Source: Spinacia oleracea
Lineage: Eukaryota; Streptophyta; Magnoliopsida; Caryophyllales; Amaranthaceae
NCBI RefSeq assembly: GCF_020520425.1
Contig: NC_079491.1
Span: forward strand, 23,799,449 to 23,863,448
Length of the DNA stretch: 64,000 nt
Direction: 5' to 3'
The position numbers and the translations under genes are program-made. Below are positions 1-64,000 of this stretch, piece by piece. The number at the start of each line of letters is the position of its first letter. The stretch's first letter is position 1. Under the pieces are notes generated by a model. That model did no database searches and had not been told where the DNA came from. It saw only the letters and a program-made list of their open reading frames with translations.

Positions 1-955
1 TCACTATAAACTGTTCATAACATAATAACTATCTTAAACACATAGTTACTGTTTTAAACTTATAATAACTTTCGAAATAATATAGTAACTATTTTAAACA
101 TACAGTTACTGTTTTAAAGTTATAGTAACTTTTTAAAAGAAATAGTTACTCTAAAAACTACTACTAACATAAACACAACGAACATTCCAGTGACTATTAA
201 AAACACTATTTCGCAACGTAAATTAAAGGTAACTATATCATTTATATACTAACTATGTGAAACACTAACCATAATTTCAATAAAACAACAAACATTTCAA
301 ATCACTCAACAAAATAATAACTATTGTACACATATAGTAACCATTAAAATTACATAGTACCTCTTTAAACCATATAGTTACTGTATTACTCATATAGTTC
401 CTATTTAAAATCGTGAATTCACTTATCGAATTCGCGAAGTGAAAACGATATTTCGGCAAAACACAAACATTAATTTCTCCAAAACAACAAATATTTTCAA
501 TTTTAAATAAAAATATACTTAAAATTATTTAAAAAACAACAAACCGAGATGTGATCTCTAAAAATTCTAGCGAAGATTTGTAGACGAGCGCAAATTCTTC
601 GATTCGGTTTTGGCAACGACGAACCTCCTTCTTGATCTACTACTTCCTCCAATTTTTCCTCATATAATAGATCCAATTATAAGAATTATAAGATAATTAC
701 GAATAAAATCGAACAAAATCTAGAAATTTGGGCTAAATTTTGAAAAGCATAGAGAGAAAATGAAGAGAGAGAAATGAACAGAATGTAGATCTGAAATGTT
801 GAAAAAATAAAAAAGTTTAAAACGTATATAAAGTGGGCTAGACACAAATCGCATTAAAACTCTACAAAACACATAGTAACTATTTAAAACACATACGGAG
901 TAGTTACTATAATACGCATATAATTACTATTTAAAATCACAAAATAACTGTCACG
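1..955. repeat. AT-rich degenerate repeat block (TAGTAACT motif)
   Basis: No credible gene. The motif TAGTAACT or its complement AGTTACTA recurs roughly every 25-35 bases between 1 and 420, usually followed by TTTTAAA, and returns between 860 and 950. The pattern resembles decayed subterminal repeats of a DNA transposon, but I see no terminus. A short perfect hairpin (GGTCCACG / CGTGGACC) follows at about 1004-1024. Confidence 0.5.
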
Positions 956-1164
956 TGACAGTTACACATGTTGCCCATACAAATTACTCCGTTGCCCTGG
1001 TCCACGTAAGTTAGCGTGGACCAAGTTTATATTAGTGTAAATACTTTATTTTAAGGCGTGATCCACAATAAATTTAGTGTGGACCAAGTCCATTTAAGAA
1101 TTGGTGGTAAAGTATTAGAAGTCGTGATTAGAAGTCGTGTTTTTTGAGTTCGCGACAAGTAAAT

Positions 1165-1250
1165 GGATCGATTTGGGCCTGTATTTTAATCACTACCAAA
1201 CTCCGATGTTCGGCCCAATTTAACGAAGAACAAAAGGCTAAAACCCTAAT
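1165..1250 (+). promoter_or_regulatory. Site II elements and telo box upstream of RPS17
   Basis: TGGGCC at 1174-1179 and its complement GGCCCA at 1212-1217 match site II elements (TGGGCY). AAACCCTAA at about 1241-1249 is a plant telo box. This pairing is known to mark promoters of ribosomal protein and other growth-related genes (TCP-factor binding at site II). It lies about 100-180 bases upstream of the S17 start codon and is followed by a CT-rich leader, as expected for such a gene. Confidence 0.75.
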
Positions 1251-1351
1251 AATCTCTACACATTCATATCTCACCCGCAGCAGCTTTCACTCTCTCTCCT
1301 TCGTCTCCTTCATCTTCCTCCTCTGTGCGCTCTTTCTCACTCTGAGGAAAA

Positions 1352-1786
1352 ATGGGTCGAGTTCGCACAAAAACTGTGAAGAAATCCTCACGCCAAGTGA
1401 TCGAGAAGTACTACTCAAAGATGACATTGGATTTCCACACCAACAAGAAGGTTCTAGAAGAGGTGGCCATTATCCCATCAAAGAGGCTGCGCAACAAGAT
1501 CGCAGGATTCTCCACCCATCTCATGAAACGAATCCAGAAGGGCCCAGTTCGTGGGATCTCGCTGAAGTTGCAGGAAGAAGAGAGAGAAAGACGCATGGAC
1601 TTCGTACCTGATGAATCCGCCATTAAAATCGATCACATTGAGGTTGATAAGGAAACCATTGATATGCTTGCTTCTCTTGGCATGGCTGATTTGCCCGGTG
1701 TTGTTCAGATGGTTGCTGAGCCTGCCCCTGTTGTTGCTGCCGCTGGTGGTTTCGGACGTGGTGCTGGTGGTGCCAGGAGGTACTGA
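1352..1786 (+). CDS. RPS17: 40S ribosomal protein S17 (eS17)
   Basis: A 144-residue uninterrupted frame starting [20 protein letters not shown], the near-invariant N-terminus of eukaryotic eS17. The conserved core includes the segments [10 protein letters not shown] and [13 protein letters not shown], and the tail is the plant-type Ala/Gly-rich end finishing GGARRY. eS17 is a structural protein of the small ribosomal subunit in the cytosol. Length fits the plant family (about 140 residues), and plant S17 genes are commonly intronless in the coding part. The start is fixed by the family N-terminus and by an AAAATGG context after a CT-rich leader. Site II and telo-box motifs upstream suggest growth-coupled expression. 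There is no sign of decay. Confidence 0.97.
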
Positions 1787-4067
1787 TTATTTCGGATTTA
1801 GGGTTTTAAATTTGCGAACAATGTCTTTTAATATGTAAGTTTGATAATTTTGAAATTACGGAAATTTTGGGCTTAATTTGTTGATGAAATTATGTCGTAC
1901 TTTGAGGATTTTCTTTATGATATGCAATTTCTTATCTGACTTTTGTTCCTGTTTATGTCGATGCATTGATGATTGATAGCTTGTTTTGGTTATAGATATG
2001 TTGAATTAGGTTTTTTTGTTCGATTGATTTCGAAATCGCTATTCTAGGAAGTATTTAGGTGAGCATACTGGTAGATTAAAAGTGAGAAGAACTGATTTTT
2101 GTAGGCAGTATGCAGAAAAATACATACTCGTACAGTCGTATGCCCGGTACTGACTTATAGTGTTTTAAATGCTCTTTTTTTAGTGTCACTGATTGATGAT
2201 CAAACTAGTTTGTGGGTATGGAATTTCATCAAATGGTTGGGGTAATATTACAAATTTACAACAGAGAGTGCTCGCCTGTTCCTCCATTTGTTTGTTCTAA
2301 TTTGGAAAATTGTGAATTTGTCACTTTAATGTATGGTTAGGTTAACATACTATTACAATTTTATGGAGAAGTTATGTAGTAGTGTTTAATCTCCCTTGTT
2401 TACGATTTACGATCAGTGTGGGATTTGAGTCTTCAATTGATCAGTGTGGGATTTGAGTCTTCAATTGCTGCCCGAGCTGAGTTGGCTTAACTAATTTTCT
2501 GTAATTTGACCAGTTTAAATGACCAACTTTCTGTGAAATTACCTACTAATTCCAGGGTTTCAAAAACCTATAAACTCATTGAAGCTTTTGCTGTTGACAT
2601 GCCTTGTAATTTGGGGGAAGCTTTGATTTGCCAACATAATATTGGTGTAGTTTGTTGGTGTTCTAAAGTTTAATCCTGAAGTTGAATGGTAAAGGTAAGG
2701 TTTTGCTTTGCTTAGAGTAGATTTAGGGGTATACTTGTAGGGCTAATGCTTTTCAAGAAGAATTGTTGTTGGTTTGGTACTTTGTTAGTGACTGAATTAG
2801 AATTTCATGATTCGCTTAAGCATTGCTGGTCCCTCCTGAACAAAGTGATGTTGGTTATCTTCTTTGCAGCTTACGTATGGCTCAAGAATGAGTTGTTTTT
2901 GTGGTGTTTAAGCTGTGTTTCTAAATGATATATGTGTTTCTATAGGATATATGCAGCTCTGTTGAATATTTCATCACCCTTGTTTCACCACTTATGTAGA
3001 TACCATCTTTATTTAATATATCTAATAATGTGGGCAAAGGTGCGAGCATATGAAGTGTTCACTAACTTTTGAGATGAGAAGTGTAAAGTATTTATTCATA
3101 GTGATCTGTGAGTAGGGTTAACAATTTCTTCAGGGTGTTTGTCTTCTTTTAGTCTTTCATATTAGGTGATCCTATGCATATTTCATTGCTTGGAAGAAAT
3201 TTCAACTTTCGAATGTTAGGATATTTTCCATGAAAATTGGAGCACTTTGATAAGGATTTTCATGGTTCAAGCTTGTCTCGAGCTTTAACCGAGCTTTGCA
3301 AATTGTTGTTTGAGCTTTGTTCGCTAAGCATTAGGATTGAGATCAACTCGAGGTTGAACCCGAGAGTTCGAGCTAACGAGCTTTATTCAAATTTCACAAA
3401 ATATGTATGAATGGAATATTATATGGGATATTATTACATGATAGATTCGTTTCCGTTTTATACATTTCTTGACAAGTGTCATATATTTTTTTTAAAAACT
3501 TATATTTTATTTCATTAAATTATTTTTTCGAGCTAGAGCGAATTATAAACGGTCTTATAAACGAGTAATTAATGAGCGATAATCGAGTGCTCGTGAACAT
3601 TAACGAGCCGAAGTGAAACGTATTGGGTCATTTGCAATCCGTAGGTTCTAGTTTAGTTAGCCAGCGATTTCAATTTTGGTCTAGTGTTTTGGGTCTTCAA
3701 CAGAGCTTATCCCTAACCCTGCCGCGCCGGGGAATGATTTTAGGGTTGATTAGCTTAGTGTTAAAGTTAGGGTTAGCGTTTCCAATTTTTTGGATTTCGT
3801 TTGTATTTCTACATTTTCCATTCACCTTCTCGTTCTCACCCAAAGTCCAGTATTTCTGAATGATCGTTCGAATGATCCATGTTCGAATAACCCGATCTTG
3901 TCAAATAATACCAACGCCTAAACAAATCCTAAAACTTTTCAAGTTGATCCGAATACTGTATCTCATCCCAATTGCAAATGTTAATGCAATATTATCGAAA
4001 TAACCATCAGTTTTCACCCCAATCTTCCAAATTTCCAACTTTCTCAACAAGTTCCTAATATATGTAA
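1787..4067. other. Intergenic region, no gene seen
   Basis: The first few hundred bases are presumably the S17 3' UTR. A perfect 28-bp unit is duplicated in tandem at 2411-2438 and 2439-2466. From about 3260 to 3620 there is a degenerate stretch rich in CGAGCTT and GAGCTCG-like words, a decayed low-copy repeat. Short frames here have no recognisable domain. Confidence 0.6.
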
Positions 4068-4070
4068 TAA

Positions 4071-4975
4071 GGGTGAGTTTCTCCTCAGACTCACTTCTAA
4101 TCTTTAGATTCTGTCACATCAGCTTTCCACCAACTCACATAAAACTCACCTTATTTTTACACATTATCCCCAGACTCACTTAACTCATAAAATAATATTT
4201 TATATATATTTTTTTTGGGGTACATTTTCTAAATAATATTGAAACAATGTTTTCTTATATACAAACAAAGTAGACTTGTTCAACATGTGGGTCGGGCTTG
4301 GTTCGGTTCGGGCTGAGGGCATAAAAATCTGTCCATTATGTCGGGCGGGCGGGCGGGCCAAGCTTCGGGCCAATTTTGTATGCCCAAAACTCGATATTTC
4401 GGGCCAAAAATAGCGGGCTTTTAGGACCAATTTCGGGCCAGGCCAAATTTATAACTAAAATTTTTGTTTTGCGTTGTCCAAGCTCGCAAAGTTTTTTTTA
4501 AAAATCGGGACGGGATCTTCTGCCCAAAACTCGGTAATTTTCAGACAGGGTTGGGCCGGGCTCATGTTGATCAACTCTAAAACAAAGTAATTTATAATTC
4601 GAGGAAAAAAATGAAAAAAAAGCAGAAAATGTTATTTTCGAAATTGACATATATTCCGTACAAATTAGAAACAATAATACAACATATTAAATTCAAAAGA
4701 TCTAGAACATAAATTTAAAGGCAAATGAAACAAAATAAGTAAATAACACATAAACCATCAATAATTTAATTGGGTGAAATAAGATAAATTAAGTTAGATG
4801 ATGTGGCATGATTTGATTGGAGGAAGAAAAAAGTGGAGTCTTAAGTGAGTATTGAGTGAGTCTTGGATTTTCAAACTCACTTCAAGACTTGGTGTAGTCT
4901 TTTACCACATTATCCCAATATTTAGGCTTGAGACTCACCTCAAGACTCACTTCAAGACTAGGGATAAACTCACCC
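4071..4975. mobile_element. PIF/Harbinger-type non-autonomous element, copy 1
   Basis: A 905-bp element with inverted ends: it opens GGGTGAGTTTCTCC and closes GGGATAAACTCACCC, the reverse complement of GGGTGAGTTTATCCC. It is flanked by TAA on both sides (4068-4070 and 4976-4978), the 3-bp target duplication typical of PIF/Harbinger and Tourist-like elements. The interior holds a GC-rich block of CGGGCC words (about 4285-4570) but no transposase frame. The right-hand TAA is also the left-hand TAA of the next copy. Confidence 0.75.
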
Positions 4976-4978
4976 TAA

Positions 4979-5926
4979 GGGTGAGTTTATCCCCAAACTC
5001 ACCTCCAATCTTCAGACTCTGCCACATCAGTTTTTCACTAATTTTTTCATTATCCAGACTCACAAAAAACTCACCCTATTTTTACACATTATCCCCAGAC
5101 TCATCTCAGACTCACATAACTCTTAAAATTATATTTTATGTATATATCTTTTTTTTTTGTACATTTTCTAAATAATATTGAAAATATGTTTTCTTATATA
5201 CAAACAAAGTAGACCTGATCAACATGCGGCCCGGGCCGGGTTCGGGTCGGCCTGAGGACATAAAAATCCGTCCATTATGTCGGCCGAGGCGGGACGGGCC
5301 AAGCTTCGGGCCAATTTTGTATGCCCAAAACCCGCTATTTCGGGCCAAAATAGGGGCTTTTCGGACTAATTTCAGGCCAGGCCAAATTTATAATTAAAAT
5401 TTTTGTTTTGCATTGTCCAAAGCCCGCAATTTTTTTTTAAAAAAATCGGGTCGAGCTCGAGAATCGGGCCGGAATCTTCTGCCCAAAACTCGGTAATTTT
5501 CGGATCGGGTCGGGCCGGGCCCATGTTGAACCGCTCTAAAACAAAGTAATTTATAATTCGAGAAAAAAAAATGAAAAAAACCAGAAAATGTTAATTTCGA
5601 AATTGACATATATTTCGTACAAATTAGAAACAATAATACAACATACTAAATTCAAAAGATCTAGAACATAAATTTAAAGGCAAATGAAACAAAATAATAC
5701 ATAAACCATCAATAATTTAGTTGGGTGAAATAAGATAAATTAAGTTTGATGATGTGGCATGATTTGATTGGAGGAAGAAAAAAGTGGAGTCTTAAGTGAG
5801 TCTTGAGTGAGTCTTGGATTTTCAAACTCACTTCAAGACTTGGGGTAATCTTTTACCACATTATCCCAAGATTTAGGCTTGAGACTCACCTCAAGACTCA
5901 CTTCAAGACTAGGGATAAACTCACCC
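4979..5926. mobile_element. PIF/Harbinger-type non-autonomous element, copy 2
   Basis: A second copy of the same element, in the same orientation, 948 bp. It opens GGGTGAGTTTATCCCC and closes GGGATAAACTCACCC, then TAA at 5927-5929. The interior follows copy 1 closely, including the GC-rich CGGGCC block, the CAAACAAAGTAGACCTG-type segment and the AAGTGGAGTCTTAAGTGAG segment, with scattered differences and small indels. No coding capacity is seen. Confidence 0.75.
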
Positions 5927-6030
5927 TAATAATACTCCTATTCCTTCATCTCAAAGTGAGGATGGGTGCAATTTCGAAACATCCAACTAAGAATCCGTTG
6001 AATTTTAAAACATTATTGGAACAAATCCTA

Positions 6031-6312
6031 TTCCCTCTGTTCCATATTAGTTACAATTTCTTTTTCGTCTGTCCTAAATTACTCGTTATACTTCTAAATT
6101 AGGAATATCCCTCAATTATTATATTGTCTTTCTCTTCCCACTAATTTTCTTTTTTTTTTGTTCTCACAACCTCTCATTCAATTAAAAAATATCCCACTAA
6201 CTCCTATCATATCTACTTTTTCAATAAAAGAACAATTGATAACCAAACAACCACTTATCACCTAAAACTTTGTACAAAGGTAAGTGTAACGAGTAATGTG
6301 GGACGGAAAGAG
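6031..6312. mobile_element. Stowaway-like MITE, diverged copy
   Basis: About 280 bp, related along its length to the better-preserved copy at 20302-20590. It shares CTAAATTAGGAAT, the TCTCTTCCCACTAA segment, AACAATTGATAxCCAAACAACCACTTATCACC and GTAAGTGTAAC. The ends are TTCCCTCTGTTCC and GGGACGGAAAGAG, flanked by TA. It is non-coding. Confidence 0.65.
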
Positions 6313-6420
6313 TAACATCAGCCATAAAAGTTAAAAACATGGAAACTGTTAACACTCGTCGGAAGAAAATGAAAGTGTGAAAAATGGGCTGACGTGTATG
6401 CATCAGCAGAGAAACATAAA

Positions 6421-6753
6421 GGGAGTAGCTCAAGTGAAGTTGATATCTAAGTCGAATGTCACGTGCTGACATTTTTCCCTCGTCTAACACTGCCTAGTGC
6501 CTACTAGCGTCACATTCCCGTTGGACTAACTAGTCAAGGCACTTCGATACTCGACTAATGCTAAGTGATGCTACTAAAGCTTAAGTGTGAAAAATGCTAA
6601 GGCACAAGTGTTTGGCTTTTAAAGAATGCTTTGTATTGGTTGAGAGAGAGAGAGAGAGTTGTACAAGTGTTTGATGGCTGGCTGGCTGTACAAATGAATG
6701 TGGTAGCCTATTTAAAAGGCACCCAAGTCCCTAGAGCCTTCTAATCTAGAACA
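6421..6753 (+). repeat. Dispersed 330-bp repeat, copy 1 (possible LTR-derived piece)
   Basis: The block from GGGAGTAGCTCAAGTG to CTAATCTAGAACA recurs at 9457-9790 with about 95% identity by eye. It includes the same CTAAGTGATGCTAC segment, a (GA)n run and a TATTTAAAAGGCACC promoter-like stretch. It encodes no protein. At 9.4 kb the shared sequence runs on into LTR-like DNA; here it stops where the probable Helitron begins. Confidence 0.6.
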
Positions 6754-8196
6754 CTGGTATTTTATGCACGCGATGCGTGCGGAATTTTACAAATATTAGG
6801 CACTAAAAATCATTTGCAAAGTCTATATTTTGCGATATTGAGGTCATACAATACTCGTAGCCTTACATGACGAATGATCGAATCTTATGACCAATTAAAG
6901 CTATTAAAAAAGTTAACATTATTTTGTTACAACTAACATATCCCATCGAAAAACCAAAATTGAAGTACTGAAGTAAAGTTATTAAACATACAAATTAGTA
7001 ATTAAGTATCACTTTCTTCTTTTGCTCGCAATATACTTATTTAACCACATGCACTCCTCCGCCCAATCGATATGCAACACATTACCAACCATATACGAAT
7101 GTTCAGGATTAAAATCACCAGTTGGTGGATGTAGCACCCATGAAAAATCTCTGTTTCCGAAACATGCAAATACTTTTTCAATCACTCGATTACGTCCATT
7201 AGGCTGCATGAACATTAAAAAATATATTAAGATGTAAAAACAACATGAGTTAATTAATTAAAGAAATTATGTTGTCAGAGTATTAGATTGAAACCTGTTG
7301 AAGTACTGATTTTATTTCAGTAGCTAAACAACCTAAAAGGTGTTGTGCAAGAACGTGTAATATTGTGACTTTCAAATTACCACTTTTATCAAATATGGTA
7401 AGTCGAAGCAGCAACCTATAAAACGAAATTAAAAATAATAATATTAATATAAATATTTACCAATATATAGATATTTGCATACATTGATCTTCGTTCTCGT
7501 CCATTACAAAACTCTAAAACTACACGTATCAATTTAGTTTTTATAAGTTAATTATACTATATATTGTTGTAATATTGATATTGCTAATTTTTATGGTAAT
7601 TAAATTGAAACGATAATGTTTCCAATCACCTGTTCCAATTTGTCTCACTTTCAATATCCTTTTTAAAAATCAGTAACAAACTTGTAAATTAAAAATCACG
7701 TGTTGTACGAAGTATATTGGAGAGTGAATAATGTAAGTTATTTACTAAATAATTTGTTTTGGAAAAAAAAAAAAACTTTTAAGTTTTATATAGATTATAA
7801 TCAAGTTTTCTTTTATGCTAATACAAAGTTTTAATTTAAAATATAATATAAAATAAATTTATTATTTTGATGCCTTTTGTTTTTCTTTTCTACTTAAAAA
7901 AATGTTTTAATTTAAATTGAAATATATATTTTATATTGTTTCCTTTTGTTTTTTCTTTTATGCTAAAACAAAAATTTCAATTTAAAATAAAATAAAATAT
8001 TTTGGTTTGATGCTTTTTAATGTTTTTATTTTCCGAGAAAATGAAAGTCTATTCATTTGCGTTTTAATAAAGTTCGGATAACGGATCTATAATCGAACAC
8101 AACTTGTCAAGTTAATAAGAGATATATATTCATTTCGTTTTAAGCTTATTTCGGAGAATGGGCCGGCCCATTTCGTTCTCAAAGATTGATAATAGA
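6754..8196 (-). mobile_element. Probable non-autonomous Helitron carrying a gene fragment
   Basis: Read on the minus strand, the candidate starts A|TCTATTATCAATC at 8196 and ends at 6754 after a hairpin (stem GCACGC/GCGTGC at 6766-6780) placed 12 bases from the end and followed by T. The same 12-base hairpin-to-end spacing occurs in the clearer Helitron at 36587-37314. The terminal four bases read CCAG rather than the CTRR consensus, so the call is tentative. It contains the two-exon gene fragment at 7009-7415 in the same orientation; the rest is AT-rich. Confidence 0.45.
7009..7415 (-). pseudogene. Two-exon gene fragment of unknown family
   Basis: Two coding-like exons on the minus strand. 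The first (7415-7295) follows a TTTTATAG acceptor and reads LLRLTIFDKSGNLKV through to EIKSVLQQ, ending CAACAG|GT. The second (7203-7009) follows TTCATGCAG and reads PNGRNRVIEKVFACFGNRDF, then a Trp/His/Pro-rich stretch (SWVLHPPTGDFNPEHSY), and ends in a basic tail ASKRRK with a stop. The phases match across the intron (7204-7294). I do not recognise the family. No start codon exon joins upstream in a consistent phase, so it looks like the 3' end of a gene carried inside a probable Helitron. Confidence 0.4.
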
Positions 8197-8199
8197 TTA

Positions 8200-9456
8200 A
8201 TTGGGTCATTTCTTTCCAAAGTCTAGCCCTATTTCATTTTGTTGCTCTCTTTCTCTCTCCTTAAACCTATTTTTTTTTGTTTTACTTTCTCTCTCCTTCT
8301 CACCGCCGCTCACTCCTCTCATCTCTTTTCTTAGAGATTTTTTAGTTTGTTTTCCTTTCTCTCTCTTTTCTCACCACCGCCGATCTCACATCAGCTCTCT
8401 TCTATCTTTTCTTCATTCCTCCTCTCTTTAACCCGGTTCTTCTTTTATCTCCTCAAAAAATGGCGAAAATACATATTGTTTCTCTCTCTCTTTTGAAAAT
8501 CTTTTCAAAAAATGGCGAAAACACTCTGGAATCTGAACATCAGGAAGATCTTTGCAAAAAACGGCGGTAACACTATGAAATCTAAACATCAGGAAGATCT
8601 CTCCCCTTTCACAGGTATATTACCCTTCTTTTTCGTTTAAAATTTTCCTTATTTGAACTCGATTTAGAATTTTAGTGTTTTGATTACTTCGTGTTTTTGG
8701 GTTTATAATCGAAATTTAATTCATGCAGAATATCGATTTGTAGAATAGATAGGTTACTTTCGGGTTTGCTTAACTAATTTCAGTTGGGGTTCGTTTTCGT
8801 AATTATTGCTTAACTGATTTTTTTGGCAATTTTGATTTGCATGTCGTTTTGGAGAGAAAGGCGGAGAGGCGCCGGTCGAGGCCGTTTGCTGGACGAGGTG
8901 ATGGGCGGCGCATCAAAGTTTCTGGTGAGTTCTTATGATTTTTTTGTTTTGTTTCCTTCTAAATTTCTCGATCTTGTTGTTTTGGTTTTGATTTTTTGTA
9001 TTTCTGTTGTTTTTGTTTAATCACTAATTATTTATGAAATTTTTGGTTTACTCCTAAAATTATACTGATTGAAGAGGAAGATGCAAAGGCGGCTGGCGAG
9101 GCGCTGGTGAGGTTTGCTCTCTTTCTCTCTTCTAATATTCTTTAGTTTCAAATCTTGTATTTTAACCTTTTTTTTTGTTTTTAATCAATTTTGTTCTGCT
9201 CCTGCTTGCGTTGATTAAGATTTTAATTAATCAATGTTGTTCAGCTACTGTTTGCTTTGGTTTACTATATGTTTAAACTTTTGGTTGATTTTGTTGTAGA
9301 TTCGTTTGATGTTCTGGACCTTGATTGATTTTGTGTAATTTTTGTATGATGTATTGTTGAATTTTATCCTGGTTTATTCTGCATGTTTTTGACTTGTGAA
9401 TTTGAAAGTTTCTTTTTCTGTTGAATTAATCAATTTTGTTGAGAGTTAATAAGATT
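8200..9456 (+). other. Possible transcribed locus with small exons, uncertain
   Basis: A strongly CT-rich, leader-like tract (about 8220-8450) is followed by an ATG at 8512 that opens about 105 bases of frame (MAKTLWNLNIRKIFAKNGG...) ending at a CACAG|GTATAT donor near 8616. A repeat lies inside it: ATCTRAACATCAGGAAGATCT occurs twice about 55 bases apart. Further GC-rich islands ending in GTGAGT or GTGAGG donors lie at about 8850-8922 and 9075-9112. The exons do not give a recognisable protein. It could be a non-coding RNA gene, a gene relic or chance. Confidence 0.2.
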
Positions 9457-10245
9457 GGGAGTAGCTCAAGTGAAGTTGATATCTAAGTCGAATGTCACGT
9501 GCTGATATTTTTCCCTCGTCTAACACACTGCCTAGTGCCTACTAGCGTCACACTCCCGTCGGACTAACTAGTCAAGACACTTCGATGCTCTGCTAATGCT
9601 AAGTGATGCTACGAAAGCTTAAGTGTGAAAAATGCTAAGGCACAAGTGTTTGGCTTTTAAAGAATGTTTTGTATTGGTTGAGAGAGAGAGAGAGAGCTGT
9701 ACAAGTGTTTGATGACTGGCTGGCTGTACAAATGAATGTGGCAACCTATTTAAAAGGCACCCAAGTCCCTAGAGCCTTCTAATTTAGAATATTATATACT
9801 ACTCTTTACATACAAGAGCCTTCAAGCATCTAGATTGTTCCCACCTCCAAGGGAACTACCTATACAAGGAGGTATCTAGAAACATCTTCCCTAATATGTA
9901 CATTAAGGTTCTAAATTCACCCTAGCTAGAACTTTCAAGAAACAACCAAGCTAGAATGCTCAAGACCCATCCGGAGCACTCTAGAACTTTCCGGTGCACA
10001 ACCGGATTGATCTGCTAGTGCACAACTGGACTGACCTGCTACACAACCAGACCTTTTGGGCCTGAAACCCAAAATCTAGTCCGACCATCATCTTTATTCC
10101 AAAATACGTGGGACCTCCAAGTTTCAGCTCATTTGAATATTGTTTGGTCCCAAAACAATCCATTATTACATTACTCTCATGCGGGTGTTCACTAGGAATT
10201 TTCCCCCTATTCAAAATAAACCTCTATAGGGGGTTGGTGCTCCAC
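9457..10245 (+). mobile_element. Dispersed 330-bp repeat, copy 2, continuing into LTR-like DNA
   Basis: Bases 9457-9790 match the repeat at 6421-6753. The following 450 bases (CAAGAGCCTTCAAGCATC onward, to CCTCTATAGGGGG at about 10240) read like the continuation of an LTR: regulatory-looking sequence without frames, with short repeats of CTAGAACTTTC and GTGCACAACYGGA. I cannot find paired ends, so the element type is inferred. It is a fossil without coding sequence here. Confidence 0.4.
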
Positions 10246-10670
10246 TTGCTGCCAGCGCCCAGGCACACCCACATGGCCCATGATGCTGCCTATGCCCCTA
10301 GTGCCAGTGCCCATGACCGTGCACTCAATACACTCCGTTGCCTTGATGACCCACACGACCCAATTTCTGATGGAACACCACGTTGCCCGGTGGTGCCCAA
10401 CGACCTTGCCTTAACTCTTAGCGGTGCACCGTGATGCCTCGCGATGCTTGATGTTTCGCATCTTGCTACATGCGATGGTGTGGGAGACCATCCGTGACAC
10501 GAAGCCCACATGTTGTATCAAGGATCATCTGAAAGATGTTAAGGTTAAACGAAAAGGAAAGAAATAGCAAGTTGTTCGCAATCAATTAATAACTTGATTT
10601 CTGCGATAGCAGATTTGAAAAATACTCAGGAGAAAGAAGAAGAAGGTGATGTAGAATGTTTGGGAATACA
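10246..10670. other. Non-coding, retroelement-like flank
   Basis: GC-rich stretch (CCAGCGCCCAGGCAC onward) with frames on both strands but no domain. It is probably part of the same decayed repeat as the preceding segment. Nothing else is recognisable. Confidence 0.3.
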
Positions 10671-10679
10671 AAGAAACAT

Positions 10680-11345
10680 AGAGCCATCCAAAACTGACCC
10701 GATCCAAAAACCCGTCCTGAACCGACTAAACCCGTAACCGACCATGACCCGAAATTTTGGTTAAACAAGTAACCCGAAACCCGACTTGTACCCGACCCAA
10801 AAAAAATCGATAGCCGATTTTAACTCGATGTTGTATGACCCGAACACGAACCCGAGACCTGACCAAAAGATGACCGATAACCAAACTGACCCGACCGAAC
10901 AATGATCCGAACCCGGTACGATACCCGACCCGACAATGACTTTAACCCGATTTTTACCACATAACTTGTTAGTGACTCGACCTGTGTAGTAAATATTTTA
11001 CGCTTGAATATTTTGAGATGACCAAATCCGTTATTTACTCGATCTTAACCCATGTCCAAGAGTGAACCTTGACTTGAATTTTAACCGACTTGAAAATTAT
11101 CCGATCCGAATGTTGACCCCAAACCCGAGATTAACTGCTATAGACCCAACTATATAAGACCCATACACGAAATTAAACCCGACTCGAACATGACTCGATC
11201 CGAACCCGACTTGTAACCGAAATGGAAAAAAAAACCCCACACGACCTGACCAAAAACCAACCGGATCGACACCTGAGTAATAAAGTGACCCGATCTGATT
11301 ATGACCCGAAACCTGAAAGGACCCTACCCAATAACATGTTTTGAC
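10680..11345. repeat. Degenerate ACCCGA-type repeat tract
   Basis: About 660 bases dominated by variants of ACCCGA, CCGACC and AACCCG at irregular spacing (for example AACCCGAAACCCGACTTG near 10771). This looks like a decayed tandem array. No gene. Confidence 0.6.
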
Positions 11346-11558
11346 AGCTCTAAAGAAACATGCTCAATTACATGAAGATGTGAGATGAGAGAAAGGAACA
11401 AGATGCAGAAAAGAATAAGAGATTCAACAAGTTTCTAACGGTAATGGGTAAAACATCTAGAACTGCGTGCCGAAGAAACGGAAGTGTATCATAAAATGTG
11501 TGATATATGAAAATGTAAGATGCTAATTAATTTTGTGCTGCAATGCAATCTTGGTTTT

Positions 11559-11616
11559 GAATTAATATCTTCTTGTCAGTAGTACGTGAATTAATATCTT
11601 CTTGTCAGTAGTACGT
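11559..11616. repeat. Perfect 29-bp tandem duplication
   Basis: The unit GAATTAATATCTTCTTGTCA plus GTAGTACGT occurs twice head to tail (11559-11587, 11588-11616) without a mismatch. It is non-coding and a recent slippage or repair duplication. Confidence 0.85.
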
Positions 11617-11739
11617 TTTAGCTTGGCTGAGGATGTTCCTTCCACCTCTGGTTAGTGATTGATTGATTTCATTAGGTCAAAGTAACACCTTTACAAGGAT
11701 TAAAAATAACATTCATCATTATCATTATCATTACCCCAT

Positions 11740-11850
11740 TGCCTCAAAAAGGCTCCCGCAAGAAGCGGAGTAAGAGGGGGTCGGACGTACGCAACCTTAA
11801 CCCTGCAATTGCAGAGAGGTTGTTTCCAATTGACCCAAAAGCGATAACGG
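11740..11850 (-). mobile_element. Au-type SINE fragment
   Basis: On the minus strand the segment resembles the body of the plant Au SINE family: GGAAACAACCTCTCTGCAAT, then GGGTTAAGGTTGCGTACGTC, then GCGGGAGCC. The tRNA-like head is unrecognisable and no target duplication is seen. The match is from memory of the Au consensus. Confidence 0.5.
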
Positions 11851-12168
11851 GACAATAACGGGACGACCATCTTCTACTTCATGGAAAGGAAGCGAAGAGG
11901 TATTAAGAGTCATTTTGATTTAGTCCATCACATCCCACAGCCAAACGAACAAATGAATCTTTGGCTCCATCGGAAATGGACAATAAGGATTAAAAATAAC
12001 ATTATGCGAACATATATAGTTTCTAGCAAACCAATAAGTTATTCAGCATATTTTATCATACAAAGCAAATAAGCAAATATCATACATTCATACAAGCATT
12101 GTCATTCAACACTTTACAGAAATCAAACCCCCAAAAGTAGACATTTTTGTCAAAAAATGCCTGGAATG

Positions 12169-15100
12169 TTACTGACTGGAATTTGCAAGGCCGATTAAGT
12201 TGAGCATATTTCGGTCTTCCTTAAACCTATCGAGTACAGTACCTTGGAGTGCATTGCTCCCTTTTTGTTGCACTTCTTTAGGGAACACACTCCAACATTC
12301 TATTACTTCTGGGCATATCCTGTTGGATTTCGACAGGTAAGGACTCCCAAATGTACTACACTCGAAGGTTTGACCAGCGTCAAAATTTGCCGTCAGAAAG
12401 AGACCAAAGTGATTAGCCCGCCCTCCAAAGCCAACTCCATTCGGGATAGACTCTGAACTGTAATTAACACCACACTGCAAATGTGCAAGTCCATCAGCTA
12501 CAGATAGATATCATAGGACACAATACTATCTAAATATCTAATTTAAAGAATTCTCAATAAAATTGAGAGTACATCAGATACTGATAAATGATAATCTACA
12601 TAAAGGTTTCCAGAAACCGGACTGAAATTCTAAAAAGTTGGCAAAACTACCATATAATGTACTGAGATTACAAAAGGACTCTCAATTACACTTTCGTAAT
12701 GGGTTCTTAGAGGCCAGGGGATTTCAGGAAAGGGTAAACTAATAATTTCAGGTGTAAAAGTGAGTGGTAGAAACTAGAAAGCAATCCTCATTTAATCATG
12801 GGTAGAAAATAGAAAGTGAGGGGAAAAGCAAATGAATCGTTGCAGTAACACCAGTCATGCCCAATAAATCGTGATTTCATAAACATTAAGGTCTCATCTC
12901 TTACCCACTGCAAATTGTTATTTGCTCCAGTTGGCCGATAAATAGACACCTTTGGATGCAGCTGAAACAGAAAACACTTTAGATCACCGTAATAATCACT
13001 GTGCTTTTGCCATGGCTGGGAAGCATAACCTCCATATATGTAGCCTTCTGCATCCTTAATAATCAACAGGGTTGGCCCTTCATCATTTCTGCACTCAAAT
13101 TGCAATACCCATTACTACAATTGAATGTTTTAGGCTGTCCCTATCGAACGTGCATTGGCAAACAACGCAACATTTTTTTTCATCAAACCACAGAATTTTC
13201 AAATATTGCAGCAGCCATTAGCACTTCTGAATATTTGGTGAAAGGCATGAAGAGTAAAAAAACATAAACTGAAAACTGGGTAAAGCTGATTTGCCCAATC
13301 TCAGCCAGACACACAAAAAGACAAGACAATAAGGGACAAGAACTAACCAAAGAGAAGTATCCCTTCCTACAGAAAACATGAGAAACGTGACATTGAAATC
13401 TTCTATCATCAAGCATGTTTTAAGCTTCCAAAGACTAGGACAATTTAACACTCATTAGAGGAAGTAGATAGTAAACTCACGCGACATTTCCCAGGAACGT
13501 GTTAAAACTCTGGCCATGATATGAACTGTGGTATAGAAGTTTCCACTCCACTAGCTCTAGCTGAGTGAGAAGGCCACCTATCAGCCAAGCATATTCCTTC
13601 CTCATTATTAGGTTGGAATCATAAGTTTCAGAGTACAGCAGACGAGGAACTTGACAACCTGCCCTCCCTACATTGTAAAAGGAATCATGCTGTTCATTAT
13701 AATATCAAGAAACTCCAGCAACAAAAGTTTGCCCATTAACAAAATGGGCTCAAATTGCGGATAACATGCAGCAAGTAGGTTATATAGCTTGTAATCGGGA
13801 ACAGAAAATTAAATATACTTTACAAAGGTTTAGAATAAATTATAAATTACTGAAATTAGGACTAGAAACCACATAGCATTCAGAAGAAAAAAAATGCATG
13901 AAAGGCCTTAAACACTTACTTAATCCTTGCTGGATAAAAAAACTATTGAGCAACTAAGCTAGCGAAGAGGCCAGCGCGCGGCGGCGCCTCCTAATTCGAG
14001 GTTTTGGAAAGTACAACCTCTGTAATTGGTTCTCTTTCATCTTATTCAGAATAGTTACAACTCCAACGAACTCCTCGTTTCCTCTCAGCATACACAATAT
14101 AAACTGCTTCTTATCGTGCTGTCAAGGAAGTGAAAGCTCCAAAGAAAGAAAACCCACCAAAGAAGGCAACTGAAGGTAATGCCTAGTAACTACCAGTACT
14201 AGCAAAAGGTTTAAAGCATTGAGAGATGGTAATGGCCTGAGCATGATGAAGAATTCTTAAATTTTAATGATAATAATGATGAAATGGTGGTGAGGCTCCC
14301 GGATAACCATGGATAACATTTTATCTTGGAATGTAGGGGGATTGGATAGCAAAGGTAAACAATTTGAAGTGAAGAAATTTCCTTACTCTCATAAAGGTGG
14401 GCTATTCTGTGGGTCTGATTCTTACAGTCAAAGGTTAATGCTGCTAAAATGGGAGCCTTGTATCTAATATATGTCCTGGGTGGTGTTTTTCTAATAATAA
14501 CCCCAGTATTTACTGGATGAATAGTGTTAGTTTGGAAGCCTGTGTGTTTACTGTTTCTTTGTTATACTCAACTGATTTCGAGGTGTTCAACAAGGAGGAG
14601 TTCGGTGATATGAAGGTTAAAGACACTCAACCTTTCCAGGCTTTGATTGCTAGTCAGAATGCTTAACAACTTGACTCTAGGAACTCTGATCTGGAAAATG
14701 CTGAGAGAAGTATACGCTTAACACTCTAGATATTTGTCCAACTTTAGACAGAAAATTAAGCTGAACAGTCGAAAGAGGGGAGTGAGAATGCTAACAGCTT
14801 TCACCAAAGATTAAAGATGAGAAGAGCAGTCAAAAGAAATTCCAAAGCACTGTATTCTCTGACTAATTCCTTGATCTTACAAATTCCTATCTTATTCCAA
14901 AGTACCATATTCTCAGAATGCTGATAAGTTTTGGAGTAGTATGTGACTATATGTAGACAATAGCCTATAAACAAGACAATTTGTAGGGTTAAATGGCTAC
15001 ACGCTGTGTGCATTAAAAACCAGAATTGGTGGGACCATGGGATTATCCCCCTGCTGAGATTGCTAGCTGCGTGGAAAATTCCTAACATCAAGAAAACATT

Positions 15101-16135
15101 GAAAATGAGTTTCATGAGTATGCAGCCCTTTTTCTCAGTAAATAAAGCATAGAAGTGGATGGCTAGGTTGGATCCTGTGCAGGCATTTATGGGCTGTGGA
15201 TCAGATATGGGCTGCCTAAGCACAAGTTTATTTTGTGGAATTCAGTTAATGGAACTTCAGACTAAGGAAAGACTACATAAGCCGGGGATTCGTGAACAAG
15301 AGGATTGCATGATCTATGGCTCTAGCATTGAAATCCCCGATCATCTATTTTTGGCTGCTGCTACAGTCAAGCCTGTCTTATTGCTGTGCTTCAGTGGCTA
15401 GGTGCGGGTATTCCTGGAGGTAACCTTATTCACTTGTGCATCTGGTGCAGGAAGAGATTTAAGGGACTAAGGGGTCTCAGTTCAGAACAGGTGATAGCAG
15501 ATAATAAATGTAACCTTGTGGAATAGCAAAGTGGATGGAGCCGAAAAAGTTGTGCAGCAAATTCACTAGTCAGTGAGAAATAGAGTTACTAGTAATTCTT
15601 ATCAGTATTTTCATGCCACCAACCTGTAATGGACCAACCCAGCCAACCCACACCTGACACACCTTTTCAGGTCTACAACAGACACAACAGAAATAGGGGG
15701 GCCAACAACTACCAACAACACTGCAACTGCACAGGAGGGGGGAGCATTTCACAAGGCCATTGGCACTATCTGACAAAGAAAAGCAGCAGCAGCAGCAATT
15801 AATGGTTGTACTTGCAAGAAGGAGAGAGAACAGTAGTATAAGTAAAGAAGGAGAGAAAAGAGAAAGGATGTTGAGAAATTAGTAAAGCTTGGGCTTTGGA
15901 GAGTAGTGACCTCAAGTCACTAAATCTGGAGATTTGTGGCCTCAAGTCACTACCTTTTGTATCCCTTTTGTGTTCATCATCTATCAAGCAACTTAATATA
16001 ATTTCTGCCGTTATTTTTAAGCTCAAAAATATCAGTTCATCTCACAACCTCATTAAATGATTTAAATGTCCCCTGCAACGACAATCAGTAATTCGATATC
16101 CTTTAATAAAAAACTTCACTTCCGTATGTTTGTGG

Positions 16136-16178
<43 letters not shown>

Positions 16179-19100
16179 AGGAACTTGTGATAATTTTTTT
16201 TTCTGGAACTAGTATGTTCAAAGTAAAATTTTCCTTCCTTTTTAATACTTTAAGATCCAACATCTTGTAGTCGGACTTTTCGCCGTTGAGGATGGTTTTA
16301 CTATTTGAAGATGATGATTATGTCTAATGGAAGATTGTAGAGTCTTGGCAAATTTAAACAATACTATTTCACTTATAGTTACAAATTCACCGTTCTTTAG
16401 TAAGGTCTTTTTCGGTTTTGTTGTGCTGATTGGTTTTGGACAGAGTAGGTTTTGAAAAGAAAAAAACAGTAGAAGAAGAAATCATCCCAAATTATGGATT
16501 ATAATGCAGATGCAAGCCTCAAAGTGGAAGGGTAGGGAAGCAAAAGAATGCAATGAAGGATAGAAAGATAACATCAAAAAAATAAAAATCCTAACTTAGG
16601 GTCATTTAAAGAAATCTTGAAAAACACCGGGTTCTTTTGAGAAACAGTGCTAAAGCTGAGTGTTACCTTAGATAATTTCCCCTAACGCTATGCAGCTTGG
16701 TGCGCTTTGTTAATGATAGGAATAGAAGATCCCTCTTCTGAATTCCTGAAATGCCCTTCTTTAGACGGGTTTACATCTGCCTTTTTCGAAAACTGCTTGA
16801 GATGTTTGAGCATTAACACGCGCAAGGCAACTGAGAACAAATTGGTTAATGGCATGTTTTCTGAGGAAATAAATCCCACACTTAGCCTTATCCCTAAAAG
16901 AATACTCCCCAAATGTAAGGGTGATTTGAAGCCCATTTCTAGCCCAGTCCTTGCCGGCTAAAACAAAAAGTACAGGTGAGTGTACTGGAGCAAAATGCAG
17001 GGCTATTCGGCTGTAGCTTATTAGTTTCCCCTGCACAAAAAAATTCATGAAGCGAAAGCTCTTGCATGCATAGGGGCGCACATTGTTGATCTAGTGGTCT
17101 AGCCAAAGAGCTCTATCATTAGAGGCATGTATCTCTCCCTCAATTATCACGAAACTTTAACAGACATTAGAAAAACTTATGATTAAGGAAAGTGGGCTTC
17201 AGTGAAAACATTATAGAGTGCATTGTGGATCAAAAGTTCATTATAACTGAGGCTATCTAGGAAATGGTAACTTGCAATAGGGATATTTGCTTACCCCCTA
17301 CTTTATGTTGTGTATGGAGCTCTTCAGAAGATATCTTAAGATGATGCCTTTCTTCCCCAGAAAAGCCCACAAATGGAAGGGTATTGCCAACGGTAGAGTG
17401 CGGGACAACTTCGTCAACCTTTACAGAAAATGTGACCTCATATTAACACAATCAAATGCCACAAGGGATCAGACTGGTTTCATGAGGGATGTTTAATAAT
17501 TTTCCTGTTACTCAAAAAACAAAAACCAGTTGTCTTTTTTAGAGGGTCCAGAACTTCAGATTCTTAAAAGCTTTCCACTATTCGAGCAATCATATTTCTT
17601 GGGGCACATTCAGGTATTTGGTTACTCAGACTCATTATTGGACATCAGTGTTCAAGTGTCAACAGGATAATGCCTGGGTACGCTGTAATTGGGTACAACT
17701 TGATACAGGCCTACAGAAGAACCATCCCCAAAAGATCCCAAGGGAAGAGAGCCATATACCTAAGTAAGCCCCACATGGCCACATCAGTGATCAGACGCCC
17801 CCCCCCCCCCCTCCCAACCTTGCAATGATTGTATCAGCCCACCACCCTCCGCAGTCCATGTGCTCTCACACGGACGTAGAGGGGCGGTGGTATGCATGTC
17901 AGCTATCAGGCCGCAGTCTGCGGACGCAAATACGGGCGGTCTGGCTTTGATACAGTTGATACAGGAGAGCCCATACACCTATTAACCTATATAAGCCCCA
18001 CATCTTCCTCTCTTATGACCACGCGGGACTCAAGTTGCATACCTTGCAATGGGATTGTATAATAACTCCAATACAACATGCAATGACTAGCATGGAAAGG
18101 ATTTACAGAGGAGGATATACTATGATTCAAAGTATTACCATAGCCCTAGCCGAAATTATACGAGACGAATAAGGGTTTTGACTTACTAGATCAGTTAACA
18201 AACATTTAAAAGAAAGAAGGAGAAAGAGGCAGATTGAGACAAGCATATTGATACCAAGTACGCAGTATGCTCCAGTAAGGGTATGCAATTCGCTACCTAA
18301 TTATGTTAAAAATTTGTCCAAAGTGTTCCACAATAGTCAATACTAATATGCAGTACGTAATACCGGTGTACTCAGTACATAGTACGCAGAGTAAATGAGC
18401 GTATTAGGTAACAGTGTAACACACATGCAATTAGATAAAAATCATAAAACTTATTTACTTGTTTTATTCTTCCCCTAGCAACTGTATACTTCACATAATC
18501 ACACGAAATAAGCCATTTACCTACTCTTATCTTATTGATCTATCTTCATTTTACCCCTCGTTTTCTTCGATAAAGATAACGAAGTCTCCATCCCAATTTT
18601 ATCCTTCACAACTAAATTGAAATGTCCCAAATTTATCTTCCAGTTTCAGTTACCTGTAATAGAAAACAACGCCAACCCCCAAATGAAGCGAATCCCACTT
18701 TCTCTTACTACTTGTTCTCTCTACATCACATCAATCCTTTTGTCGCACACATCAAATTCCTAAACTTTCTCTTTGTGCTTTTCTCTTTATCCACTTTCAA
18801 CTTTTAATCACACTTAAAATCTTTTTGGCCAACACCTACCTATTTCCTTTATATGGAAGCCTAAGTGGGACAGAGGGAGAATGTACTCTTTTTTTCTTGA
18901 TATTAATTTAATTACGGGAATTAAAGAAAAAAGTAGATTACATTTCATTTCATTTCCTCTCAACCAAAAAAAAAAACGTAGGTAACACTTTCTCGAGATA
19001 TTGCAGGCCACCGTAACGGTGTCTAGAAAAAAGGCCAGGAAATTCGTTCAACTTTATCTTAGTGCATCTAAGTTTAAACTCAAGTGTTTAATCCTCATAT

Positions 19101-22100
19101 TCCTAGTGATGCCTAGGATGGCAGGTGGGTATAGATTTGCGGATTCCGCACCACACCCGGACTAGTTGGGGAGGGTATGGGTACGACTTTGGCGGGTACT
19201 AGGCGGGTACGGGTATGAAAAGTCGTACCCGCTATGGGTAGTGGGTACATGGTGGATTTGAAGTCATACCCGTCTGTCCAGCCTGCCCCGCCCCATATCC
19301 ACCCGCCCACCAGCATTATTTTGCAATCTATTTTATAATTTACTAAGCTTGAATTTTGGCATCTCAATCTCACTTTCAGGCAGCCCAAGCCCATCTTTAG
19401 TTGCCAATTACCTAACTCTTAACTTTTCACTGACCCACCTACTCACTTTCACGCACGCCTCCCCTTCTCTCCCAATTCCCAAAGCATTGCGTCAATAAAA
19501 GTAAAAACAGAATCATAAATCCAGCGACCACCGCTAGGTTCAACCACCACCCTCACACTCTCCTTACTCTCTCTCGAATTATCTTCAACAACATCCATTA
19601 AATTCAAGTAATGTTATGGATTTGTAATTGTTTTATGATTTTGTATTAAATTTGTAAATTAGCGTATTCTTCAAAGGAGACTCTTGGGAATTTAATGAAT
19701 CTGCATCACTAGATATTTCTAATATGCTTCACTATTTCTTAATTGACTTAGTAATTTAGGGAGGTAGGTTTGTAGGTACATGAATTTCTTGTGTTAATTT
19801 TTTTTTTTGTTTTTTTTCCATGTAAAAAGTACGAAGTATACTGTAATTGAATGCCCATGGGATCATAATAGTTCATGTTAATTTATTTTTTTATATTCTT
19901 ATGTATTAGGAGGTTGAAAAACGTTTATATCGCATAAAAGCCTGGCGGGTATAGGCGTTCAAATGAGGGTATTGGCGGTTAGTGGATATCCACTTACGTG
20001 GTGGAGCGGGTGTGGATATAAGAATATACCCGTCACGGGTGGCGAGTAGGTGGCCGGGTACGGGTGCGACGGAGGGGGTACCCGCACCCGCCCTGCCCAA
20101 TTTCAATCCCCAGTCTGACACTCTTTTAAGTGTGTGCCTAACCATTTTTTGGACTGCTGTATCCTCCACTATAGTAAAAACTATAACTTCCAGCACTTAA
20201 TGCAACACTAGAGCGAAGAGAAGATCCAATTCTAGTGTGCTAGACTCCTCTCATTACTGGTACACTCAGACATGGAAATTGGTTGATTATGTTTTATTAG
20301 GACTCCCTCCGTCCCAGATTAGTTGTTACACTTTCTTTTTTCGTCCGTCCCAGATTAGTTGTTACACTTCTAAATTAGGAATGACGCCACTAATTATTAT
20401 ATTTGTCTCTCTCTTCCCACTAAATATTTTTTTGTCCTCACACCCTCCCTCATTCAATTAAAAAAATACTCCACTAACTCCTATCACATCTACTTTTTCA
20501 ATAAAATAACAATTGATATCCAAACAACCACTTATCACCTAAACCTTTGTGCAAAGGTAAGTGTAACAACTAATCTGGGACGGAGGGAGTATTGTTTTTC
20601 CTCTTCCTAAGAAAGTGATACAAGAAGCAGGTAGGAATGAAAATTTTGTTCCAGCAAAAAGGTATGTGAATTGGGATTATGTGTGCGCAATTGCTTGGGA
20701 AGGAGATTTGGGGTTTATAATCCTTAAAGTCAATGAGAAACAACTCAACAAGGTCCCAAATGACCCTATTTAACAAAAAGTCAATCCCTTTAGAAGCTGC
20801 AATTTTCAAGTCTTGCATATGCATATTGTAAATACAAGCCAAAAACAAAGAGAAGGTAGTTGACAGCTGAAGTACACCAATCATATGCATATTGTAAATA
20901 CAAATTCATAGGTAAGACCGTCTTATAGGTTTAATCATCTATTACAACTCTATTGTCTTTGCATCATAATAATAATTTGTCACAACTCTCTGCTTTCTGT
21001 TAACTCGATGGAAATTATTTTGCATTCAAAAGTATATAAAACAATGCAAAACATAGCATTATAGCATCCATAGCAGGAGGAGAATCAAACTATCAAAGAG
21101 TAATCTAGAGAGCACATAGAAAATTTTATACTATGAATTTCTTTATAGCCTGTATAATGGTAGAAGAAAAAAGTCTAAAAGGTGAGGTACCTGGATCAGG
21201 TGGAGACAACAAACTTCCAAGGTACTTCCTAAGAGATGGAATACGGCCACACAGGTCTTTGAAGTCCTCAAATGACATACTTTCCGTGCCACCTTCTCCG
21301 TCATCTTTTAAGAATGTTGCAGCACCTAGGATAGCGTCTACAATGCACTGATGTGATCTCATCCCAGATTCATTATCCTTCAGAGGAAACAAGTCATCCA
21401 GAATAGCATCTATAACAGCTTGCAGATCAGACCTGTAAACTGAGAGTTGAATCTGAAGGTCATAAAGACACCACACAGTAAAGAAACTAACTAATACATA
21501 CAGTATTTCTGATAAATCTGATTATCTGAACAATACATGCATACAACATATACACATTACTCTGACCCGGAGGAACCCAATCTCGCTTCATAATTATCAC
21601 ATTGATCTACTCCAACAAAAGGTAAGCATTTAAATATAATGGTGAGCAGAACACCCTTCAAGGCCTTCACAAAGTCTAATTTCTCATGTCAGGTGCCGTA
21701 AATTAAACCTACTACATGCATCATGAAAACTAGAGACCAATAATTATCTGACTGTATCAAGCAAGAAACATCTAAGCAGGCAGTGAGCTCTCATTTCTTG
21801 TATGTCAAGCTATCATTTGTTGCTTACCAAATTAAAAAGCTAGCAGAAGAACTGAGTAAGCTAAATCAACGCAAGGCACAGGCCACCACTATATTCAAAC
21901 CCGTCACAAAAGATGTTTCCGGGTTTCAATAGTTATCTCAGGTAAGTGAAAATTTCCCCCAGGACCCAGCAAAATATTACTTAAGAGACAATATTTTAAG
22001 TTTCAGATAACTGGAGTAATATCCAATCATTTTCACATGGATTATTTATACAGGAAATTGCAAGAACAAGTCTAAATGGGATAAAAAGTTGTCAAATTTA

Positions 22101-22759
22101 CGAACAAAGATCAGACAACAATACCTGTCAACTTTGCCATCATCATTAACATCTAATAACTGGAAAATAAATTCTTCAATCTCATCTTTGGTCCCTTTCT
22201 CGTAAGCTGCCTATAAAAGGGAAATCCGTAGGTCATTTTAATGGAATTTAAGACTACCCCATAGCATTTTGTTAATAACCCAACAACAAAATTATCACCT
22301 TTGCAATAACAAGATCTTCAAATGTAAGCTTTTGATCATGGCGTTTCTGGGTGATCAAATCGAACATCCGATCTCCAAGAGAAGCAGGAATTTTGAAATA
22401 ATCCTAATCAATTAAAATAACAAGGCATTAACTAAATATCATTAAGACCACCAATCGACGCGTGATTTTATCATAACGCGATTAAATAGTAAAAATCTGA
22501 CCTTAAAAACAGAAGGGGTGATGAATTGGCCATTGCTGTGAGATTGAGTAGCAAGTGACTCAAATAAATATTGAAGCTCTTCCAATTTGTGTTGTGTGAA
22601 TGATCTATGATTAAAATGAAGAAGAAATCATTAAAATTAATTTATGATAAAATAAAATTAAAAGAATACTGTACGAAAAAAAGTAGTGCGATTGAAGAAA
22701 GAGAACCTGGAAGCAGAAGCGAAACGAGGGTTAGTGGAAGATGATTGAGAGTTGCCCAT
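12169..22759 (-). CDS. EF-hand and TLDc domain protein, 8 exons
   Basis: Eight minus-strand exons join in phase with GT-AG borders: 22759-22707, 22604-22502, 22403-22299, 22210-22125, 21432-21191, 13658-13481, 13088-12905, 12474-12169, giving 418 residues. The N-terminus MGNSQSSS fits an N-myristoylation site (G2, S6). Residues 107-118 form a canonical EF-hand loop (DVNDDGKVDRSD). Residues about 205-375 are a TLDc domain: WKLLYHSSYHGQSFNTFLG at 235-253, GYIYGGYASQPW at 271-282, NNNLQW just before residue 318, and GFGGRANHFGLFL at 332-344. TLDc proteins in other eukaryotes are linked to oxidative-stress protection and V-ATPase regulation; the plant EF-hand/TLDc type is poorly characterised, and membrane association or calcium response is inference. 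The fifth intron (13659-21190, 7.5 kb) is packed with transposon relics, yet all exons remain open and in phase, so the gene looks functional. Confidence 0.9.
14300..15480 (+). mobile_element. L1-type LINE relic A
   Basis: Decayed non-LTR retrotransposon on the plus strand. NILSWNVGGLDSKGKQFEVK near 14310 matches the start of the L1 endonuclease. FNKEEFGDMKVKDTQPFQAL near 14590 matches the linker before the reverse transcriptase. EDCMIYGSSIEIPDHLFLAA at about 15300 resembles the zinc-binding zf-RVT motif after the reverse transcriptase (cysteine, then DHLF). The reverse transcriptase core is missing between them, and several stops and frameshifts interrupt the frame, so it is dead. It lies antisense to the host gene. 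Confidence 0.65.
16135..16179. repeat. (GAT)n microsatellite
   Basis: About 15 uninterrupted GAT units inside intron 5. In the antisense direction it reads as a poly-histidine run, which is not a gene. Confidence 0.9.
16700..17640 (+). mobile_element. L1-type LINE relic B (reverse transcriptase part)
   Basis: The frame at 16707-16961 carries SLDGFTSAFFENCL, then INPTLSLIPKRILPKCKGDL, then KPISSP. This matches the L1 start of the reverse transcriptase (DGFTSAFF...TLIPK...FRPIS). Near 17290, LTPYFMLCMELFRRYLKMM corresponds to the LSPYLFVLCME segment, with the usual preceding GDP lost to divergence. Stops and shifts lie in between. This is the part missing from relic A, but it lies downstream of relic A's zf-RVT end, so either two elements or a rearrangement is present. 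Confidence 0.6.
19112..20112. repeat. Element-like block with GGGTACCC-rich ends
   Basis: Two GC-rich blocks of GGGTACGGGT/TACCCGC words (19115-19300 and 19935-20110) enclose about 630 bases of ordinary AT-rich DNA. The outer edges ATGGCAGGTGGG and, inverted, ATTGGGCAGGGCGGG are loosely complementary. This may be a degraded non-autonomous DNA transposon; no target duplication is visible. Confidence 0.35.
20302..20590. mobile_element. Stowaway-like MITE with about 29-bp TIRs
   Basis: The left end ACTCCCTCCGTCCCAGATTA continues GTTGTTACAC; the right end is its exact inverse, finishing GGGACGGAGGGAGT and TA. Inside the left end the CGTCCGTCCCAGATTAGTTG motif is repeated once. It is AT-rich and non-coding. 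CTCCCTCCGTCCC ends are typical of plant Tc1/mariner-derived MITEs. A diverged relative lies at 6031-6312. Confidence 0.85.
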
Positions 22760-23409
22760 ATCTTTGTTCTTGATATTATTTCCAGTTCCAACTCAACCTT
22801 CTCTTGGGAATACAGATTGAGCTACAGAGTGGCTTCTCAACAAGGTATAATAACGAATTTACAAAAAAAAAAAATTAAATGCCGCGCTATTTGACGTCCG
22901 CATGACACCCTTTTTTAATGGTAAAAATTCGATACTATCCTTATAAATTCACCCCACCCCCCTACCCCCAAACCCACCCAACTCATACATCACTTTCTCT
23001 CTCCATAATATCTCCACCCCCTTCCCATCGGCTCCACCCAATGCGGGAACCCACCACCACCACCCACTACCTCCAACTACAACAACCACCCACCACCGAC
23101 ATCCACCACCACCCACCATCTCCAATTACCACAGCCACCTACCACCGTCATCCACCAGCCCATGTAACTAAGCTGTTTTTCGCCACCCATAGCCGGAGAA
23201 ATCTCCTCATTCACCTCATTACCGTCGGTGTACCACCGTTCACGAAGGATCTAGATGTTCTTTTCCCATCACCAACGTCGGCGCACCACCATGGACGAGT
23301 TTGAAAAGGGTCCCAAGAAGAAGTCAAAGGCTAGCTCGTCGGGTCAAGTAGAAGGGATTCCGCCTCCACCATCGTCGACGTCCGGGTTACAGGTTTGATT
23401 TTTTTTTTT

Positions 23410-24445
23410 TTAACGGAATAGGGCCAGAAATCCTATTTTTACCTAGGTATGGAATAGGAATTTCAACCTTATTCCATGTAAATACAGAATAGGGATCTTG
23501 ACCTTACTCCGTGTTTTACATGGAATAGGGCTAAGAACCCTATTCCATTCCTAGGTAAGAATAGGAATATTGGCCTTATTTCAGCCTAAGAATGGATAGG
23601 AATTATGGCCTTATTCCATATTTCTGTTTATTTTTTTGTTTAGCTGGCATCCAACATTTATTTTCTTTGCATCCAACACGCTAACTCATTATTGTTTTGC
23701 ATGCTTCGTTGCTCTCCATGACATCCAATATTTTACTTGTTTTTCATTTTTTAGTAATGAATAATTAGTAATAATAAACAAATAAATAATAAATAAATAA
23801 TAAATAATAAATAATAAATAATGAGTAATGAATAATAAATAATAAATAAATAATAATTAATAATGCAAATTTATGAATTAATAACTAGTAATAATTAATA
23901 CAAAAAATTAGTAATTAATAATGAATAATAAATAATTAAATCATATATAACAAAAAATAAGTAATTAATAATTAGTAATAATAAATATAAATAATAAATA
24001 ATGTGTTATGAATAATAAATAATTAATAAAGAAAATTTAGTAATTAATAACTAGTGATAATAAATAATGAAAATAAGTAATAAATAATAAAAAAATCAGT
24101 AATGAATAATAAATTATTAAATGATATATAACAAAAAAAATAAAGGAATTAATAATTAGTAATATGGTCAGCATTCCTATTCTTATTCCTACCTAGTAAT
24201 AGGGTCAGTATTCCTATATGTAATAGGGTCAGTAATAAGTTATTTTTAATTTATTTTTTAAGGGAATAGGGTCAGTACTCCTATTACATGTAAAACACGA
24301 AATAGGGATCTTGACCTTATTCCGTGTTTTACATGGAATAGGGATATGAATCCTACTCCAACCCCTAGGTGGAAATAGGAATACTATCCCTATTCCAACC
24401 TAGGGATGGAATAGGGATCTCAATCCTATTCCATGTATAGGTTGC
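23410..24445. repeat. GGAATAGGG/CCTATTCC repeats and AT-rich desert inside the MULE
   Basis: Words such as GGAATAGGG, CCTATTCC, CCTAGGTA and CTTATTCCATGTAAA recur in direct and inverted orientation at 23410-23625 and 24170-24445, giving many small palindromes around CCTAGG. Between and beyond them (to about 25320) runs AATAATAAATAAT-type low-complexity DNA. No gene. Confidence 0.6.
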
Positions 24446-25344
24446 ATGCCCCACAATACGTCGGTTTGTTGTCCGTGATTTTGGGTGAGTGTTATCCATT
24501 ACTTACTTTTATTTATTTTATTTTAATTTTCTTTAATTGCTTTCCTTCATTATAGCTGGCGTGTGGTTTTGTTTAACAAATTTGTCCATTTGTTGTTTGT
24601 ATATATTGCATGTTCCATGAGTGGGTCATATATATGACAATTGCTTATTCAACACTTGTTTATCCTATCAGTTTTTAATTTTCCATTTGCTTTTATTATT
24701 TGTTTGCCCCACTCTCCCCGTTAGTTGGAACAGTTTAATAATGGCATAATAAATAGACATTTAGTAATCATAAACACCTACTAATTTGTTTTAATTAAGA
24801 CATGGCAAATGGAACAAATATATACGGAGTACTTGAAATGAATTTATGTCGCCTAATAAGGAAACGAGTATGTCGCCATTTGGATTAGAGTACGATTCTA
24901 AACAATTATCTCCTAATAATTAATGATTATTCTATAGTACGATTCGAAACAATTATTGGAGTTTTGAACATAAGTAAACTTAATAATAAATAACTAATAA
25001 CATAAGTAATAAAAAATAAAAAATAAAACTAGCAATTAATAATGAATAATAAATAATATATAACAAAAAATAAGTAATAATAAATTAGGAAAATAATTAA
25101 TAATTAACAAATAATGAGTTATGAATTATAAAAAATTAATAAATATATATAACTAATTAACAATAAACAATGAAAACAAGTAATGAATAATAAAAAAAAA
25201 TAAGTAATTAATAATTAATAATAAATAATATATAACAAAAAAAATTAGAAATTAATAAATTAGTAATAATAAAGATGGTAATTAGAATAAATGATTAAAT
25301 CGGTTAATGTTCAATAATGCACTACTTATTAAATACCTTTTCAA

Positions 25345-25965
25345 TATTAGATGGCGGGCTTTCGTTATCTAAACGTTGAAGTTATAAAACGTAAACATGT
25401 CCCTGACTCTAGACAACGACATACGAGATCGAGAAACGTGACACTTCGCGTAGGCGGGAAAGACAACCTTCGGATGGCAATGTGGAGGCGACCGATGGAG
25501 GGAGGGTGTTTATTCCTCTACATAATACTGTGGCGTCGCAGTTTTTGTCCTTTCCTCAGCAGCAGTAGCAGTCTGTGTTTTTCCCTGAGCAGCTACAACA
25601 TTTTGTGTTATTTCCTCAGCAGTAGCGTCATGTGTCCTTCCTTCAACAGCAACAGTCTGTGTCTTTCCCTCAGCAGCATCAGTTCGATACTACCTCACAG
25701 GTTTCACAAACGTTAGGTGTTATACCCTATACATGGGAGAGTGTGAGACAGATGCCCGGATTTACGTTGTCACAGGTTACTCAGCATGTAGATATCCCAT
25801 ATGACCCAGCACATGTCACGCAGTCCTTCAATTCGTCATAGTCCTTGCATTCGTCACATTCGTACCATTCTTCAAAGCGCGTATCTTCGTCTCATCGGTC
25901 GGGTGAAGAGGAGGAGGGTGCAGATGATACGTATGATGATCAGTACGACGATCCATTGAACATAC
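25345..25965 (+). pseudogene. Plus-strand gene remnant in the MULE (basic then Gln-rich)
   Basis: After an ATATTAG acceptor-like site the frame reads GFRYLNVEVIKRKHVPDSRQ, then RHTRSRNVTLRVGGKDNL. It is followed by out-of-frame pieces rich in FPQQQ, then QVSQTLGVIPYTWESVRQMP and an acidic end (EEEEGADDTYDDQYDD) near 25910-25955. Several frame changes and stops show decay. It meets the minus-strand transposase remnant tail to tail. Function unknown; it may be the second gene of the parent element. Confidence 0.35.
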
Positions 25966-26640
25966 TTGTGCTCTTTCGCCAGGTGCAAGAACTGTTGAGC
26001 GGGATTTCTTCCTTCATTAGCAACCCGTCTAAGTTTATTTTTGTAGTTGTAAATGTGCCTAACATTAGGATGATCATCTGGATATTTTGTTTGCATGGCG
26101 GACATAATCACTTGTGGCTTGGCGTGCGCATTGTTCATCTGACGAATGAGATTCTTAGCTCCTGGACTTAGACCACTATAACTCAATGACCCTCTCAATA
26201 CACAACCAAACTATGATTGTGCGTGCCATGCCCAAATTTTGCGAGAAATGACCTTACATAAATTTCAACAGTCAGAAGACAAGTTACTCAGAACCTTAGA
26301 TTGCGCGACTGCACGAGCTCCTCTACCAGTCAACATGGCGGGGACTCGGGGAGAGTGCAGTGGCTACCACCTTAGGACATCGGCACGACTAAACTGGAAA
26401 GGTCTGAGCTGTTCGGGTTTGATCAAGATCAAAGGTATGGCTATGGAAAGGTTTGATTGTCTGGTCATAATGACCATCATTGTGAACAATTTTCCACGCA
26501 AAATCCATGCGTTGTACACATTTCACTTCAAATTTACAACTGCACGCCTTAGTTTTTCTGTCTAGTCGTTCCGCCGCCTCCATATCTCGAGCACCTTTTC
26601 TCCTTCCTCGGTCGCATTTCAAATAACGGTATCCTCGACC
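25960..26640 (-). pseudogene. MULE transposase remnant with FAR1-like DNA-binding domain
   Basis: On the minus strand near 26630-26480 the frame reads RYLKCDRGRRKGARD, then RKTKACSCKFEVKC, then AWKIVHN, the cysteine/histidine pattern of FAR1/MULE WRKY-GCM1-type zinc domains. THNHSLVVY continues the motif near 26215. From about 26180, LSPGAKNLIRQMNNAHAKPQ and HIYNYKNKLRR match the region that follows in these transposases. A 218-bp foreign block (26265-26482) splits the domain, and the catalytic DDE part is absent. It is clearly dead. Confidence 0.65.
26265..26482. repeat. 218-bp perfect duplicate, copy 1
   Basis: Identical base for base to 38190-38407 in the same orientation, from TCAACAGTCAGAAGAC to GACCATCATTG. 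After a 2-base offset the next few bases (GAACA) also agree. Here it interrupts the zinc-domain coding of the MULE transposase remnant. No target duplication is seen. Confidence 0.9.
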
Positions 26641-27216
26641 TAGGTAAGAATAGGATTTCTGGTCCTATTCCGTGAAAAAAAAAATCAAAAAAAAAACAAA
26701 ATCAAATCTGTAACTCGAACATCGACGATGGTAGAGGCGACATCCCTTCTACTTGACCCGACGAGTTAGACTTTCACTTCTTCTTGGGACCCTTTTCAAA
26801 CACGTCCATGGTGGTGCGCCGACGTTGGTGATGGGAAAAGAACAACTAGAGCCTTCGTGGATGGTGGTGCACCGGCGGTAATGAGGTGAATGGGAATGAG
26901 TTCTCCGGTTATGGGTAGTACATGGGCTGGTGGATGACGGTGGTAGGTTGTTATGGTAGTCGGAGGTGGTGGGTGGTGGTGGTGGATGTCGGTGGTGGGT
27001 GGTTGTGGTAGTTGGAGGTAGTGGGTGGTGGTGGTGGGTGCCGCAATGGGTGGCGCCGGTGGGAAGGGGGTGGAGATATTATGGAAAAAGAAAGTGATGT
27101 ATGAGTTGGGGTGGGGTTAGGGGGGGTAGGGGGGTGGGGTGAATTAATAAGGGTAATATCGGATTTTCACCAAAAAACGGGTGACATGCGTAAAAGCGGG
27201 CGTCAAATAGCGTGGC

Positions 27217-28259
27217 ATAACAACAGTACTATGCTTATAAGAAGTAGTTTCTACCGTTGACTCCTTTGAGTACCTCTTTGGCTCTGTCACTCTTTGTTGG
27301 ATCATACACTCATACGGAGTTGTTGTTTTTTTTTTGAGGGAACGGAGTATTGACTTCTGTAGTATTGTTATACCAAAAGCTCTTGCACGCATTTATTGTA
27401 GATCGACATGACTTTTATTCGATGTTTTATAACTTCTTAACATATTTTAATTAAATTTTATATTATGAGAATTTCACAAATTTGATGGATAAATTTTTAA
27501 TGTGTTAAATGGTTACCTTTATCCATTATTAATAATTTTGACTGAATAATTTTTATTAAAATAAAAATAATTATAACTAAAAAATAGATAATTTTACATA
27601 TATTAGGATAACTTTTAAAACATTTTGAATGAACTTTTACTTCGATATACAATATTTTTTGTACGGGCGATGTCCCGGTGACTATATGTAAATTGAGAAC
27701 TAATCTTGATAAAATTTGAGTTAAATAAAAATAGTTACAATAGTTTGATATTAAATATATACTTACATATAATATGAGATAAAGTTTGTGCATAATTTAT
27801 TTTTATATTTTATTTATGGAAGGGTGATTCAATATTAAATTTGGTTAAAAATCTTAGTAAACTAAATTTAAATTTAAAAAGGAGTAGTCTTTTGTTATGT
27901 GTAATACGTACTCTTTTTTATTGCTCTAGGTAAACTTACATGAACTGGTCTGCTAAAAAAACATAATCATAAATGAACCTAAATGAAAATGTAAATGAAA
28001 TCCATAAGAAAACTATTAAAATGTATAATTATGGTAGGCATTAAAGTTTATACAGGGTATCAATAAACATAACTTATATGTTTTGAATTGCTTAGATATC
28101 ATAAGTTGTATTATTGGATTAGTGGTTAAAGTTCTAACTTATAAACATGAGGTTAGGGGTTCAAGCATTTCTTCATATTTTTATAAGAAAATATTATTAT
28201 GTCAATGAGGCTATGCCATGTGACTTGCAATGATGGCGACATGTGGCGAGATGACATGA
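27217..28259. other. AT-rich intergenic region, nothing recognised
   Basis: Low-GC sequence with no domain-bearing frame and no paired repeat that I can see. The only notable words are short TACGGAGT motifs common across this window. Confidence 0.5.
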
Positions 28260-28471
28260 TTTTTTTTTTTTTTGCAAGGTTAGAAGAAGAGCCCTACCGG
28301 GTCGGAACCCCGTACGGGTCAACCCGCCCGGGTTAGCAGGCTAGACACTTTGAGAGTGGGGGGAATGATAAGGGGAAACCCTCCCTCAAAGTGCCCCTAG
28401 TGGGGATTGAACCCCCAACCTTTTGGTTGGAAGGTGGAATCCTTTCCACTAGGCCAAGACACACTTGGTTA
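28260..28471 (-). mobile_element. tRNA-derived SINE with 11-bp target duplication
   Basis: On the minus strand the element opens with a tRNA-like head: box A TGGCCTAGTGG and box B GGTTCAATCCC at the usual spacing. A GC-rich body follows and a 14-base poly(A) tail (28260-28273 as T) ends it. Both sides carry AGATGACATGA (28249-28259 and 28472-28482). Intact boxes and a perfect target duplication suggest a fairly recent insertion. Confidence 0.9.
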
Positions 28472-28695
28472 AGATGACATGAAATGTCATTGAGATTTAA
28501 TAATAGTATAAATTTGTGTTTGTATTGGTTTGCTAGCTCAAAAGTTGGGCTACGCCTTCTACATTATTGGACATGAAACTGGTTAAAGTATTTTAGTCTG
28601 GCCCATATTGATACTTGAGTTGATATGGCCCAAACCATTTAAGTGGTGGCAAACTTCGTTTAGACTGAAAGTAATATATCGAAAAGGCTACATAT

Positions 28696-28868
28696 ACACT
28701 TTGGGTATGGAATAGTGTTATACCCTGGGTTGTGATTGGTTTAGATTAATAAATAACATGTGGGGTTGTTATTTTAAATTTAAATTTAAATCTCATGTAG
28801 CATTGCTTGTGGGAAAACAACCAATGGAAGCTCAGGGTATGAGACTATTCCATACCCAGAGAGTATAT
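28696..28868. mobile_element. MITE with TGGGTATGGAATAG inverted ends
   Basis: About 170 bp bounded by CTTTGGGTATGGAATAGTGT and the near-exact inverse ending ACTATTCCATACCCAGAGAG. TATA lies on the right and TA on the left, compatible with a TA target. Interior is short and AT-rich, non-coding. Confidence 0.7.
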
Positions 28869-29089
28869 GCATCAGCTTCCGTAACATATGCGCAATTGCT
28901 CGAGCTAAGTCTTTTAATTGGACGATGCCCTATGTTGTTAATTATATTCTGTAATGATTTTGACGTGATAAAGTTATTAAAAAATTTAGAAATGAAAAAA
29001 ACAAACTTATATATCAGTAATTTCTAAAAGGAATGGGGGTAAAATCGTAGAAGAAGATCTATTGATGTATAGAAGGGACAATGATAGAG

Positions 29090-29243
29090 TGACCCTAAGG
29101 GTTGGTAAACCTTTTAATATTGAATTTTGATTGGTTACAAATGTATTGAAACTTTACATACAACACATTCTCTCTCCAATTAATTGTGCTTATATATTAT
29201 TTTATGTTATATGTATCTTAGGGGTTGTCAACCCTTAGGGTCA
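29090..29243. mobile_element. MITE with TGACCCTAAGGGTTG inverted ends
   Basis: 154 bp. The left end TGACCCTAAGGGTTGGTAAA and the right end GGGTTGTCAACCCTTAGGGTCA are inverted repeats of about 20 bases. Non-coding; superfamily not certain. Confidence 0.7.
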
Positions 29244-31375
29244 ACCAAACATTTTCCGTATAGAAGCACTTTATGTTTATTAGAATGAAAGGGGTTGAAG
29301 TTCGGTCCAACTACTCGTGAAATGTGAAAAACTTTAAAAGAACTACGTCTCGAAATACTCGCACCGTTTTGACTGAATACGTTTATCGATATACAATTTT
29401 GACCAACCACCAATATCTTCAACTATAAATTATAAAACTTATAAAATATTAATATTTTGAAAATATATATTAAGATGAAGCCAATAATATATTACTAATA
29501 TATTACTATATACTAACATTAAGTTGTTTTCATAAACTAGAAATAAAATAGGGTCAAAGTAAATTATGTGATAGTGTAAATGATTAAAACGATGCGAGTA
29601 TTTCGGGAGAAAGAGAGTACTTATAAGCGTTTATTATCGTTATATATTTTGAAATATTAAACCATGATATTACTCCATATAGGATTGATGTTTAGTTTCC
29701 TAATTGTCATTTCAAAGTTAAAAAGTTTCAGTACCTAGTAGATATTATAATGTTTGTTTTATGATTTATGGGTTGACATGGAAACGAAACATTTGCTTAA
29801 AAAGTAGAGTGTCACTGACATTTTTCTTTAAGACAATGTTAAATATATTATTCTTGATAAATTTAACCATTACACGAATTTCGTTTGAAGAGATTAAAAG
29901 ACATTATGTGTATATAGTTCTTTCCTCATTCTAAAATGGAAGGTTAGCTTGTCCGGAGTAATCAAGTACGTAGTATATTGGTTAGATCAAGCATTCGAGT
30001 GGATCTTCATCTACGAAGTACAACTTTTTTTTTTTTTTTTTAAGAAGTACGACTTTATAACGATCGACTACTACATTACTCCTAAGATTAATCCACAATT
30101 AAGTATTGTTTTTTTTTAAAAATAAAATAAGAAATACAACATGAATTTCTTTTTTTAAAAAAAAAGAAGAAGAAAGGTAATTGACCAATTAGCACGGTAG
30201 ATCACGTCGTCCACATGACCACATCATTACATATATACGTACACAAAATTAGCGATGAAAATGTTCAGTGAATACATGATCTAATAACTCGGTCACATGG
30301 TATAATTAAACGGATGAAATCCCAAATAAATGAATAAAAAAGGGTGATATGTAAAGCGAGTGATAGATGCAAGTCGGATGCGGGTGATATGTTTATGATC
30401 CATTACCCAATCTATCACTCGTTTATCACCTGACCCATAACCCATTATTTTATATATATTATTTATATTTATATTTATATTTTAAAGATATATAAAATTT
30501 TGTTTTGGTGGATTATTATGCATATTATTAGGTGTTAATATTTTAATGGTCAATATATTTCACCCAAGTATCAGCCTATCCACCCAATCCGATTCACACG
30601 TGGACGATGGATAGACTGAAAACTTCAAATATGCATCCCCAGCTCGTGCAACAACAATATAAATTTTGTTAGTAGTTAAAAAAGGAGCACATATTCCAGC
30701 TAAACATGAACCCTAAGCAAGCCGAAGATAGGAGTACGTGGATCATAACTCACAAGAGACATAACTACCAAACTTAATACTTCGTATTAGATTGCAAAGG
30801 AAGTTAGTACTAATATATAATACTCCACTAATATAAGCTACTCCTAGTTAGATATAAAGGACATAAATGTGTGCTCAAACTATAAGGGAGGTCATTAATA
30901 TTTTCAGAAGATTGAGACAGAGTCTTTAATTTTTATGGTTGATCTTCATTTAAATTTTTCTCTTTTTATCTCATTTCTTCATTTTTTTTTATAATTACAA
31001 TTACTATATTTCCTTCTTTTTTTTAATACAAATAAATAAATATAAAAATAGTTAAGATACGGAGTAGTAGTAAAAGTAGTTGTGGTTTTCTAGTACTTGT
31101 CAAGTAGTATAAATTAACACCGACCCTCCTAAGCAATAATGAATGGCAATTCAATTTCCATCACTTCCTCCTCTTAATTCTTCTCCTACATACATTTTTT
31201 TTTTGCAATTTCATTTTTATTTTTATTCTTATTATTATTATTAATATAAATTAAAATTTGGTTAATTTGTAGTAACAATTAATACATTTCCCTGGTGCCT
31301 TCAAGTTCTCATCACTTGAACCCCATTTAATTAAGCTTTAAAGAGAACAATCTTTCTCTCTCTATTGAATTCCCC
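29244..31375. other. AT-rich intergenic and promoter region of the GIR-like gene
   Basis: No gene recognised. The last 300 bases hold a CT-rich stretch (TCTTTCTCTCTCTATTG near 31350) just before the predicted start of the GIR-like gene, consistent with its leader. Short T- and A-runs occur at 30025-30045 and 30105-30170. Confidence 0.5.
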
Positions 31376-31390
31376 TTGTTCTATATAATA

Positions 31391-32062
31391 ATGTCATACT
31401 TCCAACTTGAAAACTCATATTCTCAACCAAATAAATCTCTTCTTACAACTAATTTTGTACATGGAGGTGTTTCTCACGATGCTGTTCTAGTTTCTAAAGG
31501 TGTCCCCGTCACACTTGATCTCTTCCAGATCAATCAATCTCCACCTCCGTCCAAATTCCATCACCCGTGCCCTTCTTTTAAGGTATTTTTGAATTATTTA
31601 TTTAATTTAATTATCTTTCATTTAGTAATTATGATATAAATTGAAATTAAAGTTGATCATTTGGTTTTGTTTACGTGATTATTTATTTAATTAATTTGGG
31701 ATTTATAGAGTAAGCAAAAGAAGGGTTTGGAGGATCAAATAAGTGAGTGGGAGATGAGCATGAGCAAAAGAAACGGTGACAACGTGCCAAAGTTGGACTT
31801 GAAGTTGAACTTGTCACCACCAAGTTCAAGGATGCAGAACCCGAACCCGAACTTGAACCCGAGGATGGAATCACCTAGCCGATCAGCTTCGGTGTCGCCG
31901 CCGAGCTCGTGTGTATCGTCGGATGTATCGATGAGCAGCCCAGAAGCTAGTTCAATGGTTTTGGCAGGGTGTCCAAGGTGCTTAATGTATGTCATGCTAT
32001 CGGAGGATGATCCCAAATGCCCCAAATGCAAAAGCACTGTCTTGCTCGATTTCGCACGTGAC

Positions 32063-32097
<35 letters not shown>

Positions 32098-32146
32098 TAA
32101 CAATGGCAATGATAGTAGTAGCTCCAAGAAGATGAAGAAGGGCTAA
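31391..32146 (+). CDS. GL2-interacting-repressor-like EAR protein (GIR1/GIR2 family)
   Basis: Exon 2 (31709-32146) encodes MSMSKRNGDNVPKLDLKLNL, an EAR repression motif of LxLxL type. It is followed by a Ser/Pro-rich region (SPSRSASVSPPSSCVSS) and the family hallmark CPRCLMYVMLSEDDPKCPKC, a small zinc-ribbon-like pair of CxxC motifs, then STVLLDF. In Arabidopsis GIR1/GIR2 bind GLABRA2 and recruit TOPLESS to repress root-hair genes; a transcriptional repressor role is inferred here. Usual family length (about 120) fits a start at 31754 (130 residues). However, exon 1 (31391-31582, from MSYFQLENSYSQ) is open, ends AAG|GTATTT and joins in phase to exon 2 after TTTATAG, giving a 209-residue form. 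The C-terminus has a poly-Asn run from an AAT repeat. Confidence 0.85.
32061..32103. repeat. AAT/AAC microsatellite in coding sequence
   Basis: Encodes the poly-asparagine run near the C-terminus of the GIR-like protein. Length is probably variable between individuals. Confidence 0.9.
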
Positions 32147-32299
32147 ATTTTGTTTGATATATTAAGCTCTGTTATTAGCAAGTGGGAGTTTAATTAATTA
32201 AGGACGTTGTTAACTAATTTACTTATTTTAATTAACCTTTTAAGTTTTAGTACTAGGATAATTCGCGTTTGTGTCTTATTTTAGCCATGCATCATCATC

Positions 32300-32336
<37 letters not shown>

Positions 32337-32946
32337 TTACTACTTGGGATTATAAATTATTTGTACTGATGATTTGGTAAATCTATCAGCAATTTCTAAT
32401 TAATTAATAATAATAATTAGATTATTTATGAATTGTGACCCTACATTTTGATTTGTACATTAAATAATTGATTAAATAGTGTTGTATTTTTCCAAGTTAT
32501 AAATCGCAATTTAAGCGTGGTAGATGAACTGCATGCATGGGACTTGAATACAAAGTAGGAAAATGGTGTTTTCAAAAGGTTGGTCGTCATTTTCATTTAA
32601 TTAACCTAAGCTCTCTTTATTTGTCCTTAGACCATGCATGCATGCCACTAATCCATGGACCATCATCAACCATATATGTCTTTTAGATCGATAGACTTGT
32701 TTCTTGTTACTATCATATCACTCTCTTTGTGTGATCGAAACAATTCATATATAAATTGTGCATATCATTATGGTGACTGCACGAGTTAACAAAATGTTTA
32801 ACAAAAATGGTTCAAAACATATAGTATAATTAAAGGTATTTTACATTTTTTTGAGAGGATAAAGATATTCTACATGGTACATACATATCGTAGCAAGGAG
32901 CGAGGTGTTGAGGACTTTTCAATAAGTAAGGAGAAGGTTCCCCTGA
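32147..32946. other. 3' flank of the GIR-like gene
   Basis: AT-rich, with a pure A run of about 31 bases (32303-32333). No gene. The AATTAATTAA-type stretches may serve as the polyadenylation region of the upstream gene. Confidence 0.5.
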
Positions 32947-33152
32947 CACTACAAAAAATTGTATCATTAACGACGGGAAATCCCGTCGCTAAAGGCCAAT
33001 AATAGTTGATTAATGACGGGTTTTCCTGTCGCTAATTAACCCGTCATAAAAGGGGTCATCGTTAATGGAAAATCCCGTCGTTAACCCGTCGTAAAAGACA
33101 TTTATGACGGTTGTTCCCGTCTTTGTCGTTAAAGATACAAATTCTTGTAGTG
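32947..33152. mobile_element. CACTA-type MITE, copy 1
   Basis: 206 bp from CACTACAAAAAATTGTATC to GATACAAATTCTTGTAGTG. The ends start CACTACA, as in CACTA (En/Spm) elements, and the interior repeats CGACGGG/CCCGTCG words in both orientations, giving strong hairpins. No matching 3-bp target duplication (TGA versus TAA). It is related to 37572-37850 in opposite orientation. Confidence 0.75.
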
Positions 33153-35543
33153 TAACCTACCAAGCTAGAATTTCGTTTAAATCAAAGATACAATTCTTAC
33201 GACCGTAACAATCTAACTCATAATATTTCTCTTATATGTGATAATTATATTTATTTTATTTTAATTAATTTATCCGGTACTTAATTTTTTGTATTATTAT
33301 TATAATTATTATTATTATTATTATTATTCTACTTAAATTATGTGTCAAGAGGTTGTTTATCAAAAAAAAAAAAAAGTGTCAAGAGGTTGTTGTGTTGCTA
33401 GCGTAAAGAAACGGTAAGAATGTCACCAAATGGATAAGAAAAAATCATCAACAATTCGGGTTGACTAGCTTTTGAAATAACTAGTTTCGCTAGGGTTATA
33501 ATCTAGGCAAACGAGAGTGATTTTGTAATTATGGAGAACACCACGGGACCCTCATTAGATCCATTGAGATTAGTTTAACATAGTCCATATTGGTGAAAGA
33601 TATTCAACATGCATGTGATAAGAGTTAAAGAAATTTATTTTTGTATATATTGAAATAAAAAAGTATTTTTAATTAAGCGGATCGTAACATTTAAAGCCTT
33701 TATTATTATTATTATTTTTATTATGAAGAGTAAAGCTCCAAGATAAGAAAAACAAAACAACCGTATAAAGGAAACTACGTTATAATGGCAACGCGCCAAC
33801 GCCAAGTCCCTAAATCACTTAAAGCCTAATTAACCAACAACCAAGCTTCGGAATCCCTATGAATATTTTTTACGTAGTATTTAATATTTTTCCGCTATCT
33901 CAATGCATGTGGCATTTAAACTTCTTGTATTATTCACATATGGTAGCATCAACTATATGTTTTACTCTGTACTAATTAATCTATAGAAATGTTATGAACT
34001 TATGTAAATGATGTACTAGTTTAAAATGATTGACGTTGCGCATTTATTTACAAATATGAAACTTAAAAGTCAAATATCATATATTATGATTATGAACCTG
34101 TGAACTTATGAACTTATGTGATGTATTGTGAAATTTAAAAATAATGTTTTGAATTATGAACTTACGGTTTTTTTTTTAAAACTACTTATGAACATACGTT
34201 AATGTTGCGCTACTTATAAAGAAAAAAATGGAAAAATATCAACTAATCCGAGCTAGAACACACTAAAAGTACATTCAATTATCCAACTATCCTTGGTGTG
34301 CTATCAAAAAACATACACTTTCAAGTTTCAATTATTCAACGTACACATCAAAATCATTCAAACTTGAAAAGAAAAGTAGAAAACAATTCAACTTGTGAAA
34401 ACAATTAATGAAAACCAAATTAAAAACCACTCCTTGAAAATAATAATTCAATTAATGAAAAATACTGCTAGCTACCACCTTGGACATTGGACAATATACC
34501 AACACGTTGACAACAAAATAAAGAATTAAATTAAAAGGGTATTATGTTTTGCAATTTGGGTTATATACAATCGGGTGTGCATCCGATGAATTTGAAGAAA
34601 GATTTTAATGCAAGCCTACATAAATGGTTTTGAACTATGTTCTTTTACTTCAGGTTAGTGTTTATATATGCCAGCGATGCGTATATAACATTTAATAATA
34701 TTGTGATTTTATATTTTGGTTTTTAAAATGATATTTTTTTATAGAAATAAATTATTTCATATTTATTTTCATTTAGACAAGTTTAACACGCTAGTAAAGA
34801 TATAATAATAGATACGGAGTACTTTACAGGGGAACACCAAAACGTTAAGAAACTCAAGAATTCTCTTATACTTCGTTAATAGAGATTATTAAGGTTTGAA
34901 CTATATATTCGTTTAGACACGGAATGTACATTGAGTAACGAGCACCCAGGTCATTAACCACATATTGGTTGAGATGTAATAAGTGGGCGCAGCCTAATTT
35001 GAGGAAAGACTCTCCCACATTCTATTTCTGAAATACAGAGAATCTGCTCCCAAATTAGCCCTATTTTTAACGAAAATGTAGTCAATTTTTTGGATTAAGG
35101 AAAACAAGAATAATTAACAACAAACAATGAATTTTGGGAAATAAATAAATTAATTAAATTGAAAAAAAAAGGTAGCTAGGAGTTGTTCAAAGGCGTTGAA
35201 GAACAAAAATTTGATTTAAGAAAATAAAAATGGAATTAAATGCAAAAGTAATTGAGACAGTTGAGACTTGGAGAATAATGAAGAGAGTTGCATCACGTCA
35301 GGTGATAAATATTAAATATTAATTATTCTTCCTTTTTCACACTAATCACTAAATGCCATTTTTCCTTCCTTCTCTTGTCAATTTGGGCAACTTCTTCCCT
35401 AATTCTTACGGAGTATTTAAAAATGGTATACCATAAATATTATACACCGAAATAAAAGTTAACTAAAAATGTTTAAAATTTACTCACGATACATGTAAAT
35501 TTATCTAGTTTTTAGTGATAAATTTTTTTAAAAAAATTAATTC
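33153..35543. other. AT-rich intergenic region, nothing recognised
   Basis: Low-complexity ATT repeats (33295-33330), short A-runs and many stops on both strands. No frame with a domain, no paired termini. Confidence 0.5.
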
Positions 35544-35558
35544 TTTCAAAATCACTAA

Positions 35559-35750
35559 ATTTTTTTGGGTTCTACTACGAGGAGTTTCCACCGCCTTCGG
35601 CGAGTGGACTAATCTCCCGCGGGAGTTTGCATGGGTAGCTCGATGGGCAGCATCCCTCCCAGTTGAGATTTTTTCCATTCCCAAGGCTCGAACCCGAGAC
35701 CTTGGTTAAGGAGCAAGAGGCCCTTAACCGCTCATGCCAACCTCAATTGA
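35559..35750 (-). mobile_element. tRNA-derived SINE with 15-bp target duplication
   Basis: On the minus strand the head GAGGTTGGCATGAGCGG (box A-like) and box B GGTTCGAGCC lie about 35 bases apart, then a GC-rich body ending in a short A-rich tail. Both flanks carry TTTCAAAATCACTAA (35544-35558 and 35751-35765). It is a different family from the SINE at 28260. Confidence 0.85.
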
Positions 35751-36394
35751 TTTCAAAATCACTAATGATGCATAAAGGTAATCATTTAACCCTTTAAAAT
35801 GTTTCTCCAACAACTTTTTTTTTCATATTTTTAATTTTGATAATCACTTTTTGTATAATATAAAAGTTAACCAAAACGTATTAAAAATTACAAAAAAAAC
35901 CTGGGTAAAACTTATCAGTATATAAGACTTTCTGCAACTTTTTTTACCCTTCCCAATTTGCGTCATGACGTAATTATTTAAAAAGACGGGATAATTTCAT
36001 TAACGTCCATCTAATAACTTCAATAATGATATAGAACTACGTATTAAGTTGTAGAGGTGAAAAAATGGTAAGTCAATTGACATCTCCGTTGGCTTTCGAG
36101 ATCTTTATTCTTTAATTACTTAACCATCGTACTCGCATTAAATCATTTGAAAAAATATGGAGATGACTTTGTAGTCAAGGTTATGAGATCATCCCTAAGT
36201 TCTCTACCATTGATTCCAAATAGTCATACAAAAATCAAAATTGGAATAGTTGACCTTAAGTAAGATTAATTTAGACACAGTTATTAAAGAAAATAAGAAA
36301 TTTCGTCACTCTTATTAATATGGCGACTCTCATAATTTCATCTTTTAAAATACATTGTAACTTAAAACTTTAAAGGCAATTTTCATTTAAGTTT

Positions 36395-36545
36395 CTTTTG
36401 GCACTTTTCGTTGGACTATTTTTCCTAGCTTTGACTTTTATTTTAAGTTAACCGATATGCCAATCAATATGTGAAATGGTAGAATTAAAGTTAATGATGT
36501 CATTAACCGGCAACCAATCACCGGAAACTCCGAAAGTGCCAAAAG
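36395..36545. mobile_element. Small MITE with CTTTTGGCACTTT ends
   Basis: 151 bp bounded by CTTTTGGCACTTTTCG and its near inverse CCGAAAGTGCCAAAAG. Interior non-coding. Target duplication not clear. Confidence 0.6.
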
Positions 36546-36586
36546 GATATCAAATTTAAATGTTACAAGTATTCCTTATATTTAAA

Positions 36587-37314
36587 CTAGTTTAGGCCCC
36601 GTGCAACGCACGGCTACTACTAAAATAGTTTATTATTTTAATATATAGTAACTAAAAGACTTGTGATATTAGGAAAACATGAGAGTAAAAATGATATATG
36701 AAAAAGTATAAATTCAAAGTTGTGTAAAAAAAATATTCAAATAAACTAAATTTGCATATTACTATGCAAAGTTAAAAATTATAGTCGTTTACTTGTATGT
36801 AGAACGATATAACAACGTTAACCAAACCCGAATGACTCAAGACTAATTTTCGAAAAGACCCGAGCATGACCGAGTTAGTCAAATACAACATATTTTGAAT
36901 TGAGTAAAATCTTGATAAATAAACTTATATGTTAGTCTACTTACCATGTATTATTATTTTAATTAACATTCTTACTTACCAGTTACCTTGTATTATATTA
37001 TTAATAGTAGACTAACATTAGAAGTTCATTTATCAATATTTTTTATATTTCTTATCAGATTAAAAAGTTATAATAATACATAAATAAAATTGTATCATAA
37101 AAAAAAAATATTGATTTAGCTTTCCTCCAATAATATATTACGCAGTACACATCTATGGTAATTAAAATATATTTTTATCTTAGTTTCCTAAAAAAACGTA
37201 ATGTAATTTATTTATTTTAAAGTAAAAAAATAAAAAAAATATTTTGGCGGAAAAAAATCGCACCAGGAAATGACACGTGTCATTCCTGTGTCTCTTTTAG
37301 TATATAGTAATAGA
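36587..37314 (-). mobile_element. Non-autonomous Helitron, 728 bp
   Basis: Read on the minus strand it begins TCTATTACTATATACTAAAAG (37314) with host A before it. It ends CTAG (36590-36587) with host T after it. A perfect hairpin CCGTGC-GTT-GCACGG (36599-36613) sits 12 bases before the end. These are the defining Helitron features: 5' TC, 3' CTRR, subterminal hairpin, A|T insertion. No Rep/helicase frame, so it depends on an autonomous relative. Confidence 0.85.
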
Positions 37315-37315
37315 T

Positions 37316-37563
37316 GTTTCATAATATTCCTTATATTTAATATTCATATAGTCAAAATTTTAAAATTTTAACCGTAATTAGTAGTATAAATAATAAAAAA
37401 GATATAAACTTTGGGATCTCATTGGATTACTTTTATGTAAATTTTCTAAATATCAAATTTTATAATTTTTACTAATGTAAATTAAAACTATTAATAGTCA
37501 AATTATTACACTAAAGACCGCGCAAAATGTAAAAGTAAGGAATATTATGAAACGGAGGGAGTA
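37316..37563. mobile_element. MITE with GTTTCATAATATTCCTTA ends
   Basis: The right end TAAGGAATATTATGAAACGG continues AGGGAGTA, and the left end GTTTCATAATATTCCTTA is its inverse but lacks the outer CTCCCTCCG. The left border touches the Helitron, so the terminal bases may have been lost or displaced. Non-coding. Confidence 0.6.
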
Positions 37564-37571
37564 CGTCGCAA

Positions 37572-37850
37572 CACTACAAGAATTTGTATCTTTAATGACA
37601 ACCTAATTACGACGGGTCAAAAATCCCATCGTAAAAGCCTTTTGTGACGGGGCTAACAACCAAACAATGACGGGAATAACCGTCGCAAATGTCTTTTACG
37701 ACGGGTTTACGACGGATTTACGACGGGATTTATATTAACGACGGCCCCCTTTTATGACGGGTTCGCGACAGGAAATCCCGTCGTTAATCAACGATTATTG
37801 GCCTTTCGCGACGGGATTTCCCGTCGTTAATAGTACAATTTCTTGTAGTG
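37572..37850. mobile_element. CACTA-type MITE, copy 2, with CAA target duplication
   Basis: 279 bp from CACTACAAGAATTTGTATC to GTACAATTTCTTGTAGTG, flanked by CAA on both sides (37569-37571, 37851-37853). This is the 3-bp duplication expected of CACTA elements. Its right half is the inverse of the left half of copy 1. The interior is full of ACGACGGG/CCCGTCGT words able to fold. Confidence 0.85.
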
Positions 37851-38189
37851 CAAGTAAGTAATTGGGTGAGTGTGGATCACAATACTCATAAGTTGATTAA
37901 GATGTTGGAAAGCAATAATAGGTACTCCAAAAACGTAAAACTTGTATTAATGAGAGAGATCAAATAAGCCGAAAAAATGAACCATAAAACCCTGGCCTTG
38001 TGTTAAAGAATAAAACTACAAATATGTAGAATTTGTACAAGTAGAAACGAAAATGAAAGGTTAGGGTTAATTCAAATCAACCACTTTGGTGTACGAAATA
38101 AATACTGTATACCCCACACGATATTAACAATTGTACGTACACCTAAAAAGTACGGAGTAGTATGCTCAGTTATCCGGAAATCTAAACTC

Positions 38190-38407
38190 TCAACAGTCAG
38201 AAGACAAGTTACTCAGAACCTTAGATTGCGCGACTGCACGAGCTCCTCTACCAGTCAACATGGCGGGGACTCGGGGAGAGTGCAGTGGCTACCACCTTAG
38301 GACATCGGCACGACTAAACTGGAAAGGTCTGAGCTGTTCGGGTTTGATCAAGATCAAAGGTATGGCTATGGAAAGGTTTGATTGTCTGGTCATAATGACC
38401 ATCATTG
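38190..38407. repeat. 218-bp perfect duplicate, copy 2
   Basis: Identical to 26265-26482. The flanks differ (CTAAACTC on the left; AACAGGAACTATTC on the right). Nothing in it identifies a known element. Confidence 0.9.
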
Positions 38408-38900
38408 AACAGGAACTATTCAACTGATTCTCAACTATTTGGATACAGATCATACAGGAACATTAGACATAGGTTCACAAAGAGCTCATCAACTTTTATC
38501 TTCAATCAACATTTCAACTTCAAAAACATCCTAAAAAATGTCTCATGGAAACCCATTAATGGGCATTCTTCTTCTGAACTACTTACTTACTTGGTGCCTG
38601 AGGAAAATGACGAGATGAATGAAATAAAGACAGATTCTATCTTCAACATGCAAGTTGGATACAAAACCACGAGAGAGAAAGAGCTCTACAAAAATCACAG
38701 GCGCTATATTGCATTGTCATTTTCTCTTTCATGCTACAACCTACCTACAAATTCATAAGCAATTGTAATACGCCCAAGTGCCCAACCAATCTTGACACCA
38801 CCTCTTCTTAGTGATTACAGCGGCCCTACATTATAACTTCATGAAATAACCATACATCACATAAACTAACAGAGACTGGAAACAAATAATCAATCTTCCA

Positions 38901-39216
38901 TTAAGCAAAGTTAGACTCGAAGGTATCCGAGTCAGAAAGTTCCTTTTCCGGTGATAAGTTGTTGCCACCAAGTCCAAATACAAGGGTCACTCTATAGGAG
39001 AGGATTGAATGGTGAGATTGGTGGCAGAAGCAAGGAGGTCAACCTCTTTCAGAAAAGGAAAAAAAAAAAACAGATTCTATCTCCAATCAACTTTCAGCAA
39101 GTAATATTAATAATTAACAAGAGAAACATATAAAGCTCACCAGAAAATCAGCAGATAAAGGTAAGAACAAAAAGGGAAGAAACTGACCCATAAACTTCGG
39201 TTACAGCAAGTGTCAT
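38901..39216 (-). CDS. Candidate two-exon micro-ORF (39 residues)
   Basis: Exon 1 (39216-39188) encodes MTLAVTEVYG and ends at TATGG|GTCAGT; exon 2 (38991-38901) follows CTCCTATAG and reads VTLVFGLGGNNLSPEKELSD and on to a TAA. The phases match (2+1). The join gives a hydrophobic first half and an acidic, serine-rich tail. I do not recognise it. A short upstream ATG (MSLAK) overlaps its leader. It lies downstream of the RS-domain gene on the same strand and could instead be spliced 3'-UTR exons of that gene. The call rests only on splice signals and open phase. Confidence 0.25.
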
Positions 39217-40471
39217 TTTGCCAAACTCATTTCACCTGTTGTTCGCTTGAAAATTTCAGCAACCACTGCAAGAAAATAAGGGCAAAAAAATAGTGACGGA
39301 TAGCATACAGTTAGAAATATAAATCGGTAGATGTAATCAGGGATTCTGTTTCTGTTCTGCTAATATCAGCGACTCAGCTTATTGATTCAGTGTGTGTGTG
39401 TGTGCACATATCACTGTGTCAGTGCTGATGTCAAGGCCTGCAAAGTTTCCGTTCGTCTAGAGGAAATTATGGGACTAAGGGCTATAGTCATAGTTAAAAT
39501 TGTTAACACCAGAGATAACAATGGTCCAAATTTCCAAGACATTAGAATACCTGTTTTTGACCTATTTACCAATAAGTTTCCAAAAGACAAGAATAACTTG
39601 CACACATAATCAGAATTTTGATACATACGGAGTACCTCTTATTTATAGAATTTTCATAAATAAAGCTTCTTAAGAAGCAATTATAAAAATACAAAAAAGA
39701 ATTCTTAAGAAGCATAGATAACTCTTTTGCTACAAAGTCAAAATATAAGAGAATGGTAATGAGCTTATTATTATTTTTATGTGAAATGTCTACCGTTATG
39801 CATCTCCGCCACAAAGTACATGCTCTTCTTCATTGTCAGTTAATATCGCCCATATCCAGACACCCATATATCTAGGAATATCAAGTAATAAGTGACACTG
39901 AAAATAAATATAACATTTCACATAAAGCTACACATGAACGTTCTCATTCCTTAAATTAATTACAGTACCAAAATGATCAAGTGGGATAAGCAAAACATAG
40001 TAAACTTTGGCAGATGGCACACATGTAAACTTGTGAGGTATAGCAGTCGATAGAAGAACTAGATTGTGAAAAAAAAAGTAGATGCACCCTCAAAGAACAA
40101 AATGGACAGAGTGTATAATAAACTTTAAGAGCAAGCAATAAGATCCATACAGGCGTGAAGACAAAATGTTAACTGAGCCAACAGAACATGCTAAGTCAAT
40201 CAAGTTCACGTTAAAACAGTAAACTGTAACATGTTCCTTAATTACAATGCATTTACTACTTAATGGATGCAACAAAAAGAGTTACCGAACAGCTTGCAAA
40301 ATCTACTCCTAAACCAAAACCAGATAAAATCAAACAGAAGAGCATACCTCTCAGAAAGAAACACCAAGACGGAAATTCAGTAGTTCTATATAGATATATG
40401 TCAAGTGAAAAGGACCACCTCCTCTTATATTCAAGTAAAGCACGAGAAACATCAAAAAGGTATTATGTTTT
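39217..40471. other. Region downstream of the RS-domain gene, no firm gene
   Basis: Contains the presumed 3' UTR of the RS-domain gene, a short GT repeat (about 39390-39404) and AG-bounded stretches on the minus strand with short open frames (for example near 39410-39550) that I cannot identify. Confidence 0.4.
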
Positions 40472-41523
40472 CTAATGATGTTCTTCAATCGATTCCCCCC
40501 ATCCACTACTACTTCTAATATATTTGTCGGTGATGCGGAATGCTTCATTTTGAGCTACTCGCCTCGCATAGTTCTCCAATGAGATAGGACCCTTCTTCAG
40601 TCTCCTGTAATAAATCATCTCCCAAGGCCATACTCGAGAAGAACCAAAGTAATCTCCAACATCAACATGCTGTTCACTATCTTCTGGATGTTTCAAACCA
40701 TAGTGTTTTAGTACCCTGGATAATTCCTCTGCAGATATGCTTAGATGGCTGCCAACATGCAATTTAGAAGGAGCTTCCAGATCTGAGTTATTGGCTGGTT
40801 CCAAAGATTTGATTGTTTCTAAAGCACTGTCATTTTCAAGTTCCTCGGTTTCTTTTAGCTCCTCAGCTGACATTTTTACAGCAGCATACTCATTGTCATC
40901 CTTCTCAAGCAAAGATGAGCTAGGAGCTTCGACTTCACAAAATTCATGACGGGCAGTGGAAGCAATATCAGCGTCATTAAGTTCTTGGTTTAGCTTCAAG
41001 TCATCTATCACCTTGCCAGAAGAAGAAACACATTCGTTTGGTGGAGGTTCAAAATTCTGCCCCAGTTCCAACCGCTGCTTCTCCTCAAAAACTGCCTCGT
41101 GATATTGTGGAATCTGCTCATCTTCCACAAAGCCATTCAAGCTTATTTCAGTGTGTGTTGTAGAAGCCAGTGTCTCCGGATCATGTTTGGATTGCTTCCT
41201 CTCTATTGGAACCTCCGTGATATGGTGACTTGTAAGATTATCCATATGTCCACTCAAACTATGCTCTTCTTTGTTTTCTTTGTTTGCTATGGATAGGTTC
41301 TCCTCTTTTACTTCAGGTTCATCATGTTGCCTGACTTCAGTCGGCACTTCTTTGGATAGAGGACTAGGTCCACCTTCAGAAAAGCCATTCAAATTAGCCT
41401 CTGCCTTGTTTGGAGAAGAGGGTAAAGACCGGCCAAGAGAGATAGACAAGGAAGAGGATGGTGACCTTGACCTAGACCTAGACCTAGACCTAGACCTTGA
41501 CTTTGACTTTGACCTTGACTTTG

Positions 41524-41580
<57 letters not shown>

Positions 41581-42886
41581 TCACCTTGATACTTCTAGAC
41601 CTGGATCTGCGAAATCTTGAATTGGACCTGGATCTGTGCAATCTCGAATTGGACATGGATCTGCCCGATCTTGAATTGGACCTTGATCTAGCAGAAACGG
41701 AATGTGGTCCAGGTGATCCAGTTTTAAAATGAGAATTCAATCCCGCCAAAGGCTTTGATGGTCCTGAACATAAGCCCAACTCAGGAGATGTGCAATCAGA
41801 ATGTAGACGAGAAAAGGCTGAAACCCTCGACTTCTTATCAGCATGAGACTCTACAATTTGATCGTCCCTCTCCCTTTCTCGGTTGCTATTGTAATACTTT
41901 CTTTTGTCGCGCCTAGATTCATTGTCTACTGGAGAACATGTGCTATTTACTCCATCCTTTCCTGAACGAGATAATTTCTTGTCAGTGTCAGGTTGCCTTG
42001 CAGATTTTGGATCCCTGATACAAGACTGCAACCCTATCCCAGCCCTAGTTTCTACCCTTCCAACTTCACTCTCAGCTTTTAAATCATGCCTACCCTGTGA
42101 GGGGTATGTGCTCTTCTCCTGCAAAGCCTCTGTCAATGGACAATCACGCATCTTATGACCAGGAGCTCCACATTTAAAACAAGTTAAATGGCCTCTCGTT
42201 TTATCGGGGCGTACCCTTCGGTTCTTGTCTGGTGATGTCCCTACTGAATGTGAACAAGCAAAGTGTCTCAAACCGTGGTTTTCATATATTTCACCTTTTC
42301 CGTCAACTCTATCCGGGTCATATCGATCAAATCCCATCCGTACATCATAACCAGTACCATTTTGAAGATTATCAACTTGCTCTCCCCACCTTCCATTATC
42401 TATCTGGTTGGGTTCAACTTCAATACGACAATCTTCCTCCAGCACTGCTTCCCTTTTATCATAGTATACAGGTACTGCATCATTGAGGTTGAAGTTGCGC
42501 CTATCATCATGTATCTCAGCAGACTTGTGCCTTTCTCGACCTTTATCAGGTTGTTTTCTGTTGCTCATTGAGTAATCTCCCCGGCCAACGAAATTAGCAC
42601 CCCGGTCAGAATTTCTTCCATGCCGCGTATCATGGGATCTGGCAGCTCTTGTAAACCTTTGCAATGGCTTAGGCTGATTGTTTGACCATGAAAGATATAC
42701 TACCTCACCACAAATCTTTTTGCCCTTCAGGGTCCTTAAAGCCTTCTCAGCATCCCCACGGATATCGTACACTGCAAACCCATATCCATCTTTCAGTTGA
42801 ACAGTGCACCGGCCAAACTTCTTGAAAACACGTTCCAACTCATCTTTGCGCATGCGAGGTGACAGATTAGCAAGATGCAAAGACAT
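40472..42886 (-). CDS. RRM, CCHC zinc-knuckle and RS-domain protein (splicing-factor type)
   Basis: 804 residues in one coding exon. I start at 42886 because an acceptor (TTGTTGCAG) directly precedes this ATG; the longer upstream frame is intron. Residues 1-70 are an RRM with RNP2 LHLANL (3-8) and RNP1 DGYGFAVY (33-40). C236-x2-C239-x4-H244-x4-C249 is a zinc knuckle. Residues about 399-490 are an Arg/Ser-dipeptide domain. The C-terminal 300 residues are acidic (Glu/Asp-rich) and end with WPWEMIYYRRLKKGPISLEN, probably a conserved short module. The layout suggests a nuclear pre-mRNA splicing or RNA-binding protein, but it is much longer than canonical RS2Z proteins (about 280 residues) and has one knuckle, so I give no symbol. 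The RS stretch is encoded by a hexanucleotide repeat. No sign of decay. Confidence 0.88.
41462..41582. repeat. GACCTT/GACCTA hexamer repeat encoding the RS domain
   Basis: About 20 consecutive hexamers (plus strand GACCTT, GACCTA, GACTTT variants) encode alternating Arg-Ser or Lys-Ser on the minus strand. The plus-strand Asp-Leu frame across it is a shadow. Confidence 0.9.
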
Positions 42887-44470
42887 CTGCAACAAGAGAA
42901 ACAAAGAAAAGGTAACAGCAATTAGGTCAAGTTTCTTAACCATCAAAGACAGAGTATTACTCTCAATGCCAGTGTATATCACCACTATAACATAGTTTCA
43001 AACTTCCGCTGTAAGATGACATAGGAATTACATGCAAAGTGAACATAAAAAGATGGCAGTCCTTGTCCGGTTGTCCCTAACGTCATCCCAACGTAACAAC
43101 TTAATCCAGGGTGCTAAAATAATCTTCTTTCAAGCAACTAAAAGAAGGAGATTCAGTGCTTAATACATGCATGCGCATATTGCTGTCACATATCAGAAAC
43201 ATTAAGTTACAACTGATACACCTGCGATCATCCAATAGCGAGACTTTACTTCAGTTTCGTTATCAATCTTTAAAAAAAGCCATTCCCCCGCGGTTATACA
43301 AGAGAAAGACTCTAATTTGGCTTCTACAACCCATTCATTGATAAAAAAAATACACAAACAAAAGAAGAAAGCAAATAAGCTAGAATGTAGAGTGATGTCG
43401 GAGCAAAAAAAAATTGGCCAATGCATGCAAATTAATCTCCACTTCCCACTTTTTATGACACCAAACCATTATACAAGCTATAAAAGATCAGAATGCTTAG
43501 TCCCCCTCCCCTATCTCAAGGCCAAGGGATGGACATTCAGTTCTTTTCCTCAAACTTGTACAAAACATTGGCACATTTCTCAGATATTCTAAGCGAATTA
43601 GTCTGTGCCTCTCTGGTGAAAAATTGTCTGAGTACGCTAGTACTATAGTCTCCCAACCCCCTACGTCACTCCAAGTTTTCATTTTACCTCAAGTACTAGT
43701 GTCGGAATCTTGACAATCCAACATGGGTAGGGACACTTTGGGTCTTTAATTTAGACCTAAAAAGCATAGAAGCATAGAATTTTTTCACAAAGTAGCCGAG
43801 TCAGCCACTTGGATATACACCCATTCCAATACAAGTACCCAAGTCTGAATAACATAGCCAACCCCATCTCTCGCCAAGGGAATCAGCTCTTTCCCTCAAA
43901 GTTAACCTAACAATTGCTACTGACATCCTAAACTATTTCACAAATAAATAAATTAAAAAAAAAAACCCTCAACTCACTGATTTGGAACTGTTCGAGGGAA
44001 CCCTAAACGAAACATATTTTCATTTGCCCATAAATATCAACAATACAAAAAATAAACCCAACAAACTTAGTACCTGTATACAATTGCCCAGAAAACTTGG
44101 AACACAAATGATGTCGAAATCATTTTCAGCCAATGAACTCAACAACATGAACTAAGCAAGAAAAAAGTTCAATTCCCCCCCAACCAAAAAAAAAAACACA
44201 TAAGACAAAGTAGACTAACCATTACGAAAACCTAGTATCAAATTCATACACCGCAAGAAATTAGCCTTTGAAAAATAAAAATAAATAGTATTATGAAATG
44301 AAATGGAAATGAAAAGATTGTAAAAGGAGATTAAAGGGTAGTACCTTGCAACGTTGATTGGAAGCAGTGGGTTCCGGCAGAAGATACACAAGCGTTTTTC
44401 TCTCTCTTCGAATCCAATTTTGGGGGACTTTGATTCTTTGAAGCGTCGACGAGCTTTTAACACAACGGTT
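42887..44470 (-). other. 5'-UTR exon and leader intron of the RS-domain gene
   Basis: A donor GTTGCAAG|GTACTA at 44345/44344 pairs with the acceptor at 42887, giving a 1,458-bp intron in the 5' UTR, a common arrangement in plant SR-type genes. The untranslated first exon would run from 44345 up to roughly 44450-44470. The intron has no recognisable gene. Confidence 0.6.
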
Positions 44471-44966
44471 GTAAATGATACCGAGTCATGTTTCTATGAC
44501 CGTATTATGGAATATGGATTTTGCGAGAAAGGAATTTATTTAATTTTTTTTGTGAAATTTTTTTACAATCCAAAGAAATTTTTTGGGTATTGATTGGGCT
44601 TTTTACGTGTGGCTTTATTTTGCTACATTTTTAACAAAACGCATTGTTAAAATAATATTTATGTTGGTAGTGCTCCATTTTGATATATTGTGTCGTATTT
44701 AAAAGAAGTTGTTTCATTTCCAATAAACATGCTCCTTTTCACAAGTTAACATGTAAAATGAAGCCACGAGTGTTCATGTGTAAGTCAATGATCGGGAAAG
44801 CTCATTCAATGCCAGAAACTTTCCTTTGTTTGTCTTTCGCAAAAAAAAAAGAACTATGTAAGGTCATTTCTCGCAAAATTTGGGCTGTAAAGGTCCTTTT
44901 TTGGCAATTTGCTTTTTTTTTTCTTACCGTACTTAGGGAGATGACTTTTGCTATGTTCTTTAGAGT
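44471..44966. other. Promoter-side intergenic sequence, nothing recognised
   Basis: Upstream region of the RS-domain gene; AT-rich, no clear element. Confidence 0.4.
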
Positions 44967-45070
44967 TGAACTGAAATGAATAAACTAAACTGAATTAAAC
45001 TGAAATGAACCGAACTGAATTAAACTGAAATGAACCGAACTGAATTAAACCGAACTAAACTAAACTAAAA
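44967..45070. repeat. About 25-bp tandem repeat (ACTGAATTAAACTGAAATGAACCGA)
   Basis: Roughly four degenerate units built from ACTGAATTAA and ACTGAAATGAACCGA. It lies between the RS-domain gene and the cluster of captured gene fragments. Confidence 0.7.
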
Positions 45071-45260
45071 AATCAGCAGCATGAAATCATCGATTTAAGT
45101 CAATTTACACAATAACACGACCTTAATCATAGGTTTGCCTGGAAGATCACAATCAACTACAAACATACAGAAATGACAACAAAGAAATATATATGACATC
45201 AAACTTCAAGAAACTTGCAAATAAGTTAATACGAAATTGAATTGGAGATAAATCACACAC

Positions 45261-45664
45261 CGGACCAAAAATGGAATCAACATTCACGAAATTGCTGACA
45301 TTTTCAGGCCTGTTGCATAATACTACATCAAATAATTACCAGAATTACAACTTTCTTGATTTTGAAGTAATTATAATGACTATAAATGTGAGAAAATTTT
45401 AGAGAGATAGTAATACCTAAGTAGAGAGTACGAATCATCTCCTCTGCTGCTTGTCTGGAGGCTTTAATTTCGACCGGAGAACAAAATTGCAAAAGTAAGT
45501 TCGAAATTGAAAATTGATAGCAAATTCGATTGGATTTGGATATTAATTACAAACGGAATGGATAACAAATGTTTACGAAAGACGTAAATTACCTGGAAAT
45601 CGTAGAATTTAGTGAGCCGAGGCTTCCCCTGGGTGTCCATCACTATCACTGCCTCAAACACCAT
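45261..45664 (-). pseudogene. AP-3 complex sigma subunit fragment (exons 1-3)
   Basis: Exon 1 (45664-45593) reads MVFEAVIVMDTQGKPRLTKF then YDFQ and ends CAG|GTAATT. This is the conserved N-terminus of the AP-3 sigma (clathrin-adaptor small) subunit, which sorts vesicle cargo to the vacuole. Exon 2 (45461-45417) keeps the family length of 45 bases and the PPDKQQ start but shifts frame (two extra bases before GAGATGATTCG) and runs into stops. Exon 3 (45309-45261) reads PENVSNFVNVDSIFGP, again family-typical. The remaining two thirds of the gene are absent. A truncated, non-functional copy. Confidence 0.8.
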
Positions 45665-45703
45665 GCCATTATCAAGTTGGACCTTAGCGGTAATCTCCTG
45701 TGC

Positions 45704-45871
45704 TTAGCTGCAACATTGTCTGACATTAATAAATCCTTCTTGAGATCCTTCTTGAGTAGACTGGCTATTTTCGGGAACTTTACCACTTGCTTCCTTTGTT
45801 ACATCTCCACTTCTGATACACTTGAAAGGAGTACGATATTCAGTTTCACTACATCGATATTTGTCATTGTT
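45704..45871 (-). pseudogene. Unidentified exon-like fragment
   Basis: After a TTTCTCGCAG acceptor the frame reads NNDKYRCSETEYRTPFKCIR, then SGDVTKEASGKVPENSQSTQ and on to a stop. Composition looks coding, but I do not know the family. It sits among other truncated gene pieces, so it is probably a captured fragment. Confidence 0.35.
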
Positions 45872-46041
45872 CTGCGAGAAAAAAAATATCACTCGATTAG
45901 CTGCAAGCCTGATAGAATGCACGTTGACACGTCCAAAAAATACGGAGGGAGTATATTTTAATAGAAAAATAGATGTGTACAACAAACTTACATTGCAGCA
46001 TGACTGATTCAAAAAAATAGAATGATGAATTATATTTTAAT

Positions 46042-46515
46042 ATCAAATATGTGATTGGCACAGCTGGATCGGCAGGTTACCGTGCACCTGAGCTTCCCAA
46101 GACTAAGAAGGCGACAACAAAAACCGATATCTATAGTCTATGGGTGATCATATTAGAGCTTCTGTCAGGGAAGTCTCCTAATGAGGCAGTAGATGGTTCA
46201 GATTTGCCTCAGTGGGTAGCATCAACTGTTAAGGAAGAGTGGACCAATGAGGTCTTTGATTTGGAGTTGATGAGAGATGTTTCAACTACAGGTGATGAAA
46301 TGCTGAACACATTGAAGTTGGCCTTGCATTTGGTTGATCCTTCGCCTGAAGCGAGGCCGGATGTTCAGCAGGTTCTTCGGGAATTAGAGGAGATTAACCC
46401 TGAACTCATTGCTGACTCCTCAGGAATCTACAGAGAAAAGCCATCACTGATCTGAATTCTGAAAGCAGGATTTTTTTTGAATTATATACATACTTGTGAT
46501 ATATTATACACTTGA
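46042..46515 (+). pseudogene. Receptor-like kinase C-lobe fragment (IMK2/IMK3-like)
   Basis: From 46051 (a GTG codon, not a real start) the frame reads [20 protein letters not shown], then [37 protein letters not shown] and [15 protein letters not shown], and runs to a stop at 46455. This is the activation-segment end and C-lobe of an LRR receptor-like kinase close to Arabidopsis IMK2/IMK3 (APE motif present). Two conserved positions are altered: W for the Gly of YSxGV, and L for the Cys of ALHCVDP. Everything upstream (LRRs, transmembrane segment, ATP-binding lobe, catalytic loop) is missing and a stop lies just before the fragment. Non-functional piece of 135 residues. Confidence 0.8.
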
Positions 46516-46530
46516 TTCTTTTCTAGTATA

Positions 46531-49500
46531 TGTAATCCCCCGTAAATTTATAAATTTTATTAATATATTTTAACGTATATTATCTATAATTAAATAGAAT
46601 TTATGATTTTTAGTAATAAATATATAATTAACGTATATTTATTTTATTTTAAGTACGTTCTAAATATTAAACGATTTTTGAACGTTATTATATTTATATA
46701 TTTAATGCATATTTAATTCTATTTAAATATATTCTAAATATTTTAACGGTTTGGGCAATCAAAAATAATTTTAGAATTTATGTTGAAAAGAATTTGAATT
46801 ACAAAAACACGTTTGAAATTTGAAAGCAATCTTAATCGATTTTAGATTCAAGTACTAAACTAAATCCTAATCTTGGCCCAAATTGGTGAAGCCCAAATAA
46901 ATAAACCCATACTTCCCTCTCATTGCTTTTCACGTAAAACAAAAAAAAAAAAAAACAAAACAAAAAAACTCTCATACCCATAACTCACTCCTCTCATGAA
47001 ACTCCTCTCGTGAAACTCTCACCCTCAGAACCCCAAAACCTCTCACTGAGTTCTTATTGCGCCGTAGCCGTCGAGCCGTCGAGCTCGAGCCGCCGCCGTC
47101 GGCATCCCTGTTCCTCCACCGTTCGTCTGGTAAGCCAACCTTCTCTTCTCCTTCGTTCCCTTTCCGTTTATCACTCCTCCTCTCTCCTTAATCGGGTCTT
47201 CTATTTTCGCACAGCCACCACCGAGGACCATCATCCACCTTCGTCGTTCCCCTGCACGCTGCGCCGCACCACCCGCATAGCCGCTGCTGCCCTGCCCAGT
47301 CGGCCTCCCTCCTTCTCCTCCACGCACGCAAGCAGCCTTGCCTCTCTTCTGTGTTTCTTGCTCGAACACGCAACCACCATTGCTGACCACCGCGTCGCCC
47401 AGCCCTGCCGCCGCCAGGCCCGTTGCCGTGTGTTGTTTGCCGCCGGCCAGCACTTCCTCTTCCTCTCTCTTTGGTTATTTCTTAAACCCTAAGTAACTAA
47501 TTATTTTAATTAATTATAATTGTTAATTTAAATTATGTTCTTGATATTAAATTCATAATCTTTATGGTTTGAACATGATTTTCAGATGTTGGTTGAGTTT
47601 ATAAACAAATTAATTTCAAGTTTTGGTTGATTGAATTATAAGTTAGGGCTTAATCATGATTTATTAATTTGAATTATGTTTTCTTGAATTAAAGTTATGG
47701 GTTTTGTGATTTAAATTATAAATTTAAGATTATATGAATTTCATAATAAAGTTATTAATTTTCAGATTATCTAATTACATTGAAATATTGGTTTTTGATT
47801 GTTTAAAGTATGAAATTCAAGGTTTTTATGATTATTAATCATGATAGGTTGAGTATGAATTATTGAATTGGTTTTTTTGAGATACTAGGAACGTAGATTG
47901 ACCTTGGTGAAGCTTTTAAATGAATTTATATTGCTGAAAAGTTAAAGTACGATGTTTGCAAAAAGTTTTCAACGAATTTCAATCACTAGTTCAATAATTA
48001 TGATGCTAGGAAAGCAAATGTTTAAGTTTTGATATTGGGGAAAGTTCTAAATATGTTTAGGATGCATTTAGAATGCTTTATTATGGTTGCCAATGATTAG
48101 AAATTGATTGAGATTACTTGTTGGTTGTTTAGGCGGAGAATTCCCTTTAGGCGACTTTTGAAAGTGTTAAAGTGGCCTATCAGTTTGTTTACACAAGGTA
48201 CGTACATACCTGTGTGCTTGGAATGCGTGCTATTTGTTGAAACCATGTTGAAATTGTTGATGAACTTGGTTATGTTGATATTATTGTTGAACTTGGTGAT
48301 GTTGCTATTATTGACGAACTTGGTTGTGTTGAAATTGCATGTTTAATACTGTTGGACGGACATATTGAACTTATATTGCATTATGAGAATTGTAACATGT
48401 TAGTATGGATGATTGATACAAACATGTTGGTTGGGAACACTAGATTATTCTATATGTTGGTTTGGATCGATTGATTATTGTTCCCTTTTTAGCTTTTCAC
48501 TACTTTATGAGGGCGGTGGACCTTGTTTAGTAAGTTGAAACTTTATACCCATATACAGGGTTAATCATGGTTAAAGGAAAGGTTGGGTAAATTGGAATGA
48601 GTCTTGATTGATGCCTTTATGATCACTTACTTAATTCCAAGATAAAAACAGTTGTGAACGAATGTGGATTGTATGCCTTATGTGATTGTTGAGTCATAAC
48701 AGAGTCTCAATTTGTAAATCATGTAAAGTGAAACTGAGTAGCAATAGCTTTAGACTGTGCACGTCTAAAGTGACGGACAAACAGGAGTTGGGGTTCATGG
48801 TGGTAGCCCATGGCCTTTTCTGGAACCGGATTGATCACCGTGTTCTATTTTTATTAAAACGTTCCTCGATATCGCAGGTCACTGAGGTTACGGAGTCGCG
48901 CCCGTACCTCGTCTTCCTTAGTGAAGACTTCTGGATGGACAACTCGGTCCATTGTCTATTTCAACTAAAATAATATTATTGCTAAAAGTCTAGCCTAGTC
49001 TAGTCTGGTCAAGTATGGTCGTCAAACTATCATGTTTTGTCTGCCCTTGTTTGTGTTCATTAGTATCATGTTAGGGTTGTTCGTTTAATGGAATCATGTT
49101 AGGATTATTATTGATTTAGTATGTAGTACTCAGCTTTGCTGATTACGTGCTTTTGCTTGTGCATGTTGATCATGGCTATGCCTTATTGATCCTGTTATGA
49201 CCCAATCTTTGGTGAGCAGTCTCTAAGGATCAATAAGCATTGTCCATCTGCAGGTTTGAAGATGTTGCATCATTGGGATCGGGAATAGAGAGCTTGTATT
49301 GATTTGCTAAGTTGACTTGGGTTTGTTTAATTGGACTTTAAACTTGTCATACAATTTATATTTCCTTATTTTCGTTGGTTGATTTTTGGGACTAAACCTG
49401 TAATCGATTATTTATAAACCTAAAGTTAGTTTTATGTTTTCCGCTGCAAAATTCTGAATAAGCCGTTACGTTTTCACACGGGCGATAATGCCTTGATAAT

Positions 49501-49558
49501 TCTCTACGTTTATATTAAAAGGTTATTTTAGAAAAGAGAGAATTGTCGGGGTGTTACA
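46531..49558. mobile_element. Solo LTR of a Ty3/gypsy-type element, 3,028 bp
   Basis: Begins TGTAATCCCCCG and ends CGGGGTGTTACA, the inverted ends seen in many plant gypsy LTRs. It is flanked by the 5-bp target duplication GTATA (46526-46530 and 49559-49563). No internal domain or second LTR is present, so this is a solo LTR, the product of recombination between the two ends. It has a CT-rich leader-like stretch near 47000-47200. The frames inside it are not genes. The clean target duplication argues for moderate age; with one LTR it cannot be dated by LTR divergence. Confidence 0.85.
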
Positions 49559-49682
49559 GTATAGGTCTTTTGTTATAGATGTAATTGTTGTATTTGGTAA
49601 AGATGTGGCATTTGTTATTCTTTAAACATAAGTTATATACATACTTCTGAACTCAACAAAAAGTCAAGAAAACAGTATATAC

Positions 49683-49839
49683 CAATGGAGGAAGGCATTC
49701 ATTCGCATGTTTTCGAAGAACCGAAAATCTACCATGAGTGCTAGTGTCGGATGCAGTCAAGACCTTAGAGAAAGACCGAATCGTCGGCCACGGCGGCTCG
49801 GGTTGGCAGGCATCAGGCCGGTTTACGCGGTTCAGTTTG
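49683..49839 (-). pseudogene. Auxin response factor B3-domain exon fragment
   Basis: A single exon with good borders (GTGTGTAG acceptor, CCATTG|GTATAT donor) reads [20 protein letters not shown], then [20 protein letters not shown] and ECLPPL. This is the start of the ARF DNA-binding B3 domain (family: [31 protein letters not shown]). It has substitutions at family-conserved positions (G to R in THGGF, D to N in HADE). No other ARF exon is nearby, so it is a captured or orphaned fragment. Confidence 0.8.
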
Positions 49840-49924
49840 CTACACACCCAAATGACAGAAGTCACAAAAGTAAACATAAACTACAATTATCAGGAGACAA
49901 TTAAATAAATTCAAAAAAACTGAC

Positions 49925-50004
49925 CTCTTTTTCAGGCTCAGAAGATGACAACACTTCCTCAAATTGACAACCCGAATTCTTCCTACACTGCTGCTCATCT
50001 GAAT
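49925..50004 (-). pseudogene. Unidentified acidic exon-like fragment
   Basis: Between a TTTTTAG acceptor and an AAAGAG|GTCAGT donor the frame reads SDEQQCRKNSGCQFEEVLSS then SEPEKE. No family recognised. Same strand as its neighbouring fragments. Confidence 0.3.
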
Positions 50005-50587
50005 CTAAAAACCAACAACAGAATACCACAAAAATTCAAATACTATCAAGAAAAAAATTATATTTTCTGTGTTTGTTGAATTATTAACTACTTAGATGAT
50101 CACCCAGATTAAGAAAACTACAAATATTAGGTGTACTTTGGACCAAATCAATCAAATTTAATCCGACAAATCTTAAATTTGGAGGAATTAGACAGAAAGG
50201 TTAACTCCAAATAAAATTTAATTTAATAAATGGAGATTGAATTTATGTATTGATAATTAATGTAATTTAATCCAAAATCAATTGAAATCGATCAATTCAA
50301 GTATTATATGAAAATTTCGAAATCAGATTAACAAAAAAAGAATTTAATAATTACCTGACAATCAGAATCAGAATCACAATCACAATATTATACATTTTAA
50401 TCAAATTCTAAAAACAACTAAGATCCCAGTTTTGAATAATAACTTGGAATCCTTAGTAAAACAATGAATATTCAACAATTCACATTATGAACAAACAATC
50501 CCAATTCACAGAAATGGCCTGGAAATTATATCTTATCAAATATACAATATTAAGCCTGAAAAAAGTAGTAGTGAAAAGGAGCAAAAC

Positions 50588-50696
50588 CTGGGCAAGAACT
50601 TGTTTATTCAAGCTAGATCCTTGAAAAAAAAGCGACCGCTTCGGCACCACTAATCCGACCATCATGATCCAAATCAACCCAAATTACTGAAATTTC
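50588..50696 (-). pseudogene. EH/EF-hand endocytic protein exon fragment
   Basis: The minus-strand exon (AATTTCAG acceptor, GCCCAG|GTTTTG donor) encodes VDLDHDGRISGAEAVAFF and, after a one-base expansion of a T-run that shifts the frame, FFQGSSLNKQVLAQ. This matches the first EH domain of plant EH1-type proteins (DLDGDGRISGAEAVxFFQGSxLxKQVLAQ), which act in endocytosis. The EF-hand loop residues D, D, D and E are present. Only this exon is found. Confidence 0.75.
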
Positions 50697-51524
50697 TCCA
50701 TTCAATACAATACAAACTTCATCAAAATCAAACAAATTACCAAAAAGAATCAACAAAAACACCCAATTAAATGAGTAATTCAAATACATCAAATAGTTTT
50801 CAGTATCATAATTTTAAAAAATAAAAATAAAATAATTCAAATTACAGAGGAGAGAGAACAACCTGGTAACGTCGCGGTAGATGGAATTTGTTTCATTTAG
50901 ACGCTCCTCTTTCTCTTTTCACCTTCTTCATCATCACCACTCCAACACCCTCCCTTTCTTTATTCTTCTGCACTGAAGTTGTCCCCGCCCTCATCTTCAC
51001 CGTGGCAACCCCCATTTCCCCTCCGCTGCCGCATCCTGCGCCGACATTGCCGCTTGACGTCGACGCCATACTAAGTAGCCGATGGTGATAGAAACGCGGG
51101 TAGTATAGTGACGAAACGAAGGTAATCAATGGAGCTGAAATTGCCAACGACTTTGGTGTATAGTGGGTTCCGATTATCGGAAAATTCAAAACCTTAATAA
51201 CCAATTCAAACTCAATTCTTCAGCTAAAGACAGAGAGGGAGAAAAAAAACTACCTGGGACGCGATTTAGTGAGGGATGACAGCGAGGAAATGTAACCCTA
51301 GAACGATGGGGACGCAAGGAGAGAGAAACTTGAGAGGGGGGAGAGAGGATACAAATCGCCTCTAAAAGGCTAAATGTGAGGAGAGAGAAAAGAGAGGGAG
51401 GGTTTAGCGAGAAGCCGAGCAGCGTTATTCAACGAAATTCAAGGGTATTTTGGTCTTTTCGATTGGGGACACAAAAAGTAATGTTACCAAAATGTCCCTC
51501 CCCTCTTGGCTTATATAATAGAGA
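50697..51524 (-). mobile_element. Helitron-type 5' terminal region
   Basis: On the minus strand the sequence starts A|TCTCTATTATATAAGCCAAGAG at 51524, a typical Helitron 5' end. Downstream of it on that strand lie the EH, acidic and ARF fragments in the same orientation. I could not find a CTRR end with hairpin on the left, so only the 5' boundary is proposed. The GC-rich stretch around 50990-51080 is of unknown origin. Confidence 0.45.
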
Positions 51525-52335
51525 TACTGTACTTAATTTTTTCACCACTTTTTTTTTGTCTCATAAGTGTAGTAAGATGTTCCTTTTGGTGATGAAATTT
51601 GTGCTACAATTATCATTACAAGTAGTTGTATATTTTTCCCAACTTTTGAGGATAGGAAAGTGTGCAGAATTTGCAAAATCCGACTCCTCTTGAGCTTGGG
51701 TGCTGTATGACCTATGTCTAAGTGAGATTCTAAGTATTTGAGACGGAAAAGTTCAATAAACATACTTAGAAAGGAAAAGAAGCCTAAAAATATTTGTAGA
51801 CTATAAGGAAATAAGGTTTAAATAAGCCACCTTACAATCTTAGCGCAGCTGACAACTTAGGAGCTACCTTTCGAGTTGCAACTTAGGTCTTGCTACTGAA
51901 ATATCAAACTTTGACCTTTTCCGAAACCAAACTCTTGCTGGTGGGGCTTCAAGATATACGCTGCCAATTCCAAAAGATGAACACACTTGACTCTGTGTCT
52001 GAGTGAGAGTGAGGGAGATAGAAAAAATTCAGAAAATAAGCTCTAAATCCAGAAGTATCCAACAACTATCGATTCATCATCTAATTTTAACTTAATTTCA
52101 TCAATAATTTGTTCTTAGTTCCTACTAATTTACTCAATTAATTCAAGTTTAAATGTTTGATGATGATGAACTATAAGTAAGGTTTGCAACGATTAAACTC
52201 TATATTCATAGTCATTCTTATATTCTCTCTCCTCTGGTGCAGGACTTGCGGCTGAATCATCCTTCAAGTTTCACGGCAAACAAGAAATAGGGTAATGAAA
52301 GAAAAAGGTGAAACATTTTGGTAGAGTTTTTAAAG
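51525..52335. other. Intergenic, nothing recognised
   Basis: AT-rich sequence between the Helitron-type end and the copia fossil, with no domain and no clear repeat. Confidence 0.4.
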
Positions 52336-52649
52336 GAAATAATGCCCTTGGTCCAAGTATGCATTCTATGTTAAGTCTAATAAATGCGGTTCAGTATTAA
52401 TTAACAAGTTAATAATTCAGTGAGATCAAGTGAGCTGAATGCATAGCTAGAGGCCGCTTCAGTTCAAGTGGAATTAATGATATTAATCCACAGCTTACTC
52501 TTGACTGAACCCGTAGGGTCACACAAATAGTACGTAAACGGATCAAGTATTTAATGGCATTAAATACTCCATCTATGGATATTCGGAATCGACGGATCTT
52601 GGTTTCAGTGGGAGCTGAGATCGTCACAGGCAAGAAATGAATACTCCGG

Positions 52650-52970
52650 AAACGATGATATTGCCGGAAACGGAAATATGGATCGTATCGGAAATATAAA
52701 TATTATCCAAGTCGTAGATGTTGCCGGAAATGGAAACATGGTACGTATCGGGAAATATTATCGGAAATGGAAATATTGCCGGAATCGGAAATATTGCCGG
52801 AAACGGAAATATTGTCAGAATCGGAAATATTATCGGAATCGGAAAATAATTCCGGAAACGGAAATATTAAATATTTGTTCGAAACGGAAATTAATTCCGG
52901 AATCGAAAATATTAAATATTGTTCGTATCGGAAATATATTCCGGAATCGGGAATTTAATCGGAAGCGTAT
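52650..52970. repeat. CGGAAATATT minisatellite in the copia LTR
   Basis: Irregular tandem array of CGGAAATATTGCCGGAA- and CGGAATCGGAAATATT-like units (16-18 bases). Confidence 0.75.
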
Positions 52971-52979
52971 CGTACGAAT

Positions 52980-53265
52980 AAGCATCGGACGAGGCCTGCC
53001 GGACGAGGGCCCAGCACGAAGCCAGGCCATCGCCCAGCAAGCCAAGCGCGCCACACGAACAGCCAAGGCCACGCCAGGCCCAGCGCAAGGCCAGGCCCAG
53101 CAGGCCGTGGCAGCGCGCACAGCGCGCGTAGCGCGCGCAGCTGCGAGCAGTGGGCTGCGAGCATTGCTGCAGCTCGCGTGGGCTTGTAGCTCGCGTGGGC
53201 GGTGCGGCCGTGTGGGCTGTGCGCGGGCATGGCCTGCACGCTTGCGGGTCATGCTCGCGTAAGTG
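52980..53265. repeat. GC-rich island in the copia LTR
   Basis: Abrupt change to high GC, made of GCCAGGCCCAGC and GCGCGCAGC words. Frames on both strands are compositional artefacts. Confidence 0.6.
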
Positions 53266-54564
53266 TTTGTGTTCGCATACGAAACCTAAAACGTGCAGAA
53301 TTCGTTTAATGATTAAATTCCTAATTCTATTTGATAAATTAATTAAATAAGAGTTTTATTATAATTCTGATTTAATTAATTCGTATCCTAATAGGATTCC
53401 AATTCTCTTTCCATACCCCTATAAATATGTGGCCTGGGTTCACAATTTATAACGAGTTATTCAAGTATTCAAAGTGAGTTTTTGAGAGAAAAATTCAGTC
53501 ACACATCTTGCTCAAAAGTGCCGAAAATTTATAGTACCTTAGGGGCGATTCTAGTTGGTCAATCTTAAGGCGGATCCGGACGTGCTGTGGACTATCTACG
53601 GAGGGACGACACATGGAGTCCTAAAGACTTGTTCTTGTTCGGTTCGGGCGCAACTAGGGAAGGCACGCAACAAAGAGTATGCATCTAAACTATGCTAAAT
53701 GATTATGTGTAAATAATATGTATTCCTGGCTTAATGGTTGTTTCCGCATGATTTATGAATTGTCATATGTATCATAACCTAACAGTGGTATCACGAGCCT
53801 CTTATTATTTTATAATCTAAATTGCATGAACATGGTTAAATATTACAAATTTGCAAGAATTAAAAGGGGTGATTAATTTTCGTAATTGTTAATTAATTGC
53901 AAATTGCGTTTATTTAATTGTATGTACGCAGTTTTTCGGCAGTTTCTTTGTTACTCATCCAAATCGAGTGATTTTTGTGTCAATTCGGCATGTAAAAGGC
54001 ATTCTAAAATTTTGACAAAAAGAGTATTTTTCTGCCGAACCCAGAATTCTCAAATTCGAAGCCTAACTATGACTTTTCGAAGGTTTTAGTTTTTCGAATG
54101 CAAAATTTCGTAAATTTAAGATGTTAAATTAAATATTTGCGATTCTTGTTGATAAATCTTGAATTTTTGATTGACCTACTATATATGTTTAACAAGTTTG
54201 AATGCCTAGCCTTCTTAATTATGCAATCTAATTTGTAATTATGATTAATTAGTTGAAAATTAGAATAATTTAGAATTAATTTGATTTTCATAATTAATTA
54301 TAATTTAATTAGAAACCTATGATTAAAAACCACCATAAAAATTGTAAATTTATGATAAATTTAAAATTTTTATGACCTAGGCTTGAATCCATGATAATCG
54401 GAAATCAATTGAATAATAAATTTTCGATTTTTCGCCCTAAAATTATGAAATTAATATAAATTTATTAATTTGTCATTGATTTTAAATATAAATTTAAAAT
54501 TTTATGCGATTCGTTCATATAACTTGCACGCACAAAGCAATGGACGCTTCGTGTTACCCTTAAG

Positions 54565-55130
54565 GGGTGTTGTATAGTGCGGGCATGCGACGACGAGCAA
54601 GGGAGCTCGTCGCCCGTGCGGCACGAATGCAATGAGCAAGGGCATGGTGCACGAGCACAAGGCAGCAGCCCTGCCTTGTGTCGTGGGCCACGAGCTATGG
54701 ACGAATGGGCATGGGCGAAGGCAAGGCACGACAGTCGCGTGTGGGCAGCAAGCGAGCTGCGCCACAACGCGCACTGCCTCGCGCAAGCGCGCGCAGCCTC
54801 GCACGCAGCGAGCGCAAGCTCGCGTGCCACGAGCGCTGCGCCCAGCGTCGATCGCGCGCAGCGAGCAATTGCTCGCGCACAGCGAGCGATGGCTCGCGCA
54901 CAGCGAGCGATGGCTCGCGTGCATCGAGCGCTGGAGCGCGCGCAGCAAGCGCTGGCGAGCGCGCACAGCGAGCGATGGCTCGCGTGCATCGAGCGCGCAC
55001 AGCGAGCACCAACTTGTGCGATGGCTTGCGATGGGTAGATGCAGCAGTTATGCGACGAGCGCATGGGCTGCGCGCACATGGCCAGCAATGGCTGTGTGCG
55101 TGTGGCCCATGGGCGTGCGATGCGTAGGGT
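54565..55130. repeat. GC-rich GCGAGCGATGGCTCGCG array in the copia leader
   Basis: About 560 bases of high GC inside a very AT-rich leader, centred on repeated GCGCACAGCGAGCGATGGCT units (54850-55000) that are partly palindromic (GCGAGC/GCTCGC). Open frames in five of the six readings result from composition. Confidence 0.75.
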
Positions 55131-58100
55131 GTTTGCATTACGATTAGATCGTTTTGAATGTTTAATTTGAAATTTTCAGTTTACGTAATTTTAATTAATT
55201 TTAAAATTAATAATTTAAATTATTTTCTTGGATTTTAATTTTGAATATTGTAATTATAATAAATTTTATTTATTCTAATTATTTTACTAAAATTAAAATC
55301 ATGAATTAATTTAAATACGACTGAAATTAAATTAAACTTTTTGGATTCAATTATAAATTTATATGAGCTTTAAATTTTAATTAAATTTGTATGTTTCCGG
55401 TTAGACTTGAAATACATTTTTATGTTTAAAATTAGTAAAGCATATGAATTTATTGGTTTAAGTGGGAGCGCTTTTTAGTCATAAACTCTTGATTAGGTCT
55501 ACGAATCCTTAAGGTTAAAACAACTTGATTAGAATTAATAAGGACTGAATAATTGGTAGATTATTGGTGCCCTTGATTAATTGCTGCAAATGTTTACGTG
55601 ATGCATAATGTGTTTTACTAACCAGCTATGTGGGCCATTCATGATAATGAATGGGTGAATGGTATATATTGTATATGTACTGTTTTGCAGGTTATGAAGT
55701 GACTAGTATGGCCCAAATAGGATAGAAAATATGGTCTGCGTACCATTAATTTGAATGTAATTGGTCTAAAGTACCAAAGTTGTTTTTCAATTCAAATATG
55801 GTCTGCGTACCATCAAATAGTTGTAATTAGTTTTAATTATAGCTTATCCTATTTGAAGAAAATGGTGCCTCCCACGGAGATTTTCAGACGGACTTTGAAG
55901 TCAAAGCTTCAAGATGAAGTCGGGCCATACTAGATCACATTTATCTTATGCATGCTTTAAGTTATTAATTGCTTTAAATATGTCTTAATTATGCATAAGA
56001 TTGTGGCTTGATTATGTTGCATGATTAAGGATTTTAGTTCACTTAAAATCTAACCAACATAGTAAGAGCCTTAAGTTCCAAACTTAAAAATTGAGTTAAA
56101 AGGTGCCATGCCAAAATATACACTTGCTTGGATATCCTTTACATCAATCTAGTAATAGTTTTCGCTCAGCGAGGTGTTACTTATTGTTCCTAAAGGGGCA
56201 AGGTACACAAATAATTGTGAGTACATGTTAGTTTTGGTGAAACTCAACGATATAAGTAAGGAGTCCTTTTATGTCGTGGCAAAATCGATAGGTTTACCTA
56301 ATAAGTTCTTAGACGTACCTATCAACCAAGAATAGTTTCTAGACTATTAGCAAAAGGCTTTTGCTTACCTAAGATGTTTTAGGATTAAGTCGACAAACTG
56401 TGCTTAGTTCTTCAATGATTTTAGGATCTTGGAATCATTTTATTCACACCTGCCGGAACACATAACTTGAATAAAATGCTTAATAAACATTGAATTATGC
56501 ATGTATGCTAGAATTTAAGTTTATTAAGAGAAACTGTGAATGGTTATTTATTTGTTTATTCTTTTCAATTGTAGTTTTTAATATGGCAAACAACAATTCA
56601 TTCAACATTCGATCAATTCTCGAAAAGGAGAAGTTGAACGGGAAAAACTTCCTTGACTGGCAAAGGAACTTGCAAATAGTTCTTATGCAGGAAGAAAAGG
56701 AGTATGTCCTAGATGAGGCGATGCCCGAAGCCGCAGGCGACGGGGTCACTCAGGCAGCCCTCAATCGTTGGATTGATGCCAACAAGGATGTGAAATGTCT
56801 AATGCTCGCCACCATGAGTGCGGAACTGCAGAAAACGTTCATCAACTCAGATGCTTTCACAATCATCAGTGAGTTGAAGAACATGTTCCAAGATCTGGCT
56901 CGAGTCGAAAGATTCGAGACTCATAGGCAAATTCTTGAGACCAAGCTTAAGAAAGGCGAGCCCGTAAGTCCACATGTTCTCAAAATGATTGGACTCATTG
57001 AGAATATGAGTCGGCTGGATCAGCAATTTTCTCAGGAAATGGCTATAGACACCATCCTCCATTCTCTTCATAGCGGGTATGATCAGTTCAAACTGAACTA
57101 CAGTATGAATAGTCTGGACAAAACGCTCACTGAGCTTCACGGTATGCTGAAGACCGCTGAAAAGACGCTCAAAAGTGATAAGCAGGATGTGCTTATGGTG
57201 CGTGGGGGCAAGTTCAAGAAATCTGGAAAGAAGAGGAATGCTAAGAAAGGTGGCAACAAGGCCAGCCCAACTAAGCAAACTGGCGCCAAATCTGTAAAGA
57301 GGAAGGTTAGTCAACCCACTTCTGAATCCGAATGCTTCTACTGCAAGAAGAAGGGGCATTGGAAGAGAGATTGCTTGAAGCTAAAGGAAGATCAGAAGAA
57401 CGGAACAGTCGTTCCATCTTCAGGTATTTTCGTTATAGACTGTATACTTGCTAATTCAACTTCTTGGGTATTAGATACAGGTTGTGGCTCACACTTATGT
57501 TCCAATCCACAGGGACTAAGAAGAAGTAGAAAGTTAAGCAAGGGTGAAGTCGACCTACGAGTGGGAAATGGAGCACGGATTGCTGCATTAGCTGTAGGAA
57601 CTTACTATTTGTCGTTGCCCTCCGGGCTAGTTTTGGAACTGGAAGAATGTTTCCATGTTCCAAGTCTTACTAAAAACATCATTTCAGTTTCTTGCTTAGA
57701 TGCTAAGGGATTTTCCTTTTTAATAAAAGACAATAGTTGTTCGTTTTATTTTAAAGAGATGTTTTATGGATCTGCTAGATTAGTCAATGGACTTTATTTA
57801 TTAGATCACGACAAACAAGTATATAACATAAATACCAAAAAGGCCAAAAAGAATGATTCTGATCTCACCTATCTGTGGCATTGTCGATTAGGCCATATAA
57901 ACTTGAAACGCTTAGAAAGACTTCAAAAGGAAGGAATTCTAGAACCATTTGACTTAGAGGATTATGGTAAATGCGAATCATGTTTACTTGGCAAAATGAC
58001 AAAGCAACCTTTCTCTAAAGTTGGAGAAAGAGCAAATGAACTATTGGGTTTAATCCATACAGATGTATGTGGACCAATGAGTACAAATGCTAGAGGTGGT

Positions 58101-60477
58101 TTCAGCTACTTTATCACTTTCACTGATGACTTCAGTAGATATGGTTATGTCTACCTAATGAAGCATAAGTCTGAATCCTTTGACAAATTCAAGGAATTTC
58201 AGAGTGAAGTAGAGAATCAATTAGGCAAGAAGATTAAGGCACTGCGGTCTGATAGAGGCGGTGAATATCTGAGCTATGAATTTGATGACCATCTGAAAGA
58301 ATGTGGAATTCTATCAGAATTGACTCCTCCTGGAACACCACAATGGAACGGTGTGTCGGAACGGAGGAACAGAACCTTGCTAGACATGGTCAGGTCAATG
58401 ATGGGTCAGGCCGAACTTCCATTAGAATTTTGGGGACATGCACTAAATACAGCTGCACTCACTATAAATAGAGCTCCGTCTAAAGCTGTCGAAAAGACTC
58501 CATACGAATTATGGTTTGGAAAGCCTCCAAATGTGTCTTTTCTTAAGATTTGGGGATGTGAAGTATACGTCAAACGATTAATTTCAGACAAACTTCATCC
58601 AAAATCTGACAAATGTATCCTTGTGGGCTATCCAAAGGAAACAAAGGGGTATTACTTCTACAATACATCTGAGAACAAGGTGTTTGTTGCTCGAGATGGT
58701 GTCTTTTTGGAGAAAGATCACATTTCCAAAATGACAAAGTGGGAGAAAAGTAGACCTCGAAGAAATTCGAGTCGAACAACAAACTCTAGAGAATGCTCAA
58801 GATGACATCAAGATGACATTCAGGATGAAGCTCAGAGATCTTTAGAAGAATCTGGTGAGAATCATGGTCAATCTAGAAATGTTACCCCGCGTAGATCGCA
58901 AAGATATAGATCTCAACCGGAAAGGTACTTAGGTATTTTGACGAACGAGAGCTATGACGTTCTATTACTTGAAAGTGATGAACCTGCGAGTTACAAACAA
59001 GCTATGACGAGCCCTAGCTCCAAGCAGTGGCAAGAAGCCATGCAATCTGAATTAGACTCCATGTCTGAAAACCAAGTATGGGATTTGGTCGATTTGCCAG
59101 ATGGCTACCAAGCCATTGGAAGCAAATGGGTTTTCACACTGAAAAAGGACAAGGATGGGAAACTTGAAGTTTTCAAAGCTAGATTGGTTGCAAAAGGTTA
59201 CAGGCAAGTCCACGGTGTGGATTACGATGAAACCTTTTCACCAATTGCAATGCTAAAGTCTATTCGGATAATGTTAGCAATCGCTGCATATTACAATTAC
59301 GAAATATGGCAGATGGATGTCAAAACTGCTTTCTTAAACGGCGTTTTAACAGAAACTGTGTTTATGACACAGCCTGAAGGTTTTGAGGATCCAAAGAATG
59401 CTAAAAAGGTATGCAAGCTAAAGAAGTCAATCTACGGATTGAAGCAGGCATCCAAGAGCTGGAATATAAGTTTTGATGAAGCAGTCAGTGACTTTGGTTT
59501 CATCAAAAACGCGGACGAATCTTGTGTATACAAGAAGGTCAGTGGGAGCAAAATTGCTTTCCTAGTATTATATGTCGACGACATATTACTTATCGGAAAT
59601 GACATTCCTATGTTGAACTCTGTCAAGATTTGGCTTGGGAAATGTTTTTCGATGAAAGATCTAGGAGAAGCACAGTACATATTGGGCATCAAGATTTACA
59701 GAGATAGATCTAAAAAGATGATTGGACTTAGTCAAAGCACTTATATCAATAAGGTGATTGATAGGTTCAAGATGGCGGACTCCAAGCGAGGCTACCTACC
59801 CATGTCTCATGGAATGACTCTAAGCAAGACTCAGTGCCCAAAAACACTTGATGAGCGTAGACGAATGAATGGGATTCCATATGCATCATTGATTGGTTCA
59901 ATAATGTATGCTATGATATGTACACGCCCGGATGTTGCGTACGCACTCAGTGCTACGAGCAGATACCAGTCAGACCCAGGAGAGGCGCATTGGACTGCTG
60001 CCAAGAACATTCTGAAGTACCTGAAAAGGCACAAAGATGACTTCCTGGTCTATGGTGGAGATGATGAATTAATTGTTAAAGGCTATACGGACGCAAGTTT
60101 CCAAACCGACAAAGATGATTTCAGATCATAGTCTGGGTTTGTCTTCTGCCTCAACGGAGGAGCAGTAAGCTGGAAAAGTGCTAAGCAAAGCACCATTGCG
60201 GATTCTACAACTGAAGCGGAGTACATTGCTGCACATAAAGCAGCAAAGGAAGCTATATGGCTAAGGAAGTTCATAGGTGAACTCGGTGTAGTCCCCTCCA
60301 TTAAAGGACCAATAGCCCTGTATTGTGATAATAACGGAGCTATTGCACAGGCAAAGGAGCCTAGACACCACCAGAGAGTCAAGCATGTACTTCGTAGATT
60401 TCACCTTCTACGAGAGTTCGTTGAAAGAAAAGAAGTCGAGATAAGCAAAATTGGTACTGATGACAACATATCAGATC

Positions 60478-63400
60478 TGTTGTGGGGTTTTTCCGGTGAG
60501 ATACCTTGGAGGTTTCTTGGTAACTTTTAAAGATTAAACAAGATTGTATTTTTATAGAGAGAGAAAGTAGAGAGAAGGCAGAGCAGCAATTGCCCTAGAA
60601 TGTATTGATTGTGACCCCTTTTTCTAGGGAAGTGGGAATATTTATAGTACTAGGTTTTTGTGGGAATGACCTAATATTCCCCTTACATGATTGGCTGGGG
60701 AATGGGAGAAGGACACGTGTCCTTTCTCCTTACAATTCTCTGATCCCTTGTAGCAATAGTGGGCTATTTGGGCCTATTGTGCTTAGTAATTCACTTGGGA
60801 TACATACTAATTAAGCCCTTTTCCAGGTATAAGTTTTATACGTACATTTATACATACTTAAATACATACATTGTAGATACCTAGATTAATACTCATGCCC
60901 CGGAGTAGACTTTGCATGATTTCTGCTTTAGGGGGCGCAATACGTGCCAGGTGTCACATCTTCATTGGTGCACGAAGGCATGGTAATTTTGCCCACAACA
61001 TTTGCCCCTCAAGAAGGGCATTTCTGGAAACACTTTCCGGGTATCGCTTCTTGATCTTTGATTTGCATCTTCATCTTTGGGTCAGGTGTTGAGGGGGTGA
61101 CACGTGTCACCTTTCTCTATTTTGCCCCTCCCTATATATAGAGGGGGGGGGGGGGTAAATTTCATTTTTTTACATTTCGTTTTCACAGAGCTCTCATAGG
61201 CGATTTCCGGCGTGTTCCTACCACCATCAGGCGATTTCCGGCCACCACGAGACTCATCCTTTTCCTCGTCAAACTCATCCTGTTCTTCGCGAAATTCATC
61301 CCGTTCTTCGCGAAACTCATCCTGTTCTTCACCAAGTACTTCGCGGATCTTTCAAGGTTAGTTTTCGCCTTTCTTGTTTTTGTTATCCTCTCGTCATTTT
61401 TCTCTTTGTTAGCGGCCGACCTCTTAGTACTAGGTAAGGGTTTAAAGGTTTTATTTAAGATTTTTCCGCCGTTCATCTTTTGTCGGGGCGGACGTCCAAT
61501 CGCGTCTTTTTCTTCATTGTTGGTCACCCCTAAGCCGTGCTTCGTTCACTATGCAGAAGGCATGGCTAGAACCAAGCAAACGGCAGATCCTACGCGCCTG
61601 CGCTTGCGGGAAGGAGCATCGACACCTCCTAGGGAGAGATATTCTTCCACCGCCTCGGCAGTCGACGAAGAATTTGCCGAACTCTTTCAAGAGATCGACG
61701 AGTACGTCGAGGCGGGGGAGCAGGCGGCAAGCTCGTCGGAGGGTACAGCGAGCCAGGCAGTGGGGGAGCCAAGCGTCGCTCCATTGTCATCGGCCGCCGA
61801 GGAGCAAGAAGCTGCTCCCCAGCTTATTAGGCCCAGAGGACGGGAGGAGGCCCAATTGCTTCCGTCAGAAATTCATCCAGACGTGGGCTGGATGCGGTGG
61901 CTAGACAGGCACGGAGCCAAGATGAGGGATGACCTCTGCGTGGGGGAAGGGTACCAAATGCGCGTGCCGGCCGGTCTGGACTCGACCGTCAGCCTGCTTG
62001 CCGAGGGAGAATTCCCTGTGTATGCCGCGTCAATCAAACTCGGCATGAGATTCCCTCCACACCCCTTCGTTGTGGAGGTGTTAGATGGTTTTAATATTGG
62101 GGTGGCCCAGCTGACCCCCCACTCATGGGCGGATATCTTTGGCTACATTGCCAAATGTGCGCTGAACGACGTGGAGTCGTCCTTCAACGCCTTTCTGCAT
62201 CTGGTCTCCCTCTCTCGTTCCCCCAGTGCCGCCAAAGGGTGGTTTAATCTGAGCAGCCGTGGTACCTACCAGACAGTGGTCGGCAAGCTCAGCAAGTGGC
62301 ATATGTGGAGGAAGAGGTGGGTCGTGTTTTACACGGACGACCAGGAGATGTATGAGCGAATGAGCCGTTGGAACTGCAACGCCAACTTCATGGATCGTGA
62401 CGAGCCCCTTCCACCCCTTACTGCCGAAGAGTGGGATCAGATAATGGTCCTGTTCAGGGCCAACACTTACCACTTAACAGTGGATAAGAGTTTCCATGTG
62501 CCGGCCGAGTGGTTGCCGCACATTAGCCAGTTTCGGAACGAGGCTTTTCTAGCGGCCGTAGGCTTAGGATATTCCATGACTCGAGGTTGTATGCCAATTT
62601 ATGTGCCGCTCTGCCTTGGTCTTATTCATTTTTCTAACTTTGGATTTCTTTTGTTCTCAGAGGAAGGAATGAGCAAGTTGTCGGCGGCGGATACCGGGAA
62701 AGGCGATATGACCGATTGGATGGCGGACATCTATGAGGCCAAGATGCAAAAAGCCAAGGCCGAGTTGGAGTACAAGGTGAGTATTCTCTTAGGTTGTTTT
62801 TTGCAAGTTAAGCTTCCTCCGTCCATTGTCTATAGTGGACGTCTATTTAGTGACGAGCCGATATCCTGACATGTGACCCATGTTTGCTAATGTTGGCCTC
62901 GTCACTTTTTAATGACGGGCCCCTTTGTGAGTGTTTTTCCTGTGGTTGCCAAGGTGCGCCTCGTCACCTTTTAAGACGGGCCACCCCCACCCCTTTTTTA
63001 CAAGTGACTCGTGGTTGATAGGGTACGCCTCGTCATTTTCGAGACGGGCGTCCTTTTTTATGACGAGCCATTTTTATATGAGTGTTGCACTTGATAAGGT
63101 ACGCCTCGTCATTTTTAAGACGGGCGTCCTTTTTTAATGACGAGCCACTATTTAATGACTTGTGATTGATAAGGTACGCCCCGTCATTTTTAAGACGGGC
63201 GTCCTTTTTCAATGACGAGCCACTGTTCTGTGAGTGACTTGTGATTGAAAAGGTACGCCTCGTCATTTTTGAGACGGGCGTCCTTTTTAATGACGAGCCA
63301 CTGTTCTGTGAGTGACTTGTGATTGATGAGGTACGCCTCGTCAATTTTAAGACGGGCGTCCTTTTTTAATGACGAGCCACTATTTAATGACTTGTTATTG

Positions 63401-64000
63401 ATAAGGTACGCCCCGTCATTTTTAAGACGGGCGTCCTTTTTCAATGACGAGCCACTGTTCTGTGAGTGACTTGTGATTGAAAAGGTACGCCTCGTCATTT
63501 TTGAGACGGGCGTCCTTTTTAATGACGAGCCACTGTTCTGTGAGTGACTTGTGATTGATGAGGTACGCCTCGTCATTTTTGAGATGGGCGTCCTTTTTAA
63601 TGACGAGCCACTACATGGTGAGTGACTTGTGATTGATCAGGTACGCCGTCATTTTTAAGATGGGCGTCCTTTTTAATGACGAGCCACTATATGGTGAGTG
63701 ACTTGCGATAGATGACGAGGCCTAATATTTGACTGTCCTTTCTTTTTTAGCAAGCTAAGGACGCGGCTAGGGCGTCAGGGAAGAAGAAGGGGACGACTCT
63801 GTCCCAGCTGAAGAAGAGAGCTGTGCCGGCTGGCTCGGAGACTCCGAGTACCTTCAAGAAGCCAAAACCCCTACCTCGCCGTCTCGTGAAGAAATACGAG
63901 TCGAAGGTTGCTGAGGGGGGATGCCCTGATGACGAAGAGATGGGCGTGGACAAGCCGTCTCTGGTGGTGGACTTGGTGTCCAAATCGAGGTCCGGTGGGC
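60478..64000 (+). mobile_element. LTR element with gypsy-type gag-like gene, runs off the window
   Basis: The 5' LTR is 60478-61000 (523 bp): it opens TGTTGTGGG and closes CCCACAACA. It interrupts the RNase H end of the copia fossil, so this is a nested insertion; the expected target copy on the left is AGATC. A leader with ATTTCCGGC and TTCGCGAAACTCATCC repeats follows. The gag-like region starts at 61562 (MARTKQTADP...) and carries the 'putative gypsy type transposon' domain seen in plants (MRFPPHPFVVEVLDGFNIGV, then AQLTPHSW). A 78-bp tandem array (62890-63720) separates it from further coding-like sequence (63752 onward, basic, GKKKGTTLSQLKKR). The array has splice-like borders (AAG|GTGAGT, TTTTAG|CAA), so it may be intronic. 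Wholeness cannot be judged, as the rest lies outside. Confidence 0.75.
62890..63720. repeat. 78-bp tandem array, about 10 units, hairpin-forming
   Basis: Units begin GGTACGCCTCGTCATTTTT and run through AGACGGGCGTCC, AATGACGAGCCACT and GTGACTTGTGATTGAT. CTCGTCATT and AATGACGAG within each unit are inverse, so every unit can fold. Three neighbouring units form a block that recurs about 232 bases later (63139 onward versus 63371 onward). Confidence 0.85.

Follow-up and report, generated by a model that had tools for sequence, protein, structure and literature searches.

The window, by which we mean the whole 64,000-nucleotide stretch of Spinacia oleracea DNA that we analysed, ends within a copy of an LTR retrotransposon that sits inside a Copia element. 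Its two LTRs, identified as a direct repeat, measure 523 nt each with 1 mismatch between them. They have TGTTG...CAACA ends (the 3' LTR is limited by TGTTGTGGG...CCCACAACA) and enclose an internal region of 11,294 nt, and a 5-bp target-site duplication, AGATC, flanks the element on both sides. Between the LTRs, gag-pol forms a single unbroken minus-strand frame with Pfam domains in the order PF03732 (gag), RVT_1, RT_RNaseH and rve, that is, reverse transcriptase before integrase, the gypsy order. The element is bounded by the following features.

60478..61000, minus strand (the sense strand of the element): 3' LTR, from the direct repeat
72295-72817 in window numbering, past the window edge: partner LTR
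61001..61010, minus strand: polypurine-tract-like stretch GAGGGGCAAA adjoining the 3' LTR, assigned by eye

Pol contains two RNase H-like domains, RT_RNaseH at 464-562 and RVT_3 at 602-719 (Pfam), the latter of which we take to be an archaeal-type RNase H. A second, archaeal-type RNase H is described as unique to the Tat lineage in the available portion of PMC6317226, and the paired domains therefore assign this element to Tat. The window copy also carries an open reading frame for a TRP28 protein between pol and the 3' LTR, on the strand opposite gag-pol. In the accessible parts of the Retand survey by Vicient (2025, PMC11963269), an antisense TRP28 (PF04195) frame occupies this position in 97% of recent clusters, and nearly all recently active Retand clusters encode TRP28 proteins. 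The window element resembles those described there in its gag-pol, its long region between pol and the 3' LTR, its antisense TRP28 frame and the tandem repeats in that region. The same source lists a Spinacia oleracea cluster with an LTR of 425 and an internal region of 10,719, compared with 523 and 11,294 here. The element is a Retand/Tat-type Ty3-gypsy LTR retrotransposon, the name Retand resting on anatomy.

The antisense gene is laid out as follows; its promoter and splicing are predictions.

61133..61141, plus strand: TATA-box-like TATATATAG, candidate promoter of the antisense gene, outside the LTR
61357..61556, plus strand: predicted 5'-UTR intron, AAG/GTTAGT ... TATGCAG/AAGGC
61562..61585, plus strand: MARTKQTA start, equal to histone H3 residues 1-7 once Met is discounted
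61562..62585, plus strand: first coding exon of the antisense gene, with 341 complete codons for the TRP28 protein
62021..62212, plus strand: TRP28 / Transposase_28 domain (PF04195), amino acids 154-217, E 1.3e-08, above the Pfam cut-off
62586..62660, plus strand: predicted small intron, CGAG/GTTGTATG ... TTCTCAG/AGGAAGG
62661..62776, plus strand: predicted second coding exon, proposed from sequence and frame (exons 1 and 2 total 1140 nt)
62777..63750, plus strand: predicted intron, mostly ~78-bp tandem repeats (repeat families D1-D3), splice sites placed by eye
63751..64000, plus strand: predicted third coding exon, open frame QAKDAARASGKKKG..., continuing past the window

The initial annotation had labelled the product Gag-like. 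We rejected that identity: PF04195, at amino acids 154-217, is the only Pfam domain of the protein, and gag-pol lies on the other strand. Being antisense, placed between pol and the 3' LTR and equipped with PF04195, the product is better described as an accessory protein. The 368-aa match is free of stops in 102 of the 111 scored genome matches to the window family. One copy, L036, has a stop within the stretch corresponding to the predicted intron at 62586..62660. The predicted third exon yielded no Pfam match, searches of PDB sequences returned no relatives at E up to 1, and none were found in viral contigs (queried with amino acids 101-340) or in prokaryote contigs (queried with alignment A1). 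An AlphaFold model of amino acids 1-341, built on an 8-row alignment, reached a pLDDT of 37, too poor for use. Further downstream, an open frame of the antisense gene (L061, 4447-5049) appears coiled-coil-like, with weak Fez1 and NET2A matches below Pfam cut-offs. Repeats punctuate the gene on both sides of the domain: three imperfect 21-bp repeats lie at 61248-61331 in the predicted ATG-free 5' leader, and the ~78-bp repeats of the predicted 62777-63750 intron include two that are arranged, at 99% identity, as a higher-order unit of 232 bp.

The ATG at 61562 opens the frame MARTKQTADPTRLRLRE..., which begins M-ARTKQTA. Removal of Met is expected ahead of Ala, and we infer that the TRP28 protein loses it as well; the mature histone H3 N-terminus reads ARTKQTA followed by R8, as is legible in 14 H3-type starts of the same genome. 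The claim that seven H3 residues stand at a credible N-terminus is therefore true of this frame. The match stops after residue 7, where the protein has D8 and H3 has R8, so that nothing imitates R8-K9 of H3. We also looked for an upstream start that would make the motif internal, and no in-frame ATG is present from the LTR edge to 61562. The single ATG between that edge (61001) and 61561, at 61551, is out of frame with 61562 and is part of a TATGCAG that could plausibly serve as 3' splice site for the 5'-UTR intron whose donor, AAG/GTTAGT, is at 61357. If this intron is spliced and the transcript starts outside the LTR, 61562 is consequently the first ATG; on an unspliced transcript, it would be preceded by the ATG at 61551, which opens a frame of 117 aa. 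A start at 61562 is thus well predicted. The same TATGCAG acceptor lies 5-6 nt ahead of the ATG in most of the related copies shown for lineages A, B and C, which are described below.

We found that the start recurs far beyond chance. The 894-Mb genome contains 353 starts coding for MARTKQTA against 0.017 expected from window base composition, and the reversed pattern, used as a control, occurs at 0 places; the initial annotation's judgement that the match is unlikely by chance was well founded. Among the 353 starts, 334 read MARTKQTA[D/N] (reversed control, 0), 14 read MARTKQTARK like H3, and 5 read neither. We read the surroundings at 30 of the 353 places, and all 30 were starts of this element type. 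A wider pattern, MAR[T/I/M][K/R][K/Q]TA[D/N], matched 639 places with a control of 0. Freeing residues 1, 3 and 4 also gave 639 places; among the 100 matches listed, 2 belonged to an unrelated repeat, MGRVHKTA. Lastly, a pattern anchored on the splice acceptor, A1-R2 and residue 8, with residues 3-7 free, matched 778 places, of which 100 were listed and tallied. In these 100, residue 3 was T in 53, I in 46 and V in 1; residue 5 was Q in 83, K in 14, N in 2 and H in 1; residue 6 was T in 96; and residue 7 was A in 76 and T in 19. Residue 4 was basic in all 100, with K in 61 and R in 39 (R4 is found in much of lineage C), so K4 itself is not kept in all relatives. T3, K4, Q5 and T6 are each written with two or three codons.

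Comparison of TRP28 lineages A-D separated the motif from the exact histone letters. The lineages other than A are known here from their TRP28 frames, the antisense Retand setting being established for the window copy. Directly after the start, lineages A, B and C are barely alignable, yet they have in common M-A-R-[TI]-[KR]-[QK]-T-A-[DN]. Exact H3 residues 1-7 are kept in lineage A only: B reads ARTKKTA (Q5K), C carries T3I, in many copies along with K4R, so that it mostly reads ARIRQTA without T3 and K4, and D has no motif. Residues LRLR at 13-16 are common to A and B. In a TRP28 tree with its midpoint root between D and the rest, B takes a basal, unresolved position, and A is the sister lineage of C (98/88). 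Because A and B have T3-K4 while C has both K4 and R4, T3-K4 is probably ancestral; it looks as though exact ARTKQTA was kept in A while C moved to ARI[K/R]QTA. The sole C copy with T3, L089 (MARTKQTT), is nested inside its lineage, and its T3 may therefore be a back-change.

We based conservation claims on loci chosen by their domains (L063-L078 and L094-L127) and on the window copy. Loci L031-L060 and L079-L093 were found via N-terminal patterns and hence show zero non-synonymous motif change by construction. Sixteen loci (L063-L078) were picked by hand from 150 scored Pfam-domain matches on the basis of their TRP28 match and location, with their starts still unread. Eight of the 16 have the motif: L070 reads MARTKKTAN, as does L076 with its ATG lost; L071 reads MARIKQTAN; L072, L073, L075 and L077 read MARIRQTAN; and L078 reads MTRIRQTAN. 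Lineage C copies whose start is visible thus account for 6 of the 16; R4 is found in 5 of them, and a typical R4 copy has 5 of 8 residues in common with the window copy. The N-terminus is replaced in L069 and L074. In the six lineage D loci (L063-L068), we sought the motif upstream of the domain and did not find it; this lineage has a different upstream frame (MDNNSKPQLKSNT... in L064). A further 34 loci (L094-L127) were picked by hand, again before starts were read, from matches to the TRP28 domains of lineage-A copies that had diverged (20 of 150 and 14 of 150 matches); loci collected earlier and positions already represented were omitted. With a probe taken from the start of the window copy, 32 of these 34 could be anchored, and T3 and K4 were present in 32 of 32: 14 read exactly MARTKQTA, 6 read MARTKQTT and 12 carried other changes, among them replacement of A1 (by S, G, E or T) or of R2 (by K), a stop and loss of the ATG. 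The two loci whose start this probe did not anchor, L109 and L122, may have other starts, since the probe contains the motif.

The N-terminus is under purifying selection. We compared the window copy (L001) for lineage A, L070 for B and L071 for C, all chosen regardless of N-terminus; L071 has I3-K4, while most C copies have I3-R4 and agree with the window copy at 5 of 8 residues rather than 6 of 8. Over codons 2-9, each A/B/C pair keeps 6 of 8 residues, with pS at 0.69-1.46, near or at saturation, and pN at 0.11-0.14. Elsewhere in the same pairs, pN is 0.55-0.63 for the linker that follows and 0.36-0.43 for the TRP28 region. For these non-independent pairs, Fisher tests gave p = 3e-4, 3e-5 and 3e-5 for the N-terminus against the linker and 0.02, 0.02 and 0.005 against the TRP28 region. 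The first eight residues, Met included, have the top three-way identity of 180 windows, tied with four others. Residues 2-9 rank 9th of 180 with 18/24, and linker windows average 4/24. A conserved N-terminal short linear motif on a fast-changing linker is well supported by these data, the linker behind it being long, variable and probably disordered. Conservation with purifying selection, on which the case for histone mimicry had been made to depend, stands for the motif across diverged lineages A-C of this genome; it does not extend to the exact H3 letters, which are confined to lineage A, or to the motif-less lineage D.

Several explanations compete for this pattern. The window family is young, as its LTRs (1 mismatch in 523) and its 111 scored matches (96-100% identical) attest, and conservation among its copies for that reason says little; a chance resemblance multiplied by a young high-copy family under no constraint is nonetheless barely credible. 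It is contradicted by lineages that stay conserved despite near-saturated synonymous sites, by T3-K4 in all 32 anchored domain-chosen loci and by the 639 places that match the motif where the control has 0, and we rejected pure chance on the recurrence, the anchored loci, and the Fisher and window-identity statistics. The same scrambling of synonymous sites places the constraint on the peptide, not the DNA. A nucleotide signal for splicing, translation start or reverse transcription, with the peptide as its by-product, could draw on the recurrent splice acceptor 5-6 nt before the motif and on ATGGC at the start, a good translation start context. Since motif synonymous positions are near saturation between lineages (pS 0.69-1.46) and T3 to T6 use alternative codons, we rejected constraint at this level and consider it highly unlikely. 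Capture of the N-terminus from a histone H3 or CENH3 gene is very unlikely too: the peptide is identical and 14 H3-type starts exist in the same genome, but identity stops at residue 7, the predicted exon starts 5-6 nt before the ATG at a TATGCAG acceptor that most of the A, B and C copies shown possess, and codon choice varies among lineages, although only 24 nt are available to judge origin.

The strongest competitor is a conserved short linear motif whose function is unrelated to H3, such as nuclear import, N-terminal processing, or the binding of another protein, RNA or DNA via R2 and the basic residue 4. A basic motif can be conserved at an N-terminus for reasons that do not involve H3, and the lineage A match would then be one point in the allowed space M-A-R-[TI]-[KR]-[QK]-T-A-[DN]. 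We regard this as having close to an even chance of being right. Lineages B and C hold the motif and not the H3 letters; what is best kept is the charge at residue 4 and T6, not K4 as such; and A and B have in common LRLR at 13-16, presumably absent from H3. Against it, the agreement of lineage A with H3 at all seven residues would have to be put down to a large coincidence, and the inferred ancestral T3-K4 makes the motif more H3-like back in time. Our best reading, unproven and held tentatively at somewhat below an even chance, is that the start imitates the unmethylated H3 tail. Strict H3K4 mimicry has to reckon with ARIRQTA in C, ARTKKTA in B, the end of identity at residue 7 and a lineage D without the motif.

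Imitation of the unmethylated tail suggests the following course of events. The antisense TRP28 protein would be made, probably from its own internal promoter, opposite gag-pol, and would act in the nucleus. Cleavage of Met would expose a free Ala1-Arg2-x-basic4 end, which could dock in a host pocket whose usual ligand is the unmethylated H3 tail, much as SNAG domains do with LSD1. Candidate pockets are those of an LSD1-type demethylase, a JMJ-type H3K4 demethylase or a K4me0-reading PHD or WD40 protein. With the TRP28 domain tethering the protein to element DNA or to partners, a chromatin factor might be recruited or blocked, to the benefit of element transcription or integration. The initial annotation had proposed H3K4 readers or modifiers as targets. 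R4 cannot carry lysine methylation, which rules out a methyl-K4 reader as the universal partner; the better fit is a binding site for the unmethylated tail that recognizes free Ala1, Arg2 and a basic residue 4. A more specific proposal, which we offer with greater reserve as a possibility, is that Retand antisense TRP28 proteins bear a dedicated imitation of the unmethylated H3 tail that captures an H3K4-reading or -demethylating silencing factor of the plant; hundreds of copies in this genome would encode it, with residues 3-5 tuned lineage by lineage to changes in the host partner.

Histone mimics such as influenza NS1 and G9a carry a short H3-like motif in a non-histone protein. To our knowledge, the pathogen and host mimics of this kind are C-terminal or internal, and none are known from plant mobile elements, whereas the TRP28 motif is N-terminal and belongs to one. 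The SNAG motif also sits at the extreme N-terminus, and it is not known to have a lysine at position 4. According to the available text of PMC5896174, the SNAG domain of GFI1 and SNAI1 imitates the H3 N-terminal tail in the LSD1 substrate cleft. The likeness lies in a motif that imitates, or in our case would imitate, the H3 tail; the differences are another sequence, a setting in animal transcription factors, and binding that is proven there and proposed here. In plants, the accessible portion of PMC6208443 describes AGDP1 as contacting H3 A1, R2, K4me0 and A7 plus R8 and K9me2, with binding impaired by mutation of the R2, K4, R8 or K9me2 pockets; the TRP28 start, unlike this ligand, has no R8 or K9. 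A comparable antisense protein, GENE23 of maize Grande, is nuclear, and the word 'histone' is absent from the available text of the review that covers it (PMC7264820). Antisense TRP28 frames were already known from Retand; the main text of the Retand paper, in its available portions, makes no mention of an H3-like start (PMC11963269), and we found no H3-like N-terminus on a TRP28 protein or plant retroelement among the titles and abstracts listed in our literature searches. A selected H3-like N-terminus would provide a concrete point of molecular access, with peptides such as ARTKQTADPTRL, ARTKKTANIADL and ARIRQTANVRAW as possible bait. Should the mimicry be real, plant mobile elements would have their own equivalent of the viral and SNAG-type histone mimics, and a retrotransposon would have a route for disturbing chromatin silencing from an antisense gene.

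The surroundings of the element provided some further observations. The Copia element at 56505-60477 is broken near its own 3' end by the Retand copy and has an in-frame TAG at 60129-60131. Judging from its translation, a repeat with an 18-bp period at 52628-52964 seems to be present again near L062 4000-4700, and the pair may mark the Copia LTRs. Across the genome (G000), element copies appeared clustered at C1 28-35 Mb, C2 23-27 Mb, C4 69-73 Mb, C5 121-124 Mb and C6 15-20 Mb, megabase zones that are perhaps pericentromeric, the clustering being judged by eye among the copies listed.
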